From Ruegeria sp. R13_0 (GTDB lineage: Bacteria; Pseudomonadota; Alphaproteobacteria; Rhodobacterales; Rhodobacteraceae): 64,000 nt of DNA. Under the pieces are notes generated by a model, which was given only the letters and a program-made list of their open reading frames with translations, was not told the DNA's origin and did not search any database. Each line of letters begins with the position of its first letter. Within the stretch, counting starts at the first letter, position 1. Location of the stretch: NCBI RefSeq assembly GCF_017743995.1, contig NZ_JAGHRB010000004.1, positions 186,001-250,000 of the forward strand. The letters run 5' to 3'. Shown in pieces: positions 1-64,000 of this stretch. The position numbers were made by a program, and so were the translations under genes.

Positions 1-90
1 GCGTTCTTTGTTCCCTATCTGTTGATGGTGCAGATTTGGATCTTGCGAAAGCGTTCTGCGCATCAGGCTGCATGGACTACAGGTCTTTGA
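1..90 (+). CDS. C-terminal end of an unidentified membrane protein (partial)
   Basis: An open frame enters from the left edge and stops at TGA 88-90. The visible 29 residues include the hydrophobic, then basic stretch VPYLLMVQIWILRKRS, which looks like a last transmembrane helix followed by a cytoplasmic tail. The frame overlaps the end of the convergent cupin gene by 14 bases. Too little is present to name a family, and it could be a chance frame. Confidence 0.35.
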   Translation, partial: AFFVPYLLMVQIWILRKRSAHQAAWTTGL

Positions 91-741
91 TTTTCTCCGC
101 GCGCAACGGGCAAGCAAGATAGACGCCGAATTCCTTGCCGATATCTGCGCTGACGCGGGCGTGAACCGCGCCTTGCCGGTCGAGAAAGCGCTGGTTGTCT
201 TCGACCGGGAAAATCCCCTCATGCCAAATGCCGGGATGGATATAGAAGCCGCGTGAGCCATCGCACCAGAAGGCCACCACCTTTTCCGGTGTCAGATTGT
301 CGCCCGGCAGGGCAACGGGAACGATGAAGGGCTTGTTGTCCAGCGGCCAGAACATTTGCCCGCCATCCGGGTGGTAGTTCATGTGCCACAAAAGGACTTG
401 ATCGCGCGGTGCGCTCTGCCGCTCGACCTGTGCCTGCTGAGGATCAGTTGACCAGCCCAGAACGTAGTGGCCGCCCACGGCTTCGTTTCGGCCATAGAGG
501 ACATCGCCTTTCCACTGCCCATGGAACGTGCCTTCGACCCAGCCGCCTTCATCGCCGGTGCCTTCGTCGATGGGCCGCCAGCCTTGCTGCGGCCAGCGAG
601 TGATCTCGATCTCGAACCCTTCGGGGTCATCGACCAGACAGCCATAGCCTTTGACCGAAGCGTCCGTGGCGCGGATCAGGGGAACCTCGTGCCACGGCAG
701 CGAGGGTTTGGTGCTGGCTTCAAAGATATATTCCGGGGCGT

Positions 742-745
<4 letters not shown>
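77..745 (-). CDS. AllA-like cupin (ureidoglycolate lyase fold), third gene of the tmp operon
   Basis: A 222-residue soluble protein. Its C-terminal half resembles the ureidoglycolate lyase (AllA) cupin family: a hydrophobic strand (FIVPVAL) is followed by a Y-H-x3-W-H segment (FYIHPGIWHEGIF) where AllA has its active-site strand. The N-terminal half is more divergent. Its ATG overlaps the tmpB stop codon by four bases (ATGA), so it is translationally coupled to tmpB. No allantoin or purine catabolic genes are nearby, so ureidoglycolate cleavage is not supported by context. A role in trimethylaminoethylphosphonate use, such as handling an intermediate, is inference from the operon. Confidence 0.6.
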
Positions 746-2565
<1,820 letters not shown>

Positions 2566-3420
2566 ATGACTAAGGAAAAGATCGGTTTGCCGCCTCTGGA
2601 CTGGCTGCGGGTGTTCGAGGCGGCTGGTCGACTCGGCGGTTTCTCGGCCGCTGCGCGTGAGTTCGGTTTGACTCAGGCGGCGGTCAGCCAGCGGATCGGC
2701 AACCTTGAGGCATGGCTCGGGCGCATGCTTTTTGTGCGTGAGGCGCGGGGCGTGTCGCTAACCATCGAAGGCGAAAGCTATCTGCCGCTGGTGCAAGACA
2801 GCCTGCAGGCGCTGGAACGGAACACCGAAGATCTGTTCGGCAAATCCCCACGAGAGCTTCGGGTCGCGGGGCTTTCCTCACATATCCACGCACTGGTTCT
2901 GCCAGCCTTGCCTGCCTTTCTGAACATGCGGCCCAAGGTGCGGGTGATGACGGATTCGGTGACACGCAGAACGTCGCTGGAGGAGGAGCGGACATGGCTG
3001 CAAATCCGCTACGGTCGCGGTGTCTGGCCGGGGCGCAAGGCCAAGCTGATCGCGCCCGAGGTGCTGGCCCCGATGGCTGCGCCGGATGTATCATGGGGTG
3101 CGCCGTTGATTGATCTGCGGGGCGAGCGGCCCGGCTGGCAGGATTGGGCGCAGGGTTCAGGGATCAAGGACCTGCCGCAGGGCCGGATCAGCTTTGATTC
3201 CGTCGGGCACGCTATGAAGGCCGCGCGGCAGGGACTAGGGGTTGTTCTGGGATCAGTGCCCCTCGCTGCTGAAAGCTTGCAGTCGGGGCGATTGCGCAGG
3301 CTCGACCTGCCAGAGCTGAAGACCAAGGATGGCTATTGGCTGACATGGCCCGAGGATCGGGCCAAATCGAAAAAGCAGCGCGCGTTGTTGGACGATTTCC
3401 TGCAAGCGCTGCGGGCATGA
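2566..3420 (+). CDS. LysR-family transcriptional regulator, probable regulator of tmpAB
   Basis: A 284-residue LysR protein. The N-terminal winged helix (about 5-65) has the family signature: LDWLRVFEAAGRLGGFSAAA, then LTQAAVSQRIGNLE. It is followed by a periplasmic-binding-like effector domain. ATG 2566 is chosen over an in-frame TTG at 2554; neither has a strong ribosome site. It resembles the GcvA/AmpR-like branch, which often regulates a divergently transcribed target, so control of the tmp operon is likely from placement. The inducer (the phosphonate or glycine betaine) cannot be read from sequence. Confidence 0.8.
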   Translation: MTKEKIGLPPLDWLRVFEAAGRLGGFSAAAREFGLTQAAVSQRIGNLEAWLGRMLFVREARGVSLTIEGESYLPLVQDSLQALERNTEDLFGKSPRELRVAGLSSHIHALVLPALPAFLNMRPKVRVMTDSVTRRTSLEEERTWLQIRYGRGVWPGRKAKLIAPEVLAPMAAPDVSWGAPLIDLRGERPGWQDWAQGSGIKDLPQGRISFDSVGHAMKAARQGLGVVLGSVPLAAESLQSGRLRRLDLPELKTKDGYWLTWPEDRAKSKKQRALLDDFLQALRA

Positions 3421-3424
3421 GCCA

Positions 3425-3607
3425 TCAGAAGTCGATGGCGATGCCCTTCTTCTCCCAATCGCCATAACGCGCCGGGTCCGGGCCATCACGCCCGCCCAGC
3501 TCTTTCGGCATGTCTTTTGCTTCGGCTTCGGCCTTGCGGCGGCGCTCGGCGGCCTCGGCCAGTGCGCGCTGGGCTGCGGGCGGCAGATCTTTGGTGTCGT
3601 CACTCAT
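3425..3607 (-). CDS. DUF1674 / SDHAF4-like succinate dehydrogenase assembly factor
   Basis: A 60-residue protein with a charged, helical Ala/Glu/Arg-rich N-terminus and the conserved C-terminal signature GRDGPDPARYGDWEKKGIAI, ending in DF, diagnostic of DUF1674. In eukaryotes this family (SDHAF4, Sdh8) chaperones the FAD-bound flavoprotein subunit of complex II; bacterial members are presumed to do the same. The start at 3607 is preceded by AAAGGAA; a longer in-frame start at 3649 adds an unconserved leader. Divergent from rsmB and convergent with the LysR gene. Confidence 0.8.
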   Translation of the reverse strand: MSDDTKDLPPAAQRALAEAAERRRKAEAEAKDMPKELGGRDGPDPARYGDWEKKGIAIDF

Positions 3608-3697
3608 GACATCGGGTTCCTTTCCGGTCACGGTCTTGATATACGCCACCGTCCGCCAAAGGCAATGCGGACCACAAGCACATCAAAAGGCGGTTCC

Positions 3698-4954
3698 ATG
3701 TCCGACAATGCAACAGCGGCGCGACGCAGCGCGATCTATCTGCTGGATCAGATTTTGGGCGAAGGGCGGCTTTTGTCCGAATGTCTGGCCGCAGGCGCGC
3801 TGGACCGTCTGGCCCCCGAAGACCGGGCGCGGGCGCAACGCCTGACGCTGGAAACCCTGCGCGGGCTCGAGCGCGCGGACCGGCTGCTCGACAATCACCT
3901 CAACCGTACCCCGGCGCTGACCGTCTACAACGCTTTGCGTCTTGGCGCGGTCGAGCTGTGCCACGGCGAGGCCGCCCATGGTGTGGTGAATTCCATGGTC
4001 GAAATTGTTGGCCGCTCACGCAAGCATGGGCGTCTCAAGGGATTGGTGAATGCGGTGCTGCGCAAGGTAGCCGCCGAAGGGCCAGACGCTTGGCCCAAGA
4101 TGCGCGTGCCGCGTCTGCCGGACTGGCTGCGTGATCCGCTGGTCATGGCTTGGGGGACAGAGGCCGTTGCAGGCATGGAGCAGGCGCATTTCGCAGCCGC
4201 CCCACTGGATCTGACGGTCAAGCCGGGCTCGGATGCGCCGGGTCAGGTGCTGCCGACCGGGTCAATGCGCGTGCAGGATGCGGGGCAGGTTTCGGGTTTG
4301 CCGGGCTACAAATCGGGCGATTGGTGGGTGCAGGATGCGGCAGCGGCGATGCCGGTGCGCGTGCTGGCCCCACAAGCCGGTGAGAAAATCCTCGACCTTT
4401 GCGCCGCACCGGGGGGCAAGACGCTGCAACTGGCGGCTACTGGGGCCGAGGTGACGGCGTTGGATATATCGGAGCAACGGTTGGAGCGGGTGCGGGAAAA
4501 CCTCATTCGCACCGGGTTGGAGGCAACTGTCATCGCAGGCGACGCACTGGAACATCAGGGTCAGTATGATGCGATCCTGCTGGACGCGCCCTGTTCGGCG
4601 ACCGGTACGATCCGCCGCCACCCGGATCTGCCCTTTGCCAAGGACGGCTCGGAATTCGGCGGTCTGATCGAGCTGCAGACCCAGATGCTGGCCCATGCCT
4701 GGAGCCTGCTCAAGCCGGGCGGGCGGCTGGTCTATTGCACCTGCTCTTTGCTGCCTGACGAGGGCGAGGTGCAGGTCGAAGAGTCGCTGGAGATGTACCT
4801 GGACATGTCCGTGGATCGCGACGCGTTGAAGCGCGACGGGGTTGAACCGGACTGGATCACCGAGGAAGGCGGCCTGCGTCTGCGGCCCGATTATTGGCCC
4901 GATCGCGGCGGGATGGATGGATTCTACATCGCCTGTCTGAACAAATCCGCCTGA
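3698..4954 (+). CDS. rsmB: 16S rRNA (cytosine-C5) methyltransferase RsmB
   Basis: A 418-residue protein with an N-terminal NusB-like RNA-binding domain (about 1-135) and a C-terminal Rossmann SAM methyltransferase domain. The SAM motif is LDLCAAPGGKT. Both cysteines of the m5C RNA methyltransferases are present, in LDAPCSATG and in YCTCSLL; the latter is the usual nucleophile. E. coli RsmB methylates C967 of 16S rRNA. ATG 3698 follows AAAGG. The rsmB, heparinase-like, purH, lspA order reads in one direction and looks like a co-oriented housekeeping cluster. Confidence 0.9.
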   Translation: MSDNATAARRSAIYLLDQILGEGRLLSECLAAGALDRLAPEDRARAQRLTLETLRGLERADRLLDNHLNRTPALTVYNALRLGAVELCHGEAAHGVVNSMVEIVGRSRKHGRLKGLVNAVLRKVAAEGPDAWPKMRVPRLPDWLRDPLVMAWGTEAVAGMEQAHFAAAPLDLTVKPGSDAPGQVLPTGSMRVQDAGQVSGLPGYKSGDWWVQDAAAAMPVRVLAPQAGEKILDLCAAPGGKTLQLAATGAEVTALDISEQRLERVRENLIRTGLEATVIAGDALEHQGQYDAILLDAPCSATGTIRRHPDLPFAKDGSEFGGLIELQTQMLAHAWSLLKPGGRLVYCTCSLLPDEGEVQVEESLEMYLDMSVDRDALKRDGVEPDWITEEGGLRLRPDYWPDRGGMDGFYIACLNKSA

Positions 4955-5044
4955 GCGCATGCTTTTCGATGACTTGACGATCGGCGCGGTCTATCGTTGG
5001 GTCTCAAGCGCCAGCAGAGCGCAAGAGGCAGAGTAACGAGCGTC

Positions 5045-6784
5045 ATGTCAGATACGGACACCATGACCAGCCGGTGGATGCGGTTCCAGAACCGTCTCTA
5101 TGCGCGCCTGAGCCAAAGGCAAAAGGCGGTCACGGGGTTTGTCACGCAGCCCGAACCGCGCACGGTTGGGTCTTTTGCCCGTGGTCGTCAGCTGGTGGCG
5201 GGCAACCTGCTGTTCTCCGGATATCTCGTCGAGGCGCAAGATACTGGCCTGTGGGAGGTCACGGCCCCCAGTCTGGGTTTTGACGATGAAAGGCACGGCT
5301 TTGCCTGGCTGGATGATCTGGCGGCTGTCGGGGATATGCGGGCGCGAGACAAGGCGCAGCGCTGGGTCTGGGGCTGGATCGAGGCGCATGGGCGCGGGCA
5401 AGGGCCGGGATGGGTTCCCGATCTGACCGGACGGCGCGTCATGCGCTGGATAAATCATGCGTCCTTCTTGCTGCGCGGCGCAGATGAGGCGCAGAGCAAA
5501 CTGTTTTTCCGGTCTCTCGCGCAACAAACATGGTTTCTGTCGAAACGGGCCCATGCCGCAACGCCGGGTTTGCCAAGGTTCGAGGCACTGGCTGGTCTGG
5601 TTCAGGCTGGATTGGCCTTGCAGGGGCTGGAGGGGATGGCCGATCCCGCCCTGCGTGCGTTGGCGCGCGAATGCGAACGGCAGGTCGACAAACAGGGCGG
5701 CATCCCGACGCGCAACCCCGAAGAGCTGCTTGAGGTGTTTACGCTACTCGGCTGGACCTCTGCCGCCCTCAGCGATCTTGGTCGTGGCACACCGGTGGCG
5801 CAGGCCGCAGCGATCAAGCGGATTGCGCCCACCCTGCGCAGTTTGCGCCATGCGGATGGCGCTCTGGCCCGGTTCCATGGCGGCGGGCGCGGGGTCGAAG
5901 GCCGGTTGGAACAGGCGTTGGCCCAAAGCGGAGTCAAACACAAGGCGGCAACGGAATTGCCCATGGGTTTTGCCCGGCTCTCTGCCGCCCGCACGACGGT
6001 GATTGTGGATGCCAGCCCACCGCCCGTTGGCGCGGCCTCGTTGAACGCGCATGCCTCGACCACGGCGTTTGAGCTGACCTCGGGCCGGCGTCCGCTGATC
6101 GTGAATTGTGGCTCCGGCGCCAGTTTTGGACTGGATTGGCGCCGGGCGGGACGGGCCACCCCGTCTCATTCCACGCTCTGTCTGGATGGGTATTCCAGCG
6201 CGCGTCTCGCCAAACCTGTGACGGGCAGCGAGCGGCAGGCGCTGGTGGATGCGCCGCAAGACGTCCCTGTGGATTTCGAGGACGCGTTCGAGGGCATCCG
6301 CTTCATGGTCGGCCAAGACGGCTATACCAAGGTTTTCGGCTTGACCCACGCCCGCACGTTCGAGCTGCGCTTTGACGGGCGTGAGCTGACCGGCGAGGAC
6401 ATCCTGCTGACCACAAGCGACAAGTCCAAGCGGCAGTTTGACAAGGCGATGGATGCCTCGGGCCTTGCAGGTGTCGGGTTCGACATCCGGTTCCACCTGC
6501 ACCCGGATGTGGATGCGGCCGTGGATCTCGGAGGTTCGGCGGTGTCGATGGCCCTCAAAAGCGGTGAGATCTGGGTTTTCCGCCATGATGGCGTGGGAAA
6601 ATTGTCCGTCGAGCCAAGCGTTTACCTTGAAAAAGGGCGTTTAAAGCCGCGCGCGACAAAACAGATCGTTCTATCTGGCCGCGCAATGGAGTATGCGACG
6701 CGCATCCAGTGGACGTTGAGCAAGGCGCAGGATACAGCCTATGCCGTGCGCGACATGCACCGGGACGAACCCGAATTCGACTGA
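5045..6784 (+). CDS. Heparinase II/III family protein
   Basis: About 579 residues: an alpha-helical N-terminal half, then a beta-rich C-terminal half typical of heparinase II/III-like polysaccharide lyases. The C-terminal domain includes [19 protein letters not shown] and the conserved HSTLCLDG box. There is no signal peptide, which is odd for an extracellular lyase and suggests a cytoplasmic or unusual role. ATG 5045 has only a distant purine-rich stretch upstream. It sits 22 bases before purH, and I believe homologues often lie beside rsmB and purH in Rhodobacterales. Substrate unknown; activity not demonstrated by sequence. Confidence 0.75.
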
Positions 6785-6806
6785 CGCCAAAAGGACCTTT
6801 GGACCC

Positions 6807-8396
6807 ATGACCGACCTTCACCCCGTGCGCCGCGCGTTGCTTTCCGTTTCCGACAAGACCGGGCTGATCGAGCTGGGAAAGGCGCTGGCCGAGCGTGGGG
6901 TTGAGCTGCTGTCCACCGGGGGGACCGCCAAGGCCCTGCGTGATGCGGGGCTTGAGGTTCGGGACGTCAGCGAGATCACGGGCTTCCCCGAGATGATGGA
7001 TGGCCGGGTCAAGACCTTGCACCCGATGGTGCATGGCGGCCTTCTGGCGCTGCGCGACAATGACAGCCACGTGGCGGCCATGGAAGAACATGGCATTGGT
7101 GCGATCGACCTGCTGGTCGTGAACCTTTACCCATTCGAGGCGACGGTGGCCAAAGGGGCCGATTATGACACCTGCATCGAGAATATTGATATCGGCGGTC
7201 CGGCGATGATCCGCGCGGCGTCCAAGAACCATGCTTTTGTGAACGTGGTTGTGGATGTGCAGGATTATGACGCGCTGCTGGCTGAACTAGCGGCAAACGA
7301 TGGTCAGACCTCTTACGCGTTCCGTCAGGGTCTGGCGCAGACGGCCTATGCCCGCACTGCAGCCTATGACACAGCTGTTTCGAACTGGATGGCTGATGCG
7401 CTGGCCACTGACGCTCCGCGCCGCCGTGCCTTTGCCGGTGAGCTGAAACAGACCCTGCGCTATGGCGAGAACAGCCACCAGCAGGCGGCGTTCTACACCG
7501 ATGGCACCGACCGCCCCGGCGTGGCGACCGCCGTGCAGCATCAGGGCAAGGAACTGAGCTACAACAACATCAACGACACCGACGCAGCTTTTGAACTGGT
7601 TGCCGAGTTCAACCCTGCCGACACTGCCGCCTGCGCGATTATCAAACACGCCAACCCCTGCGGTGTCGCCACCGGAGCGACACTTCTGGACGCGTATAAA
7701 TCGGCGTTCGATTGCGACCGGACCTCGGCCTTTGGTGGGATCGTCGCGTTGAACCAGCCTCTGGACGCGGAGACAGCGCAGGAGATCACCGGTATCTTCA
7801 CCGAGGTCGTCATTGCCCCCGGTGCCTCGGATGAGGCCAAGGAGATCTTTGCCGCCAAGAAGAACCTGCGCCTGTTGACGACTGAGGGTCTGCCGGACGT
7901 GACCGCAGGAGGGAAAACCGTGCGTCAGGTGGCCGGTGGCCTTCTGGTCCAAGACAAGGATAACGGCTTTGTCGGCATGGATGACCTGAAAGTGGTCACC
8001 AAGAAAGCGCCGACCGACGAACAGATGCGAGACCTTCTGTTTGCGTGGAAAGTCGCCAAACACGTCAAATCCAACGCTATCGTCTACGTCAAGGACGGCG
8101 CGACCGTCGGGGTTGGTGCGGGCCAAATGAGCCGCGTCGACTCGGCGCTGATTGCGGCCAAGAAAGCCGAGCGCATGGCTGATGTGCTGGGACTGCCGCA
8201 GCCGCTGACCATCGGCTCCGCCGTGGCCTCGGATGCGTTCTTCCCCTTCCCTGATGGTCTGATGGAAGCCGCCGAGGCCGGTGCCACCTGCGTAATTCAA
8301 CCCGGTGGCTCGATGCGCGATGACGAAGTGATCGCGGCGGCGGATGAGGCCGGTTTGGCCATGGTCTTCACCGGCATGCGCCACTTCCGCCACTGA
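6807..8396 (+). CDS. purH: Bifunctional AICAR formyltransferase / IMP cyclohydrolase PurH
   Basis: 529 residues, the usual PurH length. The N-terminal IMP cyclohydrolase domain (about 1-200) begins with LLSVSDKTG and has [14 protein letters not shown]; the C-terminal transformylase carries the conserved KHANPCG segment and ends in FTGMRHFRH. It performs the last two steps of de novo IMP synthesis: formylation of AICAR with 10-formyl-THF, then ring closure. The start is the ATG at 6807, after AAGGAC. Its TGA overlaps the lspA start by one base. Confidence 0.95.
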
Positions 8397-8866
8397 TGCG
8401 CAGCCGTCTTCTGCTCTGGGCCGCGCTGACGGCGTTTCTGATCGACCAGATCAGCAAATATCTGGTCGTACACGTGATGCGCGTGGCCGAGGGCAATATC
8501 GAGGTGCTGCCGCCGCTGCTGGTTTTCAAATACGGCGAGAATCGCGGTATCAATTTTGGCCTGTTTCAAGGCAATTCCGACGCCGCGCGGTGGGTTCTGA
8601 TTGGCATTTCCGTGGCCGTATGTATCGCGGTTGCGATCTGGCTGTGGCGGTCGGCCCCGACCAAGGTGATGCTGCTAAGCGGCGGGCTGCTGATCGGCGG
8701 GGCGCTTGGCAATGTGGTTGACCGGGTGCTCTATGGCTATGTTTTGGATTTCCTGAACATGTCCTGTTGTGGTATCGACAATCCCTTCGTGTTCAATCTG
8801 GCCGATGTGTTCATCTTTGCCGGTGCCATCGGGCTTGTGTTGTTCGACAGTAAAAAGGCCTCGTGA
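8396..8866 (+). CDS. lspA: Lipoprotein signal peptidase LspA
   Basis: A 156-residue inner-membrane aspartyl protease with four hydrophobic segments. It removes the signal peptide from diacylated prolipoproteins ahead of the lipobox cysteine. The catalytic aspartates are D118 in YVLDFLN and D137 in FNLADVF; the NxxDR box (GALGNVVDR) lies between TM3 and TM4. The start overlaps the purH stop (TGATG), so translation is coupled. The next gene encodes a lipoprotein, a natural substrate. Confidence 0.93.
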
Positions 8867-8916
8867 CGCGCCCGATGAGATGCGTTAAAAGCACCTGAAA
8901 CAGGTTGGAGACTCTG

Positions 8917-9432
8917 ATGCGGTTGTCGCGCGCCTTACTTGCCATGATCCTTGGTGCAGCCATTGCAGGTTGCAACAACCCCGGCCTGCGCGACCTTCAG
9001 CCTCCGGGGGACGGTCCGGATGAGTTCTCCGTGCTGCCGGTCAAACCGCTGACCCAGCCCAAGGACTATGCGTTTCTACCGGCCCCCACACCGGGCGGTG
9101 GCAACCTGACGGATCCGAACCCGAACGCAGACGCCGTGGTGGCCCTTGGGGGCAACGCGTCGGCGCTGAACCCGAATGCGGCGATCCCATCGTCGGATGC
9201 TGCATTGGTGACCGCTTCAAGCCGCTACGGCGTGCCTGAAAACGCGCGCGCCGTGGTCGAGGCTGACGACGAAGCTTTCCGCAAGCGCCGTGGTCGCTGG
9301 ACCGGTCTGCGCCTGTTCCCGGTCGACCGCTACCAGCAGGTTTACGAACGTCAGTCGATCGATCCTTACGCCGAGACCGACGCTGCCCGCCGCGCGGGGG
9401 TTGAGACTCCGTCTTCACCTCCGAATGAATAA
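8917..9432 (+). CDS. DUF3035 lipoprotein
   Basis: A 171-residue protein with a lipoprotein signal peptide: charged start, hydrophobic core and lipobox AIAGC, so Cys is lipidated at about residue 18. The mature part is proline-rich (LQPPGDGPDEF, FLPAPTPGGG), matching DUF3035 proteins found mainly in Rhodobacterales. ATG 8917 is set by GGAG seven bases upstream; an in-frame ATG at 8905 has no such site. It follows lspA and precedes the M16 pair, suggesting an envelope function. Molecular role unknown. Confidence 0.75.
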   Translation: MRLSRALLAMILGAAIAGCNNPGLRDLQPPGDGPDEFSVLPVKPLTQPKDYAFLPAPTPGGGNLTDPNPNADAVVALGGNASALNPNAAIPSSDAALVTASSRYGVPENARAVVEADDEAFRKRRGRWTGLRLFPVDRYQQVYERQSIDPYAETDAARRAGVETPSSPPNE

Positions 9433-9514
9433 TTCTTTAACTTTCTGTCATCTCCCTTGATCCCGCCGGGCACCACCGTAGTTTGAAGTCTAGAAACGAA
9501 ACGGAGGATGCCCC

Positions 9515-10855
9515 ATGGTTCGGGCTTTGGCACTATCTGCCGCCCTGATGGCAGCCACCCCGGTCCTGGCCGAGGACGGGAAAGAGGCGGTCACAACCTT
9601 CACTTTGGACAACAGCATGGATGTCGTTGTGGTCGAGGATCACCGCGCGCCGGTTGTGCAGCACATGGTCTGGTATCGCGCCGGATCGGCAGATGAGCCG
9701 ATCGGGTCATCCGGCGTGGCGCATTTCCTCGAACATTTGCTGTTCAAGGGCACCGATACTTTGGCTCCGGGCGAGTTCTCGGCCACGGTTGCGGCCAATG
9801 GGGGCAATGACAACGCTTTTACCTCCTACGACTACACGGCCTATTTCCAGCGCGTCGCGGCCGACCGGCTGGAGCTGATGATGCAGATGGAATCGGACCG
9901 GATGCGGAATATTCGCCTGTCTGAAGACGATATTGCCACCGAACGCGACGTGATTCTGGAAGAGCGGAACCAACGCACGGACAACAACCCGCGCGCGCTG
10001 TTTGGCGAGCAGATGAACGCGGCGCAGTACCTCAACCACCGCTACGGCGTCCCGATCATCGGCTGGCGGCATGAGATGGAGACGCTGGACATGGAGGACG
10101 CGCTGTCCTTCTACCAGACCCACTATGCCCCCAATAACGCCATCCTTGTCGTGACCGGAGACGTCGACCCGGACGAGGTGCGCAGCCTTGCGGATCAGTA
10201 TTACGGCGTGATCCCGGCCAACCCGGACCTGCCGGAACGCATCCGCTCGCAGGAGCCCCCGCAAACGGCGGAACGTCGCCTGACCTACAAAGACCCACGT
10301 GTGTCGCAGCCCTATGTGCAGCGCAGCTACCTCGCCCCGGAACGCGATCCGGGCGCACAGGAGAAAGCGGCAGCCCTGTTTCTATTGGCTGAACTGCTCG
10401 GGGGCGGCACGACCTCTTATCTGAACGAGAAACTGCAATTCGAAGATCAGGTCGTTACCTATGCAGGCGCCTTCTACCGGGGGGTCTCACTGGATGACAC
10501 CACCTTTGACCTGTTGGTTGTTCCCGCCGAAGGTGTCTCGCTGCAAGAGGCCGAGGATGCCATGGATCGTGTTGTGGCCGAGTTCATCGCCGAGGGGGTG
10601 AACGAAGAAGATCTTGATCGGATCAAGATGCAGCTGCGCGCCTCGCAGACCTATGCCCGTGACAATGTGGACGGCATCGGCAACCGCTATGGCCGTGCCC
10701 TGACCAGCGGATTGACGGTTGAGGATGTACAGGCCTGGCCCGACGTCCTGCAGGCCGTGACCGGGGATGAAATCATCGCCGCCGCCCGCGAGGTTCTGCA
10801 ACTGGAAAGCTCGGTCACCGGCTGGCTGATGAAGGATGATGAGGTGACCCAATGA
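9515..10855 (+). CDS. M16 zinc metallopeptidase, catalytic subunit
   Basis: 446 residues with a Sec signal peptide ending near residue 19 (TPVLAED), so periplasmic. The inverted zinc motif HxxEH is H70-F-L-E73-H74 (AHFLEHLLFKG), with the third ligand Glu at about 150 in RDVILEERNQ. Two M16 half-domains follow, as in mitochondrial processing peptidase beta and bacterial PqqL-like proteases. An ATGA overlap couples it to a non-catalytic partner, the usual alpha/beta arrangement. A strong site ACGGAGG precedes the ATG. Substrates are probably unfolded peptides, by family. Confidence 0.88.
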   Translation: MVRALALSAALMAATPVLAEDGKEAVTTFTLDNSMDVVVVEDHRAPVVQHMVWYRAGSADEPIGSSGVAHFLEHLLFKGTDTLAPGEFSATVAANGGNDNAFTSYDYTAYFQRVAADRLELMMQMESDRMRNIRLSEDDIATERDVILEERNQRTDNNPRALFGEQMNAAQYLNHRYGVPIIGWRHEMETLDMEDALSFYQTHYAPNNAILVVTGDVDPDEVRSLADQYYGVIPANPDLPERIRSQEPPQTAERRLTYKDPRVSQPYVQRSYLAPERDPGAQEKAAALFLLAELLGGGTTSYLNEKLQFEDQVVTYAGAFYRGVSLDDTTFDLLVVPAEGVSLQEAEDAMDRVVAEFIAEGVNEEDLDRIKMQLRASQTYARDNVDGIGNRYGRALTSGLTVEDVQAWPDVLQAVTGDEIIAAAREVLQLESSVTGWLMKDDEVTQ

Positions 10856-12156
10856 AACGCATCTTCGCAACCCTGATCGCCTTTGTCATCGCGCTTCCCG
10901 CATGGGCCGAGATCAAGATTGAGGAGGTCACCTCGCCCGGCGGCATCACCGCATGGCTGGTCGAGGATCATTCGATCCCCTTCGCGGCGCTCGAGCTGCG
11001 CTTTCGCGGTGGCACCTCGCTGGATGACCCTGACAAGCGCGGCGCGGTTTACCTGATGAGCGGCCTGATCGAAGAAGGCGCGGGCGACATGGATGCCCGC
11101 ACTTATGCGCGCGAGCTGGAGTCGCTGGCCGCCTCATTCACCTACAATGCCGGAGACGACTCGGTTTCGATCTCGGCCCGTTTCCTGACCGAAAACCGGG
11201 ACGAGGTGATTGATCTGCTGCGCACAACACTGCTTGAGCCGCGCTTTGACGAGGACGCGGTGGAACGTGTGAAGGCGCAGATCCTGTCCGGCCTGCGCTC
11301 GGACCAGACCGACCCGAACGATATCGCCGGTCGCAGCTTTGCCGCTATGGCCTATGGCGATCATCCCTACGGGTCCGAGGGCAAAGGCACGCTTGAAACC
11401 GTAGCGGCCCTGACGCGCGATGATGTAGTCACCGCTTATGAGAGCGTATTTGCCAAGGATCGCCTCTATGTGGGCGCTGTCGGCGATATTACAGCCGAGG
11501 AACTGGGCGTGCTGCTGGATACGTTGCTGTTGGACCTACCCGAGACCGGCAAACCGATCCCGGACAAAGCCGAGGTTCAAATCGAGGGTGGCGTAAGCGT
11601 GGTCGAATTCGACACGCCGCAATCCGTGGCGCTGTTCTCGCAGAAAGGGATCGACCGTGACGATCCTGATTTCTTCGCTGCTTTTGTCCTGAATCACATC
11701 CTTGGCGGCGGCGGTTTCGAAAGCCGCCTGATGCAAGAGGTGCGCGAAAAGCGCGGCCTGACCTACGGTGTCTATTCCTATCTGGCGCCCAAGGACCTGG
11801 CCTCAGTCTATTTGGGTTCAGTTTCGTCCTCCAATGATCGCATCGCCGAAGCCATCGAGGTAATCCGCGACGAATGGGCCCGAGCAGCGTCCGAGGGCGT
11901 GACCCAGAAGGAGTTGGACGACGCCAAGACCTATCTGACCGGCGCGTATCCGCTTCGGTTTGATGGCAACGGCCGTATTGCCGGGATCATGGTCGGGATG
12001 CAAATGCAGGGTTTGCCGATCGACTATATCGCGACGCGCAACGACAAGGTGAATGCGGTGACGCTGGAAGAGATCAATCGCGTGGCGTCCGAACTGCTGG
12101 ACCCGGAAGGCCTACACTTCACCATCGTCGGAAAACCCGAAGGGGTGGATGGCTGA
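10852..12156 (+). CDS. M16 family protein, non-catalytic partner subunit
   Basis: 434 residues with a signal peptide ending near LPAWAE. It has the M16 fold (GGTSLDDPDKRGAVYLMSGL, EKRGLTYGVYSY), but where the catalytic subunit has HFLEH it reads YLMSG, so zinc cannot be bound. The C-terminal Arg/Tyr substrate-binding motif (RGLTYGVYSY) is kept. This is the division of labour of MPP-alpha/beta-type pairs, with peptide binding by one subunit and hydrolysis by the other. Starts within the stop of the catalytic gene (ATGA). Confidence 0.87.
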   Translation: MKRIFATLIAFVIALPAWAEIKIEEVTSPGGITAWLVEDHSIPFAALELRFRGGTSLDDPDKRGAVYLMSGLIEEGAGDMDARTYARELESLAASFTYNAGDDSVSISARFLTENRDEVIDLLRTTLLEPRFDEDAVERVKAQILSGLRSDQTDPNDIAGRSFAAMAYGDHPYGSEGKGTLETVAALTRDDVVTAYESVFAKDRLYVGAVGDITAEELGVLLDTLLLDLPETGKPIPDKAEVQIEGGVSVVEFDTPQSVALFSQKGIDRDDPDFFAAFVLNHILGGGGFESRLMQEVREKRGLTYGVYSYLAPKDLASVYLGSVSSSNDRIAEAIEVIRDEWARAASEGVTQKELDDAKTYLTGAYPLRFDGNGRIAGIMVGMQMQGLPIDYIATRNDKVNAVTLEEINRVASELLDPEGLHFTIVGKPEGVDG

Positions 12157-12238
12157 CGCCGTCCCCCCTGCGCTTGGCTTGCAGTAGACCCATTGATAGC
12201 AAGCGATGCGCCGCTTACCGGATCGGCAACTCTCCGCC

Positions 12239-12253
12239 TTAACCAACCGTTAA
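12239..12253 (+). promoter_or_regulatory. CtrA-type binding box
   Basis: TTAA at 12239-12242, seven bases, then TTAA at 12250-12253 followed by CG matches the full alphaproteobacterial CtrA consensus TTAA-N7-TTAA. It lies 100 bases upstream of the small membrane protein gene. CtrA in Rhodobacterales controls motility, gene transfer agents and quorum-linked genes. Confidence 0.6.
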
Positions 12254-12353
12254 CGCGTCTTGGCCATACTTTAGCCAGAAATGTCGAGAATTCTGTGGTA
12301 ATCGGGATGAGAGAGGGGATTCCTTTGGTCCTCATCTCTTGTCACAGCTTGGG

Positions 12354-12533
12354 ATGGATAGTGACGCTATGGTAGTTGCGATTATGGGATTGGGAACAGT
12401 TGCGGGGTTGCTGACCTTTGCTGCCGCTCTGATTCTTGGCCAATCCCTGCTCAGCGCCTTTGCACTTTACGTAGTGGCCGGCGTGCTGACCTCGCTGCTG
12501 GTTGCCGCAGGGATTTATTTCAGAAGCTCTTGA
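12354..12533 (+). CDS. Small two-helix membrane protein, possibly CtrA-regulated
   Basis: A 59-residue hydrophobic protein with two predicted transmembrane helices (about 7-27 and 33-53) and a short polar tail YFRSS. The start is uncertain: ATG 12354 or ATG 12369, neither with a good ribosome site. A CtrA-type box lies about 100 bases upstream. I do not recognise the family. It is flanked by the M16 pair and a convergent SDR gene. Confidence 0.55.
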   Translation: MDSDAMVVAIMGLGTVAGLLTFAAALILGQSLLSAFALYVVAGVLTSLLVAAGIYFRSS

Positions 12534-12585
12534 GCTAGCTGTAGCCGAAACAAAACCCTACGGCTGAGCATTCAGCCTTCAAGCT

Positions 12586-13395
12586 TTAGCCCTTTTTCGC
12601 CGCCCGCAGCATCTGACCCATCATCTGGCCAAACTTGCCCGAGCCGCGCTGATACAAGGCTCCATCAACCGCCATGACTGTGCCGCTGATATAGCTGGCC
12701 ATATCAGAGCTGAGGAACAGACAGGCGTTGGCCACGTCTTGCGGTTGGCCCCAACGGCCCAATGGAACGTCCTTGCGCAGCGCTTCGCCCGCATCGGGGG
12801 TTGGCGCAAGGCGCTTGGCCCCTTCAGTACCTTCGATAAAACCAGGCACGACCGAGTTCACACGGATGCCTTCGACGCCCCATTCCATGGACAAGGTTCG
12901 GGTGATCTGATCAACGCCCGCCTTGGCCGCGCAGACATGCGCCTGCCCTTCGTAAGGCAGATAGGATTGCGGGGCCGAGATGTTGATGATGCTGCCACCG
13001 GGCCGTTTGAGGTAAGGATAAGCCCCTTTCAAAACATGAACGGTGCCCATCAGATCGATGTCGACAACGGTTTTGAACGCATTGACCGACATCTCGGACA
13101 TCAGCGCCGGGAAATTCCCTGCCGCGCCGGATACCAAAACGTCGAAATCGCCAAACGCGTCATGGAACTGTTTCAACCCCGCCGCCACTGCGTCCGGATC
13201 GCGCACGTCAAACGCCGCACCGATGGCCTCTGCCGCGCCTGCCGCTTTCAGCGCAGCGACCGTGTCATCCACTTTCTCTTGTGAACGGCTGGCAACGGCA
13301 AGTTTGGCGCCCGAGGCCGCAAAGGCCTCGGCAATCCCCCGGTTAATACCGCTGGTGCCGCCAATGACGATGACGGTTTTGTTTGCAAAGTCCAT
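12586..13395 (-). CDS. SDR-family oxidoreductase, 2,4-dienoyl-CoA reductase (DECR2)-like
   Basis: 269 residues, Rossmann fold. The central segment SGAAGNFPALMSEMSVNAFK and GIRVNSVVPGFIEGTEGAKR closely follow peroxisomal 2,4-dienoyl-CoA reductase as I recall it. The residue four before the active-site Lys is Val, not Tyr (HVCAAKAG), as expected for DECR-type SDRs that lack the YxxxK tyrosine. The dinucleotide loop reads GGTSGIN, with Asn for the third Gly. A GGAGG site precedes the ATG. It is last in a run with ALDH16 and deoC; the substrate may be an acyl-CoA but is not proven. Confidence 0.7.
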   Translation of the reverse strand: MDFANKTVIVIGGTSGINRGIAEAFAASGAKLAVASRSQEKVDDTVAALKAAGAAEAIGAAFDVRDPDAVAAGLKQFHDAFGDFDVLVSGAAGNFPALMSEMSVNAFKTVVDIDLMGTVHVLKGAYPYLKRPGGSIINISAPQSYLPYEGQAHVCAAKAGVDQITRTLSMEWGVEGIRVNSVVPGFIEGTEGAKRLAPTPDAGEALRKDVPLGRWGQPQDVANACLFLSSDMASYISGTVMAVDGALYQRGSGKFGQMMGQMLRAAKKG

Positions 13396-13420
13396 GTGGG
13401 CCTCCCGTGATGCGGGAGCC

Positions 13421-15754
13421 CTACTCGCCGTAGGGCACCCAGATGTTTTTCACTTCGGTCGCAGCCTGCAGGAAGCGGCGGGAATGGTCCATGCTCCAGT
13501 CAAATGCCGTCGCGTTATTGACCCAGGTTCGTTTCAGGTTCCCGGCTGAGACAACCTCGATCTCTTTCGAGAGATCCGTCGAAGAGAAGGACCAGACCGC
13601 ATCCACGTTCAGGTGTGAGGCCAGTGGTTTCGCCAATTCCGCATGGCTGCCGGTTAGGATATTGACCACACCGGCGGGCACGTCCGAGGTCTCGAGGATC
13701 TGATAGAAATCGGTGGCGGCCAGCGGATACGGCTCGGATGCGGCCAGGACCACCCGATTCCCCATCGCAATCGCAGGCGCCATCGCCGAGACCAGACCCA
13801 GCAGAGGTGCCTCATCCGCGCAGAGTGCGCCGATCACGCCGACGGGTTCTTTCATGGCGATTGCCACGCCCCGGATCGGAACGCCATGCACCTGACCGTC
13901 ATATTTGTCGGCCCAGGCGGCTGCGGTGAAAAGGCGCTGGATCGAGGCTTCGACCTCTTTCACGCCGTCTTTCTTGCCGGTCATGGCGTCGATACGGGCA
14001 GCGAATTCACCCGCGCGGGCCGAGAGGTTTTCGCCGATATAGTATAGGATCTGTGCCCGCAGATGACCGGTGGTCTTGGACCAGCCTTTCGCGCCAGCGG
14101 CGGCCTCAACCGCGTTGCGGACGTCCTTGCGGTTGGCCAAACCCACGTGACCCAACAGACCTGCCTTGCCCCAGACAGGCTTGGAATACCCGCCATCCGG
14201 CCGCGCCTGCTTGCCGCCCACATACATCTTGGCGGTGCGGTCGATGGGGTCGACCGAGGCACCTTCGCCCATGGTCGCCTCGACCTTTGTCAGCGCCTTC
14301 GCCTTACCCTTGGGCTTGGTATAGGCCGCCAGCCCTTCCCAACCGCCTTCGCGGCCAAAGCCGCTTTCGCGCATACCGCCGAACCCCGCGGCGGCGTCGA
14401 ACAGATTGGTGGCGTTGACCCAGACTACGCCCGCAACCAGCTTGGGCGCGATATCCAGCGCGAGGTTCACATTCTCGGTCCAGACCGTCGCGGCCAGTCC
14501 GTAGCGGGTGTTGTTGGCCAATTCCACGGCCTCAGCCGGGGTGCGGAAGGTCGAGGAGACCAGAACCGGGCCAAAGATCTCCTCCTGCATCAGCGGGTCC
14601 GAGGTCTCGAGCCCCGAGATCAGCGTGGGCGGGTAGTAGCAGCCGTTTTCCGGCAGCTCGCAGGCCGCGTGGTGAACATGGCCTGCGGTGTTGCTGTCGA
14701 CCATGGCTTTGATCGTCTGCAACTGAACCGGGTCCACAACCGCGCCGACGTCGATGCATTTGTCCAGCGGATCACCGATGCGCAAGCCGTCCATCCGGGC
14801 GCGCAGCTTGTTGTGAAAGCGGTCGGCAATGCCCTCTTGCACCAGCAGGCGGGACCCTGCACAGCAGACCTGCCCCTGATTGAACCAGATCGCATCGACC
14901 AGACCTTCGATGGCTGAATCGATATCAGCGTCGTCGAACACGATATAGGCGGACTTTCCGCCCAGCTCCAAGGTCAGTTCCTTGCCCGATCCAGCCGTCG
15001 CCTCGCGAATACGCCGCCCCACAACGGTCGAGCCGGTAAACGCGATCTTGTCCACGTCCGCGTTTACGATCATCTCGCCCACAGCGCCGTCTCCGGTCAC
15101 GATATTGACGACGCCCTTGGGCAGCCCAGCCTGCGAGCAGATATCAGCGAACAGCAGCGCGGTCAGCGAGGTATACTCGGCCGGTTTCAGAACCACCGTA
15201 TTCCCCATCGCCAGCGCGGGCGCGATTTTCCAGGCCAGCATCAGCAAGGGGAAGTTCCACGGGATGATCTGCCCGCACACGCCCAAGGCCTCGGCATCGG
15301 GCAACTCACTCTCCATCAATTGCGCCATACCGGCGTGATAGTAGAAGTGCCGCTGCGCCAGAGGGATGTCGATGTCACGCGATTCCCGGATTGGCTTGCC
15401 GTTATCCATGCTCTCCAGCACGGCGAACAGGCGCGCGTGTTTTTGCAAAAGCCGCGCAATGGCATAGAGATACCGCGCCCGGCCTGCGCCGCCCAGCTTC
15501 TCCCATTTTGGCTGTGCCTTGCGGGCAGCGGCGACGGCGGCGTCCACATCAGCCTGCTTGGCCTGGGTCAGCTTGGCCAGCACCTCTCCGGTCGCGGGGT
15601 TGCGGCTTTCGAACCCCTTGCCCGGTTTGGTGAAACTCCCGTCGATATAGTGACCGAACGCGTCACCCTGATCGACCAGCCAGGCCAGCGCCTCAGCCGC
15701 GCTTTCAGGGGCCGGGCCATAGTCCATGGTCTCAAAAATCTCTTTCACGCTCAT
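13421..15754 (-). CDS. ALDH16-type aldehyde dehydrogenase with a duplicated domain
   Basis: 777 residues, far longer than the ~500 of ordinary aldehyde dehydrogenases. Residues about 30-480 form a complete ALDH with catalytic C297 (NQGQVCC) and E263 (LELGG). From about 510 a second ALDH-like domain follows (LANRKDVRNAVEAAAGAKGW, EPVGVIGALCADEAPLLGL) without a catalytic Cys box. This is the ALDH16 architecture; the bacterial family from a Roseobacter relative (Loktanella) is known to be active. ATG 15754 is preferred to the TTG at 15772. Directly downstream of deoC, whose product acetaldehyde is a plausible substrate. Confidence 0.85.
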   Translation of the reverse strand: MSVKEIFETMDYGPAPESAAEALAWLVDQGDAFGHYIDGSFTKPGKGFESRNPATGEVLAKLTQAKQADVDAAVAAARKAQPKWEKLGGAGRARYLYAIARLLQKHARLFAVLESMDNGKPIRESRDIDIPLAQRHFYYHAGMAQLMESELPDAEALGVCGQIIPWNFPLLMLAWKIAPALAMGNTVVLKPAEYTSLTALLFADICSQAGLPKGVVNIVTGDGAVGEMIVNADVDKIAFTGSTVVGRRIREATAGSGKELTLELGGKSAYIVFDDADIDSAIEGLVDAIWFNQGQVCCAGSRLLVQEGIADRFHNKLRARMDGLRIGDPLDKCIDVGAVVDPVQLQTIKAMVDSNTAGHVHHAACELPENGCYYPPTLISGLETSDPLMQEEIFGPVLVSSTFRTPAEAVELANNTRYGLAATVWTENVNLALDIAPKLVAGVVWVNATNLFDAAAGFGGMRESGFGREGGWEGLAAYTKPKGKAKALTKVEATMGEGASVDPIDRTAKMYVGGKQARPDGGYSKPVWGKAGLLGHVGLANRKDVRNAVEAAAGAKGWSKTTGHLRAQILYYIGENLSARAGEFAARIDAMTGKKDGVKEVEASIQRLFTAAAWADKYDGQVHGVPIRGVAIAMKEPVGVIGALCADEAPLLGLVSAMAPAIAMGNRVVLAASEPYPLAATDFYQILETSDVPAGVVNILTGSHAELAKPLASHLNVDAVWSFSSTDLSKEIEVVSAGNLKRTWVNNATAFDWSMDHSRRFLQAATEVKNIWVPYGE

Positions 15755-15756
15755 GA

Positions 15757-15780
15757 CTTCATCTTTTCCCAAATACTCAC
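15757..15780 (-). repeat. Short intergenic repeat, copy B (TATTT-N6-AGATGAAG)
   Basis: Read on the minus strand, this 24-base stretch between deoC and the ALDH16 gene has TATTT, six bases, then AGATGAAG, ending two bases before the ATG. The same blocks at the same spacing occur at 36126-36149 (15 of 24 positions identical). I recall similar stretches in Rhodobacteraceae intergenic regions, but this needs a genome search. Confidence 0.45.
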
Positions 15781-15802
15781 TGTCCTGACATCAGCCACAG
15801 GC

Positions 15803-16801
15803 TCAGCCGAGTGAATGACGATAACCAGCCGAGTACGCCCCGGTGACATAGTGTTCCAACTGCCGTTCGATATCGCCCAGCAGTGACGAGGCGCCAAAGC
15901 GGAACAGGTCCGGCTCCAGCCAGCGGTCGCCCAGCTCATCCTTGATCAGCGACAGGTACACCAAGGCATCCTTGGCCTTGGAGATACCACCCGCAGGCTT
16001 GTACCCCACACGATACCCGGTGCGGTCACAGTAGTCGCGGATCGCGCGGATCATCACCAGAGAAACGGGCAGGGTGGCGTTGACGCTTTCCTTCCCGGTC
16101 GAGGTCTTGATGAAATCCGCCCCCGCCATCATGCACACCAATGAGGCGCGGGCGACATTGCGCAGGCTGCCCAGCTCTCCGGTCGCCAGGATGGCTTTGA
16201 CATGGGCATCGCCGCAGGCGGCGCGGAAGGCCTTCATCTCATCGTACAAAGCCTGCCAGTCCCCAGACAGCGCGTGACGGCGCGAGATGACGATGTCGAT
16301 CTCTTCCGCTCCGGCTTTCACGCTTTCTTCGATCTCGGCCACGCGCAGATGGAATGGCGACAGGCCCGCCGGAAACCCGGTGGAGACGGCAGCCACCGGT
16401 ATCCCAGTGCCCTTCAAAGCGGCAACGGCAGTTTCGATCATGTCGTGATAGACGCAGACGGCCCCAGTCGTGATCGCAGGCATATCCAGCGCTTGCAACG
16501 TTGCTGGCGCAACCGGCTGGCGCGCTTTGGCGCACAAACGGCGCACGCGTCCTACCGTGTCGTCACCCGATAGGGTGGTGAGGTCGATCATCGTGACTGC
16601 CTTCAGCAGCCACGCGGCCTGATAGTCCTTCTTCACCGAGCGCCGACCGGGCAGAGTTGCCGCGCGGCGCTCAATGGCCGAGGTATTGGCCTGAACGGCC
16701 CGAACCCAATCCAGATCAAGGTCCATTCCAGGGTTTCTGGGTTCAGTGACTTGCGGCAGATGCGCGGTGCGCACGGGGCTGTCTGAGCGCTGCGGTTCCA
16801 T
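15803..16801 (-). CDS. deoC: Deoxyribose-phosphate aldolase DeoC
   Basis: About 332 residues. Cleaves 2-deoxyribose 5-phosphate to glyceraldehyde 3-phosphate and acetaldehyde. The class I aldolase signatures are present: Schiff-base Lys in DFIKTSTGKES, the second Lys in GYKPAGGIS, and the VKAILATGEL strand. The N-terminal extension of about 50 residues compared with E. coli DeoC is common in the larger DeoC group. ATG 16801 has AAGGA upstream; GTG 16807 is an alternative. First gene of the deoC - ALDH16 - SDR unit. Confidence 0.9.
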   Translation of the reverse strand: MEPQRSDSPVRTAHLPQVTEPRNPGMDLDLDWVRAVQANTSAIERRAATLPGRRSVKKDYQAAWLLKAVTMIDLTTLSGDDTVGRVRRLCAKARQPVAPATLQALDMPAITTGAVCVYHDMIETAVAALKGTGIPVAAVSTGFPAGLSPFHLRVAEIEESVKAGAEEIDIVISRRHALSGDWQALYDEMKAFRAACGDAHVKAILATGELGSLRNVARASLVCMMAGADFIKTSTGKESVNATLPVSLVMIRAIRDYCDRTGYRVGYKPAGGISKAKDALVYLSLIKDELGDRWLEPDLFRFGASSLLGDIERQLEHYVTGAYSAGYRHSLG

Positions 16802-16917
16802 TCTCACATCCTTTGGGAGGTTTGCGCCAAAATCGCACGGCTTGGCAATAAATGGAAGGCAGCAGAGCGGCCTTGTGGTATTTTTTTGACCATTTGGACA
16901 AATAAACTAGGATTTTG

Positions 16918-16934
16918 TTGCGACTAATTCGCAA
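16918..16934. promoter_or_regulatory. Fur/Mur-type box 1 upstream of troA
   Basis: TTGCGA-CTAAT-TCGCAA is a perfect 6-bp inverted repeat with a 5-base centre, the layout of Fur-family operators (Mur or Fur in alphaproteobacteria). It lies just upstream of a likely -35 (TTGACT, 16940-16945). Confidence 0.65.
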
Positions 16935-16939
16935 TAGCA

Positions 16940-16968
16940 TTGACTTAGTTGCGAGTCGTTCTCATATT
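16940..16968 (+). promoter_or_regulatory. Predicted sigma-70 promoter of the troABCD-like operon with overlapping Fur/Mur box 2
   Basis: TTGACT (16940-16945), 17 bases, then CATATT (16963-16968) is a plausible promoter. TTGCGAGTCGTTCTCAT (16949-16965), a second degenerate Fur-family dyad, fills the spacer, so a metal-loaded repressor would block polymerase directly. Confidence 0.6.
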
Positions 16969-17003
16969 TAAACGCAACAGGGTCCGAATTCCGGAGATCA
17001 ACT

Positions 17004-17957
17004 ATGATTCGTCGCAGTTTCCTTGCTGCTATAGCTATCGCTAGCGCCATGCCGCTTGCTGCATGGGCGCAGGCGCCGCTGAAAGTCGTGGCGACGACCG
17101 GCATGATTGCCGACGCCGTGCGACAGGTCGGTGGCGATCAGGTCGAGGTAAAGGGCCTCATGGGTCCCGGCGTTGATCCGCATGCCTACCGTCAGACCCG
17201 CAGCGATATCGTCGCCATGACCCGCGCAGATCTGGTGCTGTGGCACGGTCTCTATCTCGAAGCGCAGATGGAAGATTTCTTTGAAGATCTCAGCCGTAAG
17301 CAGACCGTGGTAGCCGTGGCTGAAGGCGTAGATAAATCCAAATTGCGCGCGCATGACGACTATGCCGACAAATATGACCCGCACATCTGGATGAGCCCAA
17401 CCCTGTGGGCCGATGTGGTCACCATGGTCCAAGAGACATTAACCGAGGCCCGCCCCGAAGCTGCCGAGATTTTTGCCGCAAACGCACAGGCGCATCTGGC
17501 CGAGCTGGACGCCCTGACAGCCTATGCCGAAAGGGCCCTGACAGCAGTGCCCGAAGACAGCCGCGTTCTACTGACCGCCCATGACGCCTTTGGCTATTTC
17601 GGTGCGGCCTATGGCTATGAGGTAATGGGCGTTCAGGGCATCTCGACCCAGTCCGAGGCCGGTCTGAACCGGATCGGAGAATTGGTCGACACTTTGGTCG
17701 ACCGCCAGTTGACCGCTGTGTTTGTAGAAAGCTCGGTCTCGGATCGCTCGATGCGTGCGCTGATCGAAGGGGCTGCGGCCAAGGGCCACAAGGTCTCGGT
17801 CGGGGGTGAGCTGTTCTCGGACGCAATGGGCGAGGATGGCACATATGAGGGCACTTATGTCGGCATGCTGGATCACAATATCACCGTGATCGCAGGGGCC
17901 TTGGGGGCGGATGTTCCCGATCAGGGTCTGAACGGCAAACTGTCCGCGGGGTTTTGA
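17004..17957 (+). CDS. troA: Manganese/zinc ABC transporter substrate-binding protein, TroA-like
   Basis: 317 residues with a signal peptide (to about 22, AAWAQA), so periplasmic. It matches cluster A-I metal-binding proteins and is closest to TroA. The ligands H60 (VDPHAY), H127 (YDPHIW), H193 (TAHDAFGYF) and D273 (FSDAMG) reproduce the TroA His3-Asp set with near-identical spacing; a PsaA/MntC-type Glu at the third site is absent. Mn and/or Zn is the likely cargo. SitA and MntA are names used for relatives. Ribosome site CCGGAG. Regulated from two Fur-family boxes upstream. Confidence 0.85.
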   Translation: MIRRSFLAAIAIASAMPLAAWAQAPLKVVATTGMIADAVRQVGGDQVEVKGLMGPGVDPHAYRQTRSDIVAMTRADLVLWHGLYLEAQMEDFFEDLSRKQTVVAVAEGVDKSKLRAHDDYADKYDPHIWMSPTLWADVVTMVQETLTEARPEAAEIFAANAQAHLAELDALTAYAERALTAVPEDSRVLLTAHDAFGYFGAAYGYEVMGVQGISTQSEAGLNRIGELVDTLVDRQLTAVFVESSVSDRSMRALIEGAAAKGHKVSVGGELFSDAMGEDGTYEGTYVGMLDHNITVIAGALGADVPDQGLNGKLSAGF

Positions 17958-17960
17958 GTG

Positions 17961-18764
17961 ATGCTGGAGCTTGCAGCGGTTCAGGGTGTGTCCGTCGAAG
18001 ACCAAGGGATTGAGGCCAGCCCACTGGCTGTGCGTGGCCTGACAGTCTCATACGGTCAGAAGCCTGCTGTATTCTCTGTGGATATGACCGTTCAGCCGGG
18101 GGCGATGACCGCGATTATTGGCCCCAACGGGGCAGGGAAATCGACACTCCTGAAAGCGGCGCTTGGGATCGTGGCGCCCTTGTCCGGGCAGGTGACTGTA
18201 TTTGGTCAACCACTCGAGGAACAACGTGCCCGGATTGCCTATGTCCCGCAGCGCGCCAGTGTCGACTGGGATTTCCCGACCCGCGTAATTGATGTGGTTC
18301 TCATGGGCCTGTCGCGTCAACTGGGCCTGTTGGGCCGTGCCCGCGCGCGGCACAAAGCGGCTGCGATGGATTGCCTGAACCGCGTTGGTATGCGCGACTT
18401 TGCGGATCGTCAGATCGGTCAGCTGTCCGGCGGCCAGCAACAGCGGGTGTTCTTAGCCCGTGCCTTGGCGCAGGACGCCGATCTTTACCTGCTGGACGAG
18501 CCGTTCGCCGGCGTCGATGCGGCCACCGAAAAAGCCATCATCGCGGTGCTGAAATCGCTGAAAGAGGGGGGCAAGACCGTCGTGGTCGTCCATCACGATC
18601 TGGCCACGGTCTCGGATTATTTCGATCATGTCTTCTTGATCAACACACGCAAGATCGCCGAGGGTTCGGTGGCGCAGGCCTTTACCGCCGAGACCCTTCA
18701 ATCCGCATACGGAGGCCGCTTGGCCACCGCCCAAATCGACCAGATTTCGCGCGCGCTGGGGTAG
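17961..18764 (+). CDS. troB: Metal ABC transporter ATP-binding protein, TroB-like
   Basis: 267 residues. Complete ABC ATPase: Walker A GPNGAGKST, Q-loop YVPQRASVDWDFP (the QRxxVDWDFP form is typical of Mn/Zn importers), signature LSGGQQQR, Walker B LYLLDEPF and H-loop VVVHHDL. ATG 17961 and GTG 17958 are adjacent in-frame starts, directly after the troA stop, so coupling is tight. The N-terminal ~20 residues before the ABC domain look unconserved. Confidence 0.88.
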   Translation: MLELAAVQGVSVEDQGIEASPLAVRGLTVSYGQKPAVFSVDMTVQPGAMTAIIGPNGAGKSTLLKAALGIVAPLSGQVTVFGQPLEEQRARIAYVPQRASVDWDFPTRVIDVVLMGLSRQLGLLGRARARHKAAAMDCLNRVGMRDFADRQIGQLSGGQQQRVFLARALAQDADLYLLDEPFAGVDAATEKAIIAVLKSLKEGGKTVVVVHHDLATVSDYFDHVFLINTRKIAEGSVAQAFTAETLQSAYGGRLATAQIDQISRALG

Positions 18765-18767
18765 AGA

Positions 18768-19973
18768 ATGCTCTGGGATGCGCTCAGCCTGCAGCTTGGT
18801 TACAACGCCACGCTGGTCGCTATCGGTGCGAGTTTGCTGGGAGTCGCGGCCGGTGTGACCGGCACCTTTCTGTTTTTGCGCAAACGCGCGCTGGTCAGTG
18901 ACGCGATCAGCCATGCGACTTTGCCGGGGGTCTGTCTGGCCTTTATGTTGCTTGTGGCTTTGGGTGGGGACGGGCGCAACCTTCTAGGGCTGCTGGCCGG
19001 ATCGGCAGCGTCGGCCTGGGTGGGTCTGCTTTGCCTGAACTGGCTAACCCGCCACACGCGACTGGCCGAGGATGCCGCCATAGGCGCGGTTCTATCGGTG
19101 TTTTTCGGTTTTGGCATCGTTCTGCTGACCGTCATTCAGACCATGGGCGTTGGGCGGCAAGCGGGGTTGGAGGGGTTCCTTCTGGGCTCAACCGCCGGGA
19201 TGCTGTGGGCGGATGCCTTGATCATCGCGATCGGAGGCGCGGCGACCCTGGTGCTGGTGATGATCCTGCGTCGCCCTATGACTTTGGTGGCGTTTGACCC
19301 CGAATATGCCGCCGCCCGGGGCTTGCCCGTGCATCGCATTGACCTTGCCATGATGGGTCTGGTGATGGCGGTCACTGTGGTGGGTCTGAAGATCGTTGGT
19401 CTGATCCTGATCGTGGCTTTGCTGATCATCCCTCCAGTCACCGCGCGGTTCTGGTCCGAGCGGTCGGATCGCGTCGTCTTGCTGGCCGGTCTCGCGGGTG
19501 GTTTGGCGGGCTATATCGGCGCCGCCCTGTCGGCCACTGCGCCGAATCTGCCGACTGGGCCAATCATCGTTCTGGTCAGCTTCGCCTTCTTCGTCTTGTC
19601 CCTGTTCCTCGCCCCGGTTCGAGGCGTTCTGGCCGCCGTTCTGCGCCATCTGAGGTTCCAACGTCGGGTGCATATCCGGCAAGGGCTGTTGGCTTTGGCG
19701 CAAGGCCAGAAGATCTACGAGCCTTTGACCCTGCGCCTGTTGCGACGCGCCGATCTTGTGCGCGCCGATGGCGTGGCGACCGAAGCCGGAAAAGCCCGCG
19801 CCGCCAAAGCCTTGCGCGATGAAAAACGGTGGGAGGTCGTGCGCGCGGATCAGGCGCATGAGGCGACTGCCGCGCTGTATGATGGCCTGCGCGATATCGA
19901 AACCGTACTGACCAAGGATCAGATTGCCGAAATAGACCACCGCATCGGCGGACCACAGGGGGTTCCGACATGA
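18768..19973 (+). CDS. troC: Metal ABC transporter permease with a DtxR-like C-terminal extension, TroC-like
   Basis: 401 residues, about 100 more than a standard ABC-3 family permease. Residues 1-285 give eight to nine hydrophobic helices with conserved SDAISHATLPGV and GLKIVGLILIVALLIIPPVT. The tail (about 290-401) has a winged-helix-like segment (ALAQGQKIYEPLTLRLLRRA), then RWEVVRAD, DGLRDIETVLTKDQIAEID and PQGVPT. This parallels the DtxR/MntR dimerisation region (LWE...DxVHxxAExIEH...PHGxPIP) but lacks the His-rich metal ligands. The stop overlaps the next permease start by four bases. Confidence 0.85.
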   Translation: MLWDALSLQLGYNATLVAIGASLLGVAAGVTGTFLFLRKRALVSDAISHATLPGVCLAFMLLVALGGDGRNLLGLLAGSAASAWVGLLCLNWLTRHTRLAEDAAIGAVLSVFFGFGIVLLTVIQTMGVGRQAGLEGFLLGSTAGMLWADALIIAIGGAATLVLVMILRRPMTLVAFDPEYAAARGLPVHRIDLAMMGLVMAVTVVGLKIVGLILIVALLIIPPVTARFWSERSDRVVLLAGLAGGLAGYIGAALSATAPNLPTGPIIVLVSFAFFVLSLFLAPVRGVLAAVLRHLRFQRRVHIRQGLLALAQGQKIYEPLTLRLLRRADLVRADGVATEAGKARAAKALRDEKRWEVVRADQAHEATAALYDGLRDIETVLTKDQIAEIDHRIGGPQGVPT

Positions 19974-20899
19974 GTGGTGAGGAATTCGTACCCCTGTCGT
20001 TGACGCCGCTGCTGATCGGCACCTTTGCGGCGATCGCCTGCGCCTTGCCCGGCAACTTCCTCGTGCTGCGCAAACAGGCGCTGATCGGGGATGCGATCAG
20101 CCATGTGGTGCTGCCCGGTATCGTTGTGGCCTTTCTGCTGACCGGAGCGATCTCGACCTGGCCCATGATGCTGGGCGCGGCGGGCGCGGCGATCGTGGCC
20201 GTTGTTCTGATCGAGGCGATCCGGAGGCTGGGTCAAATCGAGCCGGGTGCGGCGATGGGTGTGGTCTTTACGACCATGTTCGCGGCAGGTGTGCTGCTGT
20301 TGGAGCAGACAGATACCTCGACAGTGCATCTGGATGTGGAACATGCGCTGTATGGCAATCTGGAAAGCCTGATCTGGCTGGATGCGACGGGCTGGTCTTC
20401 GCTTTGGGATCTGCAGGCCTTGGCCGGGCTGCCACCGGAACTGCCTCGGATCGCGGTGACGATGCTGGGTGTTCTGCTGTTCACATGGCTTTTCTGGCGG
20501 CCGCTGAAAATCTCGACCTTCGATGAGGGGTTCGCGCGTACCATAGGCATCCGCACGGGCGCGCTAGGGCTGGCGTTGGTCATCGTCGCCGCGATCGCCG
20601 CCGTTGCCGCCTTTGATGCGGTCGGCTCGATCATCGTGATCGCCATGTTCATCTGCCCTCCTGCTGCGGCACGCATGATGACCAACCGGCTGGAGACGCA
20701 AATTGCCTGGAGCGTGGGATTCGCCATCCTCTCAGCTGTTTCGGGATATGTGCTGGCCGGGTATGGCCCGCTTTGGCTGGGTGCAGCGGACGCCGTCAGC
20801 GCGGCAGGGATGATCGCCACAATGTCCGGCGTGATTCTGGCCCTGACCGCCCTCTTCGGCCCGTGCCGCACCCGAGTGGGTGCGCACACGCCTGCGTGA
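19970..20899 (+). CDS. troD: Metal ABC transporter permease, TroD-like
   Basis: 309 residues, ABC-3 family integral membrane protein with about eight hydrophobic helices and the family segments GDAISHVVLPGIVVAF and FDAVGSIIVIAMFICPPAAA. It starts in the stop of the previous permease (ATGA), so the four-gene operon encodes two different permeases, as in Treponema TroABCD and SitABCD. Unlike its partner it has no C-terminal extension. Confidence 0.88.
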   Translation: MSGEEFVPLSLTPLLIGTFAAIACALPGNFLVLRKQALIGDAISHVVLPGIVVAFLLTGAISTWPMMLGAAGAAIVAVVLIEAIRRLGQIEPGAAMGVVFTTMFAAGVLLLEQTDTSTVHLDVEHALYGNLESLIWLDATGWSSLWDLQALAGLPPELPRIAVTMLGVLLFTWLFWRPLKISTFDEGFARTIGIRTGALGLALVIVAAIAAVAAFDAVGSIIVIAMFICPPAAARMMTNRLETQIAWSVGFAILSAVSGYVLAGYGPLWLGAADAVSAAGMIATMSGVILALTALFGPCRTRVGAHTPA

Positions 20900-21187
20900 A
20901 GCGGCACTTTCCTGCCACCGGTTCCCGCAGGTCATCGGCTGAACTTTGCCCAGAGTAAACAAAGATGACTCTTAATAAGCAATTTAACTAATTGCGTGTT
21001 AGGTCAATTGCATTACCGGCTAACACCTACCACTCACTTCGGTAAGTCCGGGCAGGGTTTGGTGAGGGCGGCACAGCCAGCCCCCGAACACTGTCCGGCC
21101 CCCCTCCCTTGTTGATCTGATAGATCGGCCGATATTACGGTTCAATCCGGTGGCAGAATCGGGCCGTGATGTGCTAGGTCTGGTGGT
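20900..21187. other. Intergenic region between the metal transporter operon and mutL
   Basis: 288 bases without a credible gene. It holds a short dyad GCAAT-TTAACTA-ATTGC (about 20980-20996), further AT-rich sequence, then a GC-rich 3' half. A small palindrome ATCGGCCGAT sits near 21125. No clear terminator, tRNA or riboswitch core was recognised. Confidence 0.5.
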
Positions 21188-23050
21188 ATGGCGCAGACGA
21201 CCCCCAATATCAGCGAAACACGACCCGTTATCCGGCAGCTCGACGATGCTGCGATCAACCGCATCGCCGCCGGTGAGGTTGTCGAACGTCCGGCCTCGGC
21301 CGTCAAGGAACTGGTCGAGAATGCCATCGACGCCGGAGCCACCCGTATTGCCATAGATATCGCGGACGGGGGCAAGACCTTGATTCGTGTCACCGACGAT
21401 GGCTGTGGTATCGCGCCCGAGGACTTGCCGCTGGCCTTGTCGCGTCATGCGACCTCGAAAATCGACGGGTCGGACCTTTTGAACATTCACACCTTCGGCT
21501 TTCGGGGTGAAGCTTTGCCCTCGCTCGGCGCGGTAGGTCGTTTGTCGATCACCAGCCGCGTTTCGGGGGCGGATGCGGCGTCAATCACTGTGTCGGGCGG
21601 CCGGATGGAGGCGGTGAAGCCCGCCGCACTTCGGGCAGGCACAGTGGTCGAGCTGCGCGATCTGTTTTTCGCTACGCCGGCGCGGCTCAAGTTCATGCGC
21701 ACCGACCGGGCCGAGGCGCAGGCCATAGGCGATACGGTCAAACGCCTGGCCATGGCCGAGCCTTCCGTCACGTTCACCTTGCGCGATGTTTCGGGCGGAG
21801 GTGAGGGCCGCGTGACCTTCCGCGCCGACCGCGAGAATGGCGATCTTTTCGATGCCCTCCACGCCCGTTTGGCCCGCGTGATCGGTCGCGAGTTCGCCGA
21901 AAACGCCCTGCAGATCGATGCGACGCGCGAAGGTATTCGGTTGTACGGCTATGCTGCCCTTCCGACCTATTCGCGCGGGGCTGCGGTTGCGCAATACCTG
22001 TTCGTCAATGGCCGTCCAGTCCGTGATAAGATGCTGACTGGCGCGCTTCGGGCCGCATATTTCGACTTCCTCAGCCGTGACCGCCACCCGGCTGCGGCGC
22101 TGTTTATCGACTGCGATCCGACGCTGGTGGACGTGAACGTGCATCCCGCCAAGTCGGAGGTTCGGTTCGGCGATCCCGGCGTTGCGCGCGGTTTGATCGT
22201 ATCCGCCCTGCGCCACGCGCTGGCCGAGGCCGGGCATCGCGCGTCCTCGACCGTTGCCAATGCGACTTTGGGCGCGATGCGTCCCGAGGCGCCTCAATCC
22301 GCCCCCGCGCGGGTCTACCAGATGGACCGCCCGTCGCAGGCGGCTCGGCAAGCAGCGTATCGGGCGCAATCCCCCGGCTTTGCTGAATTGGCAAGGGACT
22401 ATAGCGGCAGCATCGTTGAACCGACCCCGGTTGTGACCCCGGTGACCACTGAAGAACCTGTGCCGCAGGACCTTCCCTTGGGCGCTGCACGCGGTCAGGT
22501 GCATGAGAATTACATCATCGCGCAAACAGCCGACGGGATGGTCATCGTCGACCAGCACGCGGCGCATGAGCGGTTGGTCTATGAAAAACTCAAAACGCAG
22601 ATGGCCGAAAATGGCGTCGCCGCGCAGGCTTTGCTGATCCCCGAGATCGTCGAACTGTCCGAAGGCGATTGCGCGCGGTTGATGGCAGTGGCCGATGACC
22701 TCTCACGCCTTGGCCTGACGCTCGAGCCTTTTGGCGGCGGTGCCATTGCCGTGCGCGAAACCCCTGCCATTCTGGGCGAGGTCGATGCCCGCGCGATGAT
22801 CCTGGATATCCTCGATGAGCTGGCCGATCAGGGCGACAGTCAGATGGTGCAAGCGCGGATCGAGGCGATCCTCAGCCGCGTTGCCTGCCATGGTTCGATC
22901 CGCTCTGGCCGCCGGATGCGGGCCGAGGAAATGAACGCCCTGCTGCGCGAGATGGAGGCCACCCCGCATTCCGGCCAATGCAACCACGGGCGACCCACTT
23001 ATGTTGAACTGAAACTCAGCGATATCGAGCGTCTGTTCGGGCGCAGTTGA
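21188..23050 (+). CDS. mutL: DNA mismatch repair protein MutL, endonuclease type
   Basis: 620 residues. The N-terminal GHKL ATPase has [20 protein letters not shown] and GFRGEAL. A proline/alanine-rich linker (about 345-425) separates the C-terminal dimerisation domain. That domain carries the metal-binding endonuclease motif [12 protein letters not shown], together with ACHGSIRSG and [11 protein letters not shown], so it is a nicking MutL like those of most MutH-less bacteria, unlike E. coli MutL. Start at ATG 21188; the ribosome site is weak. Confidence 0.93.
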
Positions 23051-23107
23051 TCGGGTCTCGCGAAGTGTTTAAGAAGATAGAAACAAAACGAGAACATACA
23101 GGTTCAT

Positions 23108-24337
23108 ATGATTGAGATTGCAGGCACCCAATATGCACTGAATGACCCCGTAATCCTCGTTGCGGGTGGCGTTCTGGCGCTGATCCTTTTGTTGCTGTTC
23201 CTGTCGCTGCGGGCGTCGCAGCGTTCCGCCCGGATGGCAGAGCCTCTGGCGCGTCAGATGGCGCATCTGGGGCAACATGTGCAGGCTTTGGGGCAGGGGC
23301 AGGAGCAATTGCGTGGCGGGTTGCAGCACGTCTCGGACACCCAGGCCAATGCGCAGGTGCAGGTGATCCAGACGGTCGAAACCCGCCTGTCCTCGGTGCA
23401 GCAGCAGATGAATGACCGGCTGGCCGACAATGCTATGAAATCGGCCCGCGCGCTGGCGGAGATGCAAGAGAGGATGAAGGAATCGCTGCACGGGTCCTCG
23501 AAACAGACCGCGACCTCGCTGACTCAGTTGCAGGAGCGGTTGGCCGCCATCGACAAGGCGCAGGATAACATCACCAAGCTGTCCGGCGATGTGTTGTCGC
23601 TGCAGGATATCCTATCGAACAAGCAGACGCGGGGTGCGTTTGGTGAGATTCAGTTGAACGACATCGTCTCCAAGGCGCTGCCGCATGACAGTTTCCAGTT
23701 GCAGGCGACACTCTCGAACGGCCGCAGGGCGGATTGTCTGATCCATCTTCCGAACCCACCGGGGCCGATTGTGATCGACAGCAAATTCCCTTTGGAGGCC
23801 TATGAGGCGCTGATCGGATCGACCAATGACGCCGAGCTGAAGGCGGCGGTGCAGATGTTCCGCAGCACGGTGCGCAAACACATCAACGATATCGCTGAGA
23901 AATACATTCTGGATGGCGAAACCGCCGATGGCGCGCTGATGTTCCTGCCGTCCGAGGCGGTCTACGCCGAGTTGCACGCCAAGTTCCCCGAATTGGTGCA
24001 GGAGAGTTTTACCAAACGCGTTTGGATCGTGTCACCGACCACCTGCATGGCGACGCTGAATACGATGCGCGCGATCCTCAAGGACGCGCGGATGCGAGAA
24101 CATGCAGGCGCCATCCGCAAAGAACTTGGGATGCTACACAAGGATGTCGAGCGTTTGGGCGACCGCGTTGCCAATTTGGATCGCCATTTCGGGCAGGCGG
24201 CCAAGGATATCTCGGACATCAAGATCAGCGCGGAAAAAGCTGGCCGCAGGGCGCAACGGCTTGATAACTTTGATTTTGAGGAACTGGCGCCAGAGGCCCC
24301 CTCGGAGGTCGTCCCTTTAACGCGGCACGAGGGCTGA
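23108..24337 (+). CDS. rmuC: DNA recombination protein RmuC
   Basis: 409 residues: one N-terminal membrane helix (about 12-32), a long coiled coil (about 40-165), then the RmuC PD-(D/E)xK-like nuclease domain. Domain landmarks are NKQTRGAFGEIQL, PGPIVIDSKFPLEAYEAL and FLPSEAVYAELHAKFPEL. RmuC limits recombination at inverted repeats in E. coli. The gene begins 57 bases after mutL in the same direction and may be cotranscribed. Confidence 0.9.
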   Translation: MIEIAGTQYALNDPVILVAGGVLALILLLLFLSLRASQRSARMAEPLARQMAHLGQHVQALGQGQEQLRGGLQHVSDTQANAQVQVIQTVETRLSSVQQQMNDRLADNAMKSARALAEMQERMKESLHGSSKQTATSLTQLQERLAAIDKAQDNITKLSGDVLSLQDILSNKQTRGAFGEIQLNDIVSKALPHDSFQLQATLSNGRRADCLIHLPNPPGPIVIDSKFPLEAYEALIGSTNDAELKAAVQMFRSTVRKHINDIAEKYILDGETADGALMFLPSEAVYAELHAKFPELVQESFTKRVWIVSPTTCMATLNTMRAILKDARMREHAGAIRKELGMLHKDVERLGDRVANLDRHFGQAAKDISDIKISAEKAGRRAQRLDNFDFEELAPEAPSEVVPLTRHEG

Positions 24338-24365
24338 GTGCGCATCCTGACAGACAGGTTGCTGA

Positions 24366-25691
24366 ATGAAAAATGCGGCGCACCCGCCAGAAATTGACCA
24401 ACTGCTGAGAACGGCCGAACAGGACGCGGAGCAGATCGTTGGCCTGTTGCGAATGGGGGTGGCAGCAGGTCTTGGCGTCTTCTTCCTCGTCACGATCCAA
24501 CCGGTTTCGAACAGTGGACATGCGGTTCTGGAGCGCCAATGGGCGTTCGCGTTCGGAACCCTCTTTGCCTATTTCCTGCTTGGCTTCGTGACTTGGATGG
24601 CGGCTAGCAGGGGGCGCTTTTCGGGTTGGATGGCGTGGCCTGTGTCAGGCGCAGATTCTGTGTTCCTGATTGTTTCGGTTTGGTTGGGCTTACTCAATAC
24701 CGGTCTTGTCGGGGACGAGGTCTTCGTTTTGCCCGCCGTCTGGCTGGCCCCTGTAGTCCTGGCTTTCGGAGTATTGCGCGGCAACCCCAAGGTCATGTTG
24801 ATGCAGGTTGTCTTGCTGTCGCTTGGGTTTCTGTTCCTGATCGGGATAGATGCAGGATCTGCGCGGGGTCACACAGACAGCCCCATCTGGCTGTTTCTGG
24901 CACCCCCTCCCAACCTGATCCGCGTCTTCATGATCGCTCTGGCCGGGGTGGTTCTGATCGTCGCCGCAAGGCGGGTTCACAAGTTGCTGTTCCAATCCAT
25001 AACTGAGGCGCAGCGTCGCGCGAACCTGACGCGCTACCTGCCCTCGCAGGTCGTTCAGGACCTCGGCGACAGCGGATTGGCGGCTTTGAAAAACGGACGC
25101 CGCCAGAAGGCCGGTTTGATTTTCATCGATCTGCGCGGTTTCACGACACTGTCGCAACAGCTGGAGCCGGATGAGGTCTCTGAGCTGATCTCAGACTACA
25201 GACGCCGGGTCTCGGCCGTTGTGCGTCGGGAAAACGGGATCATCGACAAGTTCATCGGAGACGCTGTCATGATCGTGTTTGACGGAGAACAGGCCGCAAA
25301 ACGGTGCCTGAACTGCGGCGCGGGACTGTTGAAAGAAATGGCCCGATGGACCGCCGAGCGCAAATCGGCGGGCCTTCCTTCACTTGGCACCGGAATCGGC
25401 TTGCATTGGGGTGAGGTTTTTCTCGGAGTGATAGGCGATCAGGACAGGCTGGAGTTTTCAGTGTTCGGAGATGCGGTGAACACAGCCGCAAGGCTTGAAA
25501 GCCTGACCCGCGATCTGGAAATGGACCTGATCGTCTCGAACGACCTTGTGACAGCGGCTGGAGGGCCGGACCTCTTGGACGGGCTGGTCAGCATCTCCCC
25601 GATCGAGGTCAAAGGCCGCAGCGGTGCGTTGGAGTTGTTGGGGGTTCCTATCCGGTCTGAAAACGCCGAAGACCCCAGCGAGGGCAAGTAG
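24366..25691 (+). CDS. Membrane-bound class III adenylate/guanylate cyclase
   Basis: 441 residues. Six hydrophobic helices (about 30-205) precede a class III nucleotide cyclase domain (about 250-420). Metal aspartates lie in FIDLRGFT and FIGDAVMIV; transition-state Asn and Arg lie in GDAVNTAARLE. The base-specifying Lys is present (DKFIGD), but the position occupied by Asp in mammalian adenylyl cyclase is Ser (EFSVFG), where many bacterial enzymes have Thr. cAMP is the more likely product, but specificity is not settled. The sensor half has no recognised ligand domain. Confidence 0.85.
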   Translation: MKNAAHPPEIDQLLRTAEQDAEQIVGLLRMGVAAGLGVFFLVTIQPVSNSGHAVLERQWAFAFGTLFAYFLLGFVTWMAASRGRFSGWMAWPVSGADSVFLIVSVWLGLLNTGLVGDEVFVLPAVWLAPVVLAFGVLRGNPKVMLMQVVLLSLGFLFLIGIDAGSARGHTDSPIWLFLAPPPNLIRVFMIALAGVVLIVAARRVHKLLFQSITEAQRRANLTRYLPSQVVQDLGDSGLAALKNGRRQKAGLIFIDLRGFTTLSQQLEPDEVSELISDYRRRVSAVVRRENGIIDKFIGDAVMIVFDGEQAAKRCLNCGAGLLKEMARWTAERKSAGLPSLGTGIGLHWGEVFLGVIGDQDRLEFSVFGDAVNTAARLESLTRDLEMDLIVSNDLVTAAGGPDLLDGLVSISPIEVKGRSGALELLGVPIRSENAEDPSEGK

Positions 25692-25695
25692 CACC

Positions 25696-26100
25696 TTACT
25701 GGATCGACAGATCCAGATTGTAGCCCACGGTTTTGCCCATATCCCGGTCATTTCCCATCAGATAGACACGGATCGTATAGTCTCCGTCTTCGGGCAGATC
25801 GATCCGGGCAGTGTTGCCGTCAATCGAGCCGTTATAGATCGCGACGCCATCGCTGCCGGGAGGCAGGATGTTGAAATAAATCACACCATTGCCGTTGGTG
25901 TCGCTGACCTTGAGATCGGCAAACATCTCTTGCCCGGCTTTCGCGCCAAGCGAGTAGTCAAAATACTCGTCTCCGGTTACGGTACCGTTGACCATTGTGC
26001 CAAAGTTGCCTGGCTCGAATTTCACATCGGCCTTCATTTGGGCAGACGCAATCGAGGCAACGCACGCAACGCCAAGCGCGATCATATAAATTCGGTTCAT
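25696..26100 (-). CDS. Periplasmic PliG-like (g-type lysozyme inhibitor family) protein
   Basis: 134 residues with a clear signal peptide (cleavage near ASIASA-Q). The mature beta-rich domain follows the layout of E. coli PliG/YcgK as I remember it: VKFEPG near the start, GTVTGDEYFDYSLGAKAGQ (PliG: GEIKGYDYDTYTFYAKKGQ), and the end LPEDGDYTIRVYLMGNDRD then YNLDLSIQ (PliG: LPASGKYELRVLQTRNDAR then YNVDIQIK). AGGAG precedes ATG 26100. It starts 45 bases after chrR and may belong to that operon. Other beta-sandwich families remain possible. Confidence 0.55.
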   Translation of the reverse strand: MNRIYMIALGVACVASIASAQMKADVKFEPGNFGTMVNGTVTGDEYFDYSLGAKAGQEMFADLKVSDTNGNGVIYFNILPPGSDGVAIYNGSIDGNTARIDLPEDGDYTIRVYLMGNDRDMGKTVGYNLDLSIQ

Positions 26101-26145
26101 AACATATCTCCTGTCAGAGGCAGTTCTGATCCGAACCATACACGA

Positions 26146-26805
26146 TCAGATCCGCAGGAAGGGCTGGAAAAGACGCGGCATCAGTTTGCTAAACTTCAGC
26201 GGTGCATCTGTGACAGCCAAGCAGATGCAATCCTCGGTGATGTCCGCCGTTGGCGTGTGATGCAGGTCTTCATCTGCAATCTCGACATCGCCGCGCGCGA
26301 AGCGATCAACCTCATCCGAAAAGGCGCCCTGAAGAACCATCGTCAGTTCCGTACCATTGTGACTGTGATCCGGAACAGCGACACCTGCAGGGATGAACAG
26401 CAAGCGGGCGGTGGCCTCTTTGCTGGTCGGCAGGATCGCCTGTTTCACGCCCATGCCAATCGGTTTCCACTGAATGTCATCAACTGTCCCACCGACATAG
26501 TCTTGCAGGGGGGTCGGCAGGATGGCGCAGCCCGGACGGGCGGGCTTGGGGGTCGGTGCGCCTTGAGAAATCAGGGCCATCGTCGCGGCTAGGGATGAGT
26601 CGCTCATGCTGACAGCATCTGGTTGCGCGTCCAGAACATGTCCGCCCACGGCCTCATAGCTTTCGGCGCGGGCACGGCAGTGGTCGCACAGTGACAGATG
26701 GGTTGCGACCATCAGGTCGAACGCCTCGGGCAGCGAGCCGGCGGCATAGGCCATCAGCAGCTCATCTGTCAGGTGATGTTTAATCGACTGGCTCATCTTG
26801 CTCAT
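26146..26805 (-). CDS. chrR: ChrR, zinc-binding anti-sigma factor for RpoE
   Basis: 219 residues. The N-terminal anti-sigma domain (about 1-85) has the HxxxCxxC zinc motif in ATHLSLCDHC plus an N-terminal His (KHHLTDE). The C-terminal cupin domain keeps the second zinc site: His, His and Glu in DHSHNGTE and a His in DLHHTP. In Rhodobacter, ChrR holds RpoE inactive until singlet oxygen triggers its degradation. The start lies one base after the rpoE stop, giving near 1:1 coupled synthesis. AlgU/RseA-type sensing is excluded because there is no membrane helix. Confidence 0.9.
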   Translation of the reverse strand: MSKMSQSIKHHLTDELLMAYAAGSLPEAFDLMVATHLSLCDHCRARAESYEAVGGHVLDAQPDAVSMSDSSLAATMALISQGAPTPKPARPGCAILPTPLQDYVGGTVDDIQWKPIGMGVKQAILPTSKEATARLLFIPAGVAVPDHSHNGTELTMVLQGAFSDEVDRFARGDVEIADEDLHHTPTADITEDCICLAVTDAPLKFSKLMPRLFQPFLRI

Positions 26806-26806
26806 C

Positions 26807-27364
26807 TCAGTTCATCGCGTGGCGCAAGCGGTCCAGCGCCAACCTGATACGTGATTTGATCGTTCCCAAGGGCAACCCGGTCTGAGACGCAATCTCTCGG
26901 TGACTCAGGTCCCCGAAATACGCCTTCTCGATCAGTTCTCTCTGCGCCTCGGGCAACGCCAGCATGGCGGTGCGCAGCTGCGCGGTTTCCTGTTGCAGCG
27001 CAAGGACATCGTCTTGTTCCGGCTCAGCCTCGGGCCCCCATCCCAGTTCCTCGGGTTCAGGGCGACGTTGCTTGCGCAGGACGTCAATGCGCTTGTTCCG
27101 AGCGATGGTGAACACCCAAGTGGCCACCGTGGCCCGTGACGGATCGAACAGATGGGCCTTGTGCCACAAGGTCGCCATCACCTCTTGCGCGCATTCTTCG
27201 GCCAGCGCGGCGTCGGATCCTGACTTCATCAGGAACGCCTTGATGCGCGGAGCGAAATGCTGGAACAGCTCGGCAAAGGCCGCCTGGTCCTGCGCGTCTC
27301 GGATGCGCCTGACTTGGTCCACCCACTCGGTCCTGGTGTCGCAACTGCCGTTCGTTCCGTTCAC
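26807..27364 (-). CDS. rpoE: ECF sigma factor RpoE (singlet-oxygen stress, ChrR-controlled)
   Basis: 185 residues from GTG 27364. Region 2 is visible in FAELFQHFAPRIKAFLMKSG and VATWVFTIARNKRIDVLRK; region 4 in LIEKAYFGDLSHREIASQTG and LPLGTIKSRIRLALDRLRH. Pairing with ChrR identifies the ECF11/RpoE type of Rhodobacter. GTG 27364 is chosen because AAGGG lies seven bases upstream and the length fits the family. A longer in-frame ATG at 27463 would add 33 unconserved residues and falls at the expected transcription start. Confidence 0.88.
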   Translation of the reverse strand: MNGTNGSCDTRTEWVDQVRRIRDAQDQAAFAELFQHFAPRIKAFLMKSGSDAALAEECAQEVMATLWHKAHLFDPSRATVATWVFTIARNKRIDVLRKQRRPEPEELGWGPEAEPEQDDVLALQQETAQLRTAMLALPEAQRELIEKAYFGDLSHREIASQTGLPLGTIKSRIRLALDRLRHAMN

Positions 27365-27467
27365 CTGTCTACCCTTGATGCGTTTCTTTGCGCGCCAAGG
27401 CTGAGGGGCGGCCTGTTCAGCCGCAGGTTCGTCCAAGGTCACGGTATTGATCTCGGTAAACATAACC

Positions 27468-27497
27468 GGATTACGCGGGGGGCACCAAGGCGGATCA
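27468..27497 (-). promoter_or_regulatory. RpoE-dependent autoregulatory promoter of rpoE-chrR
   Basis: On the minus strand TGATCC (27492-27497) is followed after exactly 18 bases by TAATCC (27468-27473). The Rhodobacter sigma-E consensus is TGATC-N18-TAA. Transcription should begin near 27463, leaving a leader of about 100 bases before the GTG start. This indicates positive autoregulation. Confidence 0.75.
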
Positions 27498-27613
27498 CTT
27501 TCATGTCACAAAAAAAGTCCAAACCGGGGTGGATTCCGTATTTCAAATGACGTCTCTTTTCTGAAAAGGGCGCAAGTCGAACAATTAACAGGCAAAGCAG
27601 GACGCGCGGCGGA

Positions 27614-28384
27614 ATGAAAAATATCGACCACATAGCAGGTTACACCTTTCACGGTCGCAAAGGGGCGATTGAAAACGCCTTTCGCTATTCGGTCGATTAC
27701 ATCCTGCTGGACCCCGAGGCCGATCTGTCCACGCCGCTGCTTTTTTCGGTCGACCGCGTGAACATCACCAATTGGCGCAGGTCAGATCACGGCGGTGAAC
27801 CGGGGCAGGGGATCGGAACCCCATGGTTGCGCGCCCGGTTTGAGGAACTGGAGGTGCCCCAGCCGGCGCAGATCATGTTGCTGACGCAGCCGAGGGTTCT
27901 GGGCCATGTTTTCAACCCTGTCAGTTTCTGGTTCTGTTTCGATCGGGATGGACAGCTTTACGCTGTGGTCGCTGAGGTCACGAATACTTACGGGACGCGC
28001 CACAGCTATGTTTGCCACAAGCCGGGTTTTGCGGTCATCGACCCTTCGGACCGGGTGGTGGCGGACAAGCTGATGCATGTGTCGCCCTTCCAGAAGATTG
28101 AGGGGAATTACACGTTCCGCTTCGACTATCGCCCCGACCGTGTTGGGGTTTGGATCGACTATGGACGGGAAGGAGGCGGGCTGATCGCCACGCTGACGGG
28201 TCCGCGTCAGCCTCTGACCAACCGCTCTATTCTGTGGTCGTTGTTGCGCCGTCCGTTTGGCGCGCGACGCACCTTTGCGCTGATCGTGTGGCAGGCAATC
28301 AAGCTGTGGATCAAGAAAGCCCGGTTTCGTCCGTTCCGCACCGCGCCTGTTCCGGAGCAGCCTGTGTCGCGGGTTCGGCGATAG
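27614..28384 (+). CDS. DUF1365 family protein
   Basis: 256 residues, soluble and basic. Signature segments of DUF1365 are visible: FHGRKGAIENAFRYSVDYI, LTQPRVLGHVFNPVSFWFC, VAEVTNTYGTRHSYV and KLMHVSPFQKIEGNYTF. In Rhodobacter, genes of this family belong to the RpoE singlet-oxygen regulon and lie near fatty-acid-modifying methyltransferases; biochemical function is unclear. Divergent from rpoE-chrR. I found no convincing sigma-E promoter on this strand. Confidence 0.8.
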   Translation: MKNIDHIAGYTFHGRKGAIENAFRYSVDYILLDPEADLSTPLLFSVDRVNITNWRRSDHGGEPGQGIGTPWLRARFEELEVPQPAQIMLLTQPRVLGHVFNPVSFWFCFDRDGQLYAVVAEVTNTYGTRHSYVCHKPGFAVIDPSDRVVADKLMHVSPFQKIEGNYTFRFDYRPDRVGVWIDYGREGGGLIATLTGPRQPLTNRSILWSLLRRPFGARRTFALIVWQAIKLWIKKARFRPFRTAPVPEQPVSRVRR

Positions 28385-28471
28385 TTGCCCCTCTGTTTGC
28401 GTAAGATCAAAGACTCGGGGTGCGTGTCGGGGTCTGATGTGTCGAAACCGCGAACAAGAGGAGCTGAAGGC

Positions 28472-28789
28472 ATGTTGGAAATTTCGGCAAGGAAAGTGGC
28501 TCAGGTTGCTATGATGGGGCGTGAGCTGGGACGGGCCGAAGGTGAGTTGCGCGCCTTTGTCGACCGGATGAGCGAGGATGAGCAGGCCGAGTTGGTCGCC
28601 ATCATGTGGATCGGGCGCGAAAGCTTTTTCGCCGAGGATCTGGCCGAGGCCATTGCCACCGCCAAATCCGAGGCCTCAACCCCCTGCGCCGATTATCTGA
28701 TCGGCACGCCGCATATGTCGGACCATCTTGAGAACGGCTTGGATGCGTTGGGCATATCGGCTGAGGATATCGAGAACGATCTGATGTAG
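28472..28789 (+). CDS. DUF3775 family protein
   Basis: 105 residues, acidic and mostly helical (ISARKVAQVAMMGRELGRAE, MSEDEQAELVAIMWIGRE). I recognise it as DUF3775, a small family common in alphaproteobacteria with no known function. ATG 28472 has AGGAG 12 bases upstream with AAGG closer in. It is 87 bases after the DUF1365 gene and ends before a strong terminator, so the two may be cotranscribed. Confidence 0.7.
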   Translation: MLEISARKVAQVAMMGRELGRAEGELRAFVDRMSEDEQAELVAIMWIGRESFFAEDLAEAIATAKSEASTPCADYLIGTPHMSDHLENGLDALGISAEDIENDLM

Positions 28790-28846
28790 CCGAAGGCTCC
28801 GGATAGCGCGTGCCATCGCGCCCCATCTTCCTAAAGAAACTTTAAT

Positions 28847-28884
28847 GGAACGCTGCTTTTTGGTTAACGCAGCGTTCCTTTATT
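28847..28884 (+). terminator. Rho-independent terminator after the DUF3775 gene
   Basis: A perfect 10-bp stem, GGAACGCTGC (28847-28856) with GCAGCGTTCC (28869-28878), has a 12-base loop and is followed by TTTATTT. Confidence 0.85.
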
Positions 28885-28928
28885 TGATGTCAGTACTGCA
28901 CTGAAAATCAAATTTAGGAGGAAAAGAA

Positions 28929-29156
28929 ATGGCATATACACATACTGCAGAAGCCCGGACTGGCCTCTTTGACGGTTTGTTCTCGAACTACGCGGACGCA
29001 AAGGTCGAGTATTTTCGCAGACGCATTTTCTCGAACACGGTGCGCAATCTGGAAAGACTTTCGGATCGCCAACTCGCGGATATCGGGATTGATCGGAGCG
29101 AGATCAAACAGCGCGCCTATGAGAGCGTTTTCAACGGTGCCCCGCTTCGACATTGA
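28929..29156 (+). CDS. DUF1127 small protein (first of two)
   Basis: 75 residues. The C-terminal half holds the DUF1127 helix pair: TVRNLERLSDRQLADIGIDR then SEIKQRAYES. Such small Arg-rich proteins are abundant in Rhodobacteraceae. The Rhodobacter member CcaF1 binds RNA and affects small-RNA maturation and stress responses; the family is often induced by heat or oxidative stress. Strong ribosome site TAGGAGG. A second DUF1127-like gene begins 56 bases downstream. Confidence 0.85.
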   Translation: MAYTHTAEARTGLFDGLFSNYADAKVEYFRRRIFSNTVRNLERLSDRQLADIGIDRSEIKQRAYESVFNGAPLRH

Positions 29157-29212
29157 AACAGGGCCCGCGACCGTTCGCGAGCGCCGTTTTCAAAATGAGT
29201 GAGGTAACGAAT

Positions 29213-29416
29213 ATGTTTGATGTCATCCCGCCCGTAGATCAGCCAACGCCATCCGCTACGGCTCTGCTGTTGTTTGATCGCGCCATGCGTATCAGGGCCA
29301 TAAGTCCGGAAATTGTGCGTGCTGCGCAGTATCTGGATGGCCTGAGCGACAATCAGTTGGCCGAGTTGGGCATAAACCGCAGCGATATCGAGGACACGAT
29401 CAATCGATATATCTGA
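29213..29416 (+). CDS. DUF1127-like small protein (second of two)
   Basis: 67 residues. The C-terminal part, AAQYLDGLSDNQLAELGINR then SDIEDTI, parallels the first gene's LSDRQLADIGIDRSEI, so the pair look like diverged duplicates. The N-terminal part differs and lacks the Arg-rich stretch. ATG 29213 is preferred, with GAGG upstream; ATG 29195 has no ribosome site. Ends before a clear terminator. Confidence 0.75.
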   Translation: MFDVIPPVDQPTPSATALLLFDRAMRIRAISPEIVRAAQYLDGLSDNQLAELGINRSDIEDTINRYI

Positions 29417-29469
29417 CGCTCGGGCGTCGTAAGGAAAGCCAGACTAAGAGATGGAAAAATACGAGATTG

Positions 29470-29508
29470 AAGGCCATTCCAGACATGCTGGGATGGCCTT
29501 TTTCTTTT
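29470..29508 (+). terminator. Rho-independent terminator after the DUF1127 pair
   Basis: AAGGCCATTCC (29470-29480) pairs with GGATGGCCTT (29491-29500) around a 10-base loop, followed by TTTCTTTT. It also separates this unit from the convergent saccharopine operon. Confidence 0.8.
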
Positions 29509-29517
29509 GCCGGCTGG

Positions 29518-30660
29518 TTAACCCAGGTGATCCACGATTTGCAGATGCTGCGCGAGCGTGTCGATTTCACCCATCCAGCTTTGCACCAGTTTCGGGTCGC
29601 TGGGGGCGGCGTGAACGCCGGCAGGGATGGCGCGGTTCAGGACGGCCTCAACGGCCAGTGAAACCGGGATCGACACCAGACGTGCCATCGCGGTGCCGCG
29701 TTCATCGCCCCAGGCATCCATGACGTAGGTTTTGTTCCAAACCGGGGCGCCGTCATTCTCGGCTTTCAGGCCGACGCAAAGCACCACGCGGTCGGGCTCG
29801 CCTTCGTCATAGGCGTTTTCGGCCCAGAACTGGTCGGACATCTCCTTCAGACGCGCGTCGCCTTCGGGGCCTGAGAGGGTTTCGATTTCGGTAAACACGT
29901 CGGCCCAGGCATCGGTCCAGCCATTCAGGCGCAGGGTGCCGCGGACGAACTCTTTGACCGGCCAGTGATCCTCAAACTGGTATTCGGCCATGAAGGGCAG
30001 CGAGTCGCGGTTTGGGTAGACCTCGAAGCTTTCCGGGGTCGGCAGTGGCGCGATATAGCTGCTGATCGCGTCCCAAGGGCGGGCGACGTCCAGCGGGGCA
30101 TAGTCGCGGATCGATTTTGACGGTGAGCGAAGCGCCTTGAGTACGCCCAGTGGCGACCAGCTGAACTTGTAGCGGAACGGGTTCGGGTTCTTAGGGATGC
30201 CGCCACAATAAGAAATAAAACTCAGATGGTTTTGCGCATCGAACGCCTCCGAGGCGCGGTAGTCGGCCATCAAAGCATGCGCCATCAGGTGGTCGATGCC
30301 CGGGTCCAGACCAACCTCATTGACCAAAGCCACACCAGCCTCGCGTGCCTTGTCGTCCAACGCACGCATTTCGGGGGCAATGTAGGAGGACGAGACAAAG
30401 TTCGCTTCCTTGGAGATCGCCAGTTCCGCCAGCGGCACGTGCCAGTCGCCCGGCAGCATCGAGACGATCACGTCGCCCTTCTCCAGCACCGCACCCAGAG
30501 CGTCGATGTCAAAGGCGCGGATGTCGTCGGTCAGGTCTCCGACCTCGGCTTTGGCCTTTTCGATGGTTCGGTTCCAGACGGTGACCTTGTGCCTGCCTTC
30601 GATCAGGCGGCGCAGGCCGGGGATGGCCGACAGGCCGGTGCCACACCAGTGAATCGTCAT
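29518..30660 (-). CDS. Saccharopine dehydrogenase, glutamate-forming (lysine catabolism)
   Basis: 380 residues of the saccharopine reductase/dehydrogenase family: N-terminal Rossmann domain (IHWCGTGLSAIPGLRRLIEG), the EVGLDPGIDHLMA box and the substrate domain YCGGIPKNPNPFRYKFSWSP. Known homologues oxidise saccharopine to glutamate plus alpha-aminoadipate semialdehyde. Its start lies three bases after the preceding dehydrogenase gene, which would make saccharopine from lysine. Lysine catabolism by this route has been described in the roseobacter Ruegeria (Silicibacter) pomeroyi. The semialdehyde dehydrogenase for the next step is not in the window. Confidence 0.85.
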   Translation of the reverse strand: MTIHWCGTGLSAIPGLRRLIEGRHKVTVWNRTIEKAKAEVGDLTDDIRAFDIDALGAVLEKGDVIVSMLPGDWHVPLAELAISKEANFVSSSYIAPEMRALDDKAREAGVALVNEVGLDPGIDHLMAHALMADYRASEAFDAQNHLSFISYCGGIPKNPNPFRYKFSWSPLGVLKALRSPSKSIRDYAPLDVARPWDAISSYIAPLPTPESFEVYPNRDSLPFMAEYQFEDHWPVKEFVRGTLRLNGWTDAWADVFTEIETLSGPEGDARLKEMSDQFWAENAYDEGEPDRVVLCVGLKAENDGAPVWNKTYVMDAWGDERGTAMARLVSIPVSLAVEAVLNRAIPAGVHAAPSDPKLVQSWMGEIDTLAQHLQIVDHLG

Positions 30661-30663
30661 CGC

Positions 30664-31716
30664 TCAGATCCCTTCGATATGAGTTTTATAGGTTGCTTCT
30701 GCCCGACCCCAGACGCCGCTGCCCAGATCGGTGAGCGTCAGCAGGGACGGCAGCAGTTGCGCCGCGTAGTCTTGCGAGCTTTCGACTGGCAGCATCGAGG
30801 GCAGGTTGTCGATGGCCATCACATCCATCACCGGGTCGGTGGCCACGCGCAGGGCGGGCGCCTCCCATGTGGTGGCGCGGTCGTAGACCGGTACCGGGTT
30901 GTAGTCGCTGTCCGGGTCGCAGGCCACGTCGCCGATGGCGGTCAGGGTGCGCGGGGCGGTCAGAGCGTCACGCGGGACAAAGACCGGCGTGCCGGGGCGG
31001 GCGAAGATGCAGTTCAGGAACAGGTTGTGGTTCAGGATGTCCGGGAATGGCCCGCCGCTGGCGGTCTCGGCCATGTCCCATTTGGTAACGGCGACGCCCA
31101 TCGCTTCGCACATATCTGCGGCACCCGTGCCCACTCTGCCCAACGCGCCGATGACGATGGCACGGGGGCGGGTGCCAATGGCGTTCAGCTCGGCCAGCAA
31201 TTCGGCATTCAGGGCGTCTTTGTTGGCATAGACGCCAACGGGCGGGCATTCCTGTCCGCATTGCTGTGCGGCCCATGTTTTCAGTGTGACCGCGGCACCG
31301 GCATAGCCAGCCCAATAGCCAAAGGCAGCGACGCGGCGGCCGTTTTCGTCGACCAGATATTCCAGATCATAAAGCGTGCCGCCACCCGCCTTGAACCGCT
31401 CTAGCAAAGCCCGACCAGAGTGCTGGCCCTTGTAGGCATGGCCAAACATGATGTGGCGATGAGGCAGGGGTGTGCCGTCCTCGGGCAGCTCTTTCAGGCC
31501 GAAGATGATTGCGTCCTTTGGGGCCTCGGGCCAGCTGTTTTCAGCCGCGATCTCGCAGCCTGCGTCTTTGTATCCGTCCAGCGGGATGGCACGGACAGAG
31601 CTTTCCTCGACCGTCACACGAACGCCTGCCGCGATCAGTGCGGCGGCGCCTTCCGGGGTCATCCCGACCCGATCCTCGTTCGGGCGCTGTTCTGCCCGGA
31701 CCCAGAGATGTGTCAT
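30664..31716 (-). CDS. Lysine-ketoglutarate reductase / saccharopine dehydrogenase (LYS1-type)
   Basis: 350 residues of the alanine dehydrogenase/LYS1 family. It starts with WVRAEQRPNEDRVGMTP, the usual RxExxxxExRxxLTP substrate motif, and has FGHAYKGQ and the NAD-binding IGALGRVGTGAADM. This enzyme interconverts lysine plus 2-oxoglutarate and saccharopine. Immediate linkage to the glutamate-forming dehydrogenase suggests the catabolic direction, unlike fungal LYS1, which is biosynthetic. It is a stand-alone protein, not the fused LKR/SDH of plants and animals. Confidence 0.83.
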   Translation of the reverse strand: MTHLWVRAEQRPNEDRVGMTPEGAAALIAAGVRVTVEESSVRAIPLDGYKDAGCEIAAENSWPEAPKDAIIFGLKELPEDGTPLPHRHIMFGHAYKGQHSGRALLERFKAGGGTLYDLEYLVDENGRRVAAFGYWAGYAGAAVTLKTWAAQQCGQECPPVGVYANKDALNAELLAELNAIGTRPRAIVIGALGRVGTGAADMCEAMGVAVTKWDMAETASGGPFPDILNHNLFLNCIFARPGTPVFVPRDALTAPRTLTAIGDVACDPDSDYNPVPVYDRATTWEAPALRVATDPVMDVMAIDNLPSMLPVESSQDYAAQLLPSLLTLTDLGSGVWGRAEATYKTHIEGI

Positions 31717-31730
31717 CGTAATTCCTTTTG

Positions 31731-32345
31731 TCAGAGCATTCCGGCGGCATGGACCGCCTGAACGGAAGGGCGTGCCTCCATCGCTTCGCGGAAGGCGAGG
31801 ATTTTGTGGAAGGCCGAGACGTCAACGCCGTCGCCCTCCAGCCAACTGCACACCACATAGAGATAGGCATCGGCGAGCGAGAAGGCCTCACCCAGAACAA
31901 ACGGCCCGCGCAGCCCGTTCGACGAGATGTATTTGCAGGACGCGGTCATGGTCTGCGCGACCTTGTCCTTCATGTCTTTCCAGCTGGATTTCTTGTCGGC
32001 CCAGCGGTGCGCGCGCATCTTGTGGGCGTGATTCACATGCATGGTCGAGGCGAGGTAATACATCACCTCGCGCATCCGCGCAGCCATGACCGGGTTTTCG
32101 GGGACCAGCCCAGCCTGCGGGGCGATGGTTGCGATATAGTCGAGCAACGCGCCGGTTTCGGTCAGGATACCGCCATCCACCGCCAGCGCCGGAACCCGGC
32201 CCTTGGGGTTGATCTGCTTGTAGGCGGGCTTGGTCTGTTCGCCATCGGCAAAGTCCAGCCGGATCGCCTCATAGTCCAGACCGGCCTCCTCAAGCGCGAT
32301 GGCAACAGCGACCGAGATGGTGCGGGGAGCGTAGTAAAGCTGCAT
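31731..32345 (-). CDS. Glutathione S-transferase family protein
   Basis: 204 residues: thioredoxin-fold N-terminal domain (MQLYYAPRTISVAVAIALEE) with the conserved cis-Pro segment KGRVPALAVDGG and ETGALLDYIA, then an all-helical C-terminal domain with the N-capping SLADAYLYV. The active-site residue near the N-terminus is not a clear Ser or Cys (APRTIS). ATG 32345 has a strong AAGGAGG. It sits second in the lysine degradation operon; detoxifying a reactive semialdehyde is conceivable but unproven. Confidence 0.85.
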   Translation of the reverse strand: MQLYYAPRTISVAVAIALEEAGLDYEAIRLDFADGEQTKPAYKQINPKGRVPALAVDGGILTETGALLDYIATIAPQAGLVPENPVMAARMREVMYYLASTMHVNHAHKMRAHRWADKKSSWKDMKDKVAQTMTASCKYISSNGLRGPFVLGEAFSLADAYLYVVCSWLEGDGVDVSAFHKILAFREAMEARPSVQAVHAAGML

Positions 32346-32355
32346 CGGGACCTCC

Positions 32356-33006
32356 TTACAGATGGGTCTGGGCGAATTGCCGGTCTGGCGCTTCCAGATG
32401 CGGGGTCGCGTTGAAAAGAACCGGGCTGAGCTGCGCTCCAATCGGGTGGAGGCGGTGCAGCGAGGTGTTCATGATGGCAAGTGCCACCCGCGCCATCGAC
32501 GGGATATCCAGACCCATTGCCTGCCGAACCACCATCGAGATCAGCCCGCCCGAAGTGACGACAATGGCCGGCCCGCCCTCGGTTCCGATCTCATGCAGGG
32601 CGTCGCTGACGCGGGTTTCGAACTGTTCGAAACTTTCGGGCGCATCCTGGATGTCGCCAGCGGCCCAGGCGGCGAATGTACGGGGCAGGTGATCAACAAA
32701 CCCTTCGCGATCTGTCGGGATCGCCACACCGTGCTGTTCGTGAAACAGCTGCGCCAAGGTGAAATACTCGATCTCATTCAGGCGTGCATCGCGAACCGGC
32801 TCGGGCAGCCCCATGCTGGAGGCGGTTTCAACATGCCGGGTCAGCGTGCCGCAATAGACGCGAGGATAATGCGCGCGCGTGTCGCGCAGATGCGCGCCCA
32901 GCCAGCGCGCCTGCTGGTGGCCCAGATCGCTGAGCTTGTCATAGTTAACCTCGTCCCGCGCTGCCGTGTTGGCCTGACCGTGACGAACCAGTGTGATATG
33001 TGACAT
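32356..33006 (-). CDS. Histidine phosphatase (phosphoglycerate-mutase-like) family protein
   Basis: 216 residues. The N-terminal RHG box is intact ([10 protein letters not shown]), with the Arg of [12 protein letters not shown] and a Glu in LNEIEY. The usual second catalytic histidine (SHG) is replaced by Ser in VVTSGGLIS. Relatives with SGG exist, so the protein may still act as a phosphatase with altered mechanism or be a binder. First gene of the four-gene minus-strand operon with GST and the two saccharopine enzymes. AGAGGG precedes ATG 33006. Substrate unknown. Confidence 0.8.
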
Positions 33007-33140
33007 GGCGGTCCCTCTTGCTGGCAAGTCTTAGGGCAGGTTCCGGGCCGGGGCCAGAGGGGTTCGGCAAAAATCGAAGTGTGATTGCAGGTTGCCACCC
33101 TGGCGCTATGGTGGGCCGCGCAATACGTTGGGGGGAGTTC

Positions 33141-34334
33141 ATGGCAATCAACGAAAACCGCTTTGTGGCCGATCTGCACAAGCTGCGCGAATTCGGAGCC
33201 TCGGGCGTTGGCAAAGGCGTCATCCGTCCGGCCTATTCCGAGGCCGACATTGCCGCCCGGACATGGCTTGCAAACCGGATGGCTGATGCAGGCCTGACCC
33301 CGCATTTCGATCCGGTCGGGAATCTGTTTGGTTTGGCGGACGGGCCGTCCCTGCTGATGGGGTCACATAGCGACAGCCAGCCCGAGGGCGGTTGGCTCGA
33401 CGGTGCTTTGGGCGTGATCGCCGCGCTGGAGATTGCGCGCAGCAGTGATCAGCCTGTCTCGGTCGTCAGCTTTCAGGATGAAGAGGGACGGTTTGGCGTC
33501 ACCACAGGTTCGGCCATCTGGTCGGGCGGTTTGCCTTTGGATCAGGCGGACGAGCTGACCGACCATACGGGTATACCTTTCGCTACAGCTCGGGGCGCGA
33601 TGGGAGATTTGACCGAGGGCTTTGTCGATCCCACCCGCTTCACCGGCTTCATCGAGATGCATATCGAACAAGGCCCGACGCTTGATACCCAGAAAGAGCA
33701 AATCGGCGTTGTCACCGACATCGTTGGCATACGCGATATGGTGGTTCAGTTCGAGGGTCAGCAGAACCATGCCGGAACCACCCCGATGCATCTGCGCCGC
33801 GACGCGTTTCAGGCTCTGTCTGCGTTCAACACCCGTTTGAACGACCGGTTCCGAAACGTGGTTACGCCGCAAACCGTCTGGACCATTGGGCATGTAGATC
33901 TGCACCCCAACGCCTCGTCCATTGTACCGGGACGGGTGCGGTTTTCGGTGCAATGGCGTGACGGGGATGCCGACCGTTTGGCAAGGATGGAGGAGATCAT
34001 TCGCGTTACAGCCGCCGAGATCGCGGCAGAGATGGGCATGGGCCTGAGCTACGGCCCGATGCTGGGATTGGAGCCCGTGGCCATGGACCCTTCGCTGAGA
34101 GCAGCGTTGGAGCATGGGGCCGAACAGGTCGCGTCCGGTAAATGGCGCAGGATGCCCTCGGGCGCGCTTCATGATGCCACCAACGTCTCGCGCCTGATGC
34201 CGGTTGCCATGCTGTTTGTGCCGTCTATCAACGGAATCAGTCACGATTTCGCCGAGGATACCGCCGAAAGTGACCTGATCGCCGGGCTTCACGTGCTGGA
34301 TCACGCTGTTCAAAGGCTGCAGCCAAAACCGTAG
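33141..34334 (+). CDS. M20-family hydantoinase/carbamoylase-type amidohydrolase
   Basis: 397 residues. Zinc-dependent M20 amidase of the N-carbamoyl-amino-acid hydrolase/allantoate amidohydrolase group. Metal-site segments are [38 protein letters not shown] and, at the C-terminus, [21 protein letters not shown] marks the lid/dimerisation domain. GGGGGAG precedes ATG 33141. It could act on N-carbamoyl amino acids, allantoate or ureidoglycolate. The AllA-like cupin is 33 kb away, so a joint ureide pathway is not supported. Divergent from the histidine phosphatase gene. Confidence 0.85.
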
Positions 34335-34614
34335 CGAATCCGCAAATTCTCAATCGTAAGCATGACCATAGCCGCAATCCGAGTTGAACGCGCAGCTTCG
34401 CGAATGTGCCAGTTTCCAGCGCTGGGAATATCGTCTGTTGCCTAACGGAAAAAAGTTTCCTATAGGAACATTATCGATGCATGCGCTCGTATACATGCTC
34501 GCTCTGGCTGCGGTTCTTCGCCGAAACACCAAGGCTGAATCGTTGCATTAGTTCCAGCTTGGGGCGAACTTACGGGTATGCGTTCAGAACACTCGATACG
34601 AAAAGGTATCTGCC
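34335..34614. promoter_or_regulatory. Upstream region of the glycine cleavage operon
   Basis: 280 bases between the amidohydrolase and gcvT. The main visible element is a perfect palindrome TTCCTATAGGAA (34457-34468) inside GTTTCCTATAGGAAC. No glycine riboswitch core was recognised. The element lies about 150 bases before gcvT and could be an operator. Confidence 0.5.
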
Positions 34615-35712
34615 ATGACCGACGCGCCAAAACGCACCCCACTTTACTCTCTTCATGTTGAGTTGGGTGGAAAGATGGTTGATTTTGCGGGCTGGGAGAT
34701 GCCTGTTCAGTATCCGTTGGGGATCATGGGGGAGCACAAGCAATGTCGTGAGAAGGCGGCGGTGTTTGATGTGAGCCATATGGGTCAGGTGATCCTGCGC
34801 GGTGAGAATGTGGGCGAGAAGCTCGAGGCGCTCTGCCCGCAGGCCTATGCGACGCTGAAGGAAGGCAAGGCGCGGTACGGGTTCTTTACGAATGAAGACG
34901 GCGGGATCATGGATGACCTGATCGTGTCGAATGCGGGGGATCACTACTTTGTGGTGGTGAACGCGGCGCTGCGCCATCAGGACATTCCGCATATGCGCGA
35001 GCACCTCGAAGGCGTCGAAGTGACCGAGATCTTCGACCGCGCGCTGGTTGCGGTGCAAGGCCCCGCAGCGGAGAACGTTGTGGGTGAGCTTTGCCCGCCC
35101 GCCCGCGATCTGAAGTTCATGGAAACCACCGTGGCCGATATCAACGGCGTCGAATGCCGTATCTCGCGCATGGGCTATACCGGTGAGGACGGCTACGAGA
35201 TCTCGATCCCCGAGGACAAGGCCATCGAGATCACCCGCGCCTTCCTGGCGCATGAGGATTGCGAAACGGCCGGTCTGGGCGCGCGCGACAGCCTGCGGCT
35301 GGAGGCGGGGCTGTGCCTCTATGGCAATGACATCGACCAGAGCACCTCGCCCATCGAAGCCTCGCTCAGCTGGGCGATCCAGAAGCGCCGCAAGGAAGAG
35401 GGCGGGTTCCCGGGGGCCGAGCGCATCCAGAGAGAACTGGCCGAGGGCGCATCCCGCAAGCTGGTGGGCATCAAGCCCGAGGGCCGCGCACCTGCGCGTC
35501 AGGGCGTTGAGATCCAGTGTACGGAAGGCAACACCATTGGCCAGATCACCTCGGGCGGGTTTGGCCCGACGGTCGGTGGCCCCGTTGCGATGGGCTATGT
35601 GTCCGCAGGGCACGCAGAGCCGGGCGAGACCGTCAATCTGATCATTCGGGGCAAGCCGCAACCAGCGCAGATCGTGGCGCTGCCCTTCGTCACCCAGAAT
35701 TACAAGCGTTGA
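34615..35712 (+). CDS. gcvT: Aminomethyltransferase, glycine cleavage T protein
   Basis: 365 residues, the usual GcvT length. Family signatures: FAGWEMPVQY near the N-terminus, VFDVSHMGQ, YTGEDGYEIS, and the C-terminal barrel GGFGPTVGGPVAMGYV. GcvT moves the methylene group from the lipoyl arm of GcvH to tetrahydrofolate and releases ammonia. AAAAGG precedes the ATG. First gene of gcvT-gcvH-gcvP. Confidence 0.95.
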   Translation: MTDAPKRTPLYSLHVELGGKMVDFAGWEMPVQYPLGIMGEHKQCREKAAVFDVSHMGQVILRGENVGEKLEALCPQAYATLKEGKARYGFFTNEDGGIMDDLIVSNAGDHYFVVVNAALRHQDIPHMREHLEGVEVTEIFDRALVAVQGPAAENVVGELCPPARDLKFMETTVADINGVECRISRMGYTGEDGYEISIPEDKAIEITRAFLAHEDCETAGLGARDSLRLEAGLCLYGNDIDQSTSPIEASLSWAIQKRRKEEGGFPGAERIQRELAEGASRKLVGIKPEGRAPARQGVEIQCTEGNTIGQITSGGFGPTVGGPVAMGYVSAGHAEPGETVNLIIRGKPQPAQIVALPFVTQNYKR

Positions 35713-35729
35713 AGTCAGGAGAGAGAAGC

Positions 35730-36095
35730 ATGGCAACCTATTATTCTGAAGAGCACGAGTGGATCGACGTGAACGGCGATACAGCCACTCTGGGCATCAC
35801 CAAACATGCCGCCGAGCAGCTGGGCGATGTGGTCTTCGTGGAACAGCAGGAAGTGGGTGACGCGTTTGAGAAAGACGGCGAGATCGGCGTGATCGAATCC
35901 GTCAAGGCGGCGTCCGAGCTCTATGCCCCGGTTGATGGCGAGATCGTCGAGGTCAACGAGGCGCTGGCCGACAATCCTGGCGCGCTGAACGAAGACCCCG
36001 AAGGTGAGGCATGGATCTACAAGATCAAGATCACCGACGCCTCGCAGCTGGAAGATCTGATGGATGAGGCCGGTTACAAGGACTTCATCGGCTAA
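35730..36095 (+). CDS. gcvH: Glycine cleavage H protein
   Basis: 121 residues. Lipoyl-carrier protein that shuttles the aminomethyl group among GcvP, GcvT and the L protein. The lipoylated lysine is in [16 protein letters not shown] at the N-terminus and GEAWIYKIK near the end are typical. The strong site CAGGAGAG fixes ATG 35730; longer readings run into gcvT. It begins 17 bases after gcvT. Confidence 0.95.
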
Positions 36096-36101
36096 ACCCA
36101 C

Positions 36102-36125
36102 GGCGGATCTTTGCACGGATCCGCC
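36102..36125 (+). repeat. Hairpin between gcvH and gcvP
   Basis: GGCGGATC (36102-36109) pairs with GATCCGCC (36118-36125) around an 8-base loop. There is no T-run after it, so it is more likely an mRNA-processing or attenuating hairpin than a full terminator. Confidence 0.55.
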
Positions 36126-36149
36126 CTTCATCTGGCTAAAAATATCCCC
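36126..36149 (-). repeat. Short intergenic repeat, copy A (TATTT-N6-AGATGAAG)
   Basis: Read on the minus strand this shares TATTT and AGATGAAG at identical spacing with 15757-15780. It is followed on the minus-strand upstream side by a CCGGCGG-rich stretch. It adjoins the gcvH-gcvP hairpin. Confidence 0.45.
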
Positions 36150-36204
36150 GCCGGAGGCTCCCGCAGTCGACGCCGGGCCTGACCTATCCGTGAGGAGCGC
36201 ACCA

Positions 36205-39060
<2,856 letters not shown>

Positions 39061-39070
39061 AACTAATAGA

Positions 39071-39096
39071 CCCCGCCGCGAAATCGGCGGGGTTTT
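39071..39096 (+). terminator. Rho-independent terminator of gcvTHP
   Basis: CCCCGCCG (39071-39078) pairs with CGGCGGGG (39085-39092) around CGAAAT, followed by TTTT. Confidence 0.85.
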
Positions 39097-39189
39097 CGCT
39101 TATCGGAAACCTGCGTTCTGATTTGTACGCCTCAGGCATGTCGTTTTATGTCGCAATAGCGTCTTTTCCGCTTGCTGCATCTGCAAAGC

Positions 39190-39254
39190 CACCATAGCTC
39201 TGTCCGCGGGACACCCCTCCCCAACGAGGGGCGTGTATCTGGAAGGGTAAAACA
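39190..39254 (+). promoter_or_regulatory. serC leader RNA motif (alphaproteobacterial)
   Basis: Directly before serC lies a GC-rich leader with CCGCGGG, a hairpin CCCCTC (39214-39219) to GAGGGG (39226-39231) extended by ACA/TGT, then ATCTGGAAGGG reaching the ribosome site. This matches the serC motif described upstream of serC-serA in alphaproteobacteria, as I recall its consensus. The ligand or mechanism of that motif is not established. Confidence 0.7.
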
Positions 39255-39255
39255 G

Positions 39256-40410
39256 ATGAGCAATACTACACCGGCGACGCGGCCGGCGAATCCGCGTTTT
39301 TCCTCGGGCCCCTGTGCCAAACCCCCCACATTTGATCTGTCCAAACTGGCCGATGCCGCGCTTGGTCGTTCGCACCGCGCGGCCGTTGGCAAGGACAAGC
39401 TGAAGGCGGCCATCGAAGGCACGCGTGAGATTCTAGGCATTCCAGCGGATTACAAGATCGGCATCGTTCCCGCCTCGGATACCGGCGCGGTCGAGATGGC
39501 GCTTTGGTCTCTGCTGGGCGAACGCAAGGTTGAGATGCTGGCCTGGGAAAGCTTCGGCGCGGGCTGGGTGACCGATGTGGTCAAACAGCTGAAGATCGAC
39601 GCTGAGGTGAAGACCGCTGACTATGGGCAGCTGGTCGGTCTGGCCTCGGTCGATTTTGCCAATGACGTTGTGTTTACGTGGAACGGTACCACTTCGGGCG
39701 TGCGGGTTCCCAATGGCGACTGGATCGCGGATGACCGTCAGGGTCTGACGATTTGTGATGCGACCTCGGCGGCCTTTGCGATGGACTTGCCCTGGGACAA
39801 ACTGGATGTGACAACCTTCAGTTGGCAGAAAGTGCTGGGTGGAGAAGCGGCTCACGGGATGCTGATCCTGAGCCCGCGCGCTGTTGAGCGGCTGGAAAGC
39901 TATACCCCCGCATGGCCCCTGCCGAAGATTTTCCGCCTGACCAAGGGTGGCAAGCTGATCGAGGGTATCTTTACTGGGGCCACGATTAACACGCCCTCGA
40001 TGCTGGCGGTTGAGGACTACCTGTTCGCTCTGGATTGGGCACGCTCGGTTGGCGGGCTGCAGGGGCTGATTGCGCGTGCCGATGCCAATGCCGGGGCGGT
40101 GCATGCCTTCTGCGACCAGAACGATTGGATCGCCAATCTGGCCGAGGATGCGGCGACGCAGTCGAACACCTCGGTCTGCCTGAAATTCACAGATGGGCGC
40201 ATTCAGGACGGTGCAGCATTCGCGAAAGCCGTGGCCAAACGGCTTGAGGCCGAGAACATCGCCTTGGACATCGGTGCCTATCGTGACGCGCCTGCGGGCC
40301 TGCGCATCTGGTGCGGTGGTACGGTCGAGACCTCGGATATAGAGGCGATGCTGCCATGGCTCGCATGGGCCTTCGAGGCCGAGATCGCGGCGCAGTCTGA
40401 GGCTGCCTGA
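39256..40410 (+). CDS. serC: Phosphoserine aminotransferase
   Basis: 384 residues, of the alphaproteobacterial SerC type ([13 protein letters not shown] at the start). The PLP lysine is in [16 protein letters not shown]. Converts 3-phosphohydroxypyruvate and glutamate to phosphoserine and 2-oxoglutarate, step two of serine synthesis. ATG 39256 follows GGAAGGG within the leader RNA; a longer reading from 39172 would run through the leader hairpin and is rejected. serA follows 57 bases later. Confidence 0.93.
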
Positions 40411-40467
40411 TTTTTCACCGGGCCGTCCAAGGCCCGGACCTTCCATACAATTCAAGGACCAGAGAAT

Positions 40468-42063
40468 ATGGCCCCCAAAGTACTCGTATCTGACAAGCTC
40501 AGCGAAACCGCCGTGCAAATCTTCCGCGATCGCGGCATCGACGTGGATTTCATGCCCGATCTGGGCAAGGACAAAGACAAACTGGCCGAGGTGATCGGTC
40601 AGTATGACGGTCTTGCCATTCGTTCGGCCACCAAGGTCACACCGACCATTCTGGAGAAGGCCGACAAACTGAAAGTGATCGGTCGTGCCGGGATTGGTAC
40701 TGACAATATCGACAAGGATGCGGCCTCGAAAAAGGGTGTGATCGTGATGAACACGCCCTTCGGCAACATGATCACTACCGCTGAGCATGCGATCGCGATG
40801 ATGTTCGCCGTGGCGCGGCAGATCCCCGAGGCCAGCACCTCGACCCATGCGGGTAAATGGGAAAAGTCCAAGTTCATGGGCATCGAACTGACCAACAAGA
40901 CCCTCGGCGTGATCGGGGCAGGCAATATCGGCGGTATCGTTTGCGAACGCGCGCTTGGCCTGAAGATGAAGGTTGTGGCCTATGACCCCTATCTGGGTGA
41001 AGAGAAAGCCGCGCAGATGGGTGTTGAAAAGGTCGAGCTGGACGAGCTGCTGGCCCGCGCTGACTTTATCACTCTGCATGTGCCTCTGACCGATCAGACA
41101 CGCAACATCCTGAGCCGAGAAAACCTGGCGAAAACCAAGAAGGGCGTACGGATCATCAACTGTGCCCGTGGTGGTCTGGTCGACGAAGACGCGCTGGCCG
41201 AGGCGCTGCAATCGGGTCATGTCGCAGGCGCAGCGTTTGACGTGTTCAGCGAAGAGCCGGCGAAAGAAAACGCTCTGTTCAACCTGCCCAACGTGGTCTG
41301 CACGCCGCACCTTGGCGCGGCAACGACCGAGGCGCAGGAGAACGTGGCTCTGCAGGTGGCCGAGCAGATCTCGAACTACTTGCTGACCGGCGCAGTGGAA
41401 AACGCGCTGAACATGCCCAGCGTGACGGCGGAAGAGGCCAAGGTCATGGGGCCGTGGATCAAACTGGCGGGCCATCTGGGCAGTTTCATCGGCCAGATGA
41501 CCGATGAGCCGGTTCAGGCGATCAACATCCTCTACGATGGTGTGGCGGCTGAAATGAACCTTGCCGCGCTGAACTGTGCTGTCGTTGCGGGCATCATGAA
41601 GAAGTTCAATCCCGAGGTGAACATGGTCTCGGCCCCGGTTGTCGCCAAAGAGCGTGGCATCAAGATCTCGACCACCAATCAGGACAAATCCGGTGCGTTT
41701 GAGGGCTATATCAAGGTCACTGTGGTGACCACCAAGCGCGAACGCTCGATCGGTGGCACAGTGTTCAGCGACGGCAAGCCTCGCTTCATCCAGATCAAAG
41801 GCATCAATATCGACGCCGAGATCGGGGCGCATATGCTCTACACCACCAACGAGGATGTGCCGGGCATCATCGGTGCGCTGGGTCAGACCATGGGCGAGAA
41901 CGACGTCAATATCGCGAACTTTACCCTCGGCCGGTCCGAGGCGGGGGGTGAGGCGATTGCGCTTCTGTATGTGGACGAACCTGTGCCGGCCGAGGCGCGC
42001 GCCAAGCTGGCGGAAACGGGCCTATTCACGCAGATCAAACCGCTGGAATTCGACGTCGCCTGA
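40468..42063 (+). CDS. serA: D-3-phosphoglycerate dehydrogenase
   Basis: 531 residues, type I SerA: substrate/NAD domains, an intervening ASB domain and a C-terminal ACT domain (about 455-531; HMLYTTNEDVPGIIGALGQT). NAD motif GVIGAGNIGG; catalytic Arg in INCARGG, with Glu and His in the following helices (CTPHLGAATTEAQ). First committed step of serine synthesis; the ACT domain suggests serine feedback. AAGGACC lies upstream. Cotranscribed with serC; a hairpin follows the stop. Confidence 0.95.
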   Translation: MAPKVLVSDKLSETAVQIFRDRGIDVDFMPDLGKDKDKLAEVIGQYDGLAIRSATKVTPTILEKADKLKVIGRAGIGTDNIDKDAASKKGVIVMNTPFGNMITTAEHAIAMMFAVARQIPEASTSTHAGKWEKSKFMGIELTNKTLGVIGAGNIGGIVCERALGLKMKVVAYDPYLGEEKAAQMGVEKVELDELLARADFITLHVPLTDQTRNILSRENLAKTKKGVRIINCARGGLVDEDALAEALQSGHVAGAAFDVFSEEPAKENALFNLPNVVCTPHLGAATTEAQENVALQVAEQISNYLLTGAVENALNMPSVTAEEAKVMGPWIKLAGHLGSFIGQMTDEPVQAINILYDGVAAEMNLAALNCAVVAGIMKKFNPEVNMVSAPVVAKERGIKISTTNQDKSGAFEGYIKVTVVTTKRERSIGGTVFSDGKPRFIQIKGINIDAEIGAHMLYTTNEDVPGIIGALGQTMGENDVNIANFTLGRSEAGGEAIALLYVDEPVPAEARAKLAETGLFTQIKPLEFDVA

Positions 42064-42093
42064 TGGGCGCCCTGTGACATTTCAGACAATTTG

Positions 42094-42122
42094 ACACCCG
42101 CGCCAAGGACCGGCGCGGGTGT
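42094..42122 (+). terminator. Hairpin terminator after serA
   Basis: A perfect 11-bp stem, ACACCCGCGCC with GGCGCGGGTGT, and a 7-base loop. The downstream sequence is only mildly T-rich, so termination may be partial. Confidence 0.65.
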
Positions 42123-42184
42123 TCCTGATTGCGCTATCAGCACTTTCGTCGCTAAACTGCCGTGACAGCAGCCGAGACCTTTTC

Positions 42185-42910
42185 ATGACCAAACCGATCT
42201 ACGCCATCGGCGACCTGCACGGGCAGAGCGCCGAGTTCGACCGACTCCTTTCTCTGATCGACCGCGACGGCGGGCCAGAGGCTCAGGTGGTGTTTCTGGG
42301 CGACTATACAGACCGGGGGCCAGATAGCCGGGGTGTTCTCGACCGCTTGATCGCGGGATGCGCCGAAGGGCGGGACTGGATCCCTTTGATGGGCAATCAT
42401 GACCGGATGTTTGCATGGTTTCTTGAGGATTTCCCCCGCCATGATCCGCATCTTCTGGTCGGCTACCACTGGTTGCATGAACGTCTGGGCGGGGTGGAAA
42501 CACTTGCCAGCTACGGGGTCGTGTTCGAGGGGCAAACCCGGCTTGAGGATCTGCACGCCATGGCGTTGCAGGCGGTGCCCGAGGATCATCGTGCGTTCCT
42601 GCAGGGGCTGGTTTTGATGCACCAGACACCCGATCTGGCTTTTGTTCATGCGGGCATCCGCCCCGGTATCGCGCTGGATCAACAGGACGAAAACGATCTG
42701 GTCTGGATCCGGCAGGAGTTTTTGAAACATACCGCGCCGCATCCCAAGCTGATCGTTCACGGCCATACTCCGGTCGACCGGGTGACGCATTGCGGCAATC
42801 GCGTGAACCTGGATACCGGCGCGGGGTATGGGCGCCCGGCCAGTGCCGTTGTCTTCGAAGGCCGTTCCTGCTGGGAAGTGACTGAAAAGGGACGGGTCAG
42901 CCTTGCGTAA
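42185..42910 (+). CDS. PPP-family metallophosphatase (Ser/Thr phosphatase or ApaH-like)
   Basis: 241 residues with the dinuclear metallophosphoesterase blocks in order: GDLHG, FLGDYTDRGPDS, LMGNHD, then FVHAGIRPG and VHGHTPV. The small size and GDYTDRG/GNHD spacing match bacterial lambda-phosphatase-like PPP enzymes. The physiological substrate could be phosphoproteins or a dinucleotide. No good ribosome site is seen before ATG 42185. Its 3' end overlaps the convergent matB gene by 14 bases. Confidence 0.82.
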   Translation: MTKPIYAIGDLHGQSAEFDRLLSLIDRDGGPEAQVVFLGDYTDRGPDSRGVLDRLIAGCAEGRDWIPLMGNHDRMFAWFLEDFPRHDPHLLVGYHWLHERLGGVETLASYGVVFEGQTRLEDLHAMALQAVPEDHRAFLQGLVLMHQTPDLAFVHAGIRPGIALDQQDENDLVWIRQEFLKHTAPHPKLIVHGHTPVDRVTHCGNRVNLDTGAGYGRPASAVVFEGRSCWEVTEKGRVSLA

Positions 42911-44414
42911 AGCTGTCTTTATAGGTCTCGCGCAGGGCGTTCTTTTGCACCTTGCCCATGGTATTGCGCGGTAGCTCATCCAGCACGATCAGTTTGCGCG
43001 GATGTTTGAACCGGGCCAGTTGATCCTGAACGCGCGCCAGAATGGCGTCCAGATCAAGGGCCTGTCCGGGCTGAGGCACCAGAATGCCCAGCACGGTTTC
43101 GCCAAAATCCGGATGCGGCACACCGATGACCGCGCTTTCCAGAACGCCGGGTTGGTCATCCAGCAGAAGCTCGATTTCCTTTGGGTAGATATTGTAGCCG
43201 CCCGAGATGATCAGGTCTTTGCCACGGCCGACGATATGGACATAGCCATCCTCGTCCACCCGGCCCAGATCGCCGGTGATAAAGAACCCGTCCTCGCGTA
43301 GCTCGGCGGCGGTTTTCTCGGGCATCTGCCAATAGCCCTTGAAGACGTTCGGACCGCGCACCTCGATCATGCCGATCTCGCCTTGGGGCAGAGGCGCACC
43401 GGTTTCGGGGTCCGTGACCTTCAACTCGACATCCGGCAGCGGGAACCCGACGGTCCCGGCGCGGCGTTCGCCGTCATAGGGGTTTGAGGTGTTCATATTG
43501 GTTTCTGTCATGCCATAGCGTTCGAGGATACGATGCCCGGTGCGGGCCACGAACTGCTCATGAGTTTCCGCCAGCAGAGGCGCCGAGCCCGAAATGAACA
43601 GCCGCATATGGCGCGCCAGATCACCGGTAAACCGGTCATCGCCCAGCAGGCGAGTGTAGAAGGTTGGCACACCCATCATCGAGGTGGCCTCCGGCATCAG
43701 ACGCAGGATATTGTCAAGATCGAACTTGGGCAGAAAGATCATCGACCCGCTAGAGGCCAGCACCACATTGGTCGCTACAAACAGGCCATGGGTGTGAAAG
43801 ATCGGCAGCGCATGCAGCAGTACATCGTCCTTGGTGAAGCGCCATTCCTGCACCAGCGTTTCGGCATTGGACAGCAGGTTGGCCTGCGTCAGCATCGCAC
43901 CTTTCGACCGCCCCGTGGTGCCAGAGGTATAAAGGAACGCGGCCAGATCATCCTCGGACCGGCTGACAGGTTCGAACGCAGGCAGCATCCCCAACGCTCG
44001 GCGCATCAGGCTGCCGCTGCCATCGGCGTTCAGCGTCGCAAGATGGGCGTTCTGCGCTTGGGCTATCGGGGTCAGGCCAGCCTCATTCGAGGTATCGCAG
44101 ACCACCAGCTTTGCGCCGCTGTTTTCGATGAAATACTGCAGCTCAGTAGTTGTATAGGCGGTGTTGAGCGGCAAGAAGATAAGCCCGGTCTGCGCGCATG
44201 CTGCGTAGAGGGCAAGCGTCTCGGGCGATTTTTCGACCTGAACCGCGACGCGATCTCCGGGCTCAAGCTCCAGCCCCATCAGCGCGTTGGCCAGCCGCGC
44301 GGCCATGTCGAGAAAGGCGGCATGGGTCAGAACCTGACCGTCGGGCAGATGCAGGAACGGCGTGGCTTTCCCGGCGTGAATGCCAAACAGACGATCATAA
44401 AGCGAGTTGGCCAT
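42897..44414 (-). CDS. matB: Malonyl-CoA synthetase MatB
   Basis: 505 residues, ANL-superfamily acyl-CoA synthetase. Motifs: P-loop YTSGTTGRSKGAM, YGMTETNMN, ITGDLGRVDEDGYV and the C-terminal catalytic lysine region NTMGKVQKNALR. The combination HALPIFHTHGL, GMTETNMNTSNPYDGERRAG and length fit MatB, which activates malonate to malonyl-CoA. No malonyl-CoA decarboxylase (matA) or malonate transporter is adjacent. AAAGGA precedes ATG 44414. Divergent from serB. Confidence 0.82.
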   Translation of the reverse strand: MANSLYDRLFGIHAGKATPFLHLPDGQVLTHAAFLDMAARLANALMGLELEPGDRVAVQVEKSPETLALYAACAQTGLIFLPLNTAYTTTELQYFIENSGAKLVVCDTSNEAGLTPIAQAQNAHLATLNADGSGSLMRRALGMLPAFEPVSRSEDDLAAFLYTSGTTGRSKGAMLTQANLLSNAETLVQEWRFTKDDVLLHALPIFHTHGLFVATNVVLASSGSMIFLPKFDLDNILRLMPEATSMMGVPTFYTRLLGDDRFTGDLARHMRLFISGSAPLLAETHEQFVARTGHRILERYGMTETNMNTSNPYDGERRAGTVGFPLPDVELKVTDPETGAPLPQGEIGMIEVRGPNVFKGYWQMPEKTAAELREDGFFITGDLGRVDEDGYVHIVGRGKDLIISGGYNIYPKEIELLLDDQPGVLESAVIGVPHPDFGETVLGILVPQPGQALDLDAILARVQDQLARFKHPRKLIVLDELPRNTMGKVQKNALRETYKDSFTQG

Positions 44415-44558
44415 TCGGTGTTCCTTTCCGTGCGTCGCGGGCTGAATCTGGCTGGGAAAACCGGGACCGTAAAGCCCCGTTTGCCAGATATTTCCAACCA
44501 ACTCTGGCGAAAATGCTGCACCTGCGATATGCGCTATGCAGATTGCCGGAGACCTGCC

Positions 44559-45434
44559 ATGTACGTTGCCACCTTGCTCACAAATCCCACCACGCCCTCG
44601 CTTGAGGTCCCGATGGTGGACGCGCTGCGAAATGCGTGGGGCGGGGGCGAGGTCACGTGGCTAAACCCTGGTGAGGCGGCCGAGTTCACGCTGCCCGAGA
44701 TGCCAGACAATCGTTGGGACGTCTGGGCCGATCTGCAAGAGATGGGCGTTGATCTGGTCGTTCAGCCATCCGAGGGGCGGCGCAAAAAAATGCTGCTGGC
44801 GGATATGGACAGCACCATGATCCAGCAGGAATGCATTGATGAGTTGGCGGATGAGGCGGGTGTTGGTGAGCGCGTCAAAGACATCACCGCCCGCGCGATG
44901 AATGGTGAACTGGACTTCGAAGGCGCGCTGATCGAACGGGTCGGCCTGTTGAAAGGTCTGGACGAGGCGGTCATTGACCATGTTCTGAACACGCGGATCA
45001 CCTTCATGCCCGGCGGGCGCGCGTTGGTGGCGACCATGCGCACGGCTGGCGGCTATGCGGCCTTGGTCTCGGGCGGGTTCACAGCGTTTACAGCCCGTGT
45101 GGCGGCGCAGTTAGGTTTCGATGAGAACCGGGCGAACACACTGTTGACCGAGAATGGGCAGCTAACGGGCGATGTGCAGCGCCCGATCCTCGGGCGGCAG
45201 GCCAAGGTTGAATCGCTGGAGCGGATCACCGCAACGCTTGGATTGTCCGAGGGCGACGTGATCGCGGTTGGCGACGGAGCCAACGATCTGGGCATGCTGG
45301 GGCGGGCCGGAACCGGCGTTGCACTGCACGCAAAGCCCTCGGTCGCAGCTAGTTGCGACGTGCGGATCAACCACGGAGACCTGACGGCCCTGCTTTACAT
45401 TCAAGGCTACAGCAAGGCTGACTTCAGCGTCTAG
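44559..45434 (+). CDS. serB: Phosphoserine phosphatase
   Basis: 291 residues. HAD-family phosphatase with the nucleophile motif DMDST, motif II VSGGFTAFT and motif IV GDGANDLGML; an N-terminal domain of about 80 residues precedes it. Catalyses the last step of serine synthesis. CCGGAG precedes ATG 44559. Its stop shares the tetranucleotide CTAG with the stop of the convergent caspase-like gene. Together with serC-serA it completes the pathway within 6 kb. Confidence 0.92.
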   Translation: MYVATLLTNPTTPSLEVPMVDALRNAWGGGEVTWLNPGEAAEFTLPEMPDNRWDVWADLQEMGVDLVVQPSEGRRKKMLLADMDSTMIQQECIDELADEAGVGERVKDITARAMNGELDFEGALIERVGLLKGLDEAVIDHVLNTRITFMPGGRALVATMRTAGGYAALVSGGFTAFTARVAAQLGFDENRANTLLTENGQLTGDVQRPILGRQAKVESLERITATLGLSEGDVIAVGDGANDLGMLGRAGTGVALHAKPSVAASCDVRINHGDLTALLYIQGYSKADFSV

Positions 45435-47734
45435 AACAAGTCAAAGCGCACCGGGTTCTGCGCCCAGTACACACGCGCGGCCAGCAACAACCGGGCCTTT
45501 GGATCGCTGGCGGCGGCATAGGGAACCGGAACACCGAACTTGGCGCTGATATTTTCCAGCGCTGTCAGGGTCGCCGGGCCGACCTGCCCGTCGACAGTGA
45601 CGTCTTCCCCAAGTTCATTCAGCGCGAGTTGTAAAGCCCGATCCAGATCCCCACGCGAGAGGCTGTCGAGCTGCGATTGAGCCTGCGCGGCGGGTTCCTC
45701 GTTCGGCAGCAGGGCCGCTTTGGCTGCCCTGAGCGCTGCGTCAGCCGGACCTTTGCCCGGTACCTGGCCGTCCAGGATGATATAGGCTCCGTTCGCGCCG
45801 CCCCAGGCATCACCGCGTTCCAGAGATGTATCGTACCAGGCCAAGGCTTCGGTGCGGGGCCGGCCTTTCAACTGATCCCGCAGGATCATGCGGGCGATAC
45901 TGGCCGGAGCAGTAGGGTGCCCGCCTTGGGCGGCCGCCAGAAAGTAGGCTTCGGCTTTGTCGAAATCGACCGGATTGCCGCCCAGCCCATTCAGAGAGAC
46001 ATAGGCCAGATTGTCGTATCCATAGATATCCTGCCGCAATTCGGACGCGCGCAAATATCGCAACCCACGTTCGGGGATATAGTGGTCCGAACTTTCAAGC
46101 AGGAAATACAGGCCCAGCTCATTCATTGAATAGGTATGGCCAAGCTCGACGGAGCGCTCCAACAGCTCGAAACCGCGCCTTTTCTCTTCGGTTGTTTCGC
46201 CGTTGCGTAGAAGCTGTTGACCCAGCCGGTGCATGGCATAGGGGTCTTGCTCGGCTGTGGCTTCCTCCAGCAGGGCGCGTGCTTTTTCCGGGTCAAAGGG
46301 GGTCTTGGTGACCGCGCGGTCGATGCGTTTTGTCTCAAGCAAGGTTGCCAGTGCGTATTTGGCGCGAATATGCCCGCCGTCAACAGCACTCGTGAAACTT
46401 TCAAAGGCGCTTGGCACATTGCCTGCAGCTTGTTGCAAACGGCCCAGTTGATACTGGAACCGCGCGTTTCCCGGATAGTCCTCGACCGCTTGTGAACAGG
46501 CGGCCAGGCCATTGGTGATATCCAGTTCATTCGGCAGGCGGAACACGCCAACGCCATTAAGATCCAGCGCGTCCCCCGCTTCGAGATCGCAGGCGTTCAT
46601 CCCCAATTCCAGAGAGACCTCAACCGTCTGTCGCGTCTGATCAGCGGTTACAACTTCGACCGCAAAGGTGTCGGCGAAATCGGTTTTAGGCAGGTCGACG
46701 GCACGCGTGTCCGTGATCTCGGGCGTATAGGTTAGAGATGTGTCGCTGGCGCTGACAGCACCCCGGTCAGGGGTTTCCGTCACCCGCACATCTACGATAT
46801 CCCGCCCCAGCGCTTGGCTCAAGCTTTGGGAGAGCGGGACGGATTTATCGAACTGATAGCTGAGCGAGAGGGATTGGGGGGCACCATCCTGCAGCGCCTC
46901 GGGTTCAACCTCGACCTTTTGCTGCGCCAGATAGAACGGGCGCACCAGTGTCGAGCTTTCCCAAGGGATCTGCTGCCCCGAAGTCTTGGTGTGAACCCTC
47001 TCGCGAATGACTGGAAAGAGCTGTTGGATATTCTCAAACGGAGAGGATTGGGCGGTTTCCAGAACGGCCGCCGTATATGGGCTGTTGTGGCCGATTTCGC
47101 CATCACTGGCCACCGCACCTGGCGAGGTAGAATACGCGATCAAAGAGTTCAGTGGCGTCTTGAACACGTCAAACCCTTCGCGGGTTTCAAAAAGGTTCGC
47201 GTCCAGATCCGCCGCTAATCTGAGGTCTTGAAACGGATTGTCCCTGCACGAGTCCAGAATGGCCACATGGGCCGCGCTACGGGCGGACAGGGTGTCAATC
47301 ACGCGATCCAGCGTCATCGTTGCCAGTGGCACATCATAGACGCTTTCAAACTTGGCATCCACGGGAAGCAAATAGTTTCGCCGCCCGATCTGAATGCCGT
47401 GACCCGCATAGTAGAACAGAACATCTGCGGAATCCGGGATGTTCAGAACCGCTGTGCGGATCAGCTCTTCAAACTCGCGTTTGGTCAGGTCATAGCCGTC
47501 GAAAACTTGGAAATCGAAGTCCCGCAGCATGTCCGCGATGTCTTCGGCGTCTTTTCTGGCATTGGTCAGGTCGCCAACGCTCGTGTAGTCCTGATTGCCG
47601 ATGACGATTGCAACCCTGCTGTTGGCGCTGGTTGCCGACGTGGACTGCGCGCTGAGGCCGCTGGCGCAAATCGTCAAGATAGAAGCTGCTGCCAGTAGAT
47701 GCCGTCGACCTGTTTCAAACCCAAGATTTAGCAT
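45431..47734 (-). CDS. Secreted caspase-like (C14) protein with Sel1-like repeats and a peptidoglycan-binding-like tail
   Basis: 767 residues. Signal peptide 1-30, then a caspase/metacaspase fold (about 38-270) with an intact dyad: H112 in YYAGHGIQIG and C163 in ILDSCRDNPF. A beta-rich middle follows, then Sel1/TPR-like repeats (about 430-650; YQLGRLQQAAGN, YAMHRLGQQLL, YSMNELGLYF). The end resembles a peptidoglycan-binding helix bundle (LALNELGEDVTVDGQVGPAT). Such export suggests a periplasmic protease. It begins 17 bases after a glycine-tailed lipoprotein gene in the same direction. Substrates unknown. Confidence 0.8.
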   Translation of the reverse strand: MLNLGFETGRRHLLAAASILTICASGLSAQSTSATSANSRVAIVIGNQDYTSVGDLTNARKDAEDIADMLRDFDFQVFDGYDLTKREFEELIRTAVLNIPDSADVLFYYAGHGIQIGRRNYLLPVDAKFESVYDVPLATMTLDRVIDTLSARSAAHVAILDSCRDNPFQDLRLAADLDANLFETREGFDVFKTPLNSLIAYSTSPGAVASDGEIGHNSPYTAAVLETAQSSPFENIQQLFPVIRERVHTKTSGQQIPWESSTLVRPFYLAQQKVEVEPEALQDGAPQSLSLSYQFDKSVPLSQSLSQALGRDIVDVRVTETPDRGAVSASDTSLTYTPEITDTRAVDLPKTDFADTFAVEVVTADQTRQTVEVSLELGMNACDLEAGDALDLNGVGVFRLPNELDITNGLAACSQAVEDYPGNARFQYQLGRLQQAAGNVPSAFESFTSAVDGGHIRAKYALATLLETKRIDRAVTKTPFDPEKARALLEEATAEQDPYAMHRLGQQLLRNGETTEEKRRGFELLERSVELGHTYSMNELGLYFLLESSDHYIPERGLRYLRASELRQDIYGYDNLAYVSLNGLGGNPVDFDKAEAYFLAAAQGGHPTAPASIARMILRDQLKGRPRTEALAWYDTSLERGDAWGGANGAYIILDGQVPGKGPADAALRAAKAALLPNEEPAAQAQSQLDSLSRGDLDRALQLALNELGEDVTVDGQVGPATLTALENISAKFGVPVPYAAASDPKARLLLAARVYWAQNPVRFDLF

Positions 47735-47751
47735 CTGGTGTCTTTCCCGGC

Positions 47752-48054
47752 TTAACCGCCGCTCCAGCCACCGCCACCGCCGCCGCCGGCTCCACCGCCG
47801 CCGCCGCCACCACCGCCGCCGTCGCTTTCACGCTCATAAGCTTTTTTCGGGGCCGGTTCGGGTTTGCTTTCAGGGGCTGCCGCCGCAGTTGTGGTCGCAG
47901 GCGCGGGAGTTGCCGCTACCGCCGCCGCCGCAGGGGTGGGTTGAGGGGCGGTTTCCGCTGGGGTGACAGTCTCTGTCTGTGACCAAGGGGTCGAAGAACA
48001 GCCTGCGACAACAAGGGTACAGGCGATAAACAATGAAGTGGACGCGAAGCGCAT
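47752..48054 (-). CDS. Small lipoprotein with Ala/Pro-rich stalk and poly-glycine tail
   Basis: 100 residues. Lipoprotein signal with lipobox LVVAGC (Cys about 19), then a low-complexity stalk of Ala, Pro and Thr (TPAAAAVAATPAPATTTAAA), a short charged patch KKAYERESD and a tail of 22 residues that is almost all glycine with one Ala and a WSGG end. AGGAGG fixes ATG 48054. It is upstream of, and probably cotranscribed with, the caspase-like gene. I do not recognise a defined family. Confidence 0.75.
   Translation of the reverse strand: MRFASTSLFIACTLVVAGCSSTPWSQTETVTPAETAPQPTPAAAAVAATPAPATTTAAAAPESKPEPAPKKAYERESDGGGGGGGGGGAGGGGGGGWSGG
47755..47820 (-). repeat. GGN-codon repeat encoding the poly-glycine tail
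   Basis: 66 bases of nearly uninterrupted glycine codons, seen on the plus strand as GCC/ACC triplets. Such tracts are prone to slippage, so tail length may vary between strains. Confidence 0.8.
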
Positions 48055-48206
48055 CTCAAGCCTCCTAAAATAAAACAACTTACTAAACTCACACATAACA
48101 CCATGCCTTGTGTCTTTGGAGCAGGTCTATGAACCTTTTCACACATACACCAAAAGAAGGCGCGCGGCCAATTTTCCGAAGTGGCGCTGACAAAAGGTAG
48201 GCTTTC

Positions 48207-48234
48207 CTTTATTTAACTTTTATGTTAAATAAAG
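48207..48234. promoter_or_regulatory. ArsR-type operator upstream of the ArsR gene
   Basis: An 11-bp perfect inverted repeat, CTTTATTTAAC and GTTAAATAAAG, with a 6-base centre ends four bases before the ArsR start. The AT-rich dyad at this place is the expected autoregulatory site and probably overlaps the -10 and ribosome site. Confidence 0.8.
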
Positions 48235-48238
48235 TGGC

Positions 48239-48568
48239 ATGACCGATCTTGTTTCAGCCTTTTCTGCCCTATCTGACCGCACTCGGTTTGCCATCGTTGA
48301 GCAGCTGATGGACGGTGGCGAACTGCCCGCCGGAGACCTGATCGAAGGCAAAGGCATGTCCGGTGCCGCAATCTCGCGCCACCTGAAGGTGCTGCGCGAG
48401 GCCGGATTGGTGCAACAACGCGTGCTGGGTACCCAGAGGCTGTATTCTGTCCACTCCGAAGGCCTTCGTGCAATTGCCGAGTGGACGATCTCGAAACGAC
48501 AGTTCTGGGAAAGCAGTCTGGATCGTTTGGGTGACATCTTGGAAAGGGAAAATTCATGGCCGACCTGA
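48239..48568 (+). CDS. ArsR-family transcriptional repressor
   Basis: 109 residues, a compact winged helix: FSALSDRTRFAIVEQLMDGG, then the recognition region MSGAAISRHLKVLREAGLV and the wing QRVLGTQRLYSV. There is no CxC or other metal motif, so it is not a typical metal sensor but of the group paired with SRPBCC proteins. It overlaps the SRPBCC gene by 13 bases. A strong palindrome lies just upstream. Confidence 0.88.
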   Translation: MTDLVSAFSALSDRTRFAIVEQLMDGGELPAGDLIEGKGMSGAAISRHLKVLREAGLVQQRVLGTQRLYSVHSEGLRAIAEWTISKRQFWESSLDRLGDILERENSWPT

Positions 48569-48984
48569 AATTGGAGCGGGACTTTCCCGTCAGCCCAGAA
48601 GACCTTTTTGTTTGGGTGACAGATGGCGCGAAACTGCTGCAGTGGTGGGGGCCGGAAGGCATGCATGTGCCGGATCACAATCTGGATTTTTCAAGAACCG
48701 GCCCATGGTTTTCGGTGATGGAAAACAGCGATGGGCAGCAATTCAAGGTTTCGGGACATGTCACGCATGTTGATCCACCGAACTCGGTCGGCTTCACGTG
48801 GGGGTGGCATGACGATCAGGATCAACGCGGCCCGGAAAGCCATGTGACTTTTTCAATAGCGGCAACCGAAACCGGTGCCCGACTTGTTATCGATCACCGT
48901 GAACTCGCAGACGCCGAAGCGGCTGAGAACCACAACACAGGCTGGACATCCTCGCTGCGTAAACTCGAAGCGCAGTGCCAATAG
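48556..48984 (+). CDS. SRPBCC / AHSA1 family ligand-binding protein
   Basis: 142 residues with the START-like AHSA1 layout: DFPVSPEDLFVWVTDGAKLL at the start, then LQWWGPEGMHVPDHNLDF, and a C-terminal helix (GWTSSLRKLE). Such proteins bind hydrophobic ligands in a deep pocket. Pairing with an overlapping ArsR repressor is a widespread two-gene arrangement whose ligands are mostly unknown. The start lies inside the ArsR gene and is coupled to it. Confidence 0.85.
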   Translation: MADLKLERDFPVSPEDLFVWVTDGAKLLQWWGPEGMHVPDHNLDFSRTGPWFSVMENSDGQQFKVSGHVTHVDPPNSVGFTWGWHDDQDQRGPESHVTFSIAATETGARLVIDHRELADAEAAENHNTGWTSSLRKLEAQCQ

Positions 48985-49006
48985 ATTTCATTCAGGGAGG
49001 ACCGAA

Positions 49007-49327
49007 ATGCCCCAATATCTATTTGTTTATCACGGGGGCCACACCCCAACTGACCCCGCTGAGGTCGAAGCAACCATGGCCGCATGGGGCGCATGGTTTC
49101 AGAACATGGGCGAGGCTTTGGATATCCCGGGAAATCCGGTAGGCCAGTCCTATACCGTCAGCAACGGCGGCGTCGTCGACAATGGCGGGGCTAACCCGGC
49201 CTCTGGCTTCACGGTGATCAATGCCGACAGCATGGATGCCGCGACTGAGATGGCCAAAGGTTGCCCGATGGTCGTCAACGGATCAGGCTCGGTCGAAGTG
49301 GCGGAAATCCACGAAATCGAAATGTAG
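49007..49327 (+). CDS. YCII-related (DGPF) domain protein
   Basis: 106 residues. It starts MPQYLFVYHGG with EVEATMAAWGAWFQNMG and ends in VEVAEIHEI, the ferredoxin-like YCII/DGPF layout. Function of the family is unclear; some members are linked to ECF sigma factors or oxygenases. GGGAGG precedes the ATG, 22 bases after the SRPBCC stop. Likely third member of the ArsR-controlled operon. Confidence 0.8.
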   Translation: MPQYLFVYHGGHTPTDPAEVEATMAAWGAWFQNMGEALDIPGNPVGQSYTVSNGGVVDNGGANPASGFTVINADSMDAATEMAKGCPMVVNGSGSVEVAEIHEIEM

Positions 49328-49332
49328 CTGCT

Positions 49333-50331
49333 TTAGTTCGGAAAGCCCGGCGCGGGTCGGATCACGCCGCATTCCAGCCCTCGGCGGCTGTATTGCGTGG
49401 CATTCATGAATTTGCGCGTGGCCGGGTGATCGGCCTCCATCACCCCAAGACTGACCAGAATGGCGGCAATGGCGCATTCACTAGCGCGGGTGGTGCCATC
49501 GGTGATCTTCAGCGCGACACCCATGCGTTTTTCCGGCAAGATAGCCACAAAGACGGCCTCGGCCCCGGTTTTGATCGCAGCGCGCCCGTTCATTGCGCGC
49601 ATCAACTCGGTACAGGCGCGGGTTTCGCCCGCGACAAGCTCTGGGTGCTTGATCATCGCGGCGGTCAGCTGCTGCGCCGCATCGCTCGACCGGTCCGACC
49701 GATCAGCGGCCGAGGCGAACCACGCCATGGACCGCGCAAGCCCGACCAGCGAGGTCGCGAAATTCGGGGCCGAGCATCCGTCGATGCCGTAGCCAGGGCT
49801 GGTCTCGCCGGTTGTTTCCTCAATGGCAGACAAGCACGCTTGTTGAACGGGGTGGTCGATCTCAAGGTATTCCGGCCCGGCCCCCATATGCTGAGACAGG
49901 GTCAGAAACCCGCAATGCTTGCCCGAGCAATTGTTGTGGATCTGGCACGGCGTATCGTCGGCCAGAATAAGCCGGTCGCGCGCGGCGATGTCGGCGGGCT
50001 CTTGCGGGCCGCAGCGCAGATCATGCTCGGTGAGACCCAGATGATCCAGCCAGGCCGAAACGCGATCCGTGTGAATGGCGGCCCCGTTATGCGAGGCGCA
50101 GGCCAGCGCAAGATGTTCCGAGTTCAGCCCGTATTTGGCCGCAGCGCCAGACGTAACCAAAGGCAAAGCCTGGATCATCTTGGCTGAGGATCGCGGATAG
50201 ATCACTGCGTTCGGATCGCCCCAGCTTTGCACGATCTGCCCGGTGTCGTCGCAGACCACTGCATGGCCCAGATGCAGGCTTTCCAACAGATCGCCGCGCC
50301 ATAGTTCTGTCATCGGGATGGGCTGCGTCAT
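49333..50331 (-). CDS. L-asparaginase of the Rhizobium etli AII (thermolabile) type
   Basis: 332 residues, unrelated to E. coli type I/II asparaginases. The serine-lysine motif PRSSAKMIQALP near residue 50 and CASHNG (about 80) carry the proposed Ser-Lys tandems. The zinc-type Cys-Lys site is in HNNCSGKHCGFL. C-terminal RASECAIAAI is also typical. It hydrolyses asparagine to aspartate and ammonia. GGAGG lies before ATG 50331. Convergent with the YCII gene, with only five bases between the stops. Confidence 0.85.
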   Translation of the reverse strand: MTQPIPMTELWRGDLLESLHLGHAVVCDDTGQIVQSWGDPNAVIYPRSSAKMIQALPLVTSGAAAKYGLNSEHLALACASHNGAAIHTDRVSAWLDHLGLTEHDLRCGPQEPADIAARDRLILADDTPCQIHNNCSGKHCGFLTLSQHMGAGPEYLEIDHPVQQACLSAIEETTGETSPGYGIDGCSAPNFATSLVGLARSMAWFASAADRSDRSSDAAQQLTAAMIKHPELVAGETRACTELMRAMNGRAAIKTGAEAVFVAILPEKRMGVALKITDGTTRASECAIAAILVSLGVMEADHPATRKFMNATQYSRRGLECGVIRPAPGFPN

Positions 50332-50512
50332 CTGGACCTCCGGATTTATGCGCAAAATTCTGCCAATCGCCCTTTCGCCTGTGGCGAAACCTGCGTTAGT
50401 GTGTGTATGTCGACAATCATCGGAATGCGCAACGTTTCCAAGACGAACTGGCAGGGTTCGCAGGCCTTTCCGATGGGTATGAGGTAGAAGGTCGAGCTAG
50501 GAGGCTGGACAA

Positions 50513-51046
50513 ATGGGATCAATGCTAACCCGCGTGCTTGCGGGTCTGTGTGTGGCGGGTATGGCCACAACTGCAATCGCACAGCAGGGGACAAGTACGA
50601 ACCGCGTCGCGGCAAAAACGGATTGGAGCGTTTTTGTCGAAGATGATCCCACCGAATGCTGGAGCGTTTCGGCCCCCAAGGAAACCGTCAATACACGTGG
50701 TGGACGTGTCGTTTCCGTGCGCCGCAGCGACATTTTGCTGTTCGTCTTCTATCGCCCCAATGCCGAGGTCAAAGGGCAAGTGACCTTTACCGGCGGCTAC
50801 CCGTTTGCATCGGGTTCGACCGTGAACCTGGTTGTAGACGGGGCTGAATTCGAATTGTTTACCGAGGGCGAGTGGGCCTGGCCGGCGACGGCCGCCGATG
50901 ATGCCAAAATCGTCACCGCCATGAAGCGCGGGACCGAGGCGGTGTTGACCGCGCGCTCGGAACGCGGAACACAGACCAAGGACACGTTCTCTCTGCTGGG
51001 GTTCACCGCCGCAATCGAGGATGCGGAAACACGCTGCACGAAGTGA
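50513..51046 (+). CDS. Secreted invasion-associated locus B (IalB) family protein
   Basis: 177 residues with a signal peptide (to about 23, TTAIAQQ). The mature part follows IalB: DWSVFVEDDPTECWSVSAPK, SVRRSDILLFVFYRP, FASGSTVNLVVDG and a final C near the end (ETRCTK), giving two cysteines likely disulfide-bonded. Named for a Bartonella protein, but the family is widespread in free-living alphaproteobacteria and its role is unknown. Strong AGGAGG before ATG 50513. Confidence 0.8.
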   Translation: MGSMLTRVLAGLCVAGMATTAIAQQGTSTNRVAAKTDWSVFVEDDPTECWSVSAPKETVNTRGGRVVSVRRSDILLFVFYRPNAEVKGQVTFTGGYPFASGSTVNLVVDGAEFELFTEGEWAWPATAADDAKIVTAMKRGTEAVLTARSERGTQTKDTFSLLGFTAAIEDAETRCTK

Positions 51047-51101
51047 TACGGGCACGGCAATGATGTGCTAACGTGGGGCATCCGCAATAGGAGGCCCTGA
51101 C

Positions 51102-51479
51102 ATGCGCTATACCTTGCTTTTTTACCTTTTTCCTTGTGCCGTTTTGGCCGACCCGGCGCTGGAATGCGCCGATGCCGCGTCGCAGGTCGAGATTGGTGCT
51201 TGCGTATCCGACATGGAGCAGCGCGTGGATCTAGCATTGAAGGCCGCCTATGGGTTCGCCTCTGATGCCGCTCAAGAGCTTGATGAGGTGACTGGTCGTG
51301 CCGCGGCGAAACCCGCGCTAGAGGCCGCTCAAACGGCTTGGACCACCTATCGCGACGCGCAATGCGAGGCCGTGGGGGCGTTGTTTGGCGGAGGGTCGGG
51401 TACAGGAATTGGGATATCCTCATGCAGGGTCGAACTGGGCAGGGCGCGAGTAGAGGAATTGCTGGGCCTCGCAAATTGA
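51102..51479 (+). CDS. DUF1311 / LprI-like secreted protein (putative lysozyme inhibitor fold)
   Basis: 125 residues with a short signal peptide ending near AVLAD. The mature part has ECADAASQVEIGACVSDM, then AQTAWTTYRDAQCEA and a final Cys in ISSCRVEL. These four cysteines and the WxxYRDxxC box define DUF1311, whose mycobacterial member LprI inhibits lysozyme. ATAGGAGG precedes the ATG. It follows the IalB-like gene in the same direction and may be cotranscribed. Confidence 0.78.
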   Translation: MRYTLLFYLFPCAVLADPALECADAASQVEIGACVSDMEQRVDLALKAAYGFASDAAQELDEVTGRAAAKPALEAAQTAWTTYRDAQCEAVGALFGGGSGTGIGISSCRVELGRARVEELLGLAN

Positions 51480-51572
51480 GCGGTACGATTCCTTTTGATC
51501 TTTGCGCGTGATCCTATATAGAGGCGCATCCCAATCCGGAATCCACCTGAGATACGCCCAGTAGGTACCCAA

Positions 51573-52763
51573 ATGTCGCCCAAAGCGCCGATCACTCAAG
51601 ACGTCATGACCATCCCCCGCAAACTGCCTGAGGGGAAGGTGAACCTTGTCGGTCTGACTCGCGATCAGCTCCGCGCGGCTTTGATCGAACATGGCACGCC
51701 GGAAAAGCAGGCCAAGATGCGGACCGGTCAAATCTGGCAGTGGATCTACCAATGGGGCGTGCGTGATTTCGCACTGATGACCAACCTGGCCAAAGCCTAT
51801 CGCGCGCAACTGGCCGAGAGCTTTGTGATCGAAATTCCCGAAGTGGTCACCCGTCAGGTGTCAGGGGACGGCACGCGCAAATACCTGTGTCGTATTGCGG
51901 GCGGGCATGAGGTCGAGGTCGTTTATATCCCCGAAGAGGATCGCGGCACGCTGTGTATCTCGTCTCAGGTGGGGTGCACGCTGACCTGCTCTTTCTGCCA
52001 TACCGGAACGCAGAAACTGGTGCGCAACCTGACCGCGGCCGAGATTGTCGGCCAGGTGATGATGGCCCGCGATGATCTTGAGGAATGGCCCACCCCCGGC
52101 GCGCCCAAGGATGAGACGCGCCTACTGTCGAACATCGTTCTGATGGGCATGGGTGAGCCGCTTTACAATTTCGAAAACGTCCGCGACGCGATGAAGATCG
52201 CCATGGACCCCGAAGGGATTTCCCTGTCGCGTCGGCGGATCACTCTGTCGACGAGCGGCGTGGTGCCGGAAATCGCGCGCACGGCCGAAGAGATTGGCTG
52301 CCTATTGGCGATCTCGTTCCACGCCACTACAGATGAGACCCGCGACGTGCTGGTGCCGATCAACAAGCGCTGGAACATCGAGGAGTTGCTGCAGGCGCTG
52401 GCCAGCTATCCCAATGTCTCGAATTCCGAGCGGATCACGTTCGAATACGTGATGCTGGATGGTGTGAATGACAGCGACGAGGACGCGCATCGTCTGATCG
52501 ACCACATCAAACGTCATAAGATCCCGGCCAAGATCAACCTGATTCCGTTCAACGAATGGCCTGGTGCGCCGTACAAACGCAGCTCGAACAATCGTATCCG
52601 GGCCTTTGCGAATATCATCTATCAGGCCGGCTATGCCTCACCCATCCGCAAAACACGCGGCGAGGATATCATGGCGGCCTGCGGTCAGTTGAAATCGGCA
52701 ACCGAGCGTGCGCGCAAATCGCGTAAGCAGATCGAAGCTGAGGCCGGGTTGAGCGGCAACTGA
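51573..52763 (+). CDS. rlmN: Dual-specificity rRNA/tRNA adenine-C2 methyltransferase RlmN
   Basis: 396 residues. Radical SAM cluster motif [11 protein letters not shown] (CxxxCxxC). The methyl-carrying cysteine is in AACGQLKS and its partner in [11 protein letters not shown]. The N-terminal helical domain has [18 protein letters not shown]. It methylates A2503 of 23S rRNA and A37 of some tRNAs. An additional ATG lies 11 codons in (MTIPRKL); the upstream ATG 51573 has AGTAGGT before it. No recognised partner genes. Confidence 0.93.
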
Positions 52764-52843
52764 GCCACTTCTGCCAATGGTTGCGGCGGTAAACTTAATG
52801 TTTCCGGTGCTGATTTTGTCTTCAATATTTGCTATGTGTTGGG

Positions 52844-52866
52844 GCGTCCGTTCCTGTTTCGGACGC
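52844..52866 (+). terminator. Possible terminator hairpin after rlmN
   Basis: GCGTCCG (52844-52850) pairs with CGGACGC (52860-52866) around a 9-base loop. The following sequence is TCGGCTTT, only weakly U-rich. It lies 80 bases after the rlmN stop within a 200-base gap that is otherwise featureless. Confidence 0.45.
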
Positions 52867-52963
52867 TCGGCTTTCCCTTGAAACGCCGGGGCTTTTTCGC
52901 CGCGAGCTTATTTTCTCGCAACGCGCAGCGTGCAGGCAAACTGATTTTTCAGGTGAGCCCAAA

Positions 52964-53587
52964 ATGATTGAACGACCTCGAAGTAAATTGAAAACCATTG
53001 CATTTGCAGTCCTATTTGTACCGCTATCTGCGGCGGGCGCTTTTGCGGAAGACCCCGATGCGCATCTGGCCATCGAAAACCCGGCCCAGCTGAGCAAGGA
53101 CGAAGCTAGCGCGCATTATCGCGCGCTGTCGAAACGTATGGCCCGTGGCTATGCGACGTCGCAGCTGGATCTCATTTTGAATTACCAAAGCTGGCCGCTG
53201 TTCAATGATGCGCCCTATATCTCGGCAACACACGGGCAGCGGTTCGTGAACAGCTACGCTAACCGCATGGCGCTGAACTACGCGACCCTGCAACCGGGTG
53301 AGCTTTTGCCCATGGGCTCGGTTCTGGCCAAGGACAGCATGACGGTGACCGATGAGGGCAAGATTTACCCCGGTGCGATGTTCGTGATGGAGAAACTTGC
53401 ACAAGGTGCCAACCCCGAGACGGCAGACTGGCGCTACATCATGGTACTGCCCGATGGGTCTTTGTTTGGCGACACTTTGGGCGATCGGGCCGGGGCCGTG
53501 GCCTATTGCCATGACTGCCACGTGCAGGTGGCCGACAGGGACTACACCTTTTACGTTCCCGAAGACTACCAGATCAAAGGTAACTAG
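52964..53587 (+). CDS. Cytochrome P460 family haem protein, periplasmic
   Basis: 207 residues with a signal peptide (to about 28, AAGAFAED). A single c-type haem site CHDCH (in AVAYCHDCHVQ) lies near the C-terminus, as in cytochrome P460 and cytochrome c'-beta. WRYIMVLPDGSLFG and VMEKLAQG fit the P460 beta-sheet fold. P460 proteins oxidise hydroxylamine or bind NO; whether the extra Lys cross-link exists here cannot be seen. AGGTGAG precedes ATG 52964. No nitrogen-oxide genes nearby. Confidence 0.75.
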   Translation: MIERPRSKLKTIAFAVLFVPLSAAGAFAEDPDAHLAIENPAQLSKDEASAHYRALSKRMARGYATSQLDLILNYQSWPLFNDAPYISATHGQRFVNSYANRMALNYATLQPGELLPMGSVLAKDSMTVTDEGKIYPGAMFVMEKLAQGANPETADWRYIMVLPDGSLFGDTLGDRAGAVAYCHDCHVQVADRDYTFYVPEDYQIKGN

Positions 53588-53589
53588 AC

Positions 53590-53928
53590 CTACCCGCGAC
53601 GAAAGCGGGCGGTTCCGATAACCTCAATCAGTTGCTGCCGCACGGGATCGGGTTGCGCCTCGACCGCGTTCAGAACTTCACGCAGTTCAGCGCGTAGCCC
53701 GTGCATCTGGTCGATCAGAGAGATCATCATCGACAAAGCATCAGCCTCCATATCGTATTGCTCGTGCAATTCGCAGGCCAGTTCCAGCCGGGCGACGTCG
53801 ATGCTGTGGTAGACCACGCCTTGATCTGATTGCTCAGGGATCACGATCTCGGCGGCCAGGTATTCGGTCAGGCGGTCCGAGGTCAGGCGAGTGATGGTTT
53901 CGATCAGTTCCTCTTCGGTCAGGGTCAT
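53590..53928 (-). CDS. cbpM: Chaperone modulator CbpM
   Basis: 112 residues, helical, with the MerR-like dimeric CbpM layout (LTEYLAAEIVIPEQSDQGVV, FDVARLELACELHEQ-like SIDVARLELACELHEQYDM). CbpM binds the J-domain of CbpA and inhibits its co-chaperone and DNA-binding activity. Its ATG overlaps the cbpA stop by four bases, the standard pairing. Convergent with the P460 gene, two bases apart. Confidence 0.82.
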   Translation of the reverse strand: MTLTEEELIETITRLTSDRLTEYLAAEIVIPEQSDQGVVYHSIDVARLELACELHEQYDMEADALSMMISLIDQMHGLRAELREVLNAVEAQPDPVRQQLIEVIGTARFRRG

Positions 53929-54845
53929 GACGGCATTCCTTTCCGAGGATCATAGCGATGGGCGTCGCGCCATGTCTCCATGAATTGCTTGAGGTCGTCG
54001 TCGATCTGGTCGGGCAGGGCGACGGTGAGTTCGATCAGTTGATCCCCCCGCTCGGATGAGCCGCGTTTTTTGACTCCCTTGCCCCGCAGGCGCAGGGTTT
54101 TGCCGCTGCTGGTGCCTGCCGGGACGGTGACGTTGACGCCACCGTCGATTGTGGGGGCAGGGACTTTGCCGCCCAGTACAGCCTCATCAATGGTGATCGG
54201 CAATTTGATGTGGATGTCATCCCCCTGCCGGTCAAACACCGGATGGTCCGCGACCGAAATGGTGACCAACGCATCCCCCGGAGGCCCCTCACCATAGCCC
54301 GGAGCGCCCTTGCCTCGCAGCCGGATCGTCTGGCCTGTGGTGATACCCGCCGGGATTTTAACCTCGATCCGGTTGCCATCGGGCAGAGTCAGTTTCTGGC
54401 TGGCCCCAAACACGGCATCCAGAAAGCTGATCTGTAGCGAGTAATTCAGATTGTGACCCGGCGCATGGAATTCCTGTGTGCGCTGGCCGCCAAAGCCACC
54501 GCGTCCACGCATGAATTCGGCGAAGATGTCTGACATGTCATCCGGGTCCGCCTGCCGTCCGCGATAGGGGTTTCCGGCGGCCTCGGCATAGTCGCGATAA
54601 TATTGCTGTTGAGGGCGCTCCTGACCCGAAGCGTCAATCTCGCCATTGTCATAGCGGGCACGGGTTTCGGGGTCTTTCAGCAGATCGTAAGCAGCGGCGG
54701 CGTCTTTGAACTTGGCCTCGGCCTCGGCATCACCGGGTTTGAGGTCCGGGTGGCATTCCTTGGCGATGCGCCGATAGGCTTTCTTGATCTGGGCTGCACT
54801 GGCGTCTTTGGCGACGCCGAGGATGGAATAGGGATCGTCGCTCAT
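53925..54845 (-). CDS. cbpA: DnaJ-like co-chaperone CbpA
   Basis: 306 residues: N-terminal J-domain with the HPD motif (KECHPDLKPGD), a Gly-rich linker (about 75-125) and two DnaJ C-terminal substrate domains (LPDGNRIEVKIPAGITTGQT and VTVPAGTSSGKTLRLRGKG). No zinc-finger, so CbpA-type rather than DnaJ. It would stimulate DnaK under stress. A possible weak promoter lies in the 159-base divergent gap (54846-55004), but no clear heat-shock consensus. Confidence 0.88.
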   Translation of the reverse strand: MSDDPYSILGVAKDASAAQIKKAYRRIAKECHPDLKPGDAEAEAKFKDAAAAYDLLKDPETRARYDNGEIDASGQERPQQQYYRDYAEAAGNPYRGRQADPDDMSDIFAEFMRGRGGFGGQRTQEFHAPGHNLNYSLQISFLDAVFGASQKLTLPDGNRIEVKIPAGITTGQTIRLRGKGAPGYGEGPPGDALVTISVADHPVFDRQGDDIHIKLPITIDEAVLGGKVPAPTIDGGVNVTVPAGTSSGKTLRLRGKGVKKRGSSERGDQLIELTVALPDQIDDDLKQFMETWRDAHRYDPRKGMPS

Positions 54846-55004
54846 CTCACCTCTCGCGGATGTGGGTCGGTCTGATCTTTATGAATGTGTTTTATCATGC
54901 GATTTCAACCGACCAAAAGGAAGAGGCAATTGAATTGGCTCGAAAAATCCTACAGGCTTGATAATATCTGCATGTCTGTACCTGTTCATACACGGAGAGC
55001 CTGA

Positions 55005-55388
55005 ATGTCGCGCAGAATCAAATCCGCTCTGGCCCTGCTGGCCGGGAATGCCATCGGCCTGTTGCTGGCGTCGCTCATTTTGAACGGCTTTGCCATCAAG
55101 CCGATCTCATTCATCGTTGTGGTGCTTGTGTTCACCGTCGTTCAGGTGATTGCCGAGCCGCTGATCCTGAAGCTTGGGGAAAAGAAGGCGCCGGCGCTCA
55201 AGGGTGGGATCGCGTTGATCGTGACCTTTGTGGGTCTGCTGGTCACCGACCTGATTGCCTCGGGGCTGACGGTTGGGGGTGTTTCCAACCTGCTGGCCGC
55301 AACGCTGTTGGTCTGGCTGGGGGCGTTGATCGCCAGCGTGGTGCTGCCGATCTACGTGTTTAAGGAACTGCGCGAAGCCAAGAAATAG
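55005..55388 (+). CDS. Small integral membrane protein (Phage_holin_4_2-like family)
   Basis: 127 residues with four hydrophobic helices (about 7-27, 33-52, 62-84, 92-118) and a basic C-terminal tail (ELREAKK). The layout matches the bacterial membrane family labelled phage holin superfamily 4, whose chromosomal members are not phage holins. GGAGAG precedes the ATG. It ends exactly where the convergent PLP-enzyme gene ends. No phage genes nearby. Confidence 0.65.
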   Translation: MSRRIKSALALLAGNAIGLLLASLILNGFAIKPISFIVVVLVFTVVQVIAEPLILKLGEKKAPALKGGIALIVTFVGLLVTDLIASGLTVGGVSNLLAATLLVWLGALIASVVLPIYVFKELREAKK

Positions 55389-56486
55389 TCAGAGCGCGTT
55401 CAGGCTGGCCTCGAACGCCTGCCAAAGCTCATCAACCGGCTCACACCCGACCGAAAGGCGGATGAAGGCGGGGTCGACAGCGTCTCCCCAGCGCGCGCGG
55501 CGCTCGGCTGAGCTGTGAACGCCGCCGAATGACGTGGCGGGCCGCAGCAGAGGGCAGGTGTTGATAAAGGCCTCGGCCTTGTCTTCGCTTTCCAGCGTCA
55601 GGGATAGCAGGAACCCGAACCGCGTGGTCTGGGCCTGCGCCAGCGCGTGGGAGGGATCGTTCGACAAGCCGGGATAGCGGATGTGCTTGACTGCCGGATG
55701 CGCTGCCAGACGCTCGGCTAGCACCTGGGCCGAGGCGCACATGCGGTCAAAACGCACGTCCAGAGTCTCGAGCCCGCGATGCAGAAGCCATGCTTCGTGC
55801 GGTCCGGGGATTGAGCCTGAGACGCGGCGCCATTCCTCAACTCGCTCCATGATCTGCGCGTCGCGGCTGGCGACGTGGCCCATCAGCATGTCCGAGTGCC
55901 CGCCCATGGCCTTGGTGTCCGAGGACACGACCACGTCGATACCCAGATCCAACGGCCGCTGGCCCAGCGGTGTCAGGGTGGTGTTGTCGGCAATGGTGAT
56001 GCCTCCGGCAGCGCGAACCTGTTTGGCCACATCCGCAAGGTCAATCATGTCGAGGCCGGGGTTCGAAGGGCTTTCTACGAAGACCACGTCGAAGCCCTCA
56101 AACCCTCCGTCTGCAAAGCTTGTGGTCGGCCGTTCTTCGACCGCAACGCCCATTCGGGACAAGAACCTGTCCGCCAGCAGGCGCGTCACGTAGTAGCCAT
56201 CCGATGGGATCAACAGGCGCGAACCGGCCTGAACGGTTGCAAACAAAGCGGCCGAGATGGCCGCCATGCCCGACGGGAAGCTGAGGCAGGGCGCGTCCTC
56301 AAGATGGGACAAGACATGTTCCAGATGCACCCAGGTCGGGTTGTCGACGCGGCCATAGGTGGCATGCCCATCCGGCAGGCCGGGCAGGTGGTACATGCTG
56401 CTTTGGGTCAGTGGCAGGGCGACGGGTTCGCCCTTTTCCAACGCGTTGCCACGCAGGTGAAGCATTTCTCCGGGTTTGTTGGCCAT
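55389..56486 (-). CDS. Cys/Met-metabolism PLP-dependent enzyme (cystathionine lyase-like)
   Basis: 365 residues of the trans-sulfuration family. YGRVDNPTW and SFPSGMAAISAALF are at the N-terminus; the PLP lysine is in SSDTKAMGGHSD; ATSFGGVHSSAE and RLSVGCEP are C-terminal. Could be cystathionine beta- or gamma-lyase or a related synthase. It starts three bases after the LOG gene stop, so the two form an operon. Substrate cannot be decided from the motifs. Confidence 0.82.
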   Translation of the reverse strand: MANKPGEMLHLRGNALEKGEPVALPLTQSSMYHLPGLPDGHATYGRVDNPTWVHLEHVLSHLEDAPCLSFPSGMAAISAALFATVQAGSRLLIPSDGYYVTRLLADRFLSRMGVAVEERPTTSFADGGFEGFDVVFVESPSNPGLDMIDLADVAKQVRAAGGITIADNTTLTPLGQRPLDLGIDVVVSSDTKAMGGHSDMLMGHVASRDAQIMERVEEWRRVSGSIPGPHEAWLLHRGLETLDVRFDRMCASAQVLAERLAAHPAVKHIRYPGLSNDPSHALAQAQTTRFGFLLSLTLESEDKAEAFINTCPLLRPATSFGGVHSSAERRARWGDAVDPAFIRLSVGCEPVDELWQAFEASLNAL

Positions 56487-56489
56487 GGC

Positions 56490-57332
56490 TCAGCGTCCCG
56501 GAATGGCGTCGCGAGGCGGGGCGGGTTCCCAGTTTTCGATGATCTCAACCGCTTCTTGCGCGGTGTCGACGAAGCGGAACAGGTCGAGGTCTTCGTCCGA
56601 GATCGTGCCCGCATCGGCCAGCGCTGACCAATTGATGACCTTTTCCCAGAATTCGCGACCAAACAGCAGGAAGGGCACACGCTCCATCCGTCCCGTTTGG
56701 ATCAGGGTGAGGGACTCGAACAGTTCATCCATCGTGCCAAACCCGCCGGGGAAGATGGTGATGGCGCGGGCGCGCATCAGGAAGTGCATCTTGCGGATGG
56801 CGAAATAGTGGAAGTTGAAGCTGAGGTCCGGCGTGACATAGAGGTTCGGCGCTTGTTCATGCGGCAGAACAATGTTCAGACCGATGGAGCAACCACCCGC
56901 ATCCTGCGCGCCGCGGTTTCCGGCCTCCATAACGCCGGGGCCACCACCCGTGACGATGACGTTTTCGCGGCAGCCGGTCTCATTCGACTTCTCGGTCATA
57001 AGCCGCGCGAACTCGCGCGCCTCGTCATAATATTGCGATAGACCGGCCAGCGTTTCGGTGCGCGCGGTGTGTTTCTGCGACGGTTCCGGAATGCGCGCAC
57101 CGCCGAACATGACGATGGTCGAGGTGATCTCGCGCTCGCTCATGATCATCTCGGGCTTCAGCAGTTCCAGCTGCAGACGCACCGGGCGCAGCTCATCACG
57201 GCAGAGGAATTCGTCATCGGCGAAGGCCAGACGATAGGCCGGAGACCGCGTTTGGGGCGTGTCCGGCACCTCGCTCGCGGTCGAGCGGTCGGTCTGCGCG
57301 TCGCGGAAAGGGCTGTGGCGGTCTTCTCTCAT
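56490..57332 (-). CDS. LOG family nucleotide 5'-monophosphate phosphoribohydrolase
   Basis: 280 residues. The LOG signature is complete: GGGPGVMEAGNRGA, then FPGGFGTMDELFE. The FGGARIPEP strand begins the Rossmann fold. Such proteins, often mislabelled lysine decarboxylases, release a base from N6-modified AMP or other nucleoside monophosphates. This is the longer bacterial type with about 80 extra N-terminal residues. Divergent from a PLP dehydratase gene. Confidence 0.82.
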   Translation of the reverse strand: MREDRHSPFRDAQTDRSTASEVPDTPQTRSPAYRLAFADDEFLCRDELRPVRLQLELLKPEMIMSEREITSTIVMFGGARIPEPSQKHTARTETLAGLSQYYDEAREFARLMTEKSNETGCRENVIVTGGGPGVMEAGNRGAQDAGGCSIGLNIVLPHEQAPNLYVTPDLSFNFHYFAIRKMHFLMRARAITIFPGGFGTMDELFESLTLIQTGRMERVPFLLFGREFWEKVINWSALADAGTISDEDLDLFRFVDTAQEAVEIIENWEPAPPRDAIPGR

Positions 57333-57411
57333 TGGTGAACGATCCCTGCTTGCGTGTTTGACAAACAGCTATAGGGTTCGCGGGCAGAGTGCCAGTCACG
57401 GAAAGACAAGA

Positions 57412-58323
57412 ATGGATTGGAAAACGGAAATTCAGGCGGCAGCAGAACGCATTGCCGGTCACGCGCAGATAACCCCGGTGATGGAGAGCCATATTCCCGG
57501 CTATCCGATCGAGCTGAAGCTTGAGCATATGCAGCACACCGGCAGCTTCAAGGCGCGTGGGGCGTTCAACACGTTGCTGAGCATGGAGGTGCCGCAGGCG
57601 GGTGTTGTGGCGGCCTCGGGCGGCAATCACGGGGCGGCAGCCGCCTATGCAGCGCGCGCGTTGGGACATCCGGCCAAGATTTTTGTGCCAGAGATTGCGG
57701 GCCCGTCCAAGATTGCCCTGATCGAACAGATCGGCGCGGATCTCAGCGTGGTGCCCGGCGAATATGCCAACGCGCTGGCGATGGCGCAGGCGCATGAGGA
57801 CAAGACCGGCGCAATGCAGATCCACGCCTATGATGCGCCCGCCACGGTCGCCGGGCAGGGCACATGCTTCGCCGAATGGGAGTCGCAGGGCTTGCTGGCC
57901 GATACCGTCCTGATTGCCGTGGGCGGCGGCGGGCTGATCGCAGGCGCTCTGGCCTGGTTTCAAGGCGCGCGTAAGGTCGTGGCGGTCGAGCCTGAGACCT
58001 CATGCGCGTTGAACGCCGCCTTGCAAGCCGGTGAGCCGGTCGATGTTTCGGTTTCCGGCGTTGCGGCCAATGCGCTGGGCGCGCGGCGGATCGGGTCGAT
58101 CTGTTTTGAACTGGCGCAAGGGATGGAGTCGGTGCTGGTGTCCGATCAGGCCATATCTGAGGCGCAGCGCGCGCTGTGGCAAGCGCATCGCATCCTTGTC
58201 GAACCCGCCGGAGCCGCCGCCTTGGCGGCGTTGATGTCGGGGGCCTACACGCCAGAGCCGGGCGAACGCGTCGCCGTTCTGGTCTGTGGCGGGAACATTG
58301 CACCGGACCCGTTTGCAGGCTGA
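57412..58323 (+). CDS. Serine/threonine dehydratase-like PLP enzyme
   Basis: 303 residues, fold-type II PLP enzyme. The PLP lysine is in HTGSFKARGAFN, the substrate loop ASGGNHGAAAAYAA and the phosphate loop VGGGGLIAGAL are present, and CGGN is near the end. No ACT regulatory domain, so catabolic type. Could be threonine/serine dehydratase, serine racemase or a 3-hydroxyaspartate ammonia-lyase. AAAGACAAGA lies before ATG 57412. Confidence 0.82.
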   Translation: MDWKTEIQAAAERIAGHAQITPVMESHIPGYPIELKLEHMQHTGSFKARGAFNTLLSMEVPQAGVVAASGGNHGAAAAYAARALGHPAKIFVPEIAGPSKIALIEQIGADLSVVPGEYANALAMAQAHEDKTGAMQIHAYDAPATVAGQGTCFAEWESQGLLADTVLIAVGGGGLIAGALAWFQGARKVVAVEPETSCALNAALQAGEPVDVSVSGVAANALGARRIGSICFELAQGMESVLVSDQAISEAQRALWQAHRILVEPAGAAALAALMSGAYTPEPGERVAVLVCGGNIAPDPFAG

Positions 58324-58367
58324 ATTATCGCCTTGTGAAAACAGGTTGAGGATTTTATCTATAATTC

Positions 58368-58967
58368 ATGAGCGCCACGATTGCCGATACAATCTACGAA
58401 AATCTCAGGCAGCAGATCATCACCGGTGATCTGAACGCCGGTGAGAAGCTGCGCCAGGATCACATCGCCAAGGCCTTTGAGACCAGCCACGTCCCTGTGC
58501 GCGAGGCTCTGCTGCGGCTCGAAGGGCATGGCCTTGCCAAAAGCGAACCGCGGCGCGGTATGCGGGTCGCCGTTCTCGACCCGGCGGAGGTGCGCGAAGT
58601 GGTCGAAATGCGCGTGGTGCTTGAGCCTTTGGCCCTGCAGCATTCCGTGCAGAACATGACACCCGGCGATGTGAAGCGCGTGGATGAGGCGCGGATCGCT
58701 TGCGACGAGGCGCAGACCATGCCCGACTGGGAAACGCGCAACCGGGTCTTTCACCGGGCGCTTCTGACGCCCTGCGGTATGCCGCGCCTGCTGCATACGA
58801 TTGATGACCTTCATATCGCCAGCGCGCGTCATCTGTTCGCCCATTGGCGACCCAAGTGGAAACAGCGTGTCGACAAGGATCATCTGGCGATTGTTCAGGC
58901 GCTGAAACACAAGGATCTTGCCGCGGCAACGACCATCCTAATCCGGCATATCCGCCGTGCCAGCTGA
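58368..58967 (+). CDS. GntR/FadR-type transcriptional regulator
   Basis: 199 residues. N-terminal GntR winged helix (IYENLRQQIITGDLNAGEKL, SHVPVREALLRLEGHGL) and an FCD effector domain (VREVVEMRVVLEPLAL, NRVFHRALLTPC, HLAIVQALKHKD), where a metal-binding His set is usual. It follows the dehydratase gene by 44 bases and may regulate it; amino-acid or organic-acid effectors are typical of the subfamily. Confidence 0.85.
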   Translation: MSATIADTIYENLRQQIITGDLNAGEKLRQDHIAKAFETSHVPVREALLRLEGHGLAKSEPRRGMRVAVLDPAEVREVVEMRVVLEPLALQHSVQNMTPGDVKRVDEARIACDEAQTMPDWETRNRVFHRALLTPCGMPRLLHTIDDLHIASARHLFAHWRPKWKQRVDKDHLAIVQALKHKDLAAATTILIRHIRRAS

Positions 58968-59076
58968 GGGCCGCACGATTCCGCCGCAAAAGAGCCCCTG
59001 TTCGTCGCATTGCGCCGTGGGCTTGGCTTTCGTATAGGCCACACCGACACGAACAGATTCTGTAGGGAGACGCCCA

Positions 59077-59904
59077 ATGTCCAATGCGCAACTGGAAGCC
59101 GCCATCGAAGCCGCATGGGAGGCGCGCGATACAATCACCCCCGCAACCACAGGCGAGCAACGCGAAGCCATCGAAGACACGCTGAACGCGCTGGATAGCG
59201 GCGCATTGCGCGTTGCCGAAAAGCTGGACAGCGGTGACTGGCATGTAAACCAGTGGGCCAAGAAAGCGGTTCTGCTGGGCTTCCGTATCAAGGACATGGA
59301 AATTCAGACCGGCGGCCCTCAGGCCGGTGGCTGGTGGGACAAGGTGGACAGTAAGTTCGCCGGTTGGAGCGAAGACAACTGGAAGGCCGCCGGTTTCCGT
59401 GCCGTGCCCAACTGCGTTGTCCGCAAATCTGCCTATATCGCGCCAGGCGCAGTGCTGATGCCGTCCTTCGTGAACCTCGGCGCCTATGTCGACGAAGGCA
59501 CCATGGTGGATACATGGGCGACCGTCGGGTCCTGCGCGCAGATCGGCAAGAACGTGCACCTGTCGGGCGGCGTCGGGATCGGCGGCGTGCTGGAGCCGAT
59601 GCAGGCTGGCCCCACCATTATCGAAGACAATTGCTTTATCGGCGCGCGCTCTGAGGTGGTCGAAGGCTGTATCGTGCGCGAAGGCTCGGTTCTGGGCATG
59701 GGCGTGTTCATCGGCAAATCGACCAAGATCGTCGACCGTGAGACCGGCGAGGTCACCTATGGTGAGGTTCCGCCCTATTCGGTGGTCGTTGCAGGCTCGA
59801 TGCCATCGAAGAACAACATCAGCCTCTATTGCGCGGTGATCGTGAAACGGGTGGATGAAAAGACCCGCTCGAAAACCGGGATCAACGAGCTGCTGCGCGA
59901 TTGA
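59077..59904 (+). CDS. dapD: Tetrahydrodipicolinate N-succinyltransferase
   Basis: 275 residues, the usual DapD size. N-terminal helical domain, then a left-handed beta-helix with hexapeptide repeats ([40 protein letters not shown]). [20 protein letters not shown] closes the chain. It makes N-succinyl-2-amino-6-ketopimelate in lysine and diaminopimelate synthesis. TAGGGAG precedes the ATG. A strong terminator follows. Confidence 0.94.
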
Positions 59905-59925
59905 TCCGCGACACGCGAGATTGAC

Positions 59926-59958
59926 AAAAGGCCGTGGCATCGCACCACGGCCTTTTTT
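59926..59958 (+). terminator. Rho-independent terminator after dapD
   Basis: AAGGCCGTGG (59928-59937) pairs with CCACGGCCTT (59945-59954) around a 7-base loop, followed by a T-run. Confidence 0.9.
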
Positions 59959-60012
59959 ATGGCCGGGTCCTGTTGTTATACCGGCCAGCACGAACCGCAA
60001 GAAAGAGACGCC

Positions 60013-60639
60013 ATGATCCCCATAGATGTCGCCCTTCTGTTCATGGGTGCCGCCATCGCGCTGGCCGCCGTACCGGGGCCTGACAATATTTTCGTGATGA
60101 CGCAATCGGCGCTGTATGGGCGCGTGTCGGGGGTGATCGTGACGCTGGGCCTAGCCTCGGGGCTGATCGTGCACACCACGGCGGCCGCGCTCGGCGTTGC
60201 AGTGATCTTTCAGACCTCGCAAACCGCCTTTGCCATCCTGAAATACGCAGGGGCGGCCTACCTTGTCTATCTGGCATATCAGGCGTTCACGGCGTCCGGA
60301 TCAAAGCTGAATGCCGAAGATGCCCCACGCATCCCGACCCGCAAGCTGTACCTGCGCGGGTTGATCATGAATATCGCAAACCCGAAGGTGACGATCTTCA
60401 TTCTGGCGTTCCTGCCGCAATTCGTGGATCCGGCCAATGGCCCTCTGATCCCGCAATTCTATCAGCTGGGGGCCTTGATGTTTTTGGCCACGCTGATCGT
60501 GTTCGGTGGGGTTGCGCTTGCGGCGGGCACTCTGGGGGCGCTGCTGAGGGGGTCGGCGTCGGTTCAGCTGTGGCTGAACCGCGTGTCGGGCATGATTTTC
60601 GTGGCCCTTGCCCTCAAGCTGGCCACGGCTGAGCGTTAG
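60013..60639 (+). CDS. LysE/RhtB-family amino-acid exporter
   Basis: 208 residues with six hydrophobic helices. The signature VPGPDNIFVMTQSALYGRV follows the first helix, and LYLRGLIMNIANPKVTIFIL precedes TM4. Members export lysine, threonine, homoserine or related metabolites. It follows dapD but is separated by a terminator, so lysine as cargo is only suggested. AAAGAGACG precedes ATG 60013. Confidence 0.88.
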   Translation: MIPIDVALLFMGAAIALAAVPGPDNIFVMTQSALYGRVSGVIVTLGLASGLIVHTTAAALGVAVIFQTSQTAFAILKYAGAAYLVYLAYQAFTASGSKLNAEDAPRIPTRKLYLRGLIMNIANPKVTIFILAFLPQFVDPANGPLIPQFYQLGALMFLATLIVFGGVALAAGTLGALLRGSASVQLWLNRVSGMIFVALALKLATAER

Positions 60640-60687
60640 TCTGGGCCGTGCTTGACCAATCTCTGGCGCGGCGCTAAGGCCCGTGAC

Positions 60688-61032
60688 ATGGAAAAGCAAA
60701 AGAAACCCTCTCGTCAGCAAGTCTACACCCTGCTCGTGCAGATCGGCCGTAAGGAGGGCGATGGCCTGCCAGATGGCGCGACCGGAGCGGCCCTGATGTG
60801 CTTTGCCAGCGGCGTGGATGAGGCCGAAGCGGTGCGTGAAACGGTTGCGATCCTGAAACAGGCCGACACGGCCCCTCTGGACGTGACAGGCTATGGCACA
60901 TTGGCCGAGCGCGAGGCGCAGGGGCATGACATCGACCCTGATGAACGCGCCCTGATGCAGCGGGCACTGGACGAGAACGCGGTCATTGTCGCGCAGATGA
61001 CACCGTTTTTTGACGAAGGTGCAAAAGGCTGA
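60688..61032 (+). CDS. Hypothetical soluble protein
   Basis: 114 residues, mostly helical and acidic (SGVDEAEAVRETVAILKQAD, IDPDERALMQRALDENAVIV). No signal peptide, membrane helix or cysteine motif apart from one Cys. AAGG lies upstream of ATG 60688. I do not recognise a family. It ends 70 bases before the Deg protease gene in the same direction. Confidence 0.65.
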   Translation: MEKQKKPSRQQVYTLLVQIGRKEGDGLPDGATGAALMCFASGVDEAEAVRETVAILKQADTAPLDVTGYGTLAEREAQGHDIDPDERALMQRALDENAVIVAQMTPFFDEGAKG

Positions 61033-61102
61033 CGACTGGCCTTCTTGCATTGACGATCCGCTCGGCGCATATCCAGAGGGCTTTACTGGATTGAGGTTCC
61101 TC

Positions 61103-62488
61103 ATGCGTCGCTGGATTTTCATCGCTGTTTCGGTCGCCATGGCATCGGTCGCTCATGCCGAGACGCGCGTCCCTCAATCCCAGGCCGAAATCTCGCTTGG
61201 CTTTGCCCCCGTGGTGAAAGAGGCCGCGCCTGCAGTTGTAAACATCTATGCCAAGATCGTGCGGCAGGGGCGGTCACGGCCGTTATTCTCGGACCCGTTC
61301 TTTCAGGATTTCTTTGGGCGCGGATTTGGAGAGCCTCAGCAGCGGGTCCAGAACTCGCTCGGGTCCGGCGTGATCCTGTCCGAGGATGGCTATGTGGTGT
61401 CGAATTACCACGTGGTCGGCTCGGCCACTGAAATTCGCGTAGTCACAACCGACCGGCGCGAATTCACCGCCGAGGTGGTGTTGGGCCATGAGGAAAGCGA
61501 TATCGCGATCCTGCGGCTGGAAGAGGCTCAGGACCTGCCCTTCCTGAACATGCGCGATTCGGATCATGTTGAGGTGGGCGAGTTGACCTTGGCGATTGGT
61601 AACCCGTTCGGGATCGGGCAGACGGTGTCCTCGGGCATTGTCTCGGGATTGGCGCGCACAGGCACGGCGACCGGGAATGCGCGCGGCTATTTTCTTCAGA
61701 CCGATGCGGCGATCAACCCGGGCAACTCGGGCGGGGCCTTGATTGACGTCAACGGCGATCTGATCGGGATCAACACCTCGATCCTGACGCGGTCCGGTGG
61801 TTCAAACGGGATCGGCTTTGCCATCCCCGCCAATCTGGTGGCCGAGTTCTTGCGGCAGGCGCAAGAGGGCAATGACACGTTTGTCAGCCCCTGGGCGGGA
61901 ATGAGCGGCCAGCACATGAGCGCCGACATTGCCGAGTCTTTGGGTTTGGTGATCCCTATGGGCGTGGTGATCTCGGATTTGCACGACCTGAGCCCTCTGG
62001 CCGAGGCCGGATTGCGGGTTGGCGATGTGGTTACCCATGTGGACGGGGATGAGGTGAACTCTCCGGCTGAGATGAAATTCCGCATGTCCGTGGCGGGGGT
62101 CGGAGGCACATCGGTGCTGACTCGGCTGCGCGGTGAGGAAAGCGACGACGTAGAAGTGGCGCTGATCCGTGCGCCCAATACGCCGGATGCCGAAAAGACG
62201 ACCTTGGATGAACGCACCGTACTGCCCGAACTGACCGTCTCGGGCGTCAACCCGGCGGTGATCATTGATCTGGGGCTGAAACTGTCCCAATCCGGCGTCG
62301 TTGTTGTGGACCCCGGCCCATATGGCGCCCGCGCGGGTTTGCGTGCAGGCGACGTTCTGGAGGCGATCAATGGCGCAGACATCGCGCGTCCCAACGACGT
62401 GGTGCGCGCACTGACCGATCCTGGGCGCAGGCTTAACATGGTGATCCAGCGTGGCGGCCGCAGCCTGTCCCTGCGATTCCGGCTGTAG
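61103..62488 (+). CDS. Periplasmic Deg/HtrA serine protease
   Basis: 461 residues. Signal peptide to about 20 (SVAHAET). Trypsin-like domain with the triad His in SNYHVVG, Asp in ESDIAIL and Ser in INPGNSGGAL. Two PDZ domains follow (about 265-350 and 375-455; SPLAEAGLRVGDVV and YGARAGLRAGDVLEA). This is the DegP/DegQ architecture for envelope protein quality control. ATG 61103 is supported by the signal peptide and TTGAGG upstream. Confidence 0.92.
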   Translation: MRRWIFIAVSVAMASVAHAETRVPQSQAEISLGFAPVVKEAAPAVVNIYAKIVRQGRSRPLFSDPFFQDFFGRGFGEPQQRVQNSLGSGVILSEDGYVVSNYHVVGSATEIRVVTTDRREFTAEVVLGHEESDIAILRLEEAQDLPFLNMRDSDHVEVGELTLAIGNPFGIGQTVSSGIVSGLARTGTATGNARGYFLQTDAAINPGNSGGALIDVNGDLIGINTSILTRSGGSNGIGFAIPANLVAEFLRQAQEGNDTFVSPWAGMSGQHMSADIAESLGLVIPMGVVISDLHDLSPLAEAGLRVGDVVTHVDGDEVNSPAEMKFRMSVAGVGGTSVLTRLRGEESDDVEVALIRAPNTPDAEKTTLDERTVLPELTVSGVNPAVIIDLGLKLSQSGVVVVDPGPYGARAGLRAGDVLEAINGADIARPNDVVRALTDPGRRLNMVIQRGGRSLSLRFRL

Positions 62489-62491
62489 CGT

Positions 62492-63805
62492 ATGAGCGAT
62501 CTGTTCGACACCAGAGCGGCCGAGCCTGCCGCGAACCCGCACCGCCCTTTGGCAGACCGCCTGCGCCCGCAAACGCTGGCCGAGGTGATCGGGCAAGAAC
62601 AGGTTCTGGGCCCCGACGCGCCTTTGGGGGTCATGTTGGCCTCGGGCAGCCTGTCCAGCCTGATTTTCTGGGGGCCTCCGGGCGTTGGCAAAACGACCAT
62701 CGCGCGGTTGCTGGCACAGGAAACCGATCTGCATTTCGTTCAGATCAGCGCGATCTTTACCGGTGTGCCGGACCTGAAAAAGGTATTCGAGGCCGCGAAA
62801 ATCCGGCGTCAGAACGGACAGGGGACGTTGCTGTTCGTGGATGAGATCCACCGCTTCAACAAGGCCCAGCAGGACGGGTTTCTACCCCATATGGAAGACG
62901 GGACCATCCTGCTGGTCGGGGCGACGACCGAAAACCCGTCGTTTGAGTTGAACGCCGCGGTTCTGAGCCGGTCGCAGGTTCTGGTGCTGGAGCGCCTGAG
63001 CCTTGCCGATCTGGAACGTCTGACCCAGCGGGCCGAGAAAGAACTGGGCAAAGCGCTCCCCCTGACACCTGCGGCGCGCGATTCACTGCACGAGATGGCA
63101 GATGGCGACGGGCGGGCTTTGCTGAACCTCATCGAACAGGTTGCCGCATGGAAGGTTGATGCACCGCTGGACCCGGATGCGCTGTCGACGCGGCTGATGC
63201 GCCGCGCGACGAAATACGACAAATCCGGCGATGAGCATTACAACCTGATCTCGGCCCTACACAAATCGGTGCGCGGGTCCGACCCGGACGCAGCGCTCTA
63301 TTGGTTTGCGCGGATGCTGACCGGGGGCGAGGACCCACGCTATCTGGCCCGTCGCATTACGCGCATGGCAGTTGAGGATATCGGTCTGGCCGACCCTCAG
63401 GCGCAGGCGATCTGTCTGCAATCGTGGGAGACCTATGAACGGCTCGGCTCCCCCGAGGGAGAGCTGGCGCTGGCGCAGGCACTGGTCTATCTGGCGCTGG
63501 CCCCGAAATCGAACGGGGCCTATGTGGGCTACAAGGCCGCGATGCGCCTGGCGAAGCAATCTGGCAGTGAGCCGCCGCCCAAGCACATCCTGAACGCGCC
63601 CACCTCGTTGATGAAGGATCAGGGCTACGGCGACGGTTACGCCTATGACCACGATGCAGAAGATGGGTTCTCGGGTCAGAACTACTTCCCCGAGACGATG
63701 AAGCGACCTGTGCTGTATCAACCGGTCGAACGTGGGTTCGAGCGAGAGTTGAAGAAGCGGCTGGACTATTTCGGCAAGCTGCGCACGCAGCGCAACAGCG
63801 GGTAA
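62492..63805 (+). CDS. rarA: Replication-associated recombination protein A (RarA/MgsA)
   Basis: 437 residues. AAA+ clamp-loader-like ATPase: Walker A GPPGVGKTTIARLL, Walker B LFVDEIHRFNKAQQD, sensor GATTENPSFELN, and the C-terminal MgsA tetramer domain (RRITRMAVEDIGLADPQA, PKSNGAYVGYKAAMR). Acts at stalled replication forks. Begins three bases after the Deg protease stop, so probably cotranscribed despite unrelated functions. Confidence 0.93.
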   Translation: MSDLFDTRAAEPAANPHRPLADRLRPQTLAEVIGQEQVLGPDAPLGVMLASGSLSSLIFWGPPGVGKTTIARLLAQETDLHFVQISAIFTGVPDLKKVFEAAKIRRQNGQGTLLFVDEIHRFNKAQQDGFLPHMEDGTILLVGATTENPSFELNAAVLSRSQVLVLERLSLADLERLTQRAEKELGKALPLTPAARDSLHEMADGDGRALLNLIEQVAAWKVDAPLDPDALSTRLMRRATKYDKSGDEHYNLISALHKSVRGSDPDAALYWFARMLTGGEDPRYLARRITRMAVEDIGLADPQAQAICLQSWETYERLGSPEGELALAQALVYLALAPKSNGAYVGYKAAMRLAKQSGSEPPPKHILNAPTSLMKDQGYGDGYAYDHDAEDGFSGQNYFPETMKRPVLYQPVERGFERELKKRLDYFGKLRTQRNSG

Positions 63806-63899
63806 CGCAGGGTCAATTTCACGCTGCCGTGGCGTCACAGGCGACAGGAGGTGCCCGTCCGGCTTCCCCTGGGTCAATGACCATGAGGGAGGACATGTC

Positions 63900-64000
63900 A
63901 TGCCCGTTTCCATAGACAAAACCGAAAACGTTTGGACCATCATCCATGACCGGCCCGAGGCGCGGAACGCTGTTGATCCGGATCATGCAAAGGCTCTGGT
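63900..64000 (+). CDS. Enoyl-CoA hydratase/isomerase family protein (partial, N-terminus)
   Basis: The first 33 codons run to the right edge. Val-Trp-Thr then HDRPEARNAVDPDHAKAL matches the crotonase N-terminal strand and the NRPxxxNA box. GGGAGG precedes ATG 63900. Substrate cannot be judged from this fragment. Confidence 0.75.
   Translation, partial: MPVSIDKTENVWTIIHDRPEARNAVDPDHAKAL

Follow-up and report, generated by a model that had tools for sequence, protein, structure and literature searches.

The window, a stretch of 64,000 nucleotides of DNA from Ruegeria sp. R13_0, carries a gene for a caspase homologue that looks exported and, directly upstream, a gene for a putative lipoprotein with a glycine-rich tail. 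From comparison of sequences this pairing, which many alphaproteobacteria carry, looks real, and its most informative feature, absent from an earlier note on this DNA, is a tryptophan that stays constant at the end of the tail. We know of no role for exported bacterial caspase homologues; a partner that never changes and whose tip never changes makes such a role directly testable. On balance we lean, by a narrow judgment, toward a module of the envelope whose lipoprotein would act both as a membrane tether and as a ligand that regulates a MALT1-like protease.

The gene pair in the window

All features described here lie on the minus strand. The lipoprotein gene (47752 to 48054, stop codon included) encodes 100 amino acids and is preceded, 6 bases ahead of its ATG, by AGGAGG (48061 to 48066), by eye a likely ribosome-binding site. 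The signal peptide, also called by eye, ends at Cys19 (47998 to 48054) with the lipobox V-A-G-C19, and an Ala/Pro/Thr stalk follows. Translation and comparison of tails place the Gly-rich tail at residues 79 to 100 (47755 to 47820); it reads GGGGGGGGGGAGGGGGGGWSGG, in which Trp97 (codon at 47764 to 47766) is the constant tip residue. The earlier note had the lipoprotein, the stalk and the tail length of 22 residues right, but its glycine tail is not wholly glycine (19 of 22). A Pfam scan gave no Peptidase_S74 or other match in this lipoprotein, no Peptidase_S74 was found elsewhere in the genome, and a promoter scan of the pair found none, the mean for shuffled sequences being 0.7.

A gap of 17 bp (47735 to 47751) separates the lipoprotein stop from the start of the caspase gene (45431 to 47734, stop codon included), which encodes 767 amino acids and for which orthologues were found. 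About the first 30 residues (47645 to 47734), running to ICASGLSAQ, are by eye a signal peptide, so that the product looks exported. The Pfam model Peptidase_C14 covers residues 40 to 268 (46931 to 47617; E 6.8e-36, 124.5 bits against a cut-off of 21.4), a domain for which the AF2 model and the match to MALT1 are further evidence. The His-Cys catalytic dyad is present at H112 and C163, and the earlier description of a signal-peptide-bearing C14 protein with both residues intact was correct in its coordinates and residue positions; D62, H112 and C163 are invariant across 16 aligned family caspases. Beyond the catalytic domain, AF2 secondary structure indicates a beta-rich domain (about residues 280 to 380; 46595 to 46897), followed by a helical TPR/Sel1-like solenoid (about residues 381 to 675; 45710 to 46594) and a peptidoglycan-binding-like module (about residues 694 to 732; 45539 to 45655), both drawn from Pfam and AF2. 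The Sel1-like repeats and peptidoglycan-binding-like end reported before are borne out by Pfam, with Sel1 in two stretches (30.9 bits against a cut-off of 30.7) and PG_binding_3 at residues 700 to 729 (27.0 bits against 24.6). The protein ends in RFDLF (45434 to 45448), conserved on family comparison; in the alignment R-x-D-L-F/Y forms the caspase C-terminus in most family members.

The AF2 model of the caspase (pLDDT 89.3) finds its best structural match in MALT1 (Z 26.7, 2.7 Å over 220 residues; Foldseek E 1.1e-12), against Z 23.8 for the runner-up caspase, and MALT1 (PDB 3uo8, 3v4o) is the closest solved caspase by sequence as well (6.8e-11). In the alignment D62 stands opposite an Asp of MALT1, which we take to be its S1 residue D365. 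With D62 as the predicted acidic S1 residue, the window caspase is expected to cut after Arg or Lys. Human MALT1 resides in the cytosol, where Ig domains and BCL10 filaments regulate it; the window caspase, in contrast, has TPR/Sel1 repeats, a peptidoglycan-binding module and predicted export. A beta-rich domain follows its C14 domain, where an Ig domain would be expected of a MALT1-like paracaspase, but the alignments barely cover it.

Linkage and distribution of the pair

The earlier note counted a lack of linkage elsewhere among the outcomes that would refute it; the two genes are in fact linked elsewhere and form a conserved pair, both products looking exported. A Gly-tailed lipoprotein adjoins the caspase in all 55 judged family loci, upstream in 31 and downstream in 24, the latter arrangement including rhizobia, Chelatococcus and Amaricoccus. 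A fixed tail rule found a match in 53 of the 55; the two missed are L069, whose contig begins inside the tail, and L074, an Amaricoccus metagenome-assembled genome (MAG) in which a frame break leaves lipobox and tail in different frames. The same rule matched 4 of 57 other C14 loci and 2 of 32 other loci, a control with flanks of 1.5 kb, which cut off part of the downstream neighbourhood, and with 4 loci that gave no GHG ORF, one (L025) that probably holds no caspase and one (L028) that repeats L001. On reading, all six control matches proved to be spurious frames without a Gly-rich tail. Set aside before these counts were L080 (the same as L066), L149 (99.6% to L011), L205 (located where L083 is), L044 (at a contig edge), L084 and L094. 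The last two are MAGs whose caspases are partly similar over the same regions and beside which no such partner was found; they are placed outside the family on the grounds of the tree and of their C-termini, both of which separate them.

The link also emerged from a blind search. Among 394 genomes of the family, the pattern GGGGGWx-stop, strict enough to detect few of the pairs, gave 16 matches (the reversed pattern gave 4); two of the 16 read as lipoproteins, and both lie directly before a family C14 gene. Of 24 Ruegeria genomes compared at the serB site, 2 carry the pair there; otherwise both genes are missing together, and in 18 of the remaining 22 an ArsR-like ORF begins 25 to 59 bp after serB.

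The module is patchy, with matches at E<=1e-100 in 13 of the 394 family genomes and in 1 of 385 across the class, the sole class-wide match being the genome of the window itself; its spread outside Rhodobacterales is read from other similarity lists, including the best 80 of 584 matches, and not from that class search. Linkage extends over two orders of bacteria, across switches of gene order and changed surroundings, and the pair occurs both on contigs of other kinds and on large plasmids; Paracoccus denitrificans PD1222, where the caspase gene is PDEN_RS24150 and the lipoprotein gene precedes it, and Rhizobium etli CFN 42 both carry it. In the tree, the caspases with tailed partners fall into two adjacent groups, both well supported; one long-branch row (L090) stands beside them, its place unsure. 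The self-contained two-gene module appears to move between genomes. Over 36 neighbourhoods no gene family beyond the caspase occurs in more than seven, except for an ORF family in 27 that is taken as an antisense shadow of the caspase. We also considered a larger operon and rejected it, since the flanking genes are not general in these neighbourhoods.

The tail, its tip and the rhizobial S74-like domain

Tail length varies from about 9 to more than 70 residues while the tip is constant. Trp falls within the last four residues of the tail, with 0 to 3 residues after it, in 55 of 55 partners, a count for which the tail was located with a Trp filter in some loci, although unfiltered lists based on adjacency or Gly content had already contained the same genes. 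The residue before Trp is G, S or, once, T; the L196 partner ends TWH and the L045 partner GGGWG. Short tails of 9 to 15 residues occur at L048, L049, L072, L073 and L075 to L078, some tails are Ser-rich, and three partners have a PG_binding_1 domain in the stalk. The mature partners of L040 and L041 are entirely free of Lys and Arg and keep the Trp tip.

Rhizobial partners add a second view of this end. Our sample drew on 13 of 89 plasmid records with the rhizobial lipoprotein and, in addition, on R. etli and R. johnstonii 3841. Nine of 18 partners continue, 0 to 2 residues past Trp, into a Peptidase_S74-like domain, and the other nine end at Trp or one residue later; this ratio is no frequency, because both forms were chosen on purpose. 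All nine long partners contain SDRRLK, with a Ser/Lys dyad at +5 spacing; R. etli CFN 42 has an S74-bearing partner whose cut would be expected directly behind DPGW. Two of the nine were scanned with Pfam Peptidase_S74, giving 26.1 bits (L082) and 19.0 bits (L150) against a cut-off of 22, a modest similarity. The domain matches the phage structural-protein family phrog_6121 (3.5e-20). With regard to the trimeric fold of intramolecular chaperone autocleavage (ICA) domains, it has no PDB match by sequence, and the AF2 model of the L150 partner reached a pLDDT of only 35. The domain was not seen in the 37 non-rhizobial partners examined, and an exact pattern for coding like G-x-W-S-D-(R/S)-(R/S)-L-K was found in 0 of 385 class genomes, few of which are rhizobia.

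The dyad spacing is common to the nine rhizobial partners and the ICA domains of endosialidase and MyRF, in which the dyads are S911/K916 (endoNF) and S587/K592 (MyRF), with cleavage reported just before the dyad Ser (PMC8326128, PMC3828593). Unlike in those proteins, the S74-like domain of the rhizobial partners is carried by a lipid-anchored tail of low complexity, with a caspase encoded next to it. By analogy, the domain is expected to cut itself off just before its Ser, that is, at the tip. Since some partners append a self-cleaving type of domain there and others simply end there, a free C-terminus at the tip is strongly suggested. Because the S74-like domain starts 0 to 2 residues beyond Trp or the chain stops, the mature partner probably consists of a flexible chain, anchored by lipid at one end and ending freely in a (G/S)-W tip.

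Candidate roles and related systems

The module that we favor builds on what sequences and models show: the genes are linked and, at one site, missing together; the tip does not vary; the catalytic residues are intact; and the protease has a predicted caspase fold. Gene 1 would yield a lipid-anchored, mostly unstructured protein consisting of a lipidated Cys, an Ala/Pro/Thr stalk and a Gly/Ser/Asp tail that exposes a free C-terminal (G/S)-W tip followed by 0 to 3 residues, and gene 2 an exported paracaspase-type protease with a beta domain, a TPR/Sel1 solenoid and a peptidoglycan-binding-like module. The Trp tip, on its flexible line, may dock on the protease, the likeliest site being the groove of the solenoid; conserved solenoid positions are also Sel1/TPR structural positions and are no proof of a binding site. 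Once docked, the tip could hold the protease at the cell wall or switch it there, and envelope damage may be the trigger. A more far-reaching version, which we regard as doubtful, makes the free C-terminal Trp of the glycine line a tethered ligand of the envelope paracaspase, with a self-cleaving S74 chaperone in some rhizobia unmasking the tip only after assembly; the result would be a wall-stationed caspase switch, a regulatory principle previously undescribed. If the tip is indeed a tethered ligand, it would represent a new control of a caspase-fold protease outside the cytoplasm.

It is possible, and in our estimate unlikely, that the lipoprotein is instead a substrate, cut by the caspase after Arg or Lys near the start of the tail to release the Gly-Trp tail from the membrane as a signal or building block. 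The basic P1 preference predicted from D62 fits the Arg that often stands just before the tail. Of 36 listed partners, 27 were scored (four were unparsed, and stalks of fewer than 20 residues were dropped); 16 of them have an Arg no more than 12 residues from the tail, where shuffling gives 11.5 on average (67 of 2,000 shuffles reach 16), and for Lys or Arg the count is 19, against 15.7 (140 of 2,000). However, this is a weak enrichment among partners that are related to one another, the boundary of the tail was set by a crude rule, and the L040 and L041 partners retain the Trp tip with no basic residue at which to be cut.

We give still less weight to a surface fibre or adhesin, in which the tails would form a trimeric polyglycine bundle, helped in rhizobia by the S74-like chaperone, and the caspase would only process or clear it or be co-expressed. 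Polyglycine bundles occur in phage adhesins. The match to phrog_6121 points to a fibre, as do the accounts of S74-type domains serving trimeric phage fibres (PMC8326128, PMC3828593). Yet most partners have no S74 domain, several tails are short and some Ser-rich, and it is the tip, not tail length, that is conserved. That the linked genes act apart, being only co-transferred in a mobile cassette with Gly tails as slippage products, seems to us very improbable: runs of Gly codons are prone to expansion and the cassette occurs in differing surroundings on plasmids and other contigs, but the remainder drifts around an unchanging Trp tip, the linkage outlasts changes of order across two orders of bacteria, and no further gene regularly accompanies the pair.

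A role in defence was considered and dropped, because the match of the caspase to the PADLOC caspase model (anti-phage or cell death) is a weak C14 similarity (5e-06) and no defence-like partner genes were seen among neighbours read by eye; PADLOC had no match for the window lipoprotein. Unlike the caspases of cytoplasmic defence systems, that of the window looks exported. Export of bacterial caspases has already been predicted, and the earlier remark on how little has been described of an envelope version was overstated for sequence surveys: a 2012 survey (Asplund-Samuelsson; PMC3501461) lists likely signal peptides, Sel1 repeats and peptidoglycan-binding domains in bacterial caspase homologues. 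Those orthocaspases share with the window caspase the C14 fold, the His-Cys dyad, likely export and the same classes of accessory domain; the operon section of the survey describes no Gly-tailed lipoprotein partner, whereas here the partner is constant and Trp-tipped. No account of the lipoprotein-caspase pairing was found in the open-licence literature, subscription journals lying outside that scope; excerpts of PMC2275737 and PMC5758756 have no bearing on it.

The partner gene is easy to overlook in annotation. The gene table of PD1222, which is incomplete, omits it, and the annotation of R. johnstonii 3841 places a gene on the opposite strand at its position. Neighbours differ by lineage: ExbB, ExbD and DUF4384 genes adjoin the pair in R. 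conchae, a gene of the isoprenylcysteine-methyltransferase family lies near it in several rhizobia, and in Stappiaceae a second caspase adjoins it.

Gene content and protease fold

The window encodes, on its minus strand, a lipoprotein of 100 aa (47752-48054) and, 17 bp after that gene, a caspase homologue of 767 aa (45431-47734), one of seven C14 genes in the genome. The caspase begins with an apparent signal peptide, followed by a C14 domain in which H112 and C163 are present, a beta-rich domain, a TPR/Sel1 solenoid, a PG-binding-like module, and a conserved C terminus. The lipoprotein comprises a lipobox, an Ala/Pro/Thr stalk, and a Gly-rich tail with the end GGGWSGG. This agrees with the gene content described in the earlier note, with signal peptides and lipoboxes assigned by eye.

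The AF2 model of the caspase was rated good (pLDDT 89.3, pTM 0.88). Its closest solved caspase is human paracaspase MALT1, both by sequence (6.8e-11) and by fold (Z of 26.7, 2.7 Å over 220 residues; the best other caspase reached 23.8). The likeness extends to D62, which aligns with an Asp of MALT1 that we take to be the S1 residue D365, a correspondence from which cleavage after Arg/Lys is predicted.

Envelope caspases had been considered little described. For the protease itself this view needs correction: export of bacterial caspases carrying Sel1 and PG-binding domains has already been predicted in surveys, and operons containing metacaspases, in some cases with OmpA domains, have been reported (available parts of PMC3501461). 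The word lipoprotein does not occur in the available parts of PMC6426788 and PMC5756287, and we found no published account of a caspase paired with a Trp-tipped lipoprotein in searches of the openly licensed literature.

Linkage of the two genes

Four of 61 genomes, all of one genus, Ruegeria, contain a full-length caspase orthologue, as do, at E ≤ 1e-100, 13 of the 394 family genomes, own included; further orthologues lie on named genomes and plasmids (among the best 80 of 584 matches, and in plasmid records). The co-occurrence survey proposed earlier, carried out on 55 distinct loci with an orthologous caspase, bore out linkage beyond the window: a Gly-tail lipoprotein adjoins the caspase, directly upstream at 31 loci, all Rhodobacterales (including L069, whose contig holds just the last residues of the lipoprotein), and downstream at 24. 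The downstream arrangement was seen at four loci of Roseibium, Labrenzia, and Stappia, where a second caspase gene then follows, at one of Chelatococcus, at one of an Amaricoccus MAG in which lipobox and tail lie in different frames, and at 18 of Rhizobium or Neorhizobium. Thirteen of these 18 were retrieved via the lipoprotein, not the caspase; its annotated neighbor is a caspase or peptidase in 12, and in the unannotated remaining one (L196) a caspase match adjoins it. Outside the 55 are L044, cut by a contig edge, and the more distant caspases L084 and L094, which the tree places outside the family and which have no Trp-tipped lipoprotein partner at the locus.

A fixed tail rule (a frame that ends G/S/T-Trp-0-3 residues or continues into S-D/E-x-R-L-K, and whose last 22 residues include 8 or more Gly or Ser) was positive in 53 of 55 family loci, compared with 2 of 32 other loci (own-genome and 61-genome sets; 1.5-kb flanks) and 4 of 57 other C14 loci drawn from the best 80 of 584 matches; all six control positives were spurious frames without a Gly-rich tail. 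A caspase-blind pattern (five Gly, Trp, any residue, stop), so strict that most known pairs escape it, gave 16 matches in the 394 family genomes versus 4 for the reversed pattern. Two of the 16 are lipoproteins by reading, both encoded immediately ahead of a C14 gene belonging to this caspase family, and one of these pairs is a member missed by the earlier caspase search.

The pair occupies the serB locus in 2 of 24 Ruegeria genomes. Both genes are jointly absent from this site elsewhere, since an ArsR-like ORF starts 25-59 bp after serB in 18 of the 22 genomes without the pair there, one of which (G014) has it elsewhere. Among 36 neighborhoods, compared for ORFs of at least 110 aa, a minimum that leaves out most of the lipoproteins, an ORF family present in 27 is taken as an antisense shadow of the caspase; other than this family and the caspase, no gene family recurs beside the pair in more than 7. 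Tail-bearing members form two strongly supported groups in a tree of 49 caspases, one of Rhodobacterales (32 rows, 99/100) and one of rhizobia, Chelatococcus, and Stappiaceae (10 rows, 96/94); L090, a long-branch caspase without a partner, sits beside both, its placement being unsure.

The Trp tip and its possible role

Tails range from ~9 to >70 residues (one Ser-rich tail scores 5 under the length rule) and from pure Gly to Ser-rich. Trp is nonetheless among the last four residues in all 55 partners; the residue before it is in most cases Gly, often Ser, and once Thr. In 9 of 18 rhizobial partners, a proportion reflecting how these were chosen for examination, the tail continues into SDRRLK..., a Peptidase_S74-like domain (Pfam scores of 26.1 bits for L082 and 19.0 for L150, the two scanned, at a cut-off of 22); the L082 extension matches phage structural family phrog_6121 (3.5e-20). 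Domains of this type are reported to cut just before a Ser that is followed five residues later by a Lys, as in MyRF (S587/K592) and endoNF (S911/K916) (available parts of PMC8326128 and PMC3828593). By analogy, the rhizobial domain is predicted to self-cleave, and the products would end ..GGGWN, ..GGWDG, ..GGW, ..GGWDS, ..PGWG, ..GGTSW, or ..DPGW; the nine partners without it end ..GPSW, ..GGQSW, ..GQGW, ..GGTSW, or ..GTWH. That a predicted cut and a plain stop yield the same tip is the main reason to think that a free Trp end is what matters.

Taken as evidence from sequence, predicted fold, and linkage, these data lead us to favor a model in which the lipoprotein is tether and ligand of the caspase: a lipid-anchored flexible line would hold out the Trp tip to the protease, the tip may perhaps dock in the TPR/Sel1 groove, and this contact would place or switch the protease at the cell wall. 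The PG_binding_1 domain in the stalk of three partners (L043, L045, and L046) fits a wall location. The lipoprotein could instead be a substrate, as the earlier note also proposed, a reading weakly favored by the position of Arg: 16 of 27 partners have one no more than 12 residues from the tail, where shuffling gives a mean of 11.5 (67 of 2,000 shuffles reach the observed count), but two mature partners contain neither Lys nor Arg. It is also possible that the lipoprotein has a surface-fiber role.

Neighboring and paralogous arrangements

Paralogous caspases (L001/L028, own genome G000:C55:184337-188095; L012, L013, and L029-L031) are preceded, mostly by ~20 bp, by another recurring partner, which ends ..IGL(S/T)RAIGL and in several carries GLVGEN-type repeats. 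Bradyrhizobium caspases (L100, L103, L108, L111, and L114) have a Gly-rich C terminus of their own, ending ..GGVVGGMMGGMFRR, a glycine-zipper-like stretch unlike the Trp tip. In Stappiaceae (L085:3830-10538; L086, L088, and L095), the gene for the Trp-tipped lipoprotein lies between the caspase gene and that of a second caspase (C14, weak DUF4384), which in L085 is followed by genes for an exported-looking protein and a CHASE2-like protein (by eye). In Chelatococcus (L087:7013-8767), another exported-looking caspase gene lies on the opposite strand just past the lipoprotein.

The lipoprotein gene is missing from the incomplete gene table of P. denitrificans PD1222 (L148:4321-4908), and an opposite-strand gene is annotated in its place in R. 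johnstonii 3841 (L205:1691-2041). On Rhizobium plasmids (L192, L194, L195, L197, L198, L201, and L205), an annotated gene of the isoprenylcysteine carboxyl methyltransferase family follows the lipoprotein, and none was seen beside annotated nonrhizobial pairs. On a Ruegeria conchae plasmid (L149:414-3259), the pair is immediately preceded by genes for ExbB, two ExbD proteins, and a protein with DUF4384.
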